Source: Deltaproteobacteria bacterium
GTDB lineage: Bacteria; Desulfobacterota; GWC2-55-46
Direction: 5' to 3'
Assembly (NCBI GenBank): GCA_016182655.1
Contig: JACPGB010000047.1
Location: 1-48,366 of the forward strand
DNA length: 48,366 bases
A program made the translations under genes and the position numbers. Below are positions 1-48,366 of the stretch, in pieces (positions within the stretch are counted from its first letter, which is position 1; each line of letters begins with the position of its first letter). The notes under the pieces are model-generated. The model worked only from the letters and a program-made list of their open reading frames with translations, had not been told where the DNA came from and made no database searches.

Positions 1-39
1 TTTAAGAAGCTCGGAAAATATGCTATGATTGCCTTGCAT
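1..39 (-). CDS. N-terminus of a truncated transposase (IS4-like)
   Basis: Only the first 13 codons lie in the window (start codon at 39-37), reading MQGNHSIFSELLK. A strong ribosome-binding site, AAGGAGGA, sits at 54-47, seven bases before the ATG. The short sequence resembles the beginning of IS4-family transposases with an N-terminal DUF4372 domain, which often open with a short polar stretch followed by a xFSxLL motif. That assignment is from memory of the family and rests on 13 residues, so it is tentative. The rest of the element would lie to the left of the window. Confidence 0.45.
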   Translation of the reverse strand, partial: MQGNHSIFSELLK

Positions 40-138
40 GGCTTGTTCCTCCTTGCTGTAATAGGCTTCTGGCGAATTCTATTATCCAACAAGGCAGAAC
101 AACAAGCCATGCTTTTTTAGTTTTTACCGGACACTACT
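1..138 (-). mobile_element. Terminal part of an insertion sequence
   Basis: The transposase start at 39 is preceded on the minus strand by about 100 non-coding bases ending in AGTGTCCGGTAAAAAC (minus strand, about 135-120), which looks like an IS terminus. Around it, TTTTTACC (121-128) and GGTAAAAA (139-146) form a short palindrome. Two arms, GCATGGCTTGTT at 36-47 and AACAAGCCATGC at 101-112, are perfectly complementary, and one covers the transposase start codon. The exact outer boundary and any target-site duplication cannot be fixed without the other end. Confidence 0.45.
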
Positions 139-230
139 GGTAAAAAATTCAAACCGCCCGGAAGCGCATATGGGTCACGAATCAAAAGGTTCAGGTTACA
201 AACTTGAACCCGCAAAAGGCCACAAAAGTT

Positions 231-320
231 GTCATTGCGAGCGTATGCGAAGCAATCTCATCTTTTATGATACATATCCCCTTGAGATTGCTTCGTCGGC
301 AAAACCCTCCTCGCAATGAC
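231..320. repeat. Dispersed intergenic palindrome (GTCATTGCGAG type)
   Basis: The 90-bp element has two nested inverted pairs: GTCATTGCGAG (231-241) with CTCGCAATGAC (310-320), and CGAAGCAATCTCA (248-260) with TGAGATTGCTTCG (283-295). This is the familiar intergenic palindrome found in many unrelated bacterial genomes. It has no coding potential and no T-run, so it is not a simple terminator. It sits between the IS end and the 3' end of the acyl-CoA operon. The stretch 139-230 shows nothing else recognisable. Confidence 0.75.
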
Positions 321-356
321 ACTTAGTTCGTAGCCTGGACCCATACAAAAAGTGTT

Positions 357-1170
357 TTAGCCATATTTATAAAAACCCTCTCCACTTTTTCTCCCGAGCT
401 TCCCCTCTTTTACAAGCGATTCAAGCACTGCCGGCGGAGCGTACCGCTCATCGTTAAGTCCGTCGCTTATCGTCCTCATTATCTCCAGGCAGACATCGAG
501 CCCGATGAAGTCGGCGAGCTCTATCGGCCCCATCGGGTGGTTCATCCCGGCCTTCATCACGGTGTCTATCGACTCCTTGTCGGCCACACCCGCCTGAATA
601 AGCCTCATCGCCTCGCCTATGAGCGCGAATAGTAGCCTGTTGGAGATAAAGCCCGGCGAGTCTCTGGAGACCGCCGGGGTCTTGTCGATCTTTTTTACGA
701 GTCCGACGATAGATGAAAGCGTCTCATCCGACGTCTTCTCTCCCCTTACGACCTCGACGAGCCGCATCACCTTCGGCGGATTCATGAAGTGCATCCCGAT
801 GAAACGCTCCGGGGCGATCACGGCGGTTGAAAGGCTGTCGATGGAGATGGATGATGTGTTGGTCGCGATTATCGCGCCCTTTTTCAGAAGGCCGCTTAAG
901 CTCGATCTCCTCGGGGACCGCTTCGATTACGAGGTCCGCTCCCGAGACGCCGCTAAGCTCTGTAGTCGTCCTTATTCTTTGAAACACGCCTTCCCATGCC
1001 TCCGGGTCGGTCCTCTCCTTAATACGATCGAGCGCGAAAGAGAGTATCCCGGCGGACCTGTCGATCAAGGTCACCGGGTATCGATGAAGCGCGAAGACCT
1101 GCGCGATCCCCCTGCCCATCGTGCCCGCGCCGATCACGGCGACGGCCTTTATCTCGTCCGTCGTCATCAC
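357..1170 (-). pseudogene. 3-hydroxyacyl-CoA (3-hydroxybutyryl-CoA) dehydrogenase, frameshifted
   Basis: Two reading frames together make one NAD-dependent 3-hydroxyacyl-CoA dehydrogenase (oxidation of 3-hydroxyacyl-CoA to 3-ketoacyl-CoA). The 5' part (1170 to about 890) carries the Rossmann motif GAGTMGRGIAQ and ends in family sequence at EAVPEEIELK. The 3' part (about 890 to 357) resumes in another frame with LLKKGAIIATNTSS and contains the catalytic region GMHFMNPP and the C-terminal dimerisation domain to a natural stop. Compared with the family about eight or nine residues are missing at the joint, and the frame change fits loss of about 26 nt. The gene overlaps the thiolase by 4 bp, so it is the last gene of a crotonase-thiolase-dehydrogenase operon. 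It is either a true pseudogene or an assembly error. Confidence 0.85.
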
Positions 1171-2342
1171 AAGCCCTCAATCGCCTCTATAGCCATCGAC
1201 ATCGCTCCCCCGCCGCCGAGGCAGAGTGTCGCGAGCCCGAGCCTCTTTTTACGGGCTTTGAGCGCATGGACGAGGGTCGCGAGGACGCGCGCGCCGCTTG
1301 CGCCTATGGGGTGGCCGAGCGCTATGGCCCCGCCGTTCACGTTCACCTTTGACGGGTCCAGGGATAGCTCCTTCATGACCGCTATGGCCTGGGCCGCGAA
1401 GGCCTCGTTCTCCTCGATAAGGTCGAACTCTTCGAGTTTAAGGCCTGTTTTCTTAAGGAGGTTTTTGACCGACACGACCGGCGCTATCGTGTACCACTTC
1501 GGCTCGAGGTGGCCCGATGACGAGCCGACAATCCTGGCAAGGGGCCTCATCCCGAGGGCGCGCGCCTTTCTGCCCGAGGCGAGTATCATGATCGCGGCCC
1601 CGTCGTTAAGGCCCGGAGAGTTACCGGCCGTTATTGTCCCGTTCTCGACAAACGCGGGTTTCAATCTTGAAAGGGCCTCCATCGAGGTCTCTTTCCTTAT
1701 CGTCTCGTCCTCCGAGACGAGCGAGCCTTCGGTCTTTATCTGTATCATCTCATCGGCGAACGAACCGTTCCGGATAGCCTCTGCCGCCTTCCTGTGGCTA
1801 TCGAGGGCGAACGAGTCCTGCTCCTCCCTCGTTATCCTGTATTTGTTCACCGTATGCTCGCAGAGCTCCCCCATGTGCGCTCCGTTGTAACAGTCGAGAA
1901 GGCCGTCGAATATCATGGCGTCTATCGCTTTCGAGTCCCCGTACTTCTTCCCCCGCCTTAAGTCCTTGATGAGATGGGGCGCGTTGGACATCGACTCCAT
2001 CCCGCCCGCGACTATCAGGTCTGCCTCTCCGAGCATGATCGCCTCGGCCCCGAGCGAGACGGCCTTGAGCCCCGAGGCGCAGACCTTGTTCACGGTAAAT
2101 GCCGCTGTCGTCTCGGACAGCCCCGCGTACATGGCCGCCTGTCTCGCCGGGTTCTGGCCGAGCCCGGCAGAGATGACGTTCCCCATGATGACCTCGTCCA
2201 CGACCGACGGCTCAAGCCCGGTTTTTTTAAGCCCTTCGCTTATTACGATTGACGCGAGACGCGGCGCGCTCAAAGCCGAAAGCCCTCCGAGGAGCCTCCC
2301 CACCGGCGACCTGTACGCCCCCAATATAAACGCCTCTTCCAT
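1167..2342 (-). CDS. Acetyl-CoA acetyltransferase (thiolase)
   Basis: The 391-residue protein is a full-length thiolase, condensing two acetyl-CoA to acetoacetyl-CoA or cleaving 3-ketoacyl-CoA in the cytoplasm. The nucleophile Cys88 lies in NKVCASGLKAV, His344 in GGAIALGHPIGASGAR, and the second catalytic Cys374 in LCLGGGGAMS; all three are present. The order crotonase, thiolase, 3-hydroxyacyl-CoA dehydrogenase, with gaps of 2 bp and an overlap of 4 bp, makes a compact operon for short-chain acyl-CoA interconversion (butyrate/crotonyl-CoA or beta-oxidation type). No acyl-CoA dehydrogenase or transferase gene is visible, so the direction of the pathway is undecided. Confidence 0.93.
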   Translation of the reverse strand: MEEAFILGAYRSPVGRLLGGLSALSAPRLASIVISEGLKKTGLEPSVVDEVIMGNVISAGLGQNPARQAAMYAGLSETTAAFTVNKVCASGLKAVSLGAEAIMLGEADLIVAGGMESMSNAPHLIKDLRRGKKYGDSKAIDAMIFDGLLDCYNGAHMGELCEHTVNKYRITREEQDSFALDSHRKAAEAIRNGSFADEMIQIKTEGSLVSEDETIRKETSMEALSRLKPAFVENGTITAGNSPGLNDGAAIMILASGRKARALGMRPLARIVGSSSGHLEPKWYTIAPVVSVKNLLKKTGLKLEEFDLIEENEAFAAQAIAVMKELSLDPSKVNVNGGAIALGHPIGASGARVLATLVHALKARKKRLGLATLCLGGGGAMSMAIEAIEGL

Positions 2343-2344
2343 CC

Positions 2345-3070
2345 CTACCTCTTCTTTCTTTCAAGGAATTCGCCCATGAGGCGTTTGCGGTCTTCGAACG
2401 AAAAGAGGCCTGTCCATACGCCTATTTCCTCCTCGAATGAGGCTGACTCTATGAGCCTCTTGGCGGCCCTCAGGCACTGGACAGGCTTGTGAGCGATTGT
2501 GGAAGCGAGCGACAAGACCTCGTCCTTGAGCCTGCCCCTGGGCACGACCTTATTTACGAGCCCGATACTTAAGGCCTCGTCCGCGCCTACGCGCCTCCCG
2601 GTCAGTATCAACTCCTTTGCCTTCATCTTTCCTACCCTCTCGGCGAGGCGTTTCGTACCGCCGCCGCCCGGCACTATCCCGAGATTTATTTCAGGCATGC
2701 CGAATATGGCGGATTCAGAGGCAACGACGATATCACACGCAAGCGCAAGCTCGCACCCGCCTCCTAGCGCGAACCCGTTTACGCCTGCTATCACCGGGAC
2801 AGGGAAGGCCTCGACGGCATTAAAGGCGGAATGAATGAGGCGCGCAAAGGAACGGGCCTCATTCTCCCCGAAACCGTACATTTCTTTAATATCCGCGCCT
2901 GCGACAAAGGTCGTCCCCTCGCCGAAAAATACAAGGACTTTCGCGGACTCCTTCAAGGCATCGAGCGTCCCGACGAGGTCCCGCAGGACCCCGGACGAAA
3001 GTATGTTCACGGGACGATTGAAGGTGACGACCGCCACCTCGCCCGGAACTACACCGAATGACTCTCCCAT
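2345..3070 (-). CDS. Enoyl-CoA hydratase (crotonase family)
   Basis: At 241 residues the protein is slightly shorter than typical crotonases (about 260). It hydrates trans-2-enoyl-CoA to 3-hydroxyacyl-CoA. The oxyanion-hole region AGADIKEM (57-64) and NGFALGGGCELALACD (98-113) are intact, with the two catalytic glutamates at Glu107 and Glu127 (GMPEINLGIVPGGGG). It is the first gene of the acyl-CoA operon, 2 bp before the thiolase. A TTGACA element lies about 30 bp upstream. No proper Shine-Dalgarno is seen before the ATG, so the message could be nearly leaderless. Confidence 0.92.
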   Translation of the reverse strand: MGESFGVVPGEVAVVTFNRPVNILSSGVLRDLVGTLDALKESAKVLVFFGEGTTFVAGADIKEMYGFGENEARSFARLIHSAFNAVEAFPVPVIAGVNGFALGGGCELALACDIVVASESAIFGMPEINLGIVPGGGGTKRLAERVGKMKAKELILTGRRVGADEALSIGLVNKVVPRGRLKDEVLSLASTIAHKPVQCLRAAKRLIESASFEEEIGVWTGLFSFEDRKRLMGEFLERKKR

Positions 3071-3076
3071 ATCCAG

Positions 3077-3105
3077 AGTAGATTAGGTATCTCCCTGTTT
3101 GTCAA
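3077..3105 (-). promoter_or_regulatory. Possible sigma70 promoter of the acyl-CoA operon
   Basis: On the minus strand TTGACA (3105-3100) is followed after 17 bp by TCTACT (3082-3077), a four-of-six match to the -10 consensus. The expected transcription start would be at or just before the crotonase ATG (3070), which would make the message almost leaderless. The perfect -35 supports it; the short leader argues for caution. Confidence 0.4.
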
Positions 3106-3122
3106 GCGTAGCTAAGGCAGGA

Positions 3123-3142
3123 GGGGGAGGATTGCCTCCCCC
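3123..3142 (-). terminator. Stem-loop after the cco cluster
   Basis: GGGGGAGG (3123-3130) and CCTCCCCC (3135-3142) form a GC-rich 8-bp stem with a 4-base loop immediately after the stop of the TauE/SafE-like gene. There is no T-run on the minus strand, so it may act as a weak or Rho-assisted terminator or as an mRNA 3' end stabiliser. Confidence 0.4.
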
Positions 3143-3145
3143 GGA

Positions 3146-3838
3146 TCAGGCGGCACAGAAGGGATAGAGCATCGTGAGAAGATCGGCGGAGACATGGAAG
3201 TGGAAGATCGATTTGAAGCCGAGCGCGATTATAATGACCGACGATAAGGCGGTAACGGGCAGGGTTTTAAGTCTCAAGCCGGTGATCGACCCCGCGAACA
3301 GCATGGGGACAAACGTGCCTGCGCCAAGCGCGAGTGTGACGAGCGCGCCTTCAAACGGACTGCCGGTGGAGGCGGCCTTGAGCCCCGCGGCATATAAGAG
3401 CCCGCACGGCACAAGCCCGTTAAGCATGCCTATTATGAAAATCGTCTGCCTATTTGCCTTGGACTCCCCCCTGCCAACGATAGCGAGTGCGCGGCCAAGT
3501 AGGCCTGTGGGAAAGAGAGCGATAAGCCGTCTCTTTATGGATCCGGGCATGAGTCCGAGCATGTCGATGCCTATGGCGACCATAACGGCCCCGGCGACCA
3601 CGGGGACGACCGACTGAAGGCCTCCGAACAAGCCTGTGCCGGAGAGCGCCTTTCCGATGAGCCCGGCGAGCGCGCCGAGAACGGCGTAGGACGAGAGCCT
3701 TCCGGAGTTGTATAAAAGAGAAAATTTGAGACCCCCGCCGAGCTTCATGCCGCAGGCCGCGGCGAGCGCTCCGCACATCGCGACACAGTGGAGCGCGCCC
3801 AGGGTCCCTGCCGCGAATATAAGGATGTAGTCTCCCAT
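3146..3838 (-). CDS. TauE/SafE-like (DsbD_2) membrane protein of the cbb3 cluster
   Basis: This 230-residue integral membrane protein has about six hydrophobic segments and an N-terminal HCVAMCG motif (17-23) inside the first one. It belongs to the sulfite exporter TauE/SafE / cytochrome c biogenesis transmembrane family. Members with this HCxxMCG signature are regularly encoded at the end of ccoGHIS clusters. The Cys/His/Met residues would suit copper handling, which fits oxidase CuB assembly. It starts 1 bp after the ccoS stop, so it is surely in the same transcript. The substrate is not known from sequence; copper or a thiol-redox role are both possible. Confidence 0.8.
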   Translation of the reverse strand: MGDYILIFAAGTLGALHCVAMCGALAAACGMKLGGGLKFSLLYNSGRLSSYAVLGALAGLIGKALSGTGLFGGLQSVVPVVAGAVMVAIGIDMLGLMPGSIKRRLIALFPTGLLGRALAIVGRGESKANRQTIFIIGMLNGLVPCGLLYAAGLKAASTGSPFEGALVTLALGAGTFVPMLFAGSITGLRLKTLPVTALSSVIIIALGFKSIFHFHVSADLLTMLYPFCAA

Positions 3839-3839
3839 T

Positions 3840-3986
3840 CTATTCGCCCTTGTCGTCGAAGAATATCCTGTGCTTGGGCCCCTCCAGGTCCTCGAACTGG
3901 CCGGACTTTACCGACCAGATAAGGAAGATGAGCCCGACGAAGCCCAGGAATATCACCGCCGGTATCATTATGTAGAGCATCTCCAT
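3840..3986 (-). CDS. ccoS: cbb3 oxidase assembly protein CcoS
   Basis: A small 48-residue gene with the CcoS pattern: an N-terminal transmembrane helix (about residues 5-24), then SGQFEDLEGPKHRIFFDD, which is the conserved tail of the family. CcoS is needed for insertion of haem and copper into the cbb3 oxidase. The ATG at 3986-3984 is preceded by AAGGAGA. It starts 2 bp after the ccoI stop and ends just before the TauE/SafE-like gene. Confidence 0.93.
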   Translation of the reverse strand: MEMLYIMIPAVIFLGFVGLIFLIWSVKSGQFEDLEGPKHRIFFDDKGE

Positions 3987-3988
3987 GA

Positions 3989-6496
3989 CTATCTTCTCCT
4001 TAACGAATTGCCGATAACGACAAGCGAGCTTACCGGCATGGCGACGGCCGCGAGGAGCGGGAAGACGAGCCCCGAGGCCGCAAGCGGCGTGACTATCAAG
4101 TTGTATACGACGGAAATGGCGAGGTTCTCCTTTATCGCCCTCATCGTCCCCCTTGACAGCTCTATGGCGCGCGCCACGTTCGCGGCCCTGTTATCAAGGA
4201 GGACTATGTCAGCCGAACCTATGGCGAGATCGGTGCCGTTGCCCATGGCGATGCCGATGTCCGAGGCCGCGAGCGCCGGGCCGTCGTTAACGCCGTCCCC
4301 GACCATTATTACCTTCTCCCCCTTCTCCCTTAAGGCCCTGATGTACGCCTCCTTGCCCTCCGGCAGGACCCCTGCAACGACATCGTCTATGGACACGGCC
4401 TTGCCTACGGCAGAGGCGGTAGCCTCTACGTCGCCTGAAAGCAGGCTCACTTTCAACCCCATTTTCTTGAGCCTTGAGACGAGCTCCGGGGCGTCTTTTC
4501 TCACAGGGTCGGATACGGCGATGAGTCCAAGCGCCTCGTCTTTACCCGACTTCGCCACAAAGACGACAGTCCTGCCGGCCCGGGAGAGGTCGGCCGCGAG
4601 CGCAAGGGACCTGGGAGGTATGCGGAAGCCCATTTCAGTTATGAACGCCGCGCTCCCGGCCCATGCCCTCACGCCGTTCCAGCGCGCCGATCTTATATCC
4701 CTGGGCCTTGTGACCCTGAGCTCGCCTTCAACACCCTTTCCCGGATGGGCCTTGAAGGACGACTGCAATATGTCGCATGAGCGCTTGATCGCCTCGGCAT
4801 GTATCGCCTTCCCTATCGGGTGCTCCGAGTACTGCTCGATGGAGGCGGCAACGGACAAGAGCTCCTCTTCATCTAACCCGTTCGACGCCGCCACCTCTGT
4901 GACCGACATCCTTCCCTCTGTGAGCGTCCCGGTCTTGTCGAATACGACATGCGTTGCCTTGCATGCCTTTTCAAGGACCTCGCTCCCCTTTACGAGTATG
5001 CCGTCTCTCGCCGCCCTCGATGTCCCGGCGAGTATCGCGGCCGGGGTGGCGAGAGCGAGCGCGCACGGGCATGTGATGATGAGGACGGATACCGCGTACA
5101 CGGCGGCCTGCCCCACCCCGGCGTGGAGATACCAGTAGATGAACGTAAGGGAGGCTATCGCGAGGACTATCGGTATGAAATAACCGGCGGCCTTGTCGGC
5201 CACACGCTGTATCGCGGTTTTTTTAAGGAGCGCGTCCTCCACGAGCCTCTTTATGCCGGAGAGGCGCGTAAAGTCCCCTGTTGCGGCGACCTTTACAAGG
5301 AGCCTGCCGTCGAGGTTCATGGCGCCGCTCCAGACCTTTGCGCCCGAGGACTTATCTACCGCGAGCGACTCTCCGGTAAGCATCGATTCGTCGACTTTCG
5401 ATGCGCCCTCGAAGACGGCCCCGTCGACCGGAATCCTCTCGCCGGGCCTCACCTCGACGATGTCGCCGGGGACGAGGGACTTTACGGCCGCCACCCTCCT
5501 TACCCCGTTCAGGTACAGGGTCGCGCTCAGCGTCTCGCGGGCAGAAAGCCCAAGAGAGGCCCAGCCCGCCCTCTTCCTCGCCTCTGCCTCGAGGAGCCTC
5601 CCTATGAGGATGAGGAATATGAACATCGCGGCAGAGTCGAAGTATACGCCACCCCCGGCCCCAATGGCCCCCCCGGCCCCTTTGACGCCCGCAACCGATG
5701 CAAGGCTGTAGCCGAACGTTATCAATATGCCGAGCGCTATGGGGAGGTCCATGGTCAGGGCCCTCGCCCTTATCCCGTAAAAGGCCCCTCTCAGGAAAGG
5801 CAGTCCAGCGTAGAACACCACCGGGACGGTCACGAGAAGGCTCAATATCTCAAGGAAGAACCTCGACCCCTCGTCCATGGACCAGAGAAAACCGCCGTAG
5901 AGCCCCTCTGCGAGGAACATCGTTGCTACGGTCCCGAACCCGGCGACGGCAAGCCGTATTATAGCGTCGTCGCGCCGCTTCTCCAGCGGCGCTTCGATTG
6001 ACGGGTCGTACGGGGTCGCCCTGTAGCCGACGGAGCCTACGCGCGAGACGATCTCCTTGAGCGTAGTCTTTTCGCCGTCCCACCTGACCTTAAGCCTGTG
6101 CGTCGAAAAATTGAGGCGCGACGAAGCAACACCATTAATATGCGAGGTGACTTTTTCTATGAGCCAGATGCAGGCGGAGCAGTGCACGCCCTCGACGATG
6201 AGAGAGGCTTCGCTCATTTCCCCGGAGGCCTCTATGTGGTCCTCGTCGATAAAAGGGGACTCCTCTATCGATACGGGCCTTCCGGGCCTCTCCTTATCCC
6301 TCTTTTCATAGTAGATATCGAGCCCGGCCCCATAGATGTACCTGCAGACAGAGAGGCACCCGTTACAGCAGAACGCCAGGAGCTCGCCCTTTATGGATTG
6401 GGTCAACGGCTCGGAGGGGAGCGCCTCTCCGCAGTGGAAGCAGTGCCCTTCGTGGGGGGCGGCAAAAAAGCAGGGCGCTTCGTTGGTCGTTGCCAT
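3989..6496 (-). CDS. ccoI: Copper-exporting P1B-type ATPase for cbb3 oxidase assembly (CcoI/FixI)
   Basis: The 835-residue protein is a full-length FixI/CcoI ATPase that moves copper out of the cytoplasm for CuB maturation. It starts with a cysteine-rich region (HCFHCGEALP at 18-27, FCCNGCLSVCRY at 42-53) typical of this subfamily, then an HMA domain with HCSACIW (105-111). Eight predicted membrane helices follow, with the ion-binding CPC motif at 476-478. The phosphorylation motif is at Asp520 (DKTGT), and GDGVNDGPAL with the MGNG segment marks the P domain. It lies 17 bp after ccoH and 2 bp before ccoS. Confidence 0.96.
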   Translation of the reverse strand: MATTNEAPCFFAAPHEGHCFHCGEALPSEPLTQSIKGELLAFCCNGCLSVCRYIYGAGLDIYYEKRDKERPGRPVSIEESPFIDEDHIEASGEMSEASLIVEGVHCSACIWLIEKVTSHINGVASSRLNFSTHRLKVRWDGEKTTLKEIVSRVGSVGYRATPYDPSIEAPLEKRRDDAIIRLAVAGFGTVATMFLAEGLYGGFLWSMDEGSRFFLEILSLLVTVPVVFYAGLPFLRGAFYGIRARALTMDLPIALGILITFGYSLASVAGVKGAGGAIGAGGGVYFDSAAMFIFLILIGRLLEAEARKRAGWASLGLSARETLSATLYLNGVRRVAAVKSLVPGDIVEVRPGERIPVDGAVFEGASKVDESMLTGESLAVDKSSGAKVWSGAMNLDGRLLVKVAATGDFTRLSGIKRLVEDALLKKTAIQRVADKAAGYFIPIVLAIASLTFIYWYLHAGVGQAAVYAVSVLIITCPCALALATPAAILAGTSRAARDGILVKGSEVLEKACKATHVVFDKTGTLTEGRMSVTEVAASNGLDEEELLSVAASIEQYSEHPIGKAIHAEAIKRSCDILQSSFKAHPGKGVEGELRVTRPRDIRSARWNGVRAWAGSAAFITEMGFRIPPRSLALAADLSRAGRTVVFVAKSGKDEALGLIAVSDPVRKDAPELVSRLKKMGLKVSLLSGDVEATASAVGKAVSIDDVVAGVLPEGKEAYIRALREKGEKVIMVGDGVNDGPALAASDIGIAMGNGTDLAIGSADIVLLDNRAANVARAIELSRGTMRAIKENLAISVVYNLIVTPLAASGLVFPLLAAVAMPVSSLVVIGNSLRRR

Positions 6497-6513
6497 TTCG
6501 ATGAAACCCTTCC

Positions 6514-6969
6514 TCAGGCCTTCAGCCTGAATGTCTCTTCAACAGATTTGCCGCCGAGCGTCGCGGTGACGCGCAGATCCCACCAGCCTTCGAGCGGAAG
6601 GACTACCTGCCCCTTATAGAGTCCTGCCTCGTCCTTAAGCTCGTGGACCGCATCAAACCCGCCTGTCGCGGGCCTCATGACAAGGAGCGTGACCATCGCG
6701 CCTTGAATCACGCCGCCGTCCCTGTCAAGAAGGCTCACCTTTACATCTTTTATCCCGGTCCCGCCCGCCACGGTGGAAAGTCTTAAAGTCCAGCCGAGTT
6801 CCCTCTCGGTCTTTATCCTCTCGCCGTATTTGAGCCCCTTTTCGTAATAATCCCTGTCGGTAAGGCCGTCGTCGCTCCATAAGGCGAGCGAGAGGAACGC
6901 GATATTTACCGCAAAGACGACCCCGAGCGATATGCCTATGGCCAGCGGCCACTTCGATCCCTTTTTCAT
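6514..6969 (-). CDS. ccoH: cbb3 oxidase assembly protein CcoH (FixH)
   Basis: The 151-residue protein has one N-terminal membrane helix (about residues 8-30) and a periplasmic FixH domain, ending in the typical GWWDLRVTATLGGK segment. The motif DRDYYEKGLKY after the helix is characteristic of FixH. CcoH stabilises early assembly intermediates of cbb3 oxidase and works with CcoI. Its start overlaps the ccoG stop by 4 bp, indicating translational coupling. Confidence 0.93.
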   Translation of the reverse strand: MKKGSKWPLAIGISLGVVFAVNIAFLSLALWSDDGLTDRDYYEKGLKYGERIKTERELGWTLRLSTVAGGTGIKDVKVSLLDRDGGVIQGAMVTLLVMRPATGGFDAVHELKDEAGLYKGQVVLPLEGWWDLRVTATLGGKSVEETFRLKA

Positions 6970-8342
6970 TTAGCTGCCCCTTCCGCCCTTGAGAGCTTCG
7001 TCGCGCCTTCTTCAGGTATGAGGAAGGTCGACTGCCTCGCGGCCCTGACACCCGGGTCTGCCGCGTCCTCCAGGACGAAGTCGAACTTTTTCACGCGCTC
7101 GCCCTCTGCCCTGTCCACTACGAGCGCGAGCGCGGTCTGGTAGACCTCCCCGCTCTTTACGGTCACCGGGTTTCTGCCGACGATGATCGAAGCGTCTATG
7201 CCTTCGGTCTTTATGAGATAGGTATGCTCTTTTGTATCCATGTTCATCGCCTTTATGGTGTAGAGGTTTGAAACTCGCCCGTCGGCCCCCTTCTGAAACA
7301 GGGACGCCCTGTCGCGCAAGACCTCTATCTCAAGGGGCGTCCTTGTGGCAAGCTTCCAGGAGAGGAGCGAAAAGAGCGCCGTGAGGCAAAAGCCGTAGAG
7401 GACGACCCTCGGCCTCAATACCTTTGTGGTCCCGCCGGAGATGGTACTGAGCGACCCGTACCTGATGAGCCCTTCCTTCAATCCCATCTTCCTCATGACC
7501 GAGTCGCACGCGTCTATGCATTGCGCGCAGGCGATGCACTCGTACTGGAGCCCGTTCCTTATATCGATGCCGGTCGGGCAGGCCTGAACGCAAAGCGTGC
7601 AGTCGACGCAGTCACCGGCCCCGTCTTTTTTCGCTCTTCCGTGCGACCTCGGCTCGCCCCTCTTCGGGTCGTAACCGATGATCAGCGTGTCCTGATCGAA
7701 GAGCGCCGACTGGAAGCGCCCGTACGGACACGGGACAAGGCACATGAGTTCCCGTAAAAAGGCGCAGTCTCCGTACGTGGTAAACGTGAAGAGGCCGAGC
7801 CAGAAGGCGTTCGAGCCGGTAAGAGAGCCGGTCGTGATCCTCGCCATGAGCTCCATCGGCGGGATGAAGTACGAGACGAACGCGAAGGCTGTCGCAAACG
7901 AAAAGGCGAGCCAGACGGCGTGCTTGGCGATCTTCCTCGCGGCCTTGTTGCCCGAGAGGGTCGAGCCGTCGAGTTCCATCCTTTTCCTTCTCCCGCCCTC
8001 GATGAAGCGCTCTATCCTCATGAATATGTCGGTGAATACCGTCTGCGGGCAGGCATATCCGCACCAGAGCCTGCCGGCGACCGCCGTGAAGAAGAAGAGC
8101 GCTATCACGAGGAAGACGAGCGCGAAGGCGAGGTAATAGAGCTCCTCGGGCCAGAAGGTGAAGTTGAATATGTGGAACTTCCTCCCGGGTATGTCGAAGA
8201 GGATCGCCTGGGCTCCATTGTATTTGACCCACGGGAGCACGAAGTAGACGGCGAGGATGGCGAAGGAGACTATCGAGCGCAGTCTCCTGAACCTCCCCGC
8301 CACCTCCCTCATGTATATCTTGGTGCGCTTTTCTGTTTCCAT
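6966..8342 (-). CDS. ccoG: cbb3 oxidase accessory ferredoxin-type protein CcoG
   Basis: The 458-residue membrane protein matches CcoG/RdxA/FixG, recently described as a cupric reductase supporting CuB assembly. It has several membrane helices in the first 220 residues, with CGYACPQTVFTDIFMRIE in between, then two 4Fe-4S ferredoxin motifs (CVDCTLCVQACP and CIACAQCIDACD). Another membrane helix follows, and the C-terminal half is an Ig-like periplasmic domain. It is encoded 9 bp after ccoP and overlaps ccoH by 4 bp. Confidence 0.95.
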   Translation of the reverse strand: METEKRTKIYMREVAGRFRRLRSIVSFAILAVYFVLPWVKYNGAQAILFDIPGRKFHIFNFTFWPEELYYLAFALVFLVIALFFFTAVAGRLWCGYACPQTVFTDIFMRIERFIEGGRRKRMELDGSTLSGNKAARKIAKHAVWLAFSFATAFAFVSYFIPPMELMARITTGSLTGSNAFWLGLFTFTTYGDCAFLRELMCLVPCPYGRFQSALFDQDTLIIGYDPKRGEPRSHGRAKKDGAGDCVDCTLCVQACPTGIDIRNGLQYECIACAQCIDACDSVMRKMGLKEGLIRYGSLSTISGGTTKVLRPRVVLYGFCLTALFSLLSWKLATRTPLEIEVLRDRASLFQKGADGRVSNLYTIKAMNMDTKEHTYLIKTEGIDASIIVGRNPVTVKSGEVYQTALALVVDRAEGERVKKFDFVLEDAADPGVRAARQSTFLIPEEGATKLSRAEGAAK

Positions 8343-8351
8343 CGCGCCTTC

Positions 8352-8849
8352 TTATTTAGTTTTATTGAGGCTCAAGACATAGGATGCGGCGTCAGCGATC
8401 TTTTTCGGCCCGAGCTGAGACTTCCACGTGGGCATGCCCTTGGCCGTGCCGTTGGTTATCGTGTGGACTACTTCTTCTGGAGTCCCGCCGTAGAGCCATG
8501 CGTTGTCCGTGAGGTTCGGCCCTATGCCGCCTGTGGCGTCAGCGCCGTGGCACGGCATGCAGTTCTGCGCGAATATCTCCTGCCCCCTCGCAATCGCCGA
8601 AGGGTCGTGGATAATGGCAGAGAGGTCGGCGCTCGCCGCGGAGGCGTATTTTTTCGACGCCTCCTTTACTTCGTTCTCATACATCCCGGCCTGGCTCCAG
8701 CCCGTCGCCCCTTTCCAGAAGCCCGGGTACAGGACCCAGTAGGCGATTGCGAAGGCTATCGTCACGTAGAGGAGCCACATGAGCCACGCCGGTATCGGGT
8801 TGTCGTATTCTTCAATTCCGTCTATCGAGTGTCCTATCTTTTCTGGCAT
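8352..8849 (-). CDS. ccoP: cbb3 oxidase subunit III, single-haem form
   Basis: The protein is 165 residues long. It begins with the conserved CcoP segment GIEEYDNPIPAWLMWLLYVT (11-30), one membrane helix, and then a single cytochrome c domain with CMPCH (97-101) and an axial Met139 in KGMPTW. Canonical CcoP is about 300 residues and carries two haem c groups. Here the second cytochrome domain is absent, with no frameshift to explain it. Electrons would pass from one haem in this subunit to CcoO and CcoN. It sits in the normal place, between ccoQ (15 bp away) and ccoG. Confidence 0.93.
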   Translation of the reverse strand: MPEKIGHSIDGIEEYDNPIPAWLMWLLYVTIAFAIAYWVLYPGFWKGATGWSQAGMYENEVKEASKKYASAASADLSAIIHDPSAIARGQEIFAQNCMPCHGADATGGIGPNLTDNAWLYGGTPEEVVHTITNGTAKGMPTWKSQLGPKKIADAASYVLSLNKTK

Positions 8850-8864
8850 TGCAACGCCTCCGGT

Positions 8865-9011
8865 TTATTGGTCTTCGCGGAACGGTATCTCCCTGTGACT
8901 CTCGAGCCTCTCCCTGTTCTTTCTTCTGAGAGCCCAGAACGAGACCGCGCAAAAGATGATGAAGAAGTAGACGAGGACGGCGGACTTTGAAAACGCGGTA
9001 AACTCTTCCAT
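8865..9011 (-). CDS. ccoQ: cbb3 oxidase subunit CcoQ
   Basis: A 48-residue gene between ccoO and ccoP. One membrane helix (about residues 9-27) is followed by a charged tail (RRKNRERLESHREIPFREDQ), the classical CcoQ layout. CcoQ stabilises the oxidase complex. It starts 3 bp after the ccoO stop and ends 15 bp before ccoP. Confidence 0.88.
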   Translation of the reverse strand: MEEFTAFSKSAVLVYFFIIFCAVSFWALRRKNRERLESHREIPFREDQ

Positions 9012-9014
9012 CCG

Positions 9015-9620
9015 CTACCTCCTCTTTACCGCTGTCCCGAGGGACTGCAGATAAGCGATGAGCGCGTCGAGCTCGGTCTTGCCCTTAATGGCCTCCGTTG
9101 CGCCGTCTATGTCAGCGCCCGCGTACGGGACGCCGAGAGAGACCATCGCCCTCATCTTCGTCTGTATGTTCGTGCCGTCGAGCGCGGTCCTGGAGAGCCA
9201 CGGGTAACGGGGCATTACGGATTCCGGAACTATCGACCTCGGGTCCTCCATGTGCTGTATGTGCCAGGAGTCGGGGTACTTGCCTCCGACGCGGGCAAGG
9301 TCCGGGCCGGTCCTCTTCGAGCCCCACTGGTACGGGTGGTCGTACATCGATTCGGCCGGGAGCGAATACGGGCCGTAGCGTTCGGTCTCGGCCCTGAAGG
9401 GCCTTATCATCTGCGAGTGGCAGTTGTAACAGCCTTCCCTGAGATATATGTCCCTGCCTTCGAGCTCGAGAGCCGTGTACGGGCGGACCCCTTCAAGCGG
9501 GGGTATCGTGGATTTTAGAAAAAAGAGCGGCGTTATCTCGACGAGCCCGCCGACGCTTATGAGCCCGGCTATGAGTATCGCCATGAAGAAACCGTTCTTT
9601 TCGATGACCTCGTGTCTCAT
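9015..9620 (-). CDS. ccoO: cbb3 oxidase subunit II (mono-haem cytochrome c)
   Basis: At 201 residues it has the full CcoO pattern: an N-terminal membrane anchor (about 12-32), the conserved [20 protein letters not shown] segment with the haem motif CYNCH (64-68), [15 protein letters not shown], and VMPRYPWL, which provides the axial Met. It carries electrons from CcoP to the catalytic subunit. The start overlaps the end of ccoN by 4 bp. Confidence 0.97.
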
Positions 9621-11077
9621 GCGGCCCTCCCTTCAGGAGAAAGGGCCGGGACCGTCTCTTCCGAGAGGACGGTCATGAGGACGTTGTATCCCATTACGAG
9701 CATGCCGCCGAAGTAGATGAGCCCGCCGAAGAGCCTCATCACATAGTACGGGTGCATAGCCGCGACCGATTCCGCGAATGTGTAGGTAAGCGCGCCGTCG
9801 GTGCCGACCGCCCTCCACATGAGCCCTTGCGTGATGCCCGATATCCACATGGCGACGATGTAGATGACGACGCCTATAGTCGCCATCCAGAAGTGCGTGT
9901 TGATGAGCTTCGTGCTGTACATGGCGGACTTCCCGAAGACCCTCGGAAGCATGTAGTAGACGGCGCCGATCGATATCATGGCGACCCAGCCGAGCGCGCC
10001 GCTGTGGACGTGCCCTATGCCCCAGTCCGTGTAGTGGGAGAGCGCGTTCACCGCACGGACCGCGAGCATGGGGCCTTCGAAGGTGGACATGCCGTAGAAG
10101 GAGACCGCGACTATCATGAATTTCAAGATCGGGTCGGTCCTGAGTTTTTCCCACGCGCCTTTAAGGGTCATTATGCCGTTCACCATGCCGCCCCATGAGG
10201 GGGCTATGAGCATCACGCTGAATGTCATGCCGAGCGTCTGAGTCCAGTCGGGGAGCGCCGTGTAGAGGAGATGGTGCGGGCCCGCCCAGATGTAAAGGAA
10301 TATGAGGGTCCAGAAATGGAGTATCGAGAGCCTGTAGCTGTAGATGGGTCTTCCGGCCTGCTTGGGGAGGAAGTAGTACATTATTCCGAGGAAGCCCGCG
10401 GTGAGGAAAAACCCGACGGCGTTGTGGCCGTACCACCACTGGACCATCGCGTCCTGTACGCCTGAATATACGGAGTATGACTTTGTGAGGCTTACCGGGA
10501 ACGCGAGCGAATTGAATACGTGGAGGACGGTTATGGTTATTATCATCGCCATGTAGAACCAGTTGCCCACGTAGATGTGGCTCTCTTTCCTTTTCCAGAT
10601 CGTCGCAAAGAAGTTTATGCCGTTAAGCACCCAGACGATCGCTATGAGTATGTCTATCGGCCACTCGAGCTCGGCGTACTCCTTTCCCGCGGTGATGCCG
10701 AGCGGGAGCGTCAAGGCGGCGAGCACGATTACCAGCTGCCAGCCCCAGAAGGTGATGTTCGCGAGCGTGTCGCTAAAGAGCCTTACGCGCGAGGTCCTCT
10801 GCACCGAGTACATCATCGCGGCAAAGAGGACGCACCCGCCGAATGCGAATATTACGGCGTTGGTGTGAAGGGGGCGGATCCTGCCGAACGAGAGCTCCGG
10901 CATGTCGAGGTTCATGAAGGGGAAGGCGAGCTCCGCCGCGGCGAGGACGCCGACGAGCATGCCGACTATACCCCATACCACCGCCATCACGCAGAACTTC
11001 CTTACTATCGCGTCGTTATATCCGGGCGAGTATCCTGACGGACCGGCCCCGGAGAGTACTGCCGAGTCTTGCTCCAT
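9617..11077 (-). CDS. ccoN: cbb3 oxidase catalytic subunit I
   Basis: A 486-residue haem-copper oxidase subunit that reduces oxygen to water at high affinity. His71 (RPLHTNAV) and His357 are expected ligands of the low-spin haem b. His218 ([10 protein letters not shown]) with His268/His269 ([14 protein letters not shown]) would bind CuB. His355 ([12 protein letters not shown]) would bind haem b3. The reading frame is open 28 codons further upstream, but the ATG at 11077 is preceded by AAGGAGGAG at the right distance and is chosen. It is the first gene of the oxidase operon, 151 bp after the regulator gene. Confidence 0.97.
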
Positions 11078-11122
11078 ACTGCTCCTCCTTTCGTTCCTGG
11101 CTTCTGTTTTTTTATATGGAAA

Positions 11123-11140
11123 GGCCTTCGGTCGAAGGCC
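11123..11140 (-). other. Stem-loop in the ccoN leader
   Basis: GGCCTTCG (11123-11130) and CGAAGGCC (11133-11140) make a perfect 8-bp stem with a 2-base centre (probably a 6-bp stem with a tetraloop in RNA). It lies 46 bp before the ccoN ATG in the presumed 5' untranslated region. There is no proper T-run after it, so mRNA stabilisation or a weak attenuator are more likely than a true terminator. Confidence 0.5.
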
Positions 11141-11200
11141 CCTTAAGTGCGGGCGGAGCATAGGAAATAATAACGGCGATAATATAGTGTAAAAAGGCCT

Positions 11201-11217
11201 TTTTAGTCCTGATATAT
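11201..11217 (-). promoter_or_regulatory. Probable Rrf2 operator upstream of ccoN
   Basis: On the minus strand the site reads ATATATCAGGACTAAAA. The same sequence with one change (ATAAATCAGGACTAAAA) lies in the promoter of the neighbouring rrf2-family gene. A TATATT -10-like box follows about 25 bases downstream. Sites with a GGACTAAA core resemble binding motifs of Fe-S Rrf2 regulators (IscR/NsrR type). The match between two independent promoters is seen in the sequence; the identity of the binding protein is inferred. Confidence 0.6.
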
Positions 11218-11228
11218 GCCAAAAAAAA

Positions 11229-11678
11229 TCAGCGCGCCTGCGCGAGCTTTCTTGAATTCCTCTTCTGGATCGCCTCCGCGTCCCTCACAAGGTCCTGCAT
11301 GGTCTTGCCCTCGAGCACCTCGAAGAGTTTTTTCTGCGCCTCTCTCCATACCGGGTGGACCGGGCAACCCTCGTCCTTCGGGCACTCGCCCTTTTTTATC
11401 AGGCAGACATTCAGATGGATGGGCCCCTCTACCGCCTCTATCGTCTCCCGGAGCGTAATGGAGCCTGCGGGCCTTGCGAGAAAGAACCCGCCCTTTGCGC
11501 CGCGCCTCGATTTAACGATGCCCGCCCGCGTAAGACTCTGCATTATCTTGGAGAGATAGCTTTTGGGGACGTCCTGGGCCTCGGATATCTCGTGTATGAG
11601 CGAGACCCTGTCCTCGTGCGCGGCGAGGTGCAGGACCGCCCTTACGGCGTACTCCCCGTCCCTTGTGAGTTGAAGCAT
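11229..11678 (-). CDS. Rrf2-family iron-sulfur transcription regulator
   Basis: The 149-residue protein has the Rrf2 winged helix ([16 protein letters not shown] at the start, then [21 protein letters not shown] as the recognition region) and three cysteines (Cys92, Cys99, Cys105). These are spaced as in the Fe-S ligand sets of IscR and NsrR. It probably senses nitric oxide, oxygen or Fe-S status through a cluster. The gene is divided from ccoN by 151 bp and read in the same direction. Shared operator-like sites suggest it represses or activates the oxidase operon and itself. The exact subtype (NsrR, IscR, RirA-like) cannot be told from sequence alone. Confidence 0.9.
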
Positions 11679-11707
11679 TGCGGATTCCTTAAAGGATATT
11701 TAAGATG

Positions 11708-11737
11708 ATTTTAGTCCTGATTTATCGTTTTTGTCAA
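11708..11737 (-). promoter_or_regulatory. Promoter of the rrf2-family gene with overlapping operator
   Basis: On the minus strand TTGACA (11737-11732) is followed after 18 bp by TAAAAT (about 11713-11708), a good sigma70 promoter. The 17-bp site ATAAATCAGGACTAAAA (about 11725-11709) covers the spacer and the -10 box, a layout expected for autorepression. The start codon of the regulator lies about 30 bp further on. Confidence 0.6.
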
Positions 11738-11792
11738 GGGGAAAGTCCCGGAAATCTTTCGTCCCCTGATAATCCGTTTTAAATACAGCGCC

Positions 11793-12809
11793 TTACGGCG
11801 CAGTCTGTTTGGCTTTCAGGAACTCCCTGACTGCGCCGACGCTCTCTTCCGGCTTCTCGGCGAACATCGAGTGGCCGCTGCCCTCTATAACCTTTACAGC
11901 CGCGTTCGGGAAAAACCGCGCCTGCTTCTTTTGATGTTCCTCGCCGATGAGCGTGTTGCACGAGCTCGCGAGGAACAGCACCGGCCCCTTGAACCTGTCG
12001 ACCCCCTCTGCGAGGTCTATCTCTATCTCCCCGTCTTTAAGCGCGGCAAGGAGTATCTCGTTCATGGCAGTCGAGCCCGGCCTCCAGTGGAGAGCGCCTG
12101 CCTCCGGGACCACGCCCCCGCAATAATATTCCGTATTCACATACGGGACTATCCTGCCCATGAACCAATCGGAGGCGGCGTCCTCCCCGCCCCCTCTGAC
12201 GTGAAACGACTGAAACCATGCCTTCGACGCCCTCCAGAGGAACGACGGCTCCCAGCGCGGGCCGAATCGCAGATGGGCGTCCTTTGCAAGCTCTGTCGTC
12301 AGGAACCCCGGCTCCGCGAGGACCGCGGCCTCGACCTTCTCCGGATGAGCGCCTATATAGCCCGATGCGAGCATACCGCCCCAGGAGTGCCCCGCGAGAA
12401 AGACCTTTCTCCCCCCGGAGAAGCGGTCGACGATCCCGTCGAGGTCTTTTAACGTTGATTCAAGCGTAAGGCTCATGAGGCCGCCCCTCGGCGAGAGCCC
12501 AGTGCCGCGCTGGTCGTAGAAGACGACAAAGTACTCGTCGGAAAGGGCCTTAAGAGAGAGCAGGCCCCGGTAGTCCCAGCCCGGCCCGCCGTGGATGACG
12601 ATAAGCGTCGGGTTCTTCGGGTCCCCGAACTGCTCTGAATGGAAGACCGCCCCGTTTATCTCTATGCGGGGGATCGACGGGTCGTCGGCGACTGTCGCCG
12701 GGACGGTATAGTCTCCCTTGGCGACGATATAGAGCGTTGGAAAGAGTACCGCAATGGCTACGATAAAACCGGCTATTATCCTGACTATCAACAAAGGAAG
12801 CTTATTCAT
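11793..12809 (-). CDS. Membrane-anchored or exported alpha/beta hydrolase
   Basis: The 338-residue protein begins with a hydrophobic helix (about residues 5-28, signal or anchor) and then an alpha/beta-hydrolase fold of the proline iminopeptidase/epoxide hydrolase type. HGGPG (73-77) forms the oxyanion hole, Ser142 in GHSWGG is the nucleophile and His313 in GSGHSMF the catalytic histidine. At the usual place of the acidic triad member the sequence is SSCNTLIG, so Asn285 stands where Asp is normal; another acid might substitute. The substrate is unknown. It is encoded alone, 92 bp downstream of rluE and 114 bp upstream of the regulator gene. Confidence 0.8.
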   Translation of the reverse strand: MNKLPLLIVRIIAGFIVAIAVLFPTLYIVAKGDYTVPATVADDPSIPRIEINGAVFHSEQFGDPKNPTLIVIHGGPGWDYRGLLSLKALSDEYFVVFYDQRGTGLSPRGGLMSLTLESTLKDLDGIVDRFSGGRKVFLAGHSWGGMLASGYIGAHPEKVEAAVLAEPGFLTTELAKDAHLRFGPRWEPSFLWRASKAWFQSFHVRGGGEDAASDWFMGRIVPYVNTEYYCGGVVPEAGALHWRPGSTAMNEILLAALKDGEIEIDLAEGVDRFKGPVLFLASSCNTLIGEEHQKKQARFFPNAAVKVIEGSGHSMFAEKPEESVGAVREFLKAKQTAP

Positions 12810-12901
12810 TTTTTTCTCCGCGACTTTGTCCGGGGAAGAGTACCACAGCGCGCCGGATTATTCCATCCCGCGGAGAAACGCCTCAGACTTTCCCTTGCCG
12901 A

Positions 12902-13507
12902 TCATCGGAGCGCGAAGGCGCTCGCCTCTCTCCACTCTCCGGGCTTGAGAGCGCCGAGCTCCCATGGCCCCACGCTTACGCGTATGAGCCTTAAGGTCGG
13001 GAGCCCCACTGCCGCGGTCATCCTCCGCACCTGACGGTTCCTGCCTTCGGTTATCGTCATCTCCACCCATGCCGCAGGCACGGACTTTCTGAACCGTATC
13101 GGAGGCACGCGGGGCCAGATAAAATCCGGTTCTTCAATAAGCCTTGCGCGCGCGGGCTTCGTCATGCCGTCGTTCAAGAGGACTCCCTTTCTCAATCTTT
13201 CAAGCGAGTCTTCATCGGGAGTCCCTTCGACCTGCACAAGATATGTCTTTGGGAGCTTGCCCTCGGGGTCCGTTATGATGTGCTGGAGGCGGCCGCTGTT
13301 CGTGAGCACCACGAGCCCTTCGCTGTCGAAGTCGAGGCGGCCCGCCGCGTACACGTACTTATGCGGGATGTAGTCGGCGAGGGTCGCGCGCCCTTCTTTA
13401 TCCGTAAACTGCGAAAGCACGCGGAAGGGCTTGTTCAAGATGATGACAAGCTCGCGCGCGGATCCCTTTCCGGTTTTCGCGTCTCTGTATCCGGCCTTAC
13501 TTTTCAT
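12902..13507 (-). CDS. rluE: 23S rRNA pseudouridine synthase (RluE family)
   Basis: The 201-residue protein matches RluE almost along its whole length. It has [20 protein letters not shown] at the start, the catalytic Asp in [35 protein letters not shown], and [23 protein letters not shown] near the end. RluE modifies one uridine in domain V of 23S rRNA (U2457 in E. coli). As in RluE, there is no S4 domain. Its start overlaps the end of the cyclase gene by 11 bp, so it is the last gene of that operon, without obvious functional link. Confidence 0.9.
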
Positions 13508-15413
13508 GAAAAACCGTTGTCCCGTCCCACCCGGCAGGCGGCGGGTTTTCGATCAGCTCCCTCGACCTCTCCTCGTATATGGCGTAGAGCGCGCAAGCGG
13601 GGTTTTTCTCACTCAATGCGCGGAACATCTTCCTTGCAGGGTCCCATCGCCTCTCGCGGTACAACTTAAGCCCCTCATGATAACTCACTATCTCTTTTAT
13701 GACAGCGTCTTCCACGTCCCCGGCCTCCCCGACGGGCTCATAGATCCCGACCGGCTCGCTCTTGCCCTTTACCCTCACCGTGTCGAGCTCCCTGTAAACG
13801 AAACCGGGGGCGAGCGCGCGTGTCGAGGCGCTCACGATTATCTCTACCCCGTATTTTTTGGATAACCCTTCGAGGCGTGAGGCGAGGTTCACGCCGTCTC
13901 CGATGACCGTATAGTTAAGGCGCGTTGTCGACCCCATGTTCCCGGCTACGACCGTCGCCGTGTTCACGCCGACCCCGAGCGAGAGCCTCGGGAGCCCCTT
14001 TGCCTCGAACTCGGTATTAAGCTCAATGAGCGCCTGCCTCATCCCGAGCGCCGTCCTGACGGAGCGCGCCGCGTCGTCTTCGTTCTTAAGCGGCGCGCCA
14101 AAGAGGGCCATGACCGCGTCCCCGATGTATTTGTCCACGACACCGCCGTTCGCCTCTATAACAGAGCTTATGCGCGTGAAGTAGTAGTTCAGGAACGAGA
14201 GTATCTCCTGCGGGGTGTGCCTCTCGCACAAGGTGGTGAAGCCCCGGAGGTCCGAAAAGAGTATCGTGACCTCCCTTTCCTCTCCGCCGAGCTCGATCTC
14301 CTTTTTAAGCAGCTCCTCTGCGATTGCGGATGAGACGACCTTTCCCAGAAGGGAGCGGACGCGGTCACGCTCGATGAGCCCCTTGAGCATGTGGTTAAAT
14401 GAGCCCGCGAGCTTGCCTATCTCGTCCTCCTGCTCGACCTTTACGGGCTCCGAGTAATTCCCCTCGTAAATCCTCTTTACGCCCGAGGCCAGGTCGCGTA
14501 CCGGCCTTGTGACGGTCCTCGCCATGAGGACGCCGCCAGCGACGGAGAGCGCGAGCCCGAGCGCGAATAGAAGGATGAGCGCGGACTTAAGCCTTTTATA
14601 CGGCGAGAGCGCCTCATCGAGCGACCTCTGGAGGAGCGTCGTGACCTTATCCTTGCCATGTGAGATCGGCACGGCAAAGGAGACGAATTTATCTCCGCCG
14701 AGGACCATCTCCATCTGAGGCGGGGCGTCTGCGCGGAACGCGGCCTTGAGCGCCTCCCTCCCGAAAAAAGGCAGGGTAGAGGCTATGACGGAGGTCCCGT
14801 CTTGAGAATCTCTCAGAAGCGACACTTGAGTCTGGGTCAGGGATTTAAGCTCCTGCACGAACCTGTCGTCTATGAGGAACCCTATGCATATCCACGCATC
14901 CGGCATGGGCACGAGGAGCGGGACGACCACCATCTGATAGGGTTTGCCGTCGATGAAGACGACCGACGCGGCCTCCCCGAACTCGCTGTCTTCAGCCGAG
15001 GAGACGAGGTCTTTAAGGCCAAACTCTCCGCCTGTCTTTTCAGGGTGGAGCGTGTCCGCTACGACCTTCCCGTCCATCGAGACGAGCGTCATCACGTCCG
15101 CCCTTATCCTCATCCTGTGGTTATCGAGCGCCGAGAGTATGGTCGAGCGGTCGCGGGTGGCGTAGGCCTCCTTGAAGGCGAAGTCGCCGGATAAGAGCCG
15201 CGCGGCCTCGAGGAGCCTCGCTTCGCGCTCCGTCATGATCCTGCCGAAGACCCCGGCGGTGATCTTTAAGGCATCGTCGATTTGAAAACGGGCGCTTTTT
15301 ATCGAGGCGGTGTTTACGGAGATGAATACTGCGGCCTGGACGAGGACGAGGAGCCCCAGGAAAAAGACGAGTATCCTTGTGCGGAAGCTTTTGAAGCGAA
15401 AAGGAGAGGCCAC
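13497..15413 (-). CDS. Membrane class III adenylate/guanylate cyclase with Cache-like sensor and HAMP
   Basis: The 638-residue protein has a first membrane helix (about 13-34), an extracytoplasmic sensor region of about 240 residues that looks Cache-like, a second helix (about 277-298) and a HAMP domain (about 300-352). A class III cyclase domain follows. The metal-binding aspartates are Asp388 (FSDLRGFT) and Asp432 ([13 protein letters not shown]). Lys428 and the Thr in [17 protein letters not shown] favour ATP as substrate. A tail of about 80 residues resembles the helical repeat seen after many such cyclases. The start is GTG, abutting the TAG of the cupredoxin gene; coupling is likely. 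It probably makes cAMP in response to a periplasmic signal. Confidence 0.92.
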
Positions 15414-16070
15414 CTACCTGTATCCGTTGCCGGAGGCGGCAGGCGCCCTCCAGGCCTTCCAGACGTTCTGGAGCGCGACCTGAAAATCCGCCTTCGAGGC
15501 CCCCTCATCCGCGACCTTGACCCTTAAAGGGGCCGGTTTTGAGGAGGATTTCAACCTCGGGTGCCAGACACTCACGTCGTACTCTCCCGCAGGGATGTTC
15601 TCGATCCTCCCCCTGCCGGCGTCTGATGCCGTCGAAAAGTGCGGGGTCTCCGATACGAAGACATACGCCGACATCCAGTCGTGTATGTTGCAGCCGAGGA
15701 CTACGACCCCGGGCTTGTCGAATACGACGGGGTTCGCGGGGGTCCCCGTGTAAAGCGGTATCTCGAACCTCTTGGCCTCGGAGAACGAATAGACGTGGTG
15801 GCGGAGCTTGTCGTGGTTCGGGAAACTCACCATTGTCCCCTTCTCGATCGGGGTCACATAGCCCACGAACTCCTTGTCTATCTGGTCTATCATAGCCTTC
15901 CCGGGGGCAGGTGAGGGCGCGCCGTCCCTTGGGACCGCGTAGACGACCGCGTCGGCGACGGGCTTGCCCTTGCCGTCGTTGACGGAGAACTCTATCGACC
16001 CGGCAAAGGCCGGGCAGGAGTGCGCCGCCACAAAAGCGGCAAAGAGTATTATGCCGGTTTTCTTGAGCAT
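15414..16070 (-). CDS. Periplasmic cupredoxin-like protein
   Basis: A signal peptide (about 1-23, ending SCPAFA) leads into a 195-residue periplasmic protein. A plastocyanin/azurin-like domain shows a possible type-1 copper site: His91 or His92 (RHHVYSF), Cys127, His130 and Met133 (GCNIHDWMSAYVF). The C-terminal part (IENIPAGEYDVSVWHPRL) resembles carboxypeptidase-regulatory-like beta-sandwiches. Such proteins are often labelled methylamine utilisation protein, though nothing here points to methylamine. It sits between an outer-membrane protein gene (9 bp) and the cyclase gene (0 bp). A role in redox or copper sensing for the cyclase is an inference from context. Confidence 0.8.
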   Translation of the reverse strand: MLKKTGIILFAAFVAAHSCPAFAGSIEFSVNDGKGKPVADAVVYAVPRDGAPSPAPGKAMIDQIDKEFVGYVTPIEKGTMVSFPNHDKLRHHVYSFSEAKRFEIPLYTGTPANPVVFDKPGVVVLGCNIHDWMSAYVFVSETPHFSTASDAGRGRIENIPAGEYDVSVWHPRLKSSSKPAPLRVKVADEGASKADFQVALQNVWKAWRAPAASGNGYR

Positions 16071-16079
16071 GGCTGATGT

Positions 16080-17066
16080 TTAGTAGCTGTACATGAAGAG
16101 GGCGCGAACGACCGAGCTTGAATAGCTCAGGTCGTCGGCCTCCCCCTCGTTCATCTCGTATCCGAGGCTGATCGACCCGTGGCCCTTAAAGAGCGAATAG
16201 CTCGCGTCCATGCTGAATGTGTTTATCGCCCCGGAGACCTTGTAGGTGCAGAAGTTCTCACTGTAGGCGTCGTCGACGATCATCGCGGATATATCCGCCC
16301 TTTGGAGCGCCTCGACGAAGTTCGTCGGCGTACACGACGAGTCGAATTCGCCTGACCTGTAGGCGTATCCCCCTGTCAACAGGACCCGCTCGGTAAGCGA
16401 GTACGAGGCCTCGATCGAGACCGTCTGGCTCTCCTGGTCGAAGACGTCGGAGGCGAGCCCCGGGATAGTATCCCCGTCCTCGCCATCCCTCGATTCATAC
16501 ATATAACCTACCCTGCCGTCGAGCCTTTCGGTGAGCCTCTTGCCGAATTGCACGCCGGCGCCAAAGAGGAAGCTGTCTCGCGCGGCGTCGTCCACGTCAA
16601 GGTATGCCGCGTACATGTTCGGCTTGACCCATGCCGCGTCAGCGCCGAACGCGAGCTTGTGTCTCATTGAGAGGCTTAAGCCCGCCTTACGATAATCGAG
16701 TTGTTCGAATTCTCCGAAGAGCCCATAGTCCAGGTCGAACGCAAGCCTTAAGCGAGCGGAGTCGGCGAGCTGGTTGTACCTTCCGAGAGTCAACCCGAGA
16801 AAGTATTCGGAGTCCTCCCTTTCGTCATCGGCAAAGGACGAGCGGTTGAGGTTTTTGTGGACCCTCGCGCCGGTCTCGGCGTCCGCTATCCACTCTACCC
16901 ATTCGGCTGACGCGGAGGTCGAAAAGAGGATGGTAGCTGAAAAAGTAATTGCGGCCAAAGATGCAAAGAGGGTCTTTTTACCGGAGAAATGGCGTGGTAT
17001 CAGAGAAAACAATAGCGCGGTCTTACGCGCCATGGTCTTGAGGCCTTTGAGTTCCGCTTCCTTCAT
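16080..17066 (-). CDS. Outer-membrane beta-barrel protein
   Basis: The protein has a long n-region, a hydrophobic signal core ending in STSASA before EWVEW, then alternating beta-strand sequence ending in VRALFMYSY with a terminal aromatic residue, as in outer-membrane barrels. It is not a member I can name. The frame is open up to a TTG at 17111, but that codon lies between the -35 and -10 of the likely promoter. ATG at 17066 (328 residues) is chosen; ATG at 17030 is also possible. It is first in the operon with the cupredoxin, cyclase and rluE genes. It could let ligand into the periplasm or be a surface partner of the sensor. Confidence 0.75.
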   Translation of the reverse strand: MKEAELKGLKTMARKTALLFSLIPRHFSGKKTLFASLAAITFSATILFSTSASAEWVEWIADAETGARVHKNLNRSSFADDEREDSEYFLGLTLGRYNQLADSARLRLAFDLDYGLFGEFEQLDYRKAGLSLSMRHKLAFGADAAWVKPNMYAAYLDVDDAARDSFLFGAGVQFGKRLTERLDGRVGYMYESRDGEDGDTIPGLASDVFDQESQTVSIEASYSLTERVLLTGGYAYRSGEFDSSCTPTNFVEALQRADISAMIVDDAYSENFCTYKVSGAINTFSMDASYSLFKGHGSISLGYEMNEGEADDLSYSSSVVRALFMYSY

Positions 17067-17101
17067 ATCAACATCCGTCTTAGCCTGGAATAGACGGCTA
17101 A

Positions 17102-17130
17102 ATAATGACAAAACCCGTTTTTTTTGTCAA
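17102..17130 (-). promoter_or_regulatory. Promoter of the barrel-cupredoxin-cyclase operon
   Basis: TTGACA (17130-17125, minus strand) and CATTAT (17107-17102) are separated by 17 bp. The predicted start point is about 28 bases before the ATG at 17066. The perfect -35 and correct spacing support a sigma70 promoter. Confidence 0.6.
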
Positions 17131-17156
17131 CGGTAATGTAGAGGCCCGCATGGGTC

Positions 17157-18632
17157 TCAGCCCCGGCCCCATGCGTAGTCGTTATAGGCCATGAGAGTAA
17201 GAATGGTCGAGACCCTTACGCGGCTGTCGAATAGCCTCGGGAGGAGCTTCAGTATGAATAACGACCTCGGGAGGTTGGCGGAAAACAGCATCGAGGAGAG
17301 GCGTAGCGCGAAGAGGAGCCTGTACTTGAATTTTATGGGGTCTATCTCGTTCGAGCGCCTCCAGAAGTCTTTTGCCCAGTAGTGGTCGAGCTTCCTGTAA
17401 ATGGAATCAAAGGAGTATATCTTTCTGATGACCCTCCTGTAGCCCTCCTTAAGCGCCTCGGGGGAGAGGCGCGCCGGACGGAAGACGACCGTCTTGGCGT
17501 CGTACTTCGACCAGTCCTTGTGAGTTATCCGCCCCTCTTTCTCGAACCTCTTGAAGAGCTCGGTGCCGGGAAAGGGCGTGAGGATGTTCACAAGCGGCAT
17601 GAGGAGCCTGGAGTCTTCTATGAACTTCGCGAGCTCGTCGAAGGACTCCTCGGTATCGAAGTCGTATCCGACTATGAACGAGCCGTGGACGAGTATGCCG
17701 TGCGACTGTATCTTCTTGATCGCCTCCATGTAGTCGAGGCGCATGTTGACCTTCTTATCCATCTGGGAGAGGTTCTTCGGCGACACCGACTCGAACCCTA
17801 TGAGCACCGCGCCGCACCCGGCGTCCTTCATGAGAGTCAACATTTCCTCGTCCTGGGCGAGGTTAATGGACGCCTGGCACGACCAGTTGAGGTTCAAGGG
17901 CTTCAACGCCCTGAAGAGCGATCTCGCGAAGTTTCTGTCCGCGATGATATTATCGTCGGCGAAAAAGATCGACTTCCTCTTGTAGCCCGCGTCTTTATTA
18001 AGCGCGGAGACCTCTGAGACGAGCTGTTCGACGGTCTTTGACCTGATGGTCTTGCCGTCGAAGGCATAGACCGAGCAGAACTCGCACTGGAAGGGGCACC
18101 CCTTTGTCGTCTGGACGACGTCGGAAAAGTACTTCTCCCTTGAAAGGACCGACCTTTCCGGGGGCGGAGAAGCCTTGAGGTCCGTCTTTTTTCCGGACTC
18201 GTACCTCCTTTTGAGCGCCCCCTTTTCCGCGTCTTCGAGGACATCCTTCCACACGCCCTCGGCCTCCCCGACGACGACGGCGTCGGCGTGTTCGAGCGCC
18301 TCGTCCGGGCACATCGAGGGGTGTATGCCGCCGAGGACGGTTTTCACGCCCTTTTCGCGGAACTTCCCGGATATCTCGTACGCCCTTTTGGCGAACATCG
18401 TCCTGACGCTTATGCCCACAAGGTCCGCCGGCCAGCCGTAGTCGATATCCTCGATGTTCTCGTCAAAGACCTTCACCTCGTGGACCGGAGGGGTGAGCGA
18501 GGCGAGTGTGGGAATGGCGAGGAGGTACGAGAAATATTTTTTCGAGAGGAGGAACTTCGAGAAGAACCTGTAGTCGTAGAAGGACTTTTCAGTCCCCGTG
18601 CTGTTTTTCGGTATGATGAGTGCGATCTTCAC
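17157..18632 (-). CDS. B12-binding-domain radical SAM protein
   Basis: The 491-residue protein has an N-terminal cobalamin-binding-like domain (about 1-135, with LGGIHPSMCPDEAL and VVGEAEGVWKDVL) and a radical SAM core with the cluster motif Cys179-Cys183-Cys186 (KGCPFQCEFCSVY). The C-terminal region resembles DUF4070. Proteins of this kind methylate or rearrange unactivated carbons; hopanoid and lipid modifying enzymes such as HpnJ are relatives, but the substrate is not evident. The gene stands alone between the outer-membrane operon and the kinase gene, with an ordinary ATG start. Confidence 0.88.
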   Translation of the reverse strand: MKIALIIPKNSTGTEKSFYDYRFFSKFLLSKKYFSYLLAIPTLASLTPPVHEVKVFDENIEDIDYGWPADLVGISVRTMFAKRAYEISGKFREKGVKTVLGGIHPSMCPDEALEHADAVVVGEAEGVWKDVLEDAEKGALKRRYESGKKTDLKASPPPERSVLSREKYFSDVVQTTKGCPFQCEFCSVYAFDGKTIRSKTVEQLVSEVSALNKDAGYKRKSIFFADDNIIADRNFARSLFRALKPLNLNWSCQASINLAQDEEMLTLMKDAGCGAVLIGFESVSPKNLSQMDKKVNMRLDYMEAIKKIQSHGILVHGSFIVGYDFDTEESFDELAKFIEDSRLLMPLVNILTPFPGTELFKRFEKEGRITHKDWSKYDAKTVVFRPARLSPEALKEGYRRVIRKIYSFDSIYRKLDHYWAKDFWRRSNEIDPIKFKYRLLFALRLSSMLFSANLPRSLFILKLLPRLFDSRVRVSTILTLMAYNDYAWGRG

Positions 18633-18767
18633 TGGTTTTGTGCCCTTGTGTTCGGATGTTTAAAGACCGCGCCGTGAGGAAGCCGGACATTACACGCGCC
18701 CGGCAAGAACGGCCCGCTAAGGAGGCTCGTGGAGAGGCGTAACGGTTGTTCCCGCTAACCGATCAGC

Positions 18768-20558
18768 CTATATTTTTTCTTGTTCACTTCCCGTTCTTTG
18801 TACCACAATAATCGGCTCTTTAGGGATTGTAAAATAAAACGTCGCTCCTTCATTGACCTTTCCTTCAGCCCAGACACGCCCGCCGTGCCGTTGAATGACC
18901 CTTTGGACGATAGCGAGCCCCACACCCGTTCCTTCAAACTCAGCGCTGTTATGCAGGCGCTGGAAGACGCCGAATATCTTATTCAAATACTTTGGATCAA
19001 ACCCGACGCCGTTATCCCTTACGTAGTATATATTTTCATTCCCCTTGCTTTCGCCCCCGACTTCGATGACCGCGTTCTCCACGGGCCTTGTGAATTTAAC
19101 GGCGTTGGACAAGAGATTGAGAAATACCTGGCGTATCAATACCCGTTCCGCCAGCGCGGGCGGAAGCGTCTTGACATTGAATTCCGTCCTCGATTCAGGC
19201 GCCACCGTTATCTCCTGAATGACGGACCTTGCGAGTTCGCCCATGTCAATTTCCTGATGATTTATCTCGTGACGGCCCGCTTTCGAGAGTTCAAGAAGTT
19301 CGTCGATAAGCCGTCTCATCTTCTTCGAGCTGTCTCGAATGATATTCAGAAAATCCTTGCCGTCTTCATCCAGCCTGGCGGAATACCTTTTTGCCAGGAT
19401 CTGCGCGAAGCTTTCGATAGACCGAAGAGGCGCCCTCAGGTCATGGGCGGCCGAGTAAGAGAACGCCTCCAGCTCTTTATTGGCGGCTTCAAGTTCTTCA
19501 GTCCGCTCCTCAAGTGCTTTATTCATCCTGGTGCGCTCCGCCACCATGGCTTCCGCGCGCCTGACATGCTCCGCCAGGTCCTCCTGCATGCGGTTGCGCT
19601 CTTTGTCCATCCGCGTCAATTTCCTTATCACTAAAAACGCCATGGCCGCGATCGCCGTTATGGTCGTGGCGACTATGGCGACCACCATGTTTCTCATGGC
19701 TTTGCTTGGCGCCATTATTTCAGAGGCGCGCATGTGCACCATTATGCACCCGCCGTAGCTCTGCACCGGCCTGTAGGACATCGCCGTCGGGACGCCGACA
19801 TAATCGGGCGTGATCACGAACGATTTGCTGTTCCCGGCAAGGCAATCCAGCATCGCGCTTGCGTCTATGGGATGGCTCATTTTTTCATGGGAAGAATACC
19901 GGAGCGCGGTCAACGCAATCCCCCTGGAATCGGTCAGAAAGCTCTCCCCGGTTGCGCCCAGCATGGACGTATCTTCAAACAGGTCGTCGAAAATGTCGAG
20001 CCTGGAGAGGCCGAGCAAAATCTCGCCGCGGCCCGAGCCCTCTTCGCGGATAGATTGGCCGAACAGCAGCGCTCTTGCGCCGCCAGGAAGGGCTTCCGCG
20101 CGCACAAACGATTTTTCCTGTTTCTGCTTCATCTCCAACGCCAGCCGTTCCATGATCTCTTGGGGGAATGTACCTGCCGTCCGGCTCCTCCCGGTCGCCA
20201 TATCCATGACCGACAACCCGACAAAGAACTCGCTCCGCTGCACCATCTGCTCCAGGGGCTTGTCACTTGACGACCCGGCCCTGCCGGAGAGTTCACGGGC
20301 CAAACGCACAGTCTCAGGGTCTCCGACGAGAAAGCCCAGTTCATCACGCCGCCGTTGTATAAGAAGCCTTGTAGCCAGTTCGCGGTCTGCCGATAGACTG
20401 CCAAGAAGGACCGCGCTTTGCGTGAGTTGCCTGTCCCGGGCCATGCCGTATATTATGTAGCTGATAATTGCGCAGGGAAGTACTGCAAGCAGGATAAGGA
20501 GCACAAGGAGGCGCAGGAATACCGACTCGTTATGTCGTATGCCGGGATTCATTGCCAT
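18768..20558 (-). CDS. Membrane sensor histidine kinase
   Basis: Two membrane helices (about 17-38 and 290-311) flank a periplasmic sensor domain of about 250 residues. A coiled coil (about 318-364) leads to HisKA and HATPase domains. Phosphoacceptor His372 lies in SYSAAHDLRAPLRS. The N box (NLLSNAVKFT), G1 (RDNGVGFD), F (FGVFQRLH) and G2 (GTGVGLAIV) boxes are intact. The kinase core resembles phytochrome-type kinases. Codons for ATG at 20558 and 20552 and a TTG at 20564 are possible starts and none has a clear ribosome site; ATG 20558 is given. No response regulator is adjacent; the nearest is at 25.9 kb. Confidence 0.9.
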   Translation of the reverse strand: MAMNPGIRHNESVFLRLLVLLILLAVLPCAIISYIIYGMARDRQLTQSAVLLGSLSADRELATRLLIQRRRDELGFLVGDPETVRLARELSGRAGSSSDKPLEQMVQRSEFFVGLSVMDMATGRSRTAGTFPQEIMERLALEMKQKQEKSFVRAEALPGGARALLFGQSIREEGSGRGEILLGLSRLDIFDDLFEDTSMLGATGESFLTDSRGIALTALRYSSHEKMSHPIDASAMLDCLAGNSKSFVITPDYVGVPTAMSYRPVQSYGGCIMVHMRASEIMAPSKAMRNMVVAIVATTITAIAAMAFLVIRKLTRMDKERNRMQEDLAEHVRRAEAMVAERTRMNKALEERTEELEAANKELEAFSYSAAHDLRAPLRSIESFAQILAKRYSARLDEDGKDFLNIIRDSSKKMRRLIDELLELSKAGRHEINHQEIDMGELARSVIQEITVAPESRTEFNVKTLPPALAERVLIRQVFLNLLSNAVKFTRPVENAVIEVGGESKGNENIYYVRDNGVGFDPKYLNKIFGVFQRLHNSAEFEGTGVGLAIVQRVIQRHGGRVWAEGKVNEGATFYFTIPKEPIIVVQRTGSEQEKI

Positions 20559-20809
20559 GCGCAATGGGCGAGCGAGGTCTGTTTTTTCGGACGGATATGC
20601 GTCTTCATCATGAGGGCCGCATTAAATCGGTATTCGGATGACGTCATTTTAGCCATCCCCATTGCAGTTAAGTTACCATTTTTGGTGAAAACAATCAAAC
20701 AGGCGCATACTGATGTCGTTTACTCAGGTTTTTTCCATAAGTCGACCAATCCGCCAAACATGAGCGTATTCGAGAGGGGCGACCGACCATGTCGATGAGG
20801 ACGATTTAA

Positions 20810-20968
20810 AGCAGGCTTCCTGAAAGTTCCGGGATCCAGCAAGAGGAACGTGGTTACAAAACGGGTGCAATCGAGGCGTTAGAAGAGAAAGCGGCCCTGC
20901 TTAGGGAATCTTATGACACATTGAAAAAGTTGGTGCCCGAGGCCGGGATCGAACCGGCACGGCTTTAA
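20810..20968 (+). pseudogene. Uninitiated open frame, probable remnant of a decayed gene
   Basis: A frame of 52 sense codons is open from just after a TAA (20807-20809) to a TAA inside the tRNA-Leu gene. It has no start codon. Its middle part, from GYKTGAIEALEEKAALLRES to the tRNA boundary, has the amphipathic heptad pattern of a real helical protein and differs from the random frames nearby. The rest of the 366-bp gap after the kinase gene (20565-20930) shows nothing else I recognise. I do not know the parent family. Confidence 0.3.
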
Positions 20969-21018
20969 GGGCCGCGGGATTTTAAGTCCCGTGCGTCTAC
21001 CAGTTCCGCCACTCGGGC
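20931..21018 (-). tRNA. tRNA-Leu (anticodon UAA)
   Basis: The 88-nt minus-strand gene has a 7-bp acceptor stem (GCCCGAG with CTCGGGC), anticodon TAA in the loop ACTTAAAA, a long variable arm as expected for leucine, the T-loop GGTTCGATCC and an encoded CCA end (20933-20931). Confidence 0.97.
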
Positions 21019-21159
21019 ACGGCAAAAAGTATCGCACATCGCTCAAGGAGTGTCAATAATCGGCGATATATTTACCTGTATATGCATGGCGGTTTTGCTT
21101 CTCCTTCAAGTAATCTCTCAGAGGACGCCCGCAATGCTTTGAAAACCCAAGCGTTTGTC

Positions 21160-21187
21160 TTGACAATTGGTCAGCGATTGCTATAAT
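21160..21187 (+). promoter_or_regulatory. Strong sigma70 promoter of the Cyc2-like gene
   Basis: TTGACA (21160-21165) and TATAAT (21182-21187) are both perfect consensus boxes with a 16-bp spacer. Transcription should start near 21194, about 100 bases before the ATG at 21296, so the message carries a long leader. The stretch 21019-21159 between tRNA and promoter shows nothing else recognisable. Confidence 0.85.
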
Positions 21188-21189
21188 TG

Positions 21190-21285
21190 GGGAAATCCGC
21201 AAAGGAGGTGACCCCTTAAAGGCAGGTCCCCCGATAGGCAACGCTCCAGGTAGAAGCTGGTTTCATCGCTGTAAATTATCCAAAA
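21190..21285 (+). promoter_or_regulatory. Structured 5' leader, possible riboswitch or regulatory RNA
   Basis: The leader between the promoter and the Cyc2-like gene can form alternative helices. GGGG (21189-21192) can pair with either of two CCCC runs (about 21212-21215 and 21229-21233). TCC-GCAAA-GGA forms a small GNRA-like hairpin, and CCAG and CTGG arms (about 21247-21259) another. A sequence that would be a perfect Shine-Dalgarno (AAAGGAGGTGA) lies in it without a following start codon. The real ribosome site, AAAAAGGAGG, is at about 21283-21292. It does not match a riboswitch class that I can name with confidence. Confidence 0.45.
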
Positions 21286-21295
21286 AGGAGGTAGT

Positions 21296-22528
21296 ATGAA
21301 GAAATCGTTGCTTTGTGCCGTAGCCGTTCTCTTCTTCTTTGCGCTCTCGATATTCGCGGTGCATGAGGCGGAGGCGGTCCCGGCGTTTGCTCGCCAGACC
21401 GGTCTGGCCTGCAATTCCTGTCACTTCCAGCATTTTCCCGCGCTGAACTCATTCGGCCGCGCCTTCAAGGACGGCGGCTACACCCAGGTGGGCGGACAGA
21501 GCCTCGTGGAAGGAGACCTTCTCTCCGTCCCCGTCGTGCTTAACGCCTCGCTCGTTACAAAGATAAGGTACCAGAAGAAGAACGGAGACGCCGAGACCGA
21601 CATCAACAAGGGCGAGTTCCAGTTCCCTGACGAGGCCGCGCTCCTCATCGGCGGCAGGGCCGGAGAGCACGTAGGTTTCCTCCTTGAGTCTTCCCTCATA
21701 GGCGAATTGAACAGCGATTCCTTCGCCTCCTTCAAGATGCCGATAGTCTTCAACGTTTCCGGAATCAACCTGAGCGCAATCCCGTTTACGACCGACGCCG
21801 CGGGCGCGGCCTACGGCTATGAGCTCCTGAACACCGGCGCGGTCCGCATGACCCGCGTCCTCGAGCACAGGAGGGAGACCTCCGGACAGCAGTACATAGG
21901 CACTGATGGTGCGGCAACGGGTCTTTCTCTCGTCGCCTCCAAGCCCATCGGTTACGTAAATTATACCGCCTACTACCCCGAGCACGGGTCAGCCGCGGCG
22001 GGACCGCTCCTTAACTACTTCAGGGTAGCCGCGACCCCGCAGGTCGGCAACTGGGACCTTGCCGGCGGCTTCCAGCTCTGGAATGGCACCTCCAAGACAG
22101 GCGACGGCGCAGGGGCGGTCCAGCAGAAGGCTGACGCGTGGGCCATAGACGCGCAGGCCCAGGGCACGGTAGGCAACTACCCGGTCGGCGTCTACGTGAC
22201 GTACGCCAGCGCCGCAAGCTCTGACACCAATGATATCGAGAACATGTTCAACTCCTCGACCGTCGACGACGAGACCGCCCTTACGCTCTTGGGCGAAGTC
22301 GGCGTGATACCCGGCAGGCTCACCCTTGCCGCGGGCTACAGGCTCGGCAAGAACGGCGACCCGAACGACGACGGGCAGGACAGCGATGACGCGGCTACCG
22401 TTGGCGCGGTCTACAACGCCATGCAGAACGTCCAGCTCCAGTTCAACCACACCATCTACTCCGGTGATGTAACGACAGACGCGAGCGGCGACCAGCTCAC
22501 GACTCTCATGCTCTTCGCGGCGTTCTAA
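21296..22528 (+). CDS. Cyc2-like outer-membrane cytochrome-porin fusion
   Basis: The 410-residue precursor has a signal peptide (about 1-27) and then a short cytochrome segment, PAFARQTGLACNSCHFQHFP, with the haem motif CNSCH at 39-43 and NSFGRAFKDGGYT after it. The remaining 340 residues look like a porin beta-barrel ending in a terminal Phe (LMLFAAF). This build and the motif are those of Cyc2, the fused monohaem cytochrome-porin that takes electrons from Fe(II) at the cell surface in iron oxidisers. Family members of unknown substrate exist, so iron oxidation is an inference. It has its own strong promoter and terminator, and differs in strand from most of the window. Confidence 0.75.
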   Translation: MKKSLLCAVAVLFFFALSIFAVHEAEAVPAFARQTGLACNSCHFQHFPALNSFGRAFKDGGYTQVGGQSLVEGDLLSVPVVLNASLVTKIRYQKKNGDAETDINKGEFQFPDEAALLIGGRAGEHVGFLLESSLIGELNSDSFASFKMPIVFNVSGINLSAIPFTTDAAGAAYGYELLNTGAVRMTRVLEHRRETSGQQYIGTDGAATGLSLVASKPIGYVNYTAYYPEHGSAAAGPLLNYFRVAATPQVGNWDLAGGFQLWNGTSKTGDGAGAVQQKADAWAIDAQAQGTVGNYPVGVYVTYASAASSDTNDIENMFNSSTVDDETALTLLGEVGVIPGRLTLAAGYRLGKNGDPNDDGQDSDDAATVGAVYNAMQNVQLQFNHTIYSGDVTTDASGDQLTTLMLFAAF

Positions 22529-22547
22529 ACGCAGTTGCTTCGGATGC

Positions 22548-22578
22548 GGGGAGGGCCTCTAAGGCCCTCCCCTTTTTT
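22548..22578 (+). terminator. Intrinsic terminator after the Cyc2-like gene
   Basis: GGAGGGCC and GGCCCTCC arms (extended to 10 bp) around the loop TCTAA are followed by TTTTTT (22573-22578). A textbook Rho-independent terminator, 20 bp after the stop. Confidence 0.93.
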
Positions 22579-22593
22579 ATTTAAGGAGAGCGG

Positions 22594-23439
22594 ATGTCAT
22601 CGATAAAAAACGCGTTCGCATTTGCGTTAAGCCTTACCCTCCTCTTCATCGCCTTTGGCTGTTCCGGCCCTCTCAAGGTAGCGTACAGGCCGGCCGAGGG
22701 CGTGCCGTCGAAACTTAAAGAGCCCTTACGGGTCAGCATCGCGCCCGTTGCCGACGCAAGGGGCGAGGCGGACCCACGGAAGATCGGAAAGATAGACGCG
22801 ACGATCGCCGACATGAACGCAACCAAGCTCGTACTCTCGGAAGAGCCCGCAAGGCTCGTTGAAAAGGCGCTCTCGGAAGAGCTTAAGGCCGCCGGGTTCA
22901 TCGTCTCGGGCGCGAAAGAGGCGGATCTCGTACTCGCAAGCTCTATAAAGTCCTTCAGGCTCGACGTGGGCGGGCGAGACGAGGTTGAGATAGCCATAGA
23001 CGCGGCCCTCGAGAAGTCAGGGGGCGGCGCGGTCTGGACGGGGACCTTCGCCTTCAAAAAGGAGCGGTACGCCGGTGTCATGGGCAACTCGCGTGGGACC
23101 ATTGAAAGGCTCGTCAACGGCGCTCTCTCGACCGCCTTAAGAAAAGGCGTTAACGACATGGTCGCGGCGCTGGATAAGCCCGTTGTCAACGCTGAAAGGC
23201 CTTCGAAAGACGCAGTGGAGGCTGCCGGAGCCGGGCGGCTCGTAATATCTTCGGTCCCGGCGCGCGCAAAGGTCTACATAGACGAGGTCTATTACGGGCT
23301 CACCCCGTTGTCCCTCGATCTAAAGCCGGGCATCCACGATATCAGCGTCAGCCAGAAGGGCTTCAGGGACTCTAAAGAGCGCGTCTCGGTCCGCTCCGGA
23401 GAGACGACAGAGCTTCCGGCTGTGCTCGACAAGGAATAA
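22594..23439 (+). CDS. Lipoprotein with C-terminal PEGA domain
   Basis: The 281-residue protein starts with a lipoprotein-type signal (hydrophobic stretch ending IAFGC; Phe at -2 makes the lipobox slightly unusual). Residues about 35-195 resemble the YajG/LptE-like fold: a strand with DARGEADPRKIG, then EELKAAGFIVSGAKEADLVL. Residues about 212-278 form a PEGA domain (SSVPARAKVYIDEVYYGLTP and LKPGIHDISVSQKGF), which usually binds surfaces or glycans. Function is unknown. The gene begins 15 bp after the preceding terminator with its own AAGGAG site, so it may rely on read-through or on a promoter overlapping the upstream gene. Confidence 0.75.
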   Translation: MSSIKNAFAFALSLTLLFIAFGCSGPLKVAYRPAEGVPSKLKEPLRVSIAPVADARGEADPRKIGKIDATIADMNATKLVLSEEPARLVEKALSEELKAAGFIVSGAKEADLVLASSIKSFRLDVGGRDEVEIAIDAALEKSGGGAVWTGTFAFKKERYAGVMGNSRGTIERLVNGALSTALRKGVNDMVAALDKPVVNAERPSKDAVEAAGAGRLVISSVPARAKVYIDEVYYGLTPLSLDLKPGIHDISVSQKGFRDSKERVSVRSGETTELPAVLDKE

Positions 23440-23462
23440 AAACGGCCATCCCTTGATGTACA

Positions 23463-23498
23463 AAAGCCCGCGCGCCTTTTGGCGCGCGGGCTTTTTTT
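23463..23498. terminator. Bidirectional intrinsic terminator
   Basis: AGCCCGCGCGCC and GGCGCGCGGGCT form a 12-bp stem with a TTTT loop. TTTTTTT follows on the plus strand and a shorter T-run on the minus strand. It separates the convergent lipoprotein gene and the OB-fold protein gene. Confidence 0.93.
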
Positions 23499-23527
23499 GT
23501 TTTTATAAACGGCGAGAGGCCCCCCCG

Positions 23528-23950
23528 TCACTTCCTTGCCAGGGGCGGCCTCCTCGCCTCTTTCGCCTCGATGTAGGCCCCTTTCTTTCCGGCCCTTGCG
23601 ATGCCCTTCACAATAACCAGCTCGCCTTTCGGCTTTAATGATGAAAGTCCCCGAGGCACGCGCCCTGAAACATATATGCAGGCGGTATCGTCCTCAAGCG
23701 CCCAATCGCTCCGCGTGGCAGGGGAAGAGCCCGCGCACCGCGCCTTCCACCCCCTGAACCTGCCTTTCAAGAGGACCTCCCTGCCCTCGAAAGATACAGG
23801 GTCCTTAAGGATAGAGGCGGTCTCGGTAAACTCTTCGGCCCCTTCCCCGGCAAAGCCTCCGGAGGCCAGGTACCCGGAGAGCGCGAGCGCCAGCAGAAGC
23901 GCCGCTACTCCGCGTCCAGGCTTACCTCTTATTGATAGAGCCCTTCTCAA
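23528..23950 (-). CDS. Small exported OB-fold-like protein
   Basis: The 140-residue protein has a signal-like N-terminus (hydrophobic GVAALLLALALSGYLASGGF, about 14-33) and a mature part of about 105 residues. Its pattern (FEGREVLLKGRFRGWKARC, DWALEDDTACIYVSG, GELVIVKGIAR) fits a five-strand OB fold, as in YgiW-like or other periplasmic OB proteins. The start is TTG at 23950, supported by GAGGTG seven bases before it and by lack of better starts. It overlaps the 3' end of the clostripain-family gene by 29 bp, so the two are co-transcribed. Function unknown. Confidence 0.65.
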   Translation of the reverse strand: MRRALSIRGKPGRGVAALLLALALSGYLASGGFAGEGAEEFTETASILKDPVSFEGREVLLKGRFRGWKARCAGSSPATRSDWALEDDTACIYVSGRVPRGLSSLKPKGELVIVKGIARAGKKGAYIEAKEARRPPLARK

Positions 23951-25691
23951 GTATCTTCACCTCGAACTTCTTTGTGTTCAACACCCTGCCCGCCCCTTTT
24001 GATAACACCGAGCGGCCGGAGCCGTCCCTTGCAAGGTCTCCTACCCACCACCAGTCAGAGAAAGAATCCAGACAGAGGAGGTCCGGGCAGGTGACGTTCA
24101 GCGGGTAAGGGTTTGTGAGGTCCATTACGTCCGAGGCGATCAGCGTGAACTCGTTGTACCCGTCGATCGGGTCGTAGAGATAGACGTTCGGGGTGGCGCG
24201 GGTGCACGAGGGGCCGTTGGAGTAGTAGTTGACGAGGACCGTGTACGTCCCGGCCTGCGAGGTATCGTTTGCGATGTATGTCTCATAGGTCTGCCCGGAG
24301 TCGAAGGAGTCCGGCGTGAAAGTACCGTTCGGCGTGGTCGGCCCGTCGTAAGGGGCGTAGACGTTGCCGTCAGGCTCCATCACATAGAGGTCGAGGTCCG
24401 CGTCGCACGCGGACCAGTCGACCATGAAGCCGAAGGGTCCGGACCCGCTGTACTCAAGCGTGCCGCCGCCGAGGCTTGAGAGGAGCGCGGAGAGGTAAGA
24501 GCCCCATGTGGAGCCTGTAGAGCGCGCCGCGTTTATCGCAAGGAGCGAGTACTCGGACATATCCGAATCATTCGTTTCATTCGTCTGCGGGAGATAGATC
24601 GCGATGCCGGTCGACCCCTCTGCCCCAGTCCCGGTCATCCTGTTCGCCACGACGAGGCCGCCGGTTATCTCGGCCATCACCTCCGCCGCGGCCGCTTTGA
24701 CCCCGCCTGAGGTGAGCCCGTTGACATAGCTTGCGACCGAATAGAGGTCGTGGTTGAACTCGTAGTCGTACTCCTGTGTGTTCACCTCAGCCGACTGCAT
24801 GACCGCCGACGAGGTCGAGTCCGCAAGGAGCGCGTCGGCGAAAGCGCGCACCTTTTCATCGAGCGCCGCCATCCTCGACATATCGATTGCGGACTTCGTC
24901 GTCTTCTCCCTGCCGTTTACCGCGTAGAAGTCGGCGTACTCGTTAACGCTTGATATCGCGAGGTCGCGTCCATTCATGCCGGGGCTATTGATAAGACCTG
25001 AGAGTATCGTGTCATACGGGTCGCCGTCCGCGGGCTCGTTCGCCTCGGAGAACACCATGTAGTCGACGAGCCCCGTGAATTCGTAGGCGACCTCGTACAT
25101 GGCCATGAGGCAGGCGTCGAAGTCCATGACGCTTATCCTCACGCCCGAGTCGCGGACTCCGCTTGCGAGGCCGGGAAGGCTCATGAAAGTCCCGCTCGTG
25201 TCGTCCTGTACCGCCCCTCTGGCGACTGCCTTGGCCTTCCATCCGGCGCCGTGGTCCCAGATGACGAGCGCGTAATTGTCCGCAGGGTACTCGGAGGCCG
25301 CCCATCTTATGAACCCGGCGAGGGTCGCCGGGTCGGCCATGTCGACGTTCCCGATGCTCGTGCCGTCGAGGTTAGCGCGGGTCTCGTCGTTGTCCTTCTC
25401 TACATATATCCTTCTCGTGTCGGCCGGGACGCCTGTAGAATAATTATTGCTGAACTCGGCCTGGACGATGATCGCTACATCGGAGGTCGACCCGGCCGTC
25501 TCCATCTCGTTCAGGTCTTCAAGCGCGCTCTCGGAGAGATTATTGTCCGCGCCCATGTAGACCATGTAGGTCCAGCTCCGCCTTGTCGAGCCGCCGCCTC
25601 CTCCGTTGCCTGATGACGACCCTCCGCCGCACCCGGCAATTGCGATGGCAAGCAACATCAGAAAAAAAACGATACCGCCGGTCCGTCTCAT
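23922..25691 (-). CDS. Clostripain-family (peptidase C11) lipoprotein
   Basis: The 589-residue protein carries a lipoprotein signal with lipid Cys21 (IAIAGCGGG) and a Gly/Ser-rich linker. A C11 caspase-like cysteine protease domain follows (about 38-400). The expected catalytic dyad is His147 in LVIWDHGAGW and Cys194 in MDFDACLMAMYEV. The C-terminal 170 residues, from about 415, look like a beta-sandwich (DWSACDADLDLYVMEPDGNV, then TYTVLVNYYSNG), of a kind found in pre-peptidase C-terminal domains. It is probably displayed in the periplasm or at the surface. Its substrate is not known. ATG at 25691 has AAAGGA upstream. Confidence 0.88.
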   Translation of the reverse strand: MRRTGGIVFFLMLLAIAIAGCGGGSSSGNGGGGGSTRRSWTYMVYMGADNNLSESALEDLNEMETAGSTSDVAIIVQAEFSNNYSTGVPADTRRIYVEKDNDETRANLDGTSIGNVDMADPATLAGFIRWAASEYPADNYALVIWDHGAGWKAKAVARGAVQDDTSGTFMSLPGLASGVRDSGVRISVMDFDACLMAMYEVAYEFTGLVDYMVFSEANEPADGDPYDTILSGLINSPGMNGRDLAISSVNEYADFYAVNGREKTTKSAIDMSRMAALDEKVRAFADALLADSTSSAVMQSAEVNTQEYDYEFNHDLYSVASYVNGLTSGGVKAAAAEVMAEITGGLVVANRMTGTGAEGSTGIAIYLPQTNETNDSDMSEYSLLAINAARSTGSTWGSYLSALLSSLGGGTLEYSGSGPFGFMVDWSACDADLDLYVMEPDGNVYAPYDGPTTPNGTFTPDSFDSGQTYETYIANDTSQAGTYTVLVNYYSNGPSCTRATPNVYLYDPIDGYNEFTLIASDVMDLTNPYPLNVTCPDLLCLDSFSDWWWVGDLARDGSGRSVLSKGAGRVLNTKKFEVKILEKGSINKR

Positions 25692-25858
25692 ATCCGTCCG
25701 TCCTTTGCTCTAAAAGGGTGCGCCCGCCCGTTTAAAAGCCTTGCGGGACCAGGAAATGATATCGTATTCAGGGGGACAAGACCAGCGGAAATGGAATGGT
25801 GGAAGTGCGGTTGGATGTGTCTTAAAACGTAGTTTAAACTGTCACGCTTGAAGAAAAA

Positions 25859-27127
25859 TCAGGCGCGCGCCGCGGCCCGGATGATGCACGCGCAGTCCGC
25901 GACAGGCTCTATCTGGTGGAACTTCATGACCCTCTCGATGAGCGCCTCGGTCATGACGGTCCCTTTTGTGACGAGGAGCCTGCCTTTTGCCGATGTGAGG
26001 TTTTCGGCGAGCACCATGCCCGCCCTGATGCCGGTTATGTGGAACCTTGCGACCTCGGGCCCGTCGGAGTCGGACGCGAAGGCCCGCTCCTCCTCTATCC
26101 ACTCGCCCAGAAACCCGAAGAACGCGTCGGCGACGGCCGGGTCGAAGGCGCGCCCCCGCTCCTCCATTATCTTTATGAGCACCTCTCTCGGCGTGAGCCG
26201 CTTGGCCCCGTGCCTGAACCTGTCGTAGAACGCCGAGATAGCGATTATCTGCGAGCCTATGTGGATCTCCTCGCCCTTCAGCCCGTCGGGCCATCCCTTG
26301 CCGTCGAACCTCTCCATGCACCCGCGTATTATTATCCCGGCCTGCCGGAGCGTGTCTACCGAGGAGAGGAGGTCCTGCGAGACCTTGGGGAAGTGCATGA
26401 GGAGCTCCCTTTCGTCGGCAGTAAGGAGGTCCTCGTCCCTGTCTATCATCTCCCTCGGGAGCCCTATGAGGCCGATGTTGTGGAGGAGCGCGGCCGTCTC
26501 TATGAGCTCGCCGTCCGAGCCGTCGAACCCCATTTTGGCCGAAAGCTTCCTCGCCATGGCCGCGACCCTTCTTGAACGCCCGCCGACGTTGTGGTCGTAG
26601 AGCTCCATCATGTTCGAGAATATCTTTACGAACGCGAAGAAGTTCTCTTTTATCTTCCGCGTCTTCTCATCGACCTTTTTTTCGAGGTTGGCGCTCAAGT
26701 CCTTCAGCGCCAGCCCCTGTTTTTTTACTGTCTCGGAGAGCTTCCTGTTCTCGGCTACGAGGTTGAACCGCTCGAGCGCCTCTTTCACCGCGCCCTTCAG
26801 CTCGTCGTCGTTCCACGGCTTTATTATGTACCTTGCCGCCTCGCACTTTTTGAGCGCAACCGCGTCCTTAAGGTCTTCGTGGCCGACGAGCACGAACCGG
26901 ACCGTATCCGGGTGCGCCTCCTTCAACTTCGCGAGGAACTCCGCGCCGTCCATCCCCGGCAGACGGAGGTCCGAGATAACGAGGGAGACCCTGTTTCTCA
27001 TCAGGTGCCGGATGGCCTCCGCGCCGCTCCCGGCCTTGAGTATGCCGTACCCTTCGTTGCCAAGCGCCTTATCCAGGGAGTCGAGGATATTCCTCTCGTC
27101 GTCGACAAGGAGCACTGTGTTTTCCAT
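25859..27127 (-). CDS. Response regulator with degenerate HD-GYP-like output domain
   Basis: The 422-residue protein begins with a receiver domain: acidic Asp10/Asp11, phosphoacceptor Asp53 and Lys103 are present. The usual Thr/Ser switch residue is Val81 (FVLVGHED). A coiled linker leads to an HD-GYP fold that has lost key residues. The HD pair is His216-Asn217 in LLHNIGLIGLP, the following Lys is Leu, the His of the HExx segment is lost (GCMERFDGKGWPDG) and GYP is GWP. Canonical HD-GYP domains hydrolyse c-di-GMP using these metal ligands, so this protein is probably catalytically dead and acts by binding. The kinase at 18.8-20.6 kb is a possible but unproven partner. Confidence 0.88.
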   Translation of the reverse strand: MENTVLLVDDERNILDSLDKALGNEGYGILKAGSGAEAIRHLMRNRVSLVISDLRLPGMDGAEFLAKLKEAHPDTVRFVLVGHEDLKDAVALKKCEAARYIIKPWNDDELKGAVKEALERFNLVAENRKLSETVKKQGLALKDLSANLEKKVDEKTRKIKENFFAFVKIFSNMMELYDHNVGGRSRRVAAMARKLSAKMGFDGSDGELIETAALLHNIGLIGLPREMIDRDEDLLTADERELLMHFPKVSQDLLSSVDTLRQAGIIIRGCMERFDGKGWPDGLKGEEIHIGSQIIAISAFYDRFRHGAKRLTPREVLIKIMEERGRAFDPAVADAFFGFLGEWIEEERAFASDSDGPEVARFHITGIRAGMVLAENLTSAKGRLLVTKGTVMTEALIERVMKFHQIEPVADCACIIRAAARA

Positions 27128-27579
27128 AATGGACCTCTCTGAAGATGTGCGGCCTGCCCGGTCCGGTTTCTCAAATAGAGCGGTGATGGGGAAGGTCTGT
27201 CCCTGCTAACCCGAGCGCGATTGAATCCAGCGCCCGAGACGAGCGAAACCCTTAATAGAAATATCGGTAGTTTTTCGGAAAAACTTTAATTTAAACGGAT
27301 GGTTAGAAAAAGTTCGGGACGGGAAAACCTCAATAAATTCCCTGCCTTTTCGAATCAGGTGTAGAGGATGTGAAATGGGTGGAAAAACGGGGTGGCTAAA
27401 AGAATCGTACTTCCAAAATAGTGGTACTGGCGGAAGGGGGCGGGAGTCGCCCTTCGTTCGTCGGCCTCCTGCCTCCTCTCTACGGCCCCGGTCTTCTCGC
27501 TTCCGGCCGCGTCCTGCGGCCTTTTCCTCGCCAGCTCGGCGCTCGAAGACTTCGACTCCCTGGAATGCTTCTGAAATAA
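27128..27579. other. Non-coding gap between the response regulator gene and selC
   Basis: This 452-bp stretch contains no gene I can support. Its left part (27128-27420) is AT-richer than its surroundings and may hold the response-regulator promoter. Its right part carries a partial copy of the selC 3' end (27428-27449). Between that copy and selC an open minus-strand frame with charged composition exists, but it has no start signal. Confidence 0.5.
27428..27449 (-). repeat. Partial duplicate of the selC 3' end (att-like)
   Basis: TGGCGGAAGGGGGCGGGAGT with two further matching bases repeats the selC 3' end at 27580-27601 with a single mismatch over 22 bp (C at 27441 for A at 27593). The copies are direct repeats 152 bp apart. 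Duplicated tRNA 3' ends are the usual footprint of tyrosine-recombinase integration; no integrase gene is present in the window. Confidence 0.6.
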
Positions 27580-27675
27580 TGGCGGAAGGGGGAGGGAGTC
27601 GAACCCCCCGGTCGTCCGTAACGGCGACAGACAGGTTTTGAAGACCTGCAGGGCCACCGGGCCCTGTCCCCTTCC
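27580..27675 (-). tRNA. selC: Selenocysteine tRNA (anticodon UCA)
   Basis: The 96-nt gene has the hallmarks of tRNA-Sec: an 8-bp acceptor stem (GGAAGGGG with CCCCTTCC), a long D stem, anticodon TCA in GGTCTTCAAAACC, a very long variable arm, the T-loop GGTTCGACTCC and an encoded GCCA end. It implies that selenoproteins are made, although no selA, selB, selD or Sec-containing reading frame is visible in this window. Confidence 0.96.
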
Positions 27676-27726
27676 TTACGAGACCTTTGCATAACCGGCA
27701 TCCCGGTATGTTATCGAATCCTTGTA

Positions 27727-27803
27727 ACTGGATTCCCGATTAAAACCTCGGGAATGACAAGCAAAACCATTCCATTTCATTCCCGCGAAAGCGGGAATCC
27801 AGT
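27727..27803. repeat. Dispersed palindrome (ACTGGATTCCCG type)
   Basis: ACTGGATTCCCG (27727-27738) and CGGGAATCCAGT (27792-27803) are perfect inverted repeats, with inner copies CGGGAATGA and TCATTCCCG. It is a common intergenic palindromic element in environmental bacterial genomes, here between selC and the RNA gene at 27.9-28.1 kb. Confidence 0.7.
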
Positions 27804-27868
27804 GTCTTATTCAAAAGTCCCCTTCCTCACGGGCTGATTTTAGAGGAACGCGCCTTTCGAGTCAAAAT

Positions 27869-27909
27869 AAAAAAAGGGAAGATAGTTTCTTTTAAAACTA
27901 TCTTCCCTT
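27869..27909 (-). terminator. Intrinsic terminator of the small RNA
   Basis: AAGGGAAGATAGTTT and AAACTATCTTCCCTT arms make a 15-bp stem with a small A/T loop. On the minus strand it is followed by seven T (27875-27869). Very strong Rho-independent terminator reading leftwards. Confidence 0.93.
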
Positions 27910-28147
27910 CTTATCGGTTTTTGCGACAGGTGGTCTCAAGACCACTTTTTTCCAATCCGCTGGTCCTTGGGGGCCTTTGTCCCCTTCCGGGCCGTGATCC
28001 GTTTCCGGACTCCGTGCCCCTTCGGATAATCGCCTGTTGGCTTTATCCTTTCGGGATCTGCCTCCAAGGCCATTTTAGGCGGTTTTTACGCGCTCACGGA
28101 TGGGAGTTACGCATTCCTGCATTGGCCTTGAGACACGCCTATCCATA
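27869..28147 (-). ncRNA. Structured small RNA of unknown family
   Basis: A transcript of about 280 nt is predicted from a promoter (28181-28154) to a strong intrinsic terminator (27909-27869) with no protein frame inside. Near its ends GUCUCAAGGCC (28134-28124) can pair with GGUCUUGAGAC (27943-27933) to close the molecule. The same 5' arm can instead pair with UGGCCUUG inside. Several hairpins have GNRA-type loops (for example GUCCG-GAAA-CGGAU). The minus strand holds about eleven GGA triplets, some in loops (GCA-GGAA-UGC, CCC-GGAA-GGG), as in CsrA-binding RNAs. It does not match 6S, SRP, RNase P or tmRNA signatures known to me. Confidence 0.65.
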
Positions 28148-28153
28148 CTTTTA

Positions 28154-28181
28154 TTATATCACAACCCAAAAAATATTCAAG
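28154..28181 (-). promoter_or_regulatory. Promoter of the unknown small RNA
   Basis: On the minus strand TTGAAT (28181-28176) and a perfect TATAAT (28159-28154) are separated by 16 bp. The expected start is near 28147. Confidence 0.75.
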
Positions 28182-28234
28182 CCTGGCCAAGCCTGAAAAT
28201 CCAATAAAATCAAGGCATTAGAGGCCACTTCCAA

Positions 28235-28262
28235 CCATATTCCCTTCCCAAGGGGAATATGG
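28235..28262. other. Ten-bp stem-loop between two RNA genes
   Basis: CCATATTCCC (28235-28244) and GGGAATATGG (28253-28262) form a perfect stem with an 8-base loop. No T-run follows on either strand, so it may trim or protect the 3' end of the 6S-like RNA or simply be a small repeat. Confidence 0.5.
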
Positions 28263-28280
28263 AAAAACTCTCTAAATAAT

Positions 28281-28451
28281 AAAAGGCATATCGGCTTAGG
28301 AGAAGAGTTGTTCAACCAGGTGGCAGTCCAGAGGAGCGGTTAAGGCTTCCCGCATCGCACGATGGCGGCGGGCTTGCACACCCCGTTCCGGAAGGACCCC
28401 TAGCGGATATTACTTGATCCTCATCTCCTTCCGCCGATATGCCCTTTACCT
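28281..28451 (-). ncRNA. ssrS: 6S-like RNA candidate
   Basis: A 170-nt minus-strand RNA with perfectly pairing ends: GGCAUAUCGGC (28443-28433) with GCCGAUAUGCC (28295-28285). A second helix GGAGAUGAG/CUCUUCUCC (one mismatch) is followed by inner helices and an apical hairpin CAUCG-UG-CGAUG. This is the rod with internal bubbles expected of 6S RNA, which binds the sigma70 holoenzyme. GAAGCCUUAACCGC resembles a segment of E. coli 6S. A consensus promoter lies directly upstream and a T-rich stretch follows. The gene symbol is given for the candidate family only; a covariance search was not possible. Confidence 0.55.
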
Positions 28452-28457
28452 ATAAAT

Positions 28458-28486
28458 ATGATACTCCTTTTGAAAAAGGATGTCAA
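28458..28486 (-). promoter_or_regulatory. Promoter of the 6S-like RNA
   Basis: TTGACA (28486-28481, minus strand) and TATCAT (28463-28458) with a 17-bp spacer. The start point would be near 28451, a few bases before the closing stem of the RNA. Confidence 0.8.
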
Positions 28487-28523
28487 TTTGGCGCGCGGGC
28501 TGAAAACTGCGCGGAGCGCGTCC

Positions 28524-29417
28524 TCACCCTTTGGCTGTCTCAAGGCCTTTGCCCGGCTCCGGCCTCGTCTTCCATCTCCTGTGGACCCAGAACCACTCAT
28601 CGGGGTGGATCCGTATCCGGTCTTCGATGAACTTCGTGCACCGCTTCGTCAACTCTTCGGCGTCCCGCTCCCTGTCGCCGGTCTGCTCGTACTTTATCTC
28701 CTCGAAGACTTCGAGCCTGTGCCCCTTCGATGTCCTCCTTATGAACGCCGGGACGATGGCCGCGCCGCTTGCGAGCGCCAGCAGAGCCGGCCCCTTGTTC
28801 GTGCACGCGGGCGTGCCGAAGAAGTCGACGAAGAACCCCTCCCTGTGGGTGACGTTCTGGTCGAGGAGGATCGTTACTATCGCGTTCTCCTTAAGGCGGG
28901 TAAGGAGCTTCCTCATCGCCTTCTGCTTGTAGATTATCCTGTTCCCGGAGCGCGTCCTCACCCATGAAATGAACTCCTCGAACTTCGGGTTGTCGACCTC
29001 CCTTACGACCACGTCGAGCGGATAGCCCTTTAGGCCGAACGAGAAGCCGAGGAGCTCCCAGTTGCCGTAATGCGCGGTGCACATGATGACCCCGCGCCCC
29101 TTCTTGAGCGCCTCGTCTAAGTGGATAAGCCCCTCGAACTCGACGAGCGCGTCGAGACTCTTTTCATCGAGCCACGGAAGCCTCAGGAATTCGAAGAACA
29201 TCACGGCGAGGTTCGAGAATACCTTTCGCCCTATGCCCTCGATCTCTTCGTTTGAGGCCGAGGGACCGAAGGCGCGCCTGAGGTTGCTTGTCGCGACCTC
29301 TCTCCTCTTTTTATCCAGAGAGAAGATGAGCGCGCCGATGAGCGGCCCGATCGCCATGACAAATGCCCTCGGCAGATGGCCGACGACAAAGGAAAACATC
29401 TTAAGGAAAGGGAGCAT
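28524..29417 (-). CDS. Lipid A late acyltransferase (LpxL/LpxM family)
   Basis: The 297-residue inner-membrane protein belongs to the HtrB/MsbB lysophospholipid acyltransferase-like family, which adds a secondary acyl chain to Kdo-lipid A. The catalytic HX4E/D motif is His116 to Glu121 in TAHYGNWELLG. The N-terminal hydrophobic segment (about 8-33) anchors it. LLDQNVTHREGFFVDFFGTPACTNKGPALLALAS fits the family core. Its ATG overlaps the lpxK stop by one base (TAATG), so it is the last gene of the waaA-lpxK-lpxL set. Which acyl chain and position it uses cannot be read from sequence. Confidence 0.92.
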   Translation of the reverse strand: MLPFLKMFSFVVGHLPRAFVMAIGPLIGALIFSLDKKRREVATSNLRRAFGPSASNEEIEGIGRKVFSNLAVMFFEFLRLPWLDEKSLDALVEFEGLIHLDEALKKGRGVIMCTAHYGNWELLGFSFGLKGYPLDVVVREVDNPKFEEFISWVRTRSGNRIIYKQKAMRKLLTRLKENAIVTILLDQNVTHREGFFVDFFGTPACTNKGPALLALASGAAIVPAFIRRTSKGHRLEVFEEIKYEQTGDRERDAEELTKRCTKFIEDRIRIHPDEWFWVHRRWKTRPEPGKGLETAKG

Positions 29418-30484
29418 TACCCCGCCCCCTTTACAAAGGGCTTTAGCGCCCTCTCAAGCCTCTCGCGCCCCTTGACCTCTACATCTATCTGGAGGGCATA
29501 GACAGGAAGCGTCTGTATGAGGTTCTTGAGTTTCACACCGTCCTTCTCCGTCGCGACTATAAGCTCCGCGCCTGTCAGCTCCCTCTTCATCGCCTCAACG
29601 TCGTCTGTCGTGTAAGTGTGATGGTCCGGGTAGTTGAGGCTCTTGACGACTATCGCGCCGAGCGCGTCCAGCGTCTTCAAAAACGACTCCGGCTTGGCTA
29701 TGCCCGAGAGCGCGACGACCCTCTTGCCCTTGAGGTACGAGGCCTCCCTCTCGATATTTCCCCGGAGGTCCACGACGACAGACGGTGCGTAACTGAACTC
29801 TATGGCCGGGACCGGGCCGAGCGCGCGCCGCTCCTCGGGCCCGAGTATCCCGCCCTTTACCATGACGACGCCCGCTCTCTTGAGCCCTTCGACGGGCTCT
29901 CTTAAAACGCCGCGCGGCAGGAGATAGCCGTTGCCGAAGCCCTCGATCGCGTCGATGAGGACGATATCGAGGTCCCTTTTGAGCTTCATGTGCTGGAACC
30001 CGTCGTCGAGTATGATGCAGTCAGGGTTGAAGTTTTCCATGGCATAGAGGCCGCTACGATACCTCTCGGCGCCTACTATCACGGGTACGTCCTTGAGCCT
30101 CCTGGCCATGAGGTACGGCTCGTCCCCGGCCTCTGAAGGGCCGAGGAGAATTTTTTGCCCGTCGGAGACGACGGCCATGCCTTTTACGCTACCCTTGTAA
30201 CCCCTGCTCAATATCACGACCCTCGTGTTCTTTTTTTTAAGATACCCGGCGAGCCAGACCGCGAACGGCGTTTTGCCGGTGCCGCCAGAGGTGATATTGC
30301 CTATGGAGATGACCTTGCACGGGAGTTCCTTTCTCTCAAGGAACCCGGATAAGTATAGACGGATTTTCAGCCTTGCGCCAACGGAGTAGAGGATGGAGAG
30401 CGCGTAGAGGAGCGCGTGGGGGAGGATGCCAATCTCCTTCTCCTTCATCCACCTCTCTATTTTTTTTCTTATCTGACAATGCAT
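29417..30484 (-). CDS. lpxK: Tetraacyldisaccharide 4'-kinase
   Basis: LpxK phosphorylates the 4' position of the lipid A disaccharide at the inner membrane. The 355-residue protein has an N-terminal membrane-associated helix, the P-loop in GNITSGGTGKTPFAVW, LSRGYKGSVKG, the switch-like DDGFQHMKLKRDLDIVLIDA and LVDLRGN-type C-terminal sequence. The ATG at 30484 overlaps the waaA stop (TGATG); the frame is open further upstream but that would lie inside waaA. Confidence 0.95.
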   Translation of the reverse strand: MHCQIRKKIERWMKEKEIGILPHALLYALSILYSVGARLKIRLYLSGFLERKELPCKVISIGNITSGGTGKTPFAVWLAGYLKKKNTRVVILSRGYKGSVKGMAVVSDGQKILLGPSEAGDEPYLMARRLKDVPVIVGAERYRSGLYAMENFNPDCIILDDGFQHMKLKRDLDIVLIDAIEGFGNGYLLPRGVLREPVEGLKRAGVVMVKGGILGPEERRALGPVPAIEFSYAPSVVVDLRGNIEREASYLKGKRVVALSGIAKPESFLKTLDALGAIVVKSLNYPDHHTYTTDDVEAMKRELTGAELIVATEKDGVKLKNLIQTLPVYALQIDVEVKGRERLERALKPFVKGAG

Positions 30485-31791
30485 CAGAGGGTCGCCCTGT
30501 TGTTTTTGGAACGCTTCAGGAACCACTCGATTGCCTCAACACTTTTGCGCGCCGCGCCCTTGTTCGCTTCAACGACTTTTTGCGCGGCGGCTCCGGCCCT
30601 TTCGCGTATCACCTTATCCGACAAAAGCCGCTTCGCACTCTCCGCAAAGTCGTTCTCGTCTCTTAAAGTAAAACCGCCGCCGTTTCCTTCGAGAAGTTCC
30701 GCCATTGAGGCGTATGTCGTAAGGTGCGGTCCCCAGAGCACGGGCTTTCCGTAATACGCGGGCTCAAGGAGGTTGTGTCCGCCTATGCCCGGCACGAGCG
30801 AGCCTCCGACAAAGGCTATAGTGGAAAAAGAGTATACCAGCATGAGCTCGCCTATGGTATCGAGGAGGACGATTTTCGCGTTCCCCCCCCTTGACCTCCT
30901 CGTAAATTCGAGGCCGGATCTTTTAAGGAGTGTTTCCACCTCCGCGAACCTCTCGGGGTGGCGCGGCGCGATTATGAGACGCGCGTTGGCGTGCTCCCTT
31001 AATACGGCCTTGAACGCGGCTATTACTTTTTCCTCTTCACCGGGGTGTGTCGAGCCCGCGACTATTACGGGGTCAGAGGGGGTGATGCGGAGCGAATCCT
31101 TGATAGTGTTCAGGTAATCCGGATGCGCAACGGGAGGCGTAAGATCGAACTTGATATTCCCCGCTGTCCTTGCGTTACCCTCCTTTACCCCCGCCTCGAC
31201 GGCCTTTTTTCTGTCATCTTCCGTCCGGGCGGAAAAGAGGCTCACGCACCCGAAGACCTCTTTGAAGAAAAAGGCGAACCTTAAAAACCTGCTGTGCGAG
31301 CGGTCCGAGATCGTCCCGTTGAGTATTATGACGGGGACATTCTCCTTTTTCATCTCAAGAAATATATTAGGCCATATCTCCTTCTCTATTACAACAAAGG
31401 CGGCGGGCTTGAAGGCCCTTGCTACCCTTCTTATCGCCCAGGAGAGGTCGAGCGGGAAGTAGATGAGCGCGTCGATAGAGCCGGACAGGTCCTTTGCCGC
31501 CGTGGCGTTGCCGGTGCGGGTGACGGTCGAGAAAAGTATCTTTACGCCCGGGTTCCTCTGCTTGAGGCTCTTTACAACCGGCGCGACGGCCTTTGTCTCA
31601 CCGACCGAGACCGCGTGTATCCAGATGAGCGGGGAGCCGGAAGCCGCCTGTATCTTTTCACGGCCTATAAAGCCGAACCGCTCCGGTATCCCGTCCCTGT
31701 ACTTCCTCGCGGTGAACATCTTGACGACGAAGTACGGCAAAAGAACGATGACCGAGATATGGAGTAGTATGTCGTAGAGGAGAAAGATCAT
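30484..31791 (-). CDS. waaA: Kdo transferase
   Basis: The 435-residue protein is WaaA/KdtA, which adds one or more Kdo sugars to lipid IVA. It has an N-terminal membrane anchor (about 3-25), the GT30 segments IHAVSVGETKAV and EKEIWPNIFLEMKK, and the nucleotide-sugar binding region FVGGSLVPGIGGHNLLEPAYYGKPVLWGPH. The longer frame starts at TTG 31803; ATG at 31791 is chosen. A candidate promoter lies about 140 bp upstream, so waaA-lpxK-lpxL may have its own transcript. Confidence 0.95.
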   Translation of the reverse strand: MIFLLYDILLHISVIVLLPYFVVKMFTARKYRDGIPERFGFIGREKIQAASGSPLIWIHAVSVGETKAVAPVVKSLKQRNPGVKILFSTVTRTGNATAAKDLSGSIDALIYFPLDLSWAIRRVARAFKPAAFVVIEKEIWPNIFLEMKKENVPVIILNGTISDRSHSRFLRFAFFFKEVFGCVSLFSARTEDDRKKAVEAGVKEGNARTAGNIKFDLTPPVAHPDYLNTIKDSLRITPSDPVIVAGSTHPGEEEKVIAAFKAVLREHANARLIIAPRHPERFAEVETLLKRSGLEFTRRSRGGNAKIVLLDTIGELMLVYSFSTIAFVGGSLVPGIGGHNLLEPAYYGKPVLWGPHLTTYASMAELLEGNGGGFTLRDENDFAESAKRLLSDKVIRERAGAAAQKVVEANKGAARKSVEAIEWFLKRSKNNRATL

Positions 31792-31837
31792 ACGGGTCCA
31801 CAAGGGAGATTATCTAAATCATTTATAATCCCCCCTT

Positions 31838-31856
31838 CCCCCTTTAGAAAAGGGGG
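31838..31856. repeat. Small palindrome between waaA and the DUF374 gene
   Basis: CCCCCTTT (31838-31845) and AAAGGGGG (31849-31856) form an 8-bp stem. No T-run follows in either direction. Sequences like this are common dispersed repeats; no function is evident. Confidence 0.5.
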
Positions 31857-31932
31857 AGATTGAAATAACGGCGTTCCCCTCTTTTTGAAAGATGAGAGCC
31901 CCAATACGCGCCTTCATTAAAGGCAATTATGT

Positions 31933-31962
31933 ATACTACACTTTTGCGCAATTGATAGTCAA
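31933..31962 (-). promoter_or_regulatory. Candidate promoter for waaA-lpxK-lpxL
   Basis: On the minus strand TTGACT (31962-31957) and TAGTAT (31938-31933) are separated by 18 bp, in the only gap of more than 100 bp within this run of lipid A genes. A leader of about 135 bases would precede waaA. Confidence 0.45.
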
Positions 31963-31987
31963 GACAGAGGGGGGGGGTGGCAAGCTT

Positions 31988-32644
31988 TCAGGCGAAGTAT
32001 CCGTCGGCCTCTCTGGTGAGCTTATTCAGCGTCTCTTCGAGTTTTACGCGCGAGGCCTCCATTTCTTCGGGGCCGGACTTCGCGTCCACTAATATCGGCT
32101 CGCCGCAGATGAATACGCCTTTAGAGAAGGGGTAGGGGAGTATGAAGGAGTCCCAGCTCCTGAATGTTTTTTTTTTGGAGGCGTTGAAGGAGACCGGGAT
32201 TATGGGCAGGCCCGTCGTCCGCGCTATCTGGACCGCGCCCATCTGCGCCTTCTCCTTCGGTCCCTTGGGGCCGTCCGGTGTTATCGCCACGTCGCGTCCG
32301 GCCTGGACGGATCTCAAAAGCCCCTTTACGCCCGAGATCCAACCCCTTGTGGACGACCCGCGTACAGACTCTATCCCGAAGTTCTTTACAGTCCTTGAGA
32401 TGAGCTCGCCGTCTTTTGACTGGCTGACAAGTATCGTAATACCCTTGCCCGGGTAGGAGTAGGGCATCATGAGGAGGCGCCCGTGCCAGAAGGCGAGTAT
32501 TATCTTCTCGCCGCGCTCCAGCATCGCACGGTATGCCTCGAAGTTTACATAGGTCTTCCGCATGGTGATCGAAATAAACCGGATTATCCAGTAGGCGAGG
32601 CGCGGTGCGGCGTGAATGGCAAGGTAGTCGAGGAGTTTTTTCAT
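31988..32644 (-). CDS. DUF374 acyltransferase-like protein
   Basis: The 218-residue protein belongs to the DUF374 group of lysophospholipid acyltransferase-like proteins. Typical segments are ILAFWHGRLLMMPY, LVSQSKDGELISRTVKNFGIESVRGSSTRG and ITPDGPKGPKEKAQMGAVQIA. Members are regularly encoded next to msbA and waaA and are thought to act in lipid A or envelope lipid assembly, but the reaction is not established. It starts 1 bp after the msbA stop. Confidence 0.88.
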   Translation of the reverse strand: MKKLLDYLAIHAAPRLAYWIIRFISITMRKTYVNFEAYRAMLERGEKIILAFWHGRLLMMPYSYPGKGITILVSQSKDGELISRTVKNFGIESVRGSSTRGWISGVKGLLRSVQAGRDVAITPDGPKGPKEKAQMGAVQIARTTGLPIIPVSFNASKKKTFRSWDSFILPYPFSKGVFICGEPILVDAKSGPEEMEASRVKLEETLNKLTREADGYFA

Positions 32645-32645
32645 G

Positions 32646-34409
32646 TCAGCCGTTGAACTGCATCGTGTATAAGCGCGAGTATTCGCCGCCCTTGCTCAAG
32701 AGCTCCTCGTGCCTGCCCATCTCCATGATCCTGCCGTTGGAGAGGACTATTATGCGGTCTGCGTTACGGACGGTCGATAACCTGTGGGCGATGACAAAGG
32801 TCGTCCTCCCCTCCATGAGGTTCGAGATAGCCCGCTGGACCTCGAGCTCGGATTCGGTATCGAGCGCCGAGGTCGCCTCATCCAAAATGAGGACAGGCGC
32901 GTTCTTGAATATGGCGCGGGCGATGGATAACCTCTGCCTCTCGCCGCCCGAGAGCCGGACGCCTCCCTCGCCTATGACGGTCTCGTAGCCCTGCGGGAGC
33001 CTCATTATGAAGTCGTGGGCGTTGGCGGCCTTTGCGGCCCGGACGACGCCGTCTTCGTCCATACCCTTATCGCCATAGGCGATGTTCCTCTTTACCGTGT
33101 CGTTGAAGAGTATCACCTGCTGGGAGACTATCGCGGTCTGGGAGCGAAGCGATTTAAGCGTAAGCTCCCGGATGTCCGTACCGTCAACGAGAATGGAGCC
33201 GCCCGAGACGTCGTAGAACCTCGGTATGAGGTTCACGAAGGTGGTCTTGCCCGCGCCTGAGCTGCCGACTATCGCGATGACCTCGCCCTTCCTGACCTTG
33301 AGGTCAATGGACTTAAGCACCTCCTCGCCGCCGTAGTTGAAGGCGACGGACTTGAACTCTATAGAGTCGTTGACGACGGAGAGTTCCCTGCCCCCTGTGT
33401 CCCCGGCCTCTCCCTTCATGTCCATTATCTCGAATATGCGAGCGGCGGCGGCGAGCCCCTGCTGGATGCTCAAATTAACCCCGTTAAGCGCCTTTATCGG
33501 CTGATAGAACATGATGACGGAGGCGAAGAACGAGATGAACGTCTCGGGCTTCAGAGTCCCCTGGCTTATCCTGTAGGCGGCGAACCAGATGGTGACGGCG
33601 AAGCCCACGGCCCCGACCGTCTCCATCAAGGGGGACGAGATGGCGCGTACCCTTATCGCCTTCACCTGGTTATGAGTGTACCGCTCGTTCTCCTTCTGGA
33701 AGCGGGCGGACTCGTACCCTTCCATGCAGAAGGCCTTGACTATCCTTATCCCTGCTATGGCCTCGTGCAGGAGCGCGGTCAGCATGCCCATCGAGACCTG
33801 CCCCTGGGTGGAGACCTTCTTCATCCTCTTTCCGAGCTTCCTCATCGGATAGACGGAGAGCGGAAGCGCAATACCTGCCGCGAGCGCGAGCTTCCAGTCG
33901 AGGCTTATGACGACGCCGGCGAGGACAATGATCGTGAGCGACTGTTTCAAGGTCGTTGCCATGGCCTCGGCGGTCGTGGCCTGGAGGAGGTTTACGTCGT
34001 TCGTGAGGCGCGAGACAAGCGTGCCCGTTGGAGTTGAGCTAAAGAACCCGACGGGAAGCGTGAGCATCCTGTCGTACAGGCTCTTCCTTATGTCCCTTAT
34101 GACCCCCTGCCCCACATAGCCCATGAAGAACGACTGCCCGTAGGAGCTCAAGCCCTTGACGACGGCCACGACGATTATCGCGAGCGGTATCGCGACGAGC
34201 ATCCTGTCTCTTGGTATCACGAGGAGGTCGAAGGGGATGAAGTTTACCTGAGACCCGGTCTCATTGGCGAAAAGGAACTTCATGACCGGGCCTATGAGAT
34301 AGGCGAACGCGCCGTTGGAAAGGGCAAACCCCGCCATGCATATGAAGGCCATGACGAGCTGGAGCTTGTATGGAGGCAGGAGCTTGAGTAGCCGGAGATA
34401 TATCTGCAT
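32646..34409 (-). CDS. msbA: Lipid A export ABC transporter MsbA
   Basis: The 587-residue half-transporter has six membrane helices (about 15-315) and an ATPase domain: Walker A GSSGAGKTTFVNL, signature LSGGERQRLSIARA, Walker B VLILDEATSALD and the H-loop IAHRLSTV. It flips core-lipid A across the inner membrane. The location between lpxB and lipid A acyltransferase genes supports MsbA rather than a drug exporter. It starts 2 bp after the lpxB stop. Confidence 0.95.
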   Translation of the reverse strand: MQIYLRLLKLLPPYKLQLVMAFICMAGFALSNGAFAYLIGPVMKFLFANETGSQVNFIPFDLLVIPRDRMLVAIPLAIIVVAVVKGLSSYGQSFFMGYVGQGVIRDIRKSLYDRMLTLPVGFFSSTPTGTLVSRLTNDVNLLQATTAEAMATTLKQSLTIIVLAGVVISLDWKLALAAGIALPLSVYPMRKLGKRMKKVSTQGQVSMGMLTALLHEAIAGIRIVKAFCMEGYESARFQKENERYTHNQVKAIRVRAISSPLMETVGAVGFAVTIWFAAYRISQGTLKPETFISFFASVIMFYQPIKALNGVNLSIQQGLAAAARIFEIMDMKGEAGDTGGRELSVVNDSIEFKSVAFNYGGEEVLKSIDLKVRKGEVIAIVGSSGAGKTTFVNLIPRFYDVSGGSILVDGTDIRELTLKSLRSQTAIVSQQVILFNDTVKRNIAYGDKGMDEDGVVRAAKAANAHDFIMRLPQGYETVIGEGGVRLSGGERQRLSIARAIFKNAPVLILDEATSALDTESELEVQRAISNLMEGRTTFVIAHRLSTVRNADRIIVLSNGRIMEMGRHEELLSKGGEYSRLYTMQFNG

Positions 34410-34411
34410 GT

Positions 34412-35548
34412 CTACGCCCTTATCGCGGCCAGGACGGCCTTCGCGGCCCTTTCGGCCGCGCCCTTGCCGCCGAGGGACTTTCTTACGCCGTCATAGGCCG
34501 CCTCGATCGACGCTCTCCGAGCATCGTCTTTAAGAATGGCGAGCGTCTCCTCGGCAATCCTCTCCGGAGTCGCCTCGCTCTGGATGAGCTCCGCGACTAT
34601 CCTCTTCCCCGCGACGATATTCGGGAGCCCGACATCCTTGACCCCGACGAGCGCCTTGGCTATGGCGTACGAGACCGGGGCCATCCTGTATATTATGACC
34701 ATCGGCGCGCCCACGAGCGCGGTCTCAAGGGTCGCGGTCCCGGAGGCGACGATCGCCGCGTCAGCGGCCCTTAACGCCGCGTGCATGGAGTTACGGAAGA
34801 CTTTTACCTCTATCGGCGCGTCCTTCAAAAACCTGTCGAGCAGACCGTCGTCTATGCTCATAGCCGCAGGCATCACGAACGAAGGTTTGTTTTCAAGCCC
34901 CTTCGCGATGAGCGCCCCGGCCTTGAGCATGGAGGGGAGGAGCCTCTCTATCTCCCCTGTCCTCGACCCTGGAAGGAGCGCGACTACCGTGGACTTTGCC
35001 GGAAGCCCGAGCGACTTTCTCGAAGCGGCCTTATCGATGCCGGAATCTACGACGTCGAGGAGCGGATGCCCCACATACTCGACTTCGACCCCGGCCTTCT
35101 TGTATATCGGAACCTCGAACGGGAAGACGACGAGCATCTTGTCCACAAGCGAGGCTATCGTCTTTACGCGGCCCTTCCGCCATGCCCAGACCTGCGGGCT
35201 TATGTAGTAGATGACAGGGACGCCGAGCCTTTTGGCCTCTTTCGCAAGCTTCAGGTTAAAGTCCGGGAAGTCGATCAACACCACGCAGTCGAAACGCCCG
35301 GCCGCGAGCATCGCTTTCAGCGTCTTGAAGGTGTTCCATATCCTCGGGAGCTTCCCGATGACCTCGATAGCGCCTACTACCGAGACCTCCCTGGAGTCCG
35401 GGCCGATGAGCCCGAGCTTTCGCATCCTCTCGCCGCCCATGCCCGTAAACTCGATTGTCGGGCTCAAGGCCTTGAGTGCGGCCATGAGGGAACTGCCGTG
35501 GAGGTCGCCGGACTCTTCCCCGCAGACTATGAAGATCCGTTCACCCAC
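34412..35548 (-). CDS. lpxB: Lipid-A-disaccharide synthase
   Basis: LpxB joins lipid X to UDP-2,3-diacylglucosamine. The 378-residue protein starts with a GTG codon and shows CGEESGDLHGSSLM, FTGMGGERMRKLG, DFPDFNLKLAKEAKRLGVPVIYYISPQVWAW and the ASGTATLETALVGAPMVIIYR segment typical of this GT19 enzyme. It lies 23 bp after the Gfo/Idh/MocA gene. No LpxC, LpxH or LpxI gene is in the window, so the UDP-diacylglucosamine hydrolase step must be encoded elsewhere. Confidence 0.96.
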   Translation of the reverse strand: MGERIFIVCGEESGDLHGSSLMAALKALSPTIEFTGMGGERMRKLGLIGPDSREVSVVGAIEVIGKLPRIWNTFKTLKAMLAAGRFDCVVLIDFPDFNLKLAKEAKRLGVPVIYYISPQVWAWRKGRVKTIASLVDKMLVVFPFEVPIYKKAGVEVEYVGHPLLDVVDSGIDKAASRKSLGLPAKSTVVALLPGSRTGEIERLLPSMLKAGALIAKGLENKPSFVMPAAMSIDDGLLDRFLKDAPIEVKVFRNSMHAALRAADAAIVASGTATLETALVGAPMVIIYRMAPVSYAIAKALVGVKDVGLPNIVAGKRIVAELIQSEATPERIAEETLAILKDDARRASIEAAYDGVRKSLGGKGAAERAAKAVLAAIRA

Positions 35549-35571
35549 CCGTATCCGGCCTCTTGTTCAGG

Positions 35572-36525
35572 TTAAAGCCCGGCGTGCGCTATCGCGCCCT
35601 GTATCAGCTCGGCTATATCGAGCGCGGCCCTGCCGTCCTCGCCCGAAACGACGGGCCTTCCGCCCGAAGCGGAGCAGGCCACGAACGACCTTAGCTCTTC
35701 GAGTATAGCGTCGGCCTTTGGCACCTCGACCTGCTCATCGGAAAGGGTCCCCACTCTGCCGGGCCCTCCCGGAGTAAGGGTCGAAACAAAAAGGTGCTGG
35801 TTCATGAAGTCGATGGTGGCGGAAGAGTCCCGCGCCACTATCTCCATCTTCCTCACGCGAGAGCGCGAGACGCGGCTTGCGGTGATGGAGGCCACACAGC
35901 CGTTCTCGAATTGAAGCCTCGCGTTCGCCATGTCCGTCTTTGGGGAGACGACCGGGGTGCCGACAGCCTCTAAGGATTTGACATTGGACTTTACGACGTC
36001 GAGGACGAGGTCGATGTCGTGTATCATGACATCGAGCACGACGTCGACGTCCGTCGACCTGTTGGGGAAGGGCGAGAGCCTGTGCGCCTCCACGTAAACG
36101 GGCGGGCTCTTGAGCCTGCCCGCAAGCGCCGTATACGCGCCGTTAAACCTCTCTAAGTGGCCGACCTGGAGGATAACGCCCTTCTTTTTGGCCTCTGCAA
36201 TAAGTTGGTCGGCCTCGGCTGTCGTGTTCGTGACGGGCTTTTCCATCATAACGTGGACGCCCCTGGACAGGAACTCAAGGCCGATCCTGAAATGGCTCTC
36301 TGTCGGGGTAACGATGGATACGGCGTCGACCTTGCCGAAAAGGTCCTCGTAAGAGGCAAAGGCCTTCGTGGAGGCGAGCGCGGCTATCTCTTTTGCGCGC
36401 CCGGCGTCAGCGTCAGTGACGCCGACGAGCTCGGCTTCTTTTATAAGGGCGTATTTTTCGGCGTGTAGCTTGCCGAGGTATCCGACGCCGACGACCCCTA
36501 CCCTAATCTTCTTCCTGGACTTCAT
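35572..36525 (-). CDS. Gfo/Idh/MocA-family oxidoreductase in the lipid A cluster
   Basis: The 317-residue protein has an N-terminal Rossmann fold (VGVVGVGYLGKLHAEKY) and the EKP motif (MMEKPVTNT) with DVMIHDIDLVLDV in the C-terminal domain. It belongs to a NAD(P)-dependent sugar oxidoreductase family. In a few bacteria a relative, GnnA, oxidises UDP-GlcNAc so that GnnB can aminate it for amide-linked lipid A; no GnnB-like aminotransferase is present here. Genes of this type between lpxA and lpxB are, to my knowledge, usual in deltaproteobacteria, with unproven function. It overlaps lpxA by 23 bp. Confidence 0.85.
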   Translation of the reverse strand: MKSRKKIRVGVVGVGYLGKLHAEKYALIKEAELVGVTDADAGRAKEIAALASTKAFASYEDLFGKVDAVSIVTPTESHFRIGLEFLSRGVHVMMEKPVTNTTAEADQLIAEAKKKGVILQVGHLERFNGAYTALAGRLKSPPVYVEAHRLSPFPNRSTDVDVVLDVMIHDIDLVLDVVKSNVKSLEAVGTPVVSPKTDMANARLQFENGCVASITASRVSRSRVRKMEIVARDSSATIDFMNQHLFVSTLTPGGPGRVGTLSDEQVEVPKADAILEELRSFVACSASGGRPVVSGEDGRAALDIAELIQGAIAHAGL

Positions 36526-37345
36526 TCTTCCTCTTCGTCCTTTCGCGCGCCACCCCCCGCTTCGAGCCCCTCATGAAGTCGATGAACCTCTTGGCGTGCC
36601 TGGAATCCGGCAACTCGCGCTCGAGCTTTTCGAGCGCCTCCGAGAGCCGGAGCGAGGACCTGAATATGATGTTGTACGAGAGCTTTATCTCCTCGAGCTC
36701 CTCCTTGGTGATGCCCTGCCTCCTTAAGCCGACGGAATTCAAGCCGAAGAGCCGGGCCCTGTTGCCGACGGCCTTCACATAGGGAGGGACGTCCTTGGAG
36801 ACGGCCGAGGCCCCGCCGATGATGCAGTACGCGCCGATCCTCACGTGCTGGTGAATGGCGACGAGCCCTCCGACGATGGCGTTGTTGTCTATGGTGACGT
36901 GGCCGCCGAGGGTCGCCGAGTTCGCCATGATGATGTTGTCCCCGAGGTTGCAGTCGTGGGCTATGTGGACGTAGTTCATGAGGAGGTTATTCGACCCGCA
37001 GACCGTCTTCCATTTGTCCTTGGTAGTGGCCCTGTGTATGGTGACGAACTCCCTTATGGTGTTCCCGTCGCCTATTATTACCTCGGTCTTCTCTCCCTTA
37101 TATCCGAGGTCCTGCGGCGCGGCCCCTATGGAGACGAACTGGTAGACGCTGTTCCTCTCGCCCATCCGCGTCCACTTCTCTATGACGACATGGGGGCCTA
37201 TCTTCGTCTCCTTGCCTATCGAGACCCCCTCGCCTATGACGGAATAAGGCCCTACCTCGACGCCGGCGTCGAGCTCCGCTGTCGGGTGGACGAACGCTGT
37301 CGGGTCTATCTTCACTTCCTTATATTTTCTGGCGGTCCTTGCCAT
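36503..37345 (-). CDS. lpxA: UDP-N-acetylglucosamine O-acyltransferase
   Basis: LpxA carries out the first step of lipid A synthesis. The 280-residue protein has the left-handed beta-helix of hexapeptide repeats, catalytic His130 in YVHIAHDCNLGDN, and a C-terminal helical domain (LFGLNSVGLRRQGITKEEL). It is about 18 residues longer than E. coli LpxA because of a basic tail (GSKRGVARERTKRKNEVQEED) that overlaps the following gene. Acyl chain preference cannot be assigned with confidence. Confidence 0.96.
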   Translation of the reverse strand: MARTARKYKEVKIDPTAFVHPTAELDAGVEVGPYSVIGEGVSIGKETKIGPHVVIEKWTRMGERNSVYQFVSIGAAPQDLGYKGEKTEVIIGDGNTIREFVTIHRATTKDKWKTVCGSNNLLMNYVHIAHDCNLGDNIIMANSATLGGHVTIDNNAIVGGLVAIHQHVRIGAYCIIGGASAVSKDVPPYVKAVGNRARLFGLNSVGLRRQGITKEELEEIKLSYNIIFRSSLRLSEALEKLERELPDSRHAKRFIDFMRGSKRGVARERTKRKNEVQEED

Positions 37346-37375
37346 ATCTTTCCTCTTTCCCGAAATCGGAGTTGA

Positions 37376-37804
37376 TTATTTCTCCATAATAGTCGCCATC
37401 AGCTCGGCCTCGGCTACGAGCGCTTCTCCGACATGCGCCTCGGCCTTGAATGCCCATATCGCGCCCCTGGACTTGGTAACGGCGACGGTTATAATCAGTG
37501 TGTCGCCGGGGGTGACGGGTTTACGGAACCTGGCCTTGTCTATGCCCATGAAGTAGACGACCTTATTGTTCACCGAGGCCGACTTGAATGCGAGCACCCC
37601 CCCGACCTGCGCCATCGCCTCTATTATGAGGACGCCGGGCATTATCGGGTGGCCCGGGAAGTGCCCCAGGAAGAACGGCTCGTTTATCGTGACGTTTTTC
37701 ATCCCCTTCGCCGACTTTCCGGGGTCGAGCTCGAGTATCCTGTCTATCAGGAGGAACGGGTAACGGTGAGGCAGTATCGTCTGGATCTCCTTGGAATCTA
37801 TCAT
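37376..37804 (-). CDS. fabZ: 3-hydroxyacyl-ACP dehydratase FabZ
   Basis: The 142-residue hot-dog-fold enzyme dehydrates 3-hydroxyacyl-ACP, competing with LpxA and LpxD for the same substrate; hence its place between them. Catalytic His48 ([20 protein letters not shown]) and Glu62 are present. It is 60 bp from lpxD and 30 bp from lpxA. Confidence 0.97.
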
Positions 37805-37864
37805 TAGGACCCCCTCTGAAAAATAATCGCTTCTGCTTTTCGCGTGCCATTGCGGAACCTGGTT

Positions 37865-38899
37865 TTATCCCTTGGCTTTTTCCTCGAGCTCCCTTAACCG
37901 CTTTTCAAGCTCTCCGAGTTTTTTCTTGAGCTCCGGAAGTTTGCCGAAGATCGCCTCGGCCTTTAGCCAGTCCGCGTGGTTTATGGCCGGTATGCCCGAG
38001 ACGACGGAGCGGGCGGCGACGTCGTTTATGACCCCCGACTTCGCGCCGACCATTACGTCGGAGCCGACCTCTATGTGGCCCGTGACCCCTACCTGCCCGC
38101 CGAACTGGACTCTCGAGCCTATGCGCGTCGAGCCCGCTATGCCGGTCTGCGCGGCTATTACCGCGTCTTCTCCTATATTCACGTTATGCGCGACCTGGAC
38201 GAGGTTGTCTATCTTGGTGCCGCGCCCGACTACGGTCTCGCCGACAGTCGCCCTGTCGATAGTCACGCACGCGCCTATCTCGGCGTCGTCATTGATGCGC
38301 ACTATCCCGCGCTGTGGTATCTTTTTATAGGCCGCGCCTTCCTTCGAGTAGCCGAAGCCGTCGCTACCGACTACCGCGTTGCAATGGAGTATGACCCTTT
38401 TTCCCACGACGCACCCTTCCCTGACGGCCGCCCCGGAATAAAGTGTGGAGCCTTCGCCTATTATTGCGCCGGGGCCGACATAAACGCCGGGGTACAATAC
38501 GGCGTTGTCTCCAATCTCCGCTCCCTCTCCTATGTAAGCAAAGGGATGGATGGAGACACCCTTGCCCACTTTGGCCTTCGGGTGCACGAACGCGCGCGGG
38601 TCTATGCCGGGAGGCGGGGCTACGGCGGGCCTGAAGATGTCGAGCACCTGCGAGAACGCCGCTACCGGGTTATCGACAAGGAGGAGGTTAAGCCCTTCGG
38701 GAGCGTCCTTCGCGCGCGTAATCACGGCGGAGGCGCGCGTGGTCTTAAGTAGCCGCGCGTATTTCCTCTCCGAGACGAATGTGATGTCTCCCGGCCCGGC
38801 GTCCTCGATTGAGGCGACGGAGCGGATTACTTCATTTCCGTTGCCGGCCACGCGCCCCCCGATGAGGGAGGCGAGCTCGTCAAGGGTCTTTTCTGTCAT
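37865..38899 (-). CDS. lpxD: UDP-3-O-acylglucosamine N-acyltransferase
   Basis: LpxD adds the second 3-hydroxyacyl chain in lipid A synthesis. The 344-residue protein has the N-terminal uridine-binding domain (about 1-100), hexapeptide repeats (about 101-290) with catalytic His238 in [15 protein letters not shown], and a C-terminal helix rich in Glu/Lys/Leu. It starts 12 bp after the skp-like gene. Confidence 0.96.
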
Positions 38900-38911
38900 C
38901 TTGTCCTTGCG

Positions 38912-39433
38912 TTATTTTTTCTTCGCGTTGAAAGCCTTTATGACCTCGGGGGTCAGATCCGCGTCAGCAGGCGCGTAGAGGAGGCCGCCGACGGATTTTT
39001 CGAACACATAATTGTAGCCCTTCTTCTTCGCTATCTCCTCGACGGTATCGCGGAGCCCCTGTATTATCTTCGACTCTATCTCCTGCTTCCTCTTGTTCAG
39101 ATCCTCGCCGTACTGCATGAACCTCTTCTGGAATTCCTGGGACTTGTTCTTGAAGTCCTTTTCCTTCGCCTCTCTCGTCTCGGCGTTCCAGACCTTGCCC
39201 TTCTTGTCTATCTCGTCCTTCATCTTCTTGAGCTCTTCCTGCTTGGAGTTGAGCTCCTCTTCGAGTTTCTTCGCTTCATCCGCGAGCGTATCCTTCGCCT
39301 TTTTTCCCGCGTCGCACTCGTTCAAGGCCTTTTGCAGGTTTGCGTAGGCGATTCTGACTTCCGCCGCGGCTACCGGCATCGCGAACAACATGAAGGCCAG
39401 CAGGGCCAGACCGATTATCCTTATACTCCTCAT
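38912..39433 (-). CDS. OmpH/Skp-family periplasmic chaperone
   Basis: The 173-residue protein has a signal peptide (about 1-23, ending PVAAA) and a long coiled coil (about 35-145) rich in Lys, Glu and Asp, as in Skp. Skp holds outer-membrane barrels on their way to BamA, and its gene is nearly always next to bamA and lpxD as here. It has an ATG start with AAAGGAG upstream. Confidence 0.92.
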   Translation of the reverse strand: MRSIRIIGLALLAFMLFAMPVAAAEVRIAYANLQKALNECDAGKKAKDTLADEAKKLEEELNSKQEELKKMKDEIDKKGKVWNAETREAKEKDFKNKSQEFQKRFMQYGEDLNKRKQEIESKIIQGLRDTVEEIAKKKGYNYVFEKSVGGLLYAPADADLTPEVIKAFNAKKK

Positions 39434-39469
39434 CTTTTTCTCCTTTGTTTTGCGTTTACAGGCTAAAGA

Positions 39470-39636
39470 GATATCTGAGTGAAAACTTTCTGCAGAAAGG
39501 TCTCTCCCAGGCCCCTTTCAAGGTTTTTAGTTCCTGCAAAGCCCCCAGGTCTTTTTAGGGGGCTTTGCAGGAAGAACTGAAAATTTTTGAAGAGAGTCTG
39601 AGAGAAACTTTTTATAAAAAGTTTCTCTCAGGTATC
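39470..39636 (+). repeat. Two-hairpin dispersed repeat, copy 1
   Basis: The 167-bp element lies between bamA and skp. Its ends match as imperfect inverted repeats (GATATCTGAGTGAAA at left, GATACCTGAGAGAAA as reverse complement at right). Inside are two perfect hairpins: CCTGCAAAGCCCCC (39533-39546) with its complement (39558-39571), and CTGAGAGAAACTTTTT (39598-39613) with its complement (39616-39631). A second copy with the same order lies at 47139-47303. The build suggests a small non-autonomous mobile repeat that may also act as a terminator. Confidence 0.7.
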
Positions 39637-39646
39637 TTCTTGACCT

Positions 39647-42319
39647 TTAAAACACAGTACCGATGGCGAAGTCCCATTGCTGTGGGCTTTCGCCTTCGCG
39701 TTTATCGAGGTTGAACCCGAGTTCGAGGCGCAAGGGACCTAAAGGCGAGTACCATCTCACTCCCACGCCCGCGCCTGTCCTTATGTCCCCGAAGTCTATG
39801 CCCTGGTCGTAAGCGTTGCCCGCGTCGAAGAACACGAGGCCCCTCAAGCTCTGTTGCGAGAAGAGCGGGAAGAGGTACTCGAAGTTCGCGACCATCATTG
39901 TCGAGCCGCCGATGACGTCTTCCGTCTCGGCGTCCTTGGGCCCTATGGACCTCGTCTCGAATCCCCTAATGGAGTTGATGCCTCCAAGGAAGTACTTCTC
40001 GTATATCGGGACATCCCTGCCGTCGTAGCTGTGGACGTATCCGAGCGAGCCGTGTATCGAGAATGTGGTATCCCACGGGAGCGAGAAGTATTTTACCGCC
40101 TCGCCCTCGTATTTTACGAAGTAGCTTGTTCCGCCCAACGGGCCGCCGGCGAACTCGGTCGAGAGGGATATAACCGAGCCCTCGGTCGGGAAAAAGGCGT
40201 CGTCGCGGTCGTCTCTACGGAAGGAGAACTTCACGCTCGACTCGGTCGATTCGCCCTCCTGCTCTTTTATGTAAGTGGACGCCTCATCGTCGACCTCGGA
40301 TATGGTGACGTCCTCGAGCTTGTATGTGACATACCCTTTTGAGTAGCGCTTCGTTATCGGGAAGCCGAACCTTATGTCAAAGCCCTTCTTCTCGAGGCTG
40401 AAGTCAGGGTACTGCTTGTCCGTGTTATAGATATCGAAGCCCGCGGATATGGGCTTGTCGAATAGCCACGGCTCGGTAAATCCTATTATGAACTTCGACG
40501 AGGAGCCGCTGACTGTGCCGGAGACGTCGAGCTTAAGGCCCGAGCCCATGAAGTTCGACTGCGATATCGACGCCGTGCCTATGAGCTTGTCTACAGAGCT
40601 GTAGCCGAAGCCCAATGAGATGGAGCCCGTGGGGCGCTCCTTCACCTCGAGGTCGAGCTTCATCTTGTCGGAAGCCGAACCCTGGCCCTGGCCTATCCTC
40701 ACGTCCTCGAAGTAGCCGAGCCTCTTAAGGTTGTTCCTGCTCTTCTTGAGTTCGGTCGAGGAGAAGAGGTCGCCTTCCCCAAGCTCGACCTCCCTCCTGA
40801 TTACCTTGTCCCTCGTCCTCGTGTTGCCGGATATGTCTATGCGCTCTATGTAGACGAGCTCGTTCTTCTTGAGGTCTATGGTTATGTCGACGGTCTTTTT
40901 CTCGTTGTCGACTTTTGTGACGGGCTTTATGTCCGCGTAGGCGTAGCCATCGTCGCCGTAGAGGTCGACGAGCGTCTCTATGCCCTTGGAGAGCTTCGAC
41001 CTGCTGAATATCTCACCCGGCTTGAGCTTTAGCTTTTCGATAAGCTCCTCGCGGGTCTTCAAGAGCTCGCCCCTGACGTCGACGTTGCCGATGTTGTACT
41101 GCTCGCCCTCGGATACGGCGATAGTTATGTAGAACCACTTCTTATCCTCGGACAGCAGCACCCTCTGGTCGAGGATGTCGGCCTGTATGAAACCCTTGTC
41201 GAAGTACTGGCTCATGATTATGGCAAGGTCGTTCTGAAATACAAATTCATTGAACTTGCCGGAGCCGGAGATGACCGAGAAGACCCCCTTCTCCGAGGTC
41301 GTCATGAAGCCCTTTATCTGCTTGTCGGTAAAGACCTTGTTGCCTATTATGGCGATCCTCTTTACCTTTACAGCCGGACCTTCCTCTATCTTGAAGACTA
41401 CCTTCGCGCTCTCGCCTTCGGTCTCGACCTTTGGATCGACTTTCGCGAGGTAGTAGCCTTCCTCGGAGTAGAGCGCCTTTATCTTCTCGGCGTTCTCGTT
41501 CAGTATCACCCTGTCGAGGACGGTGTTCTCCTTTATGGTTATCGCTTCCCTTATGCGCTCGTCCTTTATCTCGCTGTTCCCGTTGAACTCGACCTTCCTT
41601 ATGAAGGGCATCTCGCGGACGCTGAAGATGAGGAGCTTCCCGGAGGCGGTGTCGGTCAATACCGCGGATACGTCGTCGAAGAAGCCGGTGCCGTATACGG
41701 CGCGGAGATCGTCTTTCACGTCGTCGGGCGAGAAGGGCTCTCCGGCCTTACTCGTTACCTTCTTGAGTATCGCTTCCGAATCGACCCTCCGGTTGCCGTA
41801 GACGAGCACTTCGTCTATGACGCCGGTCTTCGACGCCGGGCGGGATTCGAGCGCCGAGACCATCTTTTTGAGCATCTCGTCGCCGCTCTCCCTGATCCTC
41901 CGTATGACTTCCTGCTCGGACTCGGAGGACTTGTAGAAGAACGCCACAGGAGCGTCCGTCTTAAGGTCGATTATGCGCCAGTCGACGTCGGTAGTGGAGC
42001 CGAGGCGCGTGATCGAGCCCAGGAGCGCGAAGTCCGCCGCCTCCTTCTCGGCTATCGAGTAGGCGTCCTTTTCGGTGAACTTTTTCACGCCCTTTTTAAG
42101 GACCATCTCCCTGACGGTCTCGAGCCCGGTTATCTCGGCCCCGCTCGCGTCAAGCGCTGAGGCGATGTTTTCCATCGCGTTCCTCCGGAACGCGGAGATG
42201 TCGGTCGAGGCGTGCGTCTCGAACGGGAGCACTATGACCTTCGGTCCCTTTGCCAGGGCGTTCCACGGCAGAAAGAGTATTGCCAAAAGCGCCAGACTTA
42301 AATACCTTAAGAGCCTCAA
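39647..42319 (-). CDS. bamA: Outer-membrane assembly factor BamA with extra N-terminal domain
   Basis: The 890-residue precursor is longer than E. coli BamA (810). After the signal peptide (about 1-23) an additional domain of about 140 residues (KVIVLPFETHAS to about 165) resembles the TolB-N or FlgT/CsgG-like fold. Five POTRA domains (about 166-560; VLVYGNRRVDSEAILKK opens the first) and the 16-strand barrel follow, with the conserved loop-6 motif IRGFE and a final Phe. It inserts barrel proteins into the outer membrane. The start is TTG with AAAGGA about 11 bases before it. It lies in a conserved run with lolD upstream and skp downstream. Confidence 0.95.
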   Translation of the reverse strand: MRLLRYLSLALLAILFLPWNALAKGPKVIVLPFETHASTDISAFRRNAMENIASALDASGAEITGLETVREMVLKKGVKKFTEKDAYSIAEKEAADFALLGSITRLGSTTDVDWRIIDLKTDAPVAFFYKSSESEQEVIRRIRESGDEMLKKMVSALESRPASKTGVIDEVLVYGNRRVDSEAILKKVTSKAGEPFSPDDVKDDLRAVYGTGFFDDVSAVLTDTASGKLLIFSVREMPFIRKVEFNGNSEIKDERIREAITIKENTVLDRVILNENAEKIKALYSEEGYYLAKVDPKVETEGESAKVVFKIEEGPAVKVKRIAIIGNKVFTDKQIKGFMTTSEKGVFSVISGSGKFNEFVFQNDLAIIMSQYFDKGFIQADILDQRVLLSEDKKWFYITIAVSEGEQYNIGNVDVRGELLKTREELIEKLKLKPGEIFSRSKLSKGIETLVDLYGDDGYAYADIKPVTKVDNEKKTVDITIDLKKNELVYIERIDISGNTRTRDKVIRREVELGEGDLFSSTELKKSRNNLKRLGYFEDVRIGQGQGSASDKMKLDLEVKERPTGSISLGFGYSSVDKLIGTASISQSNFMGSGLKLDVSGTVSGSSSKFIIGFTEPWLFDKPISAGFDIYNTDKQYPDFSLEKKGFDIRFGFPITKRYSKGYVTYKLEDVTISEVDDEASTYIKEQEGESTESSVKFSFRRDDRDDAFFPTEGSVISLSTEFAGGPLGGTSYFVKYEGEAVKYFSLPWDTTFSIHGSLGYVHSYDGRDVPIYEKYFLGGINSIRGFETRSIGPKDAETEDVIGGSTMMVANFEYLFPLFSQQSLRGLVFFDAGNAYDQGIDFGDIRTGAGVGVRWYSPLGPLRLELGFNLDKREGESPQQWDFAIGTVF

Positions 42320-42365
42320 CAGTTGATTGCGTCCTTTCAGCTTCCACGGGCTTATATGCCCCGGG

Positions 42366-43040
<675 letters not shown>

Positions 43041-43058
43041 TTATACCAATTAAAAAAA

Positions 43059-44303
43059 TTAAAGCAGGGGGACATTTTCCGCATCCCGCGCCCTTGCGGC
43101 CCCGGTGACCCGCTCCCTTATGACACGCTCAAGGACGCCCTTTATCTCAGGGTATCTTCCGAGCACGTCCTTGATTATACTCCTTCCGAACTCGACGAGC
43201 TCGGTATCCTGCAGTGCCGTCACTGACGCCACCCTGGGCCGTGACGTGGCAAGCGCGATCTCTCCGAAGAAGTCGCCCTCCGAGAGGGTCGCCACGGTCT
43301 TGGCCGCGCCCTTTTTGTCCTTTACCCAGACCTGGACCGCGCCGGACTTTATGAGGTACATCGTGTCCCCGCGCTCGCCTTCTTTCGCGATCGACGCCCC
43401 TTTATCGAACCTCTTGAGCGTCAGCCTTCCGAGTATCTCTTTCCTGTCCTCGGCCGAGAGCGGCTTGAATATCTCGGACAAGGCCATGAGCCTGTCGACG
43501 ACACGCTCCTTGTAAAAATTGAAGAGGATGATCGACACCCTCTCGTGCGTCCTGATTATCTCTTCTATCTCCGCCTTTGTTATCTCGAGTATGACGGAGT
43601 CTTTGACCGCCCTTACGTCTGAAGTCCTCCTGGAGCCGGAAAAAAATCCGAACTCGCCGAATATCGAGCCTTCCTTCAATGTGGCGAGCTTGACGCGGGA
43701 CGAGTCTTTCGCGCGTCCCTCGACCTCGACCTCGCCCTCAGCGACGAGGAAGATGGAGTCCCCGGGGTCGCCCTCGCGAAAGAGGTATTCGCCGTCCTTG
43801 AGCGCCTTTGACCTGACTTTCCTGACGACCTCGAGGAACTCCGCCTCGTTGAAGTCGGAAAAGAGCGGTGTCTTGGGGACCGTTACCGGCGGCTCATGCC
43901 TTTCCTGAGGTTGCGGCGCTTTCGGCTCCGGGCCGGAGAGCCGTGCCGTGGGGGCCTGATGGCCCTCTGTCTGTCTCTCACCGGCGCAGAGCTCGGCGAG
44001 CTTCTTCTGCACTGCCTCTTCCGTTGGGTCTATGTTTATTATCATCTTGCATACGGCTATTGCCTTGATGACGAACCCGAGCCTGCCGAACGCGCCCGCC
44101 GCGCTCTTGTAATGATTTACCGCGGCCTTGTCGTCGTTGTCTTTCCGCGCGATGTCCCCCATGCGGAGGAAAATCCGCGGGTCCTTCTCGCCGTATGCCT
44201 TTATCTTCTCGTAGGTGGCGAGCGCCTCACTGTACATCCCCCTGGCAAACAGCCCCTCGGCCCTCTCCTTTGCCGTAGAGACTATCCCCGGGTCGAGCGC
44301 CAT
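43059..44303 (-). CDS. TPR and double cyclic-nucleotide-binding-domain protein
   Basis: The 414-residue cytoplasmic protein starts with a TPR-like helical region (about 1-110), has a proline-rich linker (about 112-148) and two cNMP-binding domains (about 150-265 and 275-390). Both have recognisable binding loops: GEFGFFSGSRRTSDV in the first and GEIALATSRPRVASV in the second; the second is closer to PKA-type sites. There is no DNA-binding or enzyme domain. ATG at 44303 overlaps the lolC stop by one base (TAATG); the frame is open further. It separates lolC from lolD, which are usually adjacent. A role in envelope regulation by cAMP is only inferred. Confidence 0.85.
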   Translation of the reverse strand: MALDPGIVSTAKERAEGLFARGMYSEALATYEKIKAYGEKDPRIFLRMGDIARKDNDDKAAVNHYKSAAGAFGRLGFVIKAIAVCKMIINIDPTEEAVQKKLAELCAGERQTEGHQAPTARLSGPEPKAPQPQERHEPPVTVPKTPLFSDFNEAEFLEVVRKVRSKALKDGEYLFREGDPGDSIFLVAEGEVEVEGRAKDSSRVKLATLKEGSIFGEFGFFSGSRRTSDVRAVKDSVILEITKAEIEEIIRTHERVSIILFNFYKERVVDRLMALSEIFKPLSAEDRKEILGRLTLKRFDKGASIAKEGERGDTMYLIKSGAVQVWVKDKKGAAKTVATLSEGDFFGEIALATSRPRVASVTALQDTELVEFGRSIIKDVLGRYPEIKGVLERVIRERVTGAARARDAENVPLL

Positions 44304-45565
44304 TATTCGTATCTCAGTCCCTCGACAGGGTCGAAGCGCGAGGCCTGCCACGAGGGATACACGGTCGCGAGGAAGCTTATGCCTATGGAGATGAGCGCGA
44401 CTATCGCGACGACCTCCGGGTCGACCTTCGAGGGGAACTTATCTATGTAGTAGACCGACGGCGGCAATACCTTGAAGTGGAACGCTCGCTCGACGAACCC
44501 TATTATCCTTTCGAGGTTGAGGGCCGTTACGAGGCCGAAGAAGGTCCCGAGCGCCGTGCCCACGCAGCCTATTATTATGCCCTCTATCATGAATATCTTC
44601 ATGATGGACCCGGATGAGGCGCCGAGGCTTTTGAGTATCGCTATGTCCTTGCCCTTCTCCATGACGACCATGATGAGAGTGCTGATGATGTTAAGGGCCG
44701 CTACCAGTATGATGAGCGTAAGTATGATGAACATCGCTACTTTTTCGAGCTTGAGCGCGGAAAAGAGGTTCCTGTTCATCTCCATCCAGGTCCGGGTCCA
44801 GTACGGCCCCTTGATCTGCGTCATGATGTCGTCGGCGATCTTCTCGGCCGCGTAGATGTCGGCTATCTTCACTTCGACCCCTGTGGCGGCGTCGCCCATC
44901 CTGAAGAAACGCTGGGAGTCGGGGAGAGATATGAATGCGAGCGATGAGTCGTACTCGTACATCCCGACTTCGAAGATCCCTGTCACCTTGAAGGCGGCCA
45001 TCCTCGGCACCGGCCCGGCAGGCGTCATGGTCCCGATGGGGGATATTACATTTATCCTGTCGCCCAAAGAGGCGTCTATGTTTCTGGCAAGCTCCATGCC
45101 GAGGACGATGCCGGGGACATTCTCGGCCCCCTCGCGCGCGGGCTCGGAAAGGGAATTAAGAGACCCCTTCTTTATCTTGTCCGGGAGCACCGTCACTTCA
45201 CCGGCGGTCTTCGGGTCTACCCCGCGAATGACAGCGCCGATGACGCCGCCGGTCCCGGATATCATCGCCTGGTTGTAGGTGAATGGGGTCGCGCCTATTA
45301 CACCGGGGACCTTTTTGACATCAACGGCGACGGTCCCGTACTCCTTCATCGGTTGGCCGAGCTCGGTGACGATGATGTTCGCGTTTATGCCGAGTATCTT
45401 CTCCTTCAGGTTCTCCTCGAACCCGTTCATTACCGAGAGGACGATGATGAGCGCGGTCACCCCGACCGTTATCCCGAGTATGGAGATGAAGGTTATGACC
45501 GAGATGAAGGTCTGTTTCCTCTTGGCCTTCAGGTATCGGAGCCCTATGAAAAGTTCGTAGGACAT
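44303..45565 (-). CDS. lolC: Lipoprotein-releasing system permease (LolC/LolE)
   Basis: The 420-residue protein has one N-terminal membrane helix (about 22-46), a MacB-like periplasmic domain (about 50-265) and three C-terminal helices in an FtsX domain (about 270-410). MSYELFIGLRYLKAKRKQTFISVITFISILGI is typical of LolC/LolE. Only one such gene is present with lolD, so the transporter may be a homodimer as in non-enteric bacteria (LolF type). ATG at 45565 has AAAGGA upstream. Confidence 0.93.
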   Translation of the reverse strand: MSYELFIGLRYLKAKRKQTFISVITFISILGITVGVTALIIVLSVMNGFEENLKEKILGINANIIVTELGQPMKEYGTVAVDVKKVPGVIGATPFTYNQAMISGTGGVIGAVIRGVDPKTAGEVTVLPDKIKKGSLNSLSEPAREGAENVPGIVLGMELARNIDASLGDRINVISPIGTMTPAGPVPRMAAFKVTGIFEVGMYEYDSSLAFISLPDSQRFFRMGDAATGVEVKIADIYAAEKIADDIMTQIKGPYWTRTWMEMNRNLFSALKLEKVAMFIILTLIILVAALNIISTLIMVVMEKGKDIAILKSLGASSGSIMKIFMIEGIIIGCVGTALGTFFGLVTALNLERIIGFVERAFHFKVLPPSVYYIDKFPSKVDPEVVAIVALISIGISFLATVYPSWQASRFDPVEGLRYE

Positions 45566-45630
45566 TCTATCCTTTAAAGTAACCCGGAACTGTTAAGGGA
45601 AGATTTCGTTTTGATTAAAAACTCCCGTTG

Positions 45631-47106
45631 TTACTTTTTCAACTGAGGGAAGAGGATGACGTCGCGTATCGACGGCGAGTCCGTGAGCAGCATGACGAGC
45701 CTGTCTATGCCTATGCCCTCCCCGGCTGTCGGCGGCATGCCGTGCTCTAACGCGCGGACATAATCGTCGTCCATCTCGTGCGCCTCTGCGTCCCCGGCGG
45801 CGCGCTCATTCAATTGCCCCTCGAACCTCTCCCTCTGGTCTACCGGGTCGTTAAGCTCGGAGAACGCGTTAGCTATCTCGCGCCCGGCCACAAGCAACTC
45901 GAACCTGTCTACGAGCGTCGGGTCTTTTTCGTTCTTTCTGGATAACGGAGATACGTCGAGCGGGTAGAGCGTTACGAATGTCGGCTGGTAGAACCTGTGC
46001 TCGGCGGTGTTCTCGAATATTTCTATCAGCACCTTGCCGTGGCTCAAGCCCGGCGCGACCTCGATGCCGAGCTTTTTGGAGAACTCGAGGGCCTTTGCCT
46101 TGTCCGTGAAAATCTCCTCCGGCGCATTCGCGAACTTCCTTATGGCGTCATAGACCGATATCCTCGTCCACGGCGGCGTAAAGTCCAATTCCTGCCCCTG
46201 ATAGGTTATCTTGAGCCTGCCGTGTATCTTCATGACGAGCGAGGAGACGAGCTCCTCTGTCAGGTCCATGAGGTCCTCGTATGTGGCGTAGGCCTGGTAG
46301 AATTCGAGCATCGTGAACTCGGGGTTGTGCTGTGTGGAAATCCCCTCGTTCCTGAAATTCCGGTTTATTTCGAACACGCGCTCCAATCCTCCGACGACGA
46401 GCCTCTTCAAATAGAGCTCCGGAGCTATCCTCATGTAGAGCTCCATGCCGAGCGCGTTGTGGAATGTCTTGAACGGCTTTGCCGCGGCACCCCCGGGGAT
46501 GGGCTGGAGCATGGGCGTCTCCACCTCGATGTAATCGCGGGAGGTGAGGAACTCCCTTATGTGCTGGACTATCATCGAGCGCTTGAGGAAGACATCCTTG
46601 ACCTCGGGGTTCACCATGATGTCGAGGTATCTCTGCCTGTAGCGTGCCTCTACGTCGGTAAGCCCGTGCCATTTTTCAGGGAGCGGATGGAGACCCTTTG
46701 CAAGGAGCCTTAACGAGGCCGCTTCGATAGTAAGCTCGTTCGTGCGGGTCCTGAAGAGCGTGCCGCCGACACCTACTATGTCGCCTACGTCGCACTTCTT
46801 GAAGAGGGCGTAGCCCTCGTCGCCGAGGAGGTCCTTTTTCATGTAGGCTTGGAGCCTCCCGGACCTGTCCTGAATCTGGATGAACGACGCCTTGCCGAAG
46901 TCCCTTATGGCCATGACGCGGCCAGCTATCGCGACCGGGTGTTTCTTGGCCTCGAGCTCTTCTTTTGTAAGATTGCCGAAGCTTTTTAAGACCTCGGCGG
47001 CCGTTGTCTCAGGCTTGTAGTCGTTGGGATACGGGTTCGTCCCGGCGTCTCTCAATTCCTTGAGCTTTGCCTCGCGGGATAAAAATTCTGCGCTCCTGTT
47101 TTCCAC
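45631..47106 (-). CDS. lysS: Class II lysyl-tRNA synthetase
   Basis: The 491-residue enzyme attaches lysine to tRNA. An N-terminal OB-fold anticodon domain (about 55-155) is followed by the class II core: motif 2 (RVFEINRNFRNEGIS...HNPEFTMLEFYQAY) and motif 3 (GEGIGIDRLVML) are clear. The start is GTG, with only a weak ribosome site. It heads the envelope gene run (lysS, lolC, cNMP gene, lolD, bamA). LysS next to lolC is a recurrent arrangement and does not imply functional linkage. Confidence 0.97.
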   Translation of the reverse strand: MENRSAEFLSREAKLKELRDAGTNPYPNDYKPETTAAEVLKSFGNLTKEELEAKKHPVAIAGRVMAIRDFGKASFIQIQDRSGRLQAYMKKDLLGDEGYALFKKCDVGDIVGVGGTLFRTRTNELTIEAASLRLLAKGLHPLPEKWHGLTDVEARYRQRYLDIMVNPEVKDVFLKRSMIVQHIREFLTSRDYIEVETPMLQPIPGGAAAKPFKTFHNALGMELYMRIAPELYLKRLVVGGLERVFEINRNFRNEGISTQHNPEFTMLEFYQAYATYEDLMDLTEELVSSLVMKIHGRLKITYQGQELDFTPPWTRISVYDAIRKFANAPEEIFTDKAKALEFSKKLGIEVAPGLSHGKVLIEIFENTAEHRFYQPTFVTLYPLDVSPLSRKNEKDPTLVDRFELLVAGREIANAFSELNDPVDQRERFEGQLNERAAGDAEAHEMDDDYVRALEHGMPPTAGEGIGIDRLVMLLTDSPSIRDVILFPQLKK

Positions 47107-47138
47107 TTGTAAAAAACCCTTTCCGAAATTCTTGCCTT

Positions 47139-47303
47139 AAGTATTTGGGAGCCCCTTTGCAGAAAGTTTTCCCAAACCCTCTCGAATGCTTTTGGTCTTC
47201 CCGGAAAGCCCCCAGTGTTTTTCCGGGGGCTTTCCGGGAATTAAAAGTTTTTGGAGAGAGCTTGAGAGAACCTTTTTACAAAAAGGTTCTCTCAAATATA
47301 CTT
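47139..47303 (+). repeat. Two-hairpin dispersed repeat, copy 2
   Basis: The 165-bp element lies between alanine dehydrogenase and lysS and has the same order as copy 1: a hairpin CCCGGAAAGCCCCC (47200-47213) with its complement (47225-47238), then TTGAGAGAACCTTTTT (47262-47277) with its complement (47280-47295). Ends begin AAGTATTTGGGAG and, in reverse complement, AAGTATATTTGAG. The remainder of the 325-bp gap (47107-47138 and 47304-47431) shows no gene. Confidence 0.7.
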
Positions 47304-47431
47304 TAAAAGGCGGCCTCAAAAGGCCGGAATGCAATGTTTAAAAGTATCTTATTTAAAAGGACAAAGTCAAGAAAAAACACGGATTTTCTGAGGGTTTGGG
47401 GCGGACCGGATGGGGTGCGGAGCGGGATTTT

Positions 47432-48366
47432 TCAGAGCGGGTAGCAGTCTTTTGAGAGTGCGATGGCGACCCCGGGGTGCGTGACCCTGCCTTTGTGGAT
47501 ATTTACGGCCTTTTTTATGGCATCGTTGGAGGAGGCGGCCTTCTCGACCCCGAGTTTGGCGACGGTCAGGAGGTACGGGAGTGTTGCGTTTGTGAGGGCA
47601 AAGGTAGAGGTCCTCGGGACAGCGCCGGGCATATTGGCGACCCCGTAGTGGATGACGCCGTCTATCTCATAGACCGGGTCGGAGTGGGTGGTGGGCCTTA
47701 TCGTCTCTATGCACCCGCCCTGGTCGACCGAGACATCGACGATGACCGAGCCCTGTTTCATGGTCTTGAGCATTTCCCGGCGGATGAGCTTCGGGGTCCT
47801 GTTGCCGGGTATGTGTACCGCGCCTATGACGAGGTCCGCGTCTTTTATGGAGAGCTCTATATTGTGGGCGCTCGAGGATAGGGTGGAGACGGTCGAGCCG
47901 AATATCTCTTCTATGTGCCGAAGCCTCTCCGCGCGTGTGTCGAGCATCGTCACATGGGCGTTAAGGCCGACGGCTATGCGCGCGGCGTTCACTCCGACTA
48001 CACCGGCTCCGAGGATGGCGACATGTCCGCGCTCTACACCGGGGACGCCGCTTAAAAGGACGCCCCTGCCGCCGCAGGTCTTCATGAGGTAGTGCGCTCC
48101 TACCTGGACGGAGAGCCTGCCGGCGACCTCGCTCATGGGCGTGAGTATGGGGAGCGAGCCGTCGTATGCTTCGAGCGTTTCGTACGCGACGGCGGTAACA
48201 TTCTTTTTTATGAGCTCTTCGGCGAGCGTTGCGTCTGCGGCGAGGTGGAAGAAGGTGAATATGGAAAGACCGTCCCTGAAATAGGCGTATTCAACGGGCC
48301 TCGGCTCCTTTACCTTTACTACGAGGTCGGCCCCCCAGGCGTCTACCGCGGAGACTATCTCTGCCC
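47432..48366 (-). CDS. ald: Alanine dehydrogenase, N-terminus outside the window
   Basis: The frame runs to the right end of the window, giving 311 residues of an enzyme of about 370. It interconverts L-alanine and pyruvate with NAD. The visible part contains [12 protein letters not shown] near the start of the catalytic domain, [26 protein letters not shown], the Rossmann motif [29 protein letters not shown] and [16 protein letters not shown]. The internal ATG at 48136 is not the start, because clear family sequence continues upstream in frame. Confidence 0.95.

Follow-up and report, generated by a model that had tools for sequence, protein, structure and literature searches.

A deltaproteobacterial Cyc2 cytochrome-porin at a conserved locus and its candidate lipoprotein partner

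Introduction

The locus described here raises the question of whether a deltaproteobacterium carries a genuine Cyc2, a fused monohaem cytochrome-porin, and, if so, from which donor such a protein would take electrons and whether its gene stands alone. Cyc2 is an outer-membrane haem protein through which iron-oxidising bacteria draw electrons from dissolved iron. Cyc2 proteins are defined by an AXPXFAR[Q/K][T/Y] motif before CXXCH, a PXL motif four residues after the latter, a length of at least 365 residues and a 16-strand barrel (PMC8406198). The window, i.e. the whole stretch of DNA analysed (48,366 nucleotides, contig JACPGB010000047.1), contains a gene of this kind (Table 1), and a sequence-only reading had suggested that a deltaproteobacterial Cyc2 would widen the set of likely iron oxidisers. 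Such a widening is largely known, the Cyc2 carriers given in PMC12442345 already including Deltaproteobacteria and Nitrospirae; the Cyc2 of this lineage is thus listed in the literature, in which no study of such proteins was found. The fresh elements are a class-wide old locus, a strong conserved promoter and, above all, a lipoprotein partner gene that recurs beside cyc2.

Table 1. Features of the cyc2 locus and of its surroundings in the window
Feature	Position	Strand	Basis
cbb3 oxidase region: DsbD_2-type protein, ccoI-like ATPase, ccoH, ccoG, ccoP (one haem), ccoO, ccoN	3146..11161	-	Pfam
ccoN, in the cbb3 region about 10 kb from cyc2	9617-11161	-	Pfam
tRNA-Leu(UAA), upstream landmark of the conserved cyc2 locus	20931..21018	-	ARAGORN
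Sigma-70-type promoter, TTGACA-N16-TATAAT, extended TG -10	21160..21187	+	12/12 match
5' leader, about 100 nt	21194..21295	+	Start inferred from the position of the -10 element
AAAGGAGGTGA, Shine-Dalgarno-like element near the 5' end of the inferred transcript	21201..21211	+	Anti-SD duplex energy
Ribosome-binding site of cyc2, AAAAAGGAGGT	21282..21292	+	Sequence
cyc2, fused monohaem cytochrome-porin, 410 aa	21296..22528	+	ORF and sequence criteria, homologues, model, tree
Cyc2 cytochrome motif, residues 27-50, AVPAFARQT..CNSCH..PAL	21374..21445	+	Matches AXPXFAR[QK][TY], CXXCH and PXL (PMC8406198)
16-strand beta-barrel, residues 83-410	21542..22525	+	AlphaFold2 pLDDT 87, pTM 0.84; OprP/OprO Z 23.5
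Intrinsic terminator between cyc2 and the lipoprotein gene	22548..22582	+	Stem 22548-22572, 11 pairs, then TTTTTTATTT
Lipoprotein, LptE/PqiC/PelC-like N-terminal fold and C-terminal PEGA domain, 281 aa	22594..23439	+	Pfam, linkage, co-occurrence, fold

Family membership and fold

The 410-residue protein displays the Cyc2 pattern AVPAFARQTGLACNSCHFQHFPALNSFGR: AVPAFARQT, at residues 27-35, lies upstream of a single CXXCH haem site (C39-N-S-C42-H43), which is followed by FQHF and then by P48-A-L50, and the chain is longer than the minimum of 365 residues. Sixteen barrel strands were counted from the DSSP line of its AlphaFold2 model, for which Foldseek returned OprP (2o4v) first and VIA-align ranked 2o4v and 4rjw (OprP and OprO) at the top, over 305-306 residues. 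The same two porins were the templates used for Cyc2PV-1 of Mariprofundus (PMC8406198). The 16-strand barrel predicted earlier was therefore borne out by a porin barrel model with OprP and OprO as its best solved matches, and the proposal of a Cyc2-like fused monohaem cytochrome-porin is upheld by motif, length, barrel model and tree (see below); judged by the published sequence criteria, with all of which it agrees, the protein is a genuine Cyc2. Searches of Pfam and NCBIfam with it returned no family, phmmer against the PDB gave a chance match only, and no relatives were found in a search of viral contigs.

The short cytochrome segment has low model confidence, with residues 21-47 mostly below pLDDT 50, which could be taken to mean that the protein is a diffusion porin whose haem segment survives as a structural or sensory remnant and takes no part in energy metabolism. 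Against this stands the observation that the haem site and its flanking residues are invariant or nearly so in 73 sequences, which span several phyla, whereas the barrel is variable, and such a remnant is the least credible of the readings considered here.

A second haem-barrel protein, of 392 residues and with an FSRQ..CTFCH motif, is encoded in the same genome (L002 706-1884, on C2). Its gene adjoins that of a larger cytochrome-like protein with CXXCH motifs, and similar proteins are present in relatives.

Transcription of the locus

The perfect consensus promoter reported upstream of cyc2 withstood comparison, since the same 12/12 match, with the same 16 bp spacer, recurs ahead of some 15 orthologues, in most cases at a distance of 120-160 nt from the start codon, and none of the shuffled upstream regions scored 12 (0/1,580). 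The leader that follows had been described as long and structured. It is indeed long (about 100 nt), but structure was not borne out: its folding gave z = +0.80, with 160 of 200 shuffles folding at least as well, and no Rfam family was matched by it. A riboswitch or other structured RNA was rejected on the same two grounds.

Near the 5' end of the leader, approximately 8-18 nt past the expected transcript start and some 80 nt before the true ribosome-binding site, lies the element AAAGGAGGTGA, every base of which can pair with the usual 3' end of 16S rRNA. The first 45 nt of the leader form an anti-SD duplex of -17.3 kcal/mol (shuffle p 0.007). Strong 5' elements of this type occur in six of the 19 leaders with a clear promoter (shuffle p <= 0.02). 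Among the leaders without one is that of L068, a different species of this genus. A small ORF behind AAAGGAGGTGA was rejected, no start codon being present at the usual spacing in the window. By analogy, AAAGGAGGTGA is a possible mRNA stabilizer: like the STAB-SD of Bacillus thuringiensis cry3A (PMC4113751), it is Shine-Dalgarno-like, sits close to the 5' end of the mRNA at a great distance from the start codon and is non-initiating, although the likeness is one of position and sequence only, cry3A belongs to another phylum and only some of the orthologues here carry the element.

The terminator described as a textbook case after cyc2 was likewise substantiated; in addition to the 11-pair stem and TTTTTTATTT found here, 15 of the 25 orthologous gaps separating cyc2 from the lipoprotein gene contain a hairpin terminator, compared with 2/500 shuffled gaps. 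The claim of a self-contained, independent unit is, on the other hand, doubtful, because the conserved lipoprotein gene lies on the same strand, with its ATG 21 nt beyond the terminator stem, and the interval 21188-22594 showed nothing promoter-like. The opposite-strand setting claimed for cyc2 applies to the upstream genes and tRNA-Leu(UAA), which are on the minus strand, and again further downstream, but not to the next gene, that of the lipoprotein, on the plus strand.

Lipoprotein partner gene

Pfam detected a PEGA domain and a weak match to Lipoprotein_16 in the 281-residue lipoprotein. In its model (pLDDT 90), approximately residues 24-197 match DUF330/PqiC, PelC, CsgG and LptE (Z 10-15), and the PEGA part separately matches transthyretin-like domains. 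LptE, PqiC and PelC belong to the lipoproteins of the outer membrane, and some of them act together with barrels or ring assemblies. The cyc2-linked lipoprotein resembles them in the predicted fold of this region and in its lipobox, but shares only 7-19% identity with them, carries an extra PEGA domain and is linked to cyc2 rather than to their own systems.

A scan of named genomes yielded 126 Cyc2 relatives, the best 80 of which were used. In 31 of these 80 loci an orthologue of the lipoprotein gene is found downstream of cyc2 on the same strand, usually after a gap of 58-368 nt (Deltaproteobacteria, one Nitrospirae, a Desulfuromonadales and two Hydrogenophilales-type genomes); in several Betaproteobacteria it lies 1.4-2.8 kb from cyc2, with other genes between. 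Across 59 relatives, 27 carry both genes, seven cyc2 only, five the lipoprotein gene only and 20 neither (Fisher p 6.6e-6, a value that ignores shared ancestry). One of the lipoprotein-only cases (G030; L209 1111-3220) retains a cyc2 remnant, of which about 80 residues were matched, just upstream of an intact lipoprotein gene, and two of the five (G029 and G052) are near contig starts. Strong lipoprotein homologues unlinked to cyc2 are present in two Gallionellaceae genomes (Ferrigenium and Sideroxydans) and in G686, and a search of probable zetaproteobacterial genomes gave at most PEGA-only matches. Gammaproteobacterial cyc2 loci have a dihaem cytochrome gene downstream instead. A literature search for the PEGA domain together with Cyc2 found no paper, and the lipoprotein looks like an undescribed accessory part of Cyc2.

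In four gammaproteobacterial symbiont loci (L096, L103, L107 and L111) a small lipoprotein-like gene with PEGA-like sequence, recognized by eye, is located on the other strand; it belongs to a different family from the deltaproteobacterial partner.

Phylogenetic placement and age of the locus

The best 80 of the 126 relatives come from Deltaproteobacteria, Nitrospirae, Campylobacterota, lucinid and tubeworm symbionts, Thiobacillus, Gallionella, Sideroxydans, Ferrigenium and others, a distribution that resembles the list of Cyc2 carriers in PMC12442345. Full-length identity to the homologues of Gallionella, Sideroxydans, Sideroxyarcus and Ferrigenium is 41-51%. Of all rows in the tree, Deltaproteobacteria bacterium GWB2_55_19 (L068) stands closest to the window protein, at 86% in the alignment used for the tree. 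In this tree, of 81 rows and built without Chlorobi and without named sequences of Mariprofundus or of the three biochemically tested Cyc2 proteins, the window protein, the Gallionellaceae and the probable zetaproteobacterial proteins form one clade on a long branch (SH-aLRT 99), apart from the Cluster-2-like proteins, the FAR[QK]Y proteins and the paralogue of its own genome. The zetaproteobacterial assignment concerns Pseudomonadota genomes with a full-length homologue and a second, FARKY copy (L142-L187), and is probable because of a pattern in the literature only (PMC7029218). A Cyc2 tree had been proposed as a check on the earlier reading, and the protein indeed falls inside the Cyc2 clade of the 81 rows, among relatives that bear the haem motif. 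It is likely, from the sequences compared, that it is nested inside Cluster 1 rather than beside it; an alternative tree uniting the Gallionellaceae, some other betaproteobacterial rows and the probable zetaproteobacterial proteins to the exclusion of the window group was not rejected (AU p 0.09).

Cyc2 orthologues are present in 34 of the 59 relatives, this genome counted, and within the order cyc2 mostly adjoins tRNA-Leu(UAA); the gene is therefore considered to be old in the lineage and vertically inherited. A recent horizontal gain by the genus was rejected on account of the same tRNA neighbour across the order. A selenocysteine tRNA gene (27580-27675 in the window) is also found near the conserved locus, and in several relatives as well. 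Many named relatives of the lineage come from groundwater.

Electron acceptors and carbon metabolism

The nearby cbb3 oxidase on which the earlier reading had built a chain to oxygen is real, but its linkage to cyc2 was observed only inside the genus, and no cbb3 oxidase was found within roughly 10 kb of cyc2 in the more distant relatives examined. The linkage was therefore down-weighted as evidence of joint function. The CcoP of this region (8352-8849) comprises only 165 residues and one haem domain, the usual subunit having two haems.

The genome also encodes NarGHI and 14 cytochrome c domains over the cut-off. No dihaem or cyc1-like cytochrome gene was found next to cyc2 in the window, neither neighbour being a cytochrome; a cyc1-like gene lies directly downstream of cyc2 in many gammaproteobacterial and some betaproteobacterial loci. 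A reverse TCA cycle is suggested by a pair of weakly scoring subunits that resemble ATP-citrate lyase and whose genes come directly after that of isocitrate dehydrogenase (L201 2100-7643, on C11 of the same genome), and RuBisCO and the prismane/CODH families were not found in the genome (assembly 97.6% complete). The gene set would suit a lithoautotroph, with autotrophy as a tentative assignment, that respires oxygen or nitrate. The proposal that iron is oxidised with nitrate by way of a Cluster 1 Cyc2 has been made for Ca. Ferristratum (PMC8114936).

A 343-residue barrel-like protein with weak MtrB/PioB and PEP-CTERM outer-membrane matches, together with a 218-residue neighbour, is encoded at 15414-17111 of the window.

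Discussion

Family membership, fold, the conserved locus, promoter, terminator and partner gene are computed findings, and the mechanism that we consider probable is built on them: a Cyc2 of the neutrophilic, Cluster 1 type would move electrons from Fe(II) inward to the cbb3 oxidase or NarGHI, with assistance from the lipoprotein. The strong conserved promoter and, in this species, the 5' Shine-Dalgarno-like element would give abundant cyc2 mRNA, while partial read-through of the terminator would, in the simplest reading, yield less lipoprotein than Cyc2. The exported protein would form a 16-strand outer-membrane barrel with haem covalently bound to its N-terminal segment, and would take up electrons one at a time from dissolved extracellular Fe(II). 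These would pass inward to periplasmic c-type cytochromes and from there to the cbb3 oxidase or, via the quinone pool, to nitrate through NarGHI, with carbon probably fixed through the reverse TCA cycle. The lipoprotein probably docks on the periplasmic face of the barrel, where it may help assembly, act as a plug or guide the acceptor.

An outward port that reduces Fe(III) or other external acceptors would be in line with the fact that many deltaproteobacteria export electrons, via multihaem conduits, and the direction of electron flow is not readable from sequence. The potential measured for a Cluster 1 Cyc2, 208 mV, nevertheless suits acceptance from Fe(II) (PMC8406198), and the genome encodes terminal reductases of its own, for oxygen and for nitrate, which makes outward flow very unlikely.

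The nature of the donor deserves closer weighing. Sulfur-oxidising symbionts, Sulfurimonas, Thiobacillus and Sulfuritalea are among the closest relatives within the best 80 of 126, iron oxidation is unproven in the lucinid symbionts (PMC12442345), and an inward port for another donor, such as reduced sulfur species, reduced humics or another cell, would accommodate both observations. More generally, many Cluster 1 carriers are known sulfur oxidisers whose iron oxidation is unproven (PMC12442345), and cyc2 expression is not always in step with iron oxidation (PMC12442390). However, the Cluster 1 Cyc2 of Mariprofundus oxidises Fe(II) (PMC8406198) and iron oxidation is established for the Gallionellaceae with which the window protein shares a clade (PMC10734462); a donor other than Fe(II) is consequently regarded as improbable, though worth keeping in mind. 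The preferred reading, inward transfer from Fe(II), supports the oxidation of dissolved iron as an old, class-wide trait of an uncultured deltaproteobacterial lineage, combined there with the respiration of oxygen and nitrate and, probably, with the reverse TCA cycle.

A more specific proposal, offered tentatively as a possibility that may well fail, is that of a two-part outer-membrane device in which Cyc2 and a dedicated LptE/PqiC-like PEGA lipoprotein, docked on or in the barrel, are made at unequal levels because the terminator is leaky and because, in some species, a Shine-Dalgarno-like element at the 5' terminus stabilizes the mRNA. If this is true, the lipoprotein is an undescribed component of Cluster 1 iron oxidation, present also in some Gallionellaceae away from cyc2. 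As a partner of Cyc2 it would add another gene that can be followed and tested in a pathway so far understood largely from a single protein, and it may shed light both on the assembly of a barrel with an N-terminal haem and on onward electron transfer.

Comparison with known haem-barrel systems

The FSRQ-CTFCH paralogue of the same genome (L002) and the FAR[QK]Y proteins share with the window protein a monohaem segment fused to a barrel-like C-terminal part, but are only 23-32% identical to it and occupy long separate branches. The Cluster 2 type, represented by Acidithiobacillus Cyc2 and by plasmid 'cytochrome C' homologues (L036-L040, for which the cluster label is putative), has the haem motif and the barrel in common with it and differs in its separate clade, its ELTPFGR-type continuation, other barrel signatures and a gene that is often beside that of a c-type cytochrome. 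The closest system is Cyc2 Cluster 1, as in Cyc2PV-1 of Mariprofundus ferrooxydans, Gallionella and Sideroxydans, with which the window protein shares the N-terminal signal, the AXPXFAR[QK][TY]-CXXCH-PXL arrangement, a single haem, a fused 16-strand OprP/OprO-like barrel, its length and a cbb3 oxidase in the genome. From this cluster it is set apart by an identity to the Gallionellaceae homologues that stays within the range given above, by a cyc2 without an adjacent cyc1-like gene and followed instead by a terminator and a PEGA lipoprotein gene, and by its place in a conserved old locus of the deltaproteobacterial class.
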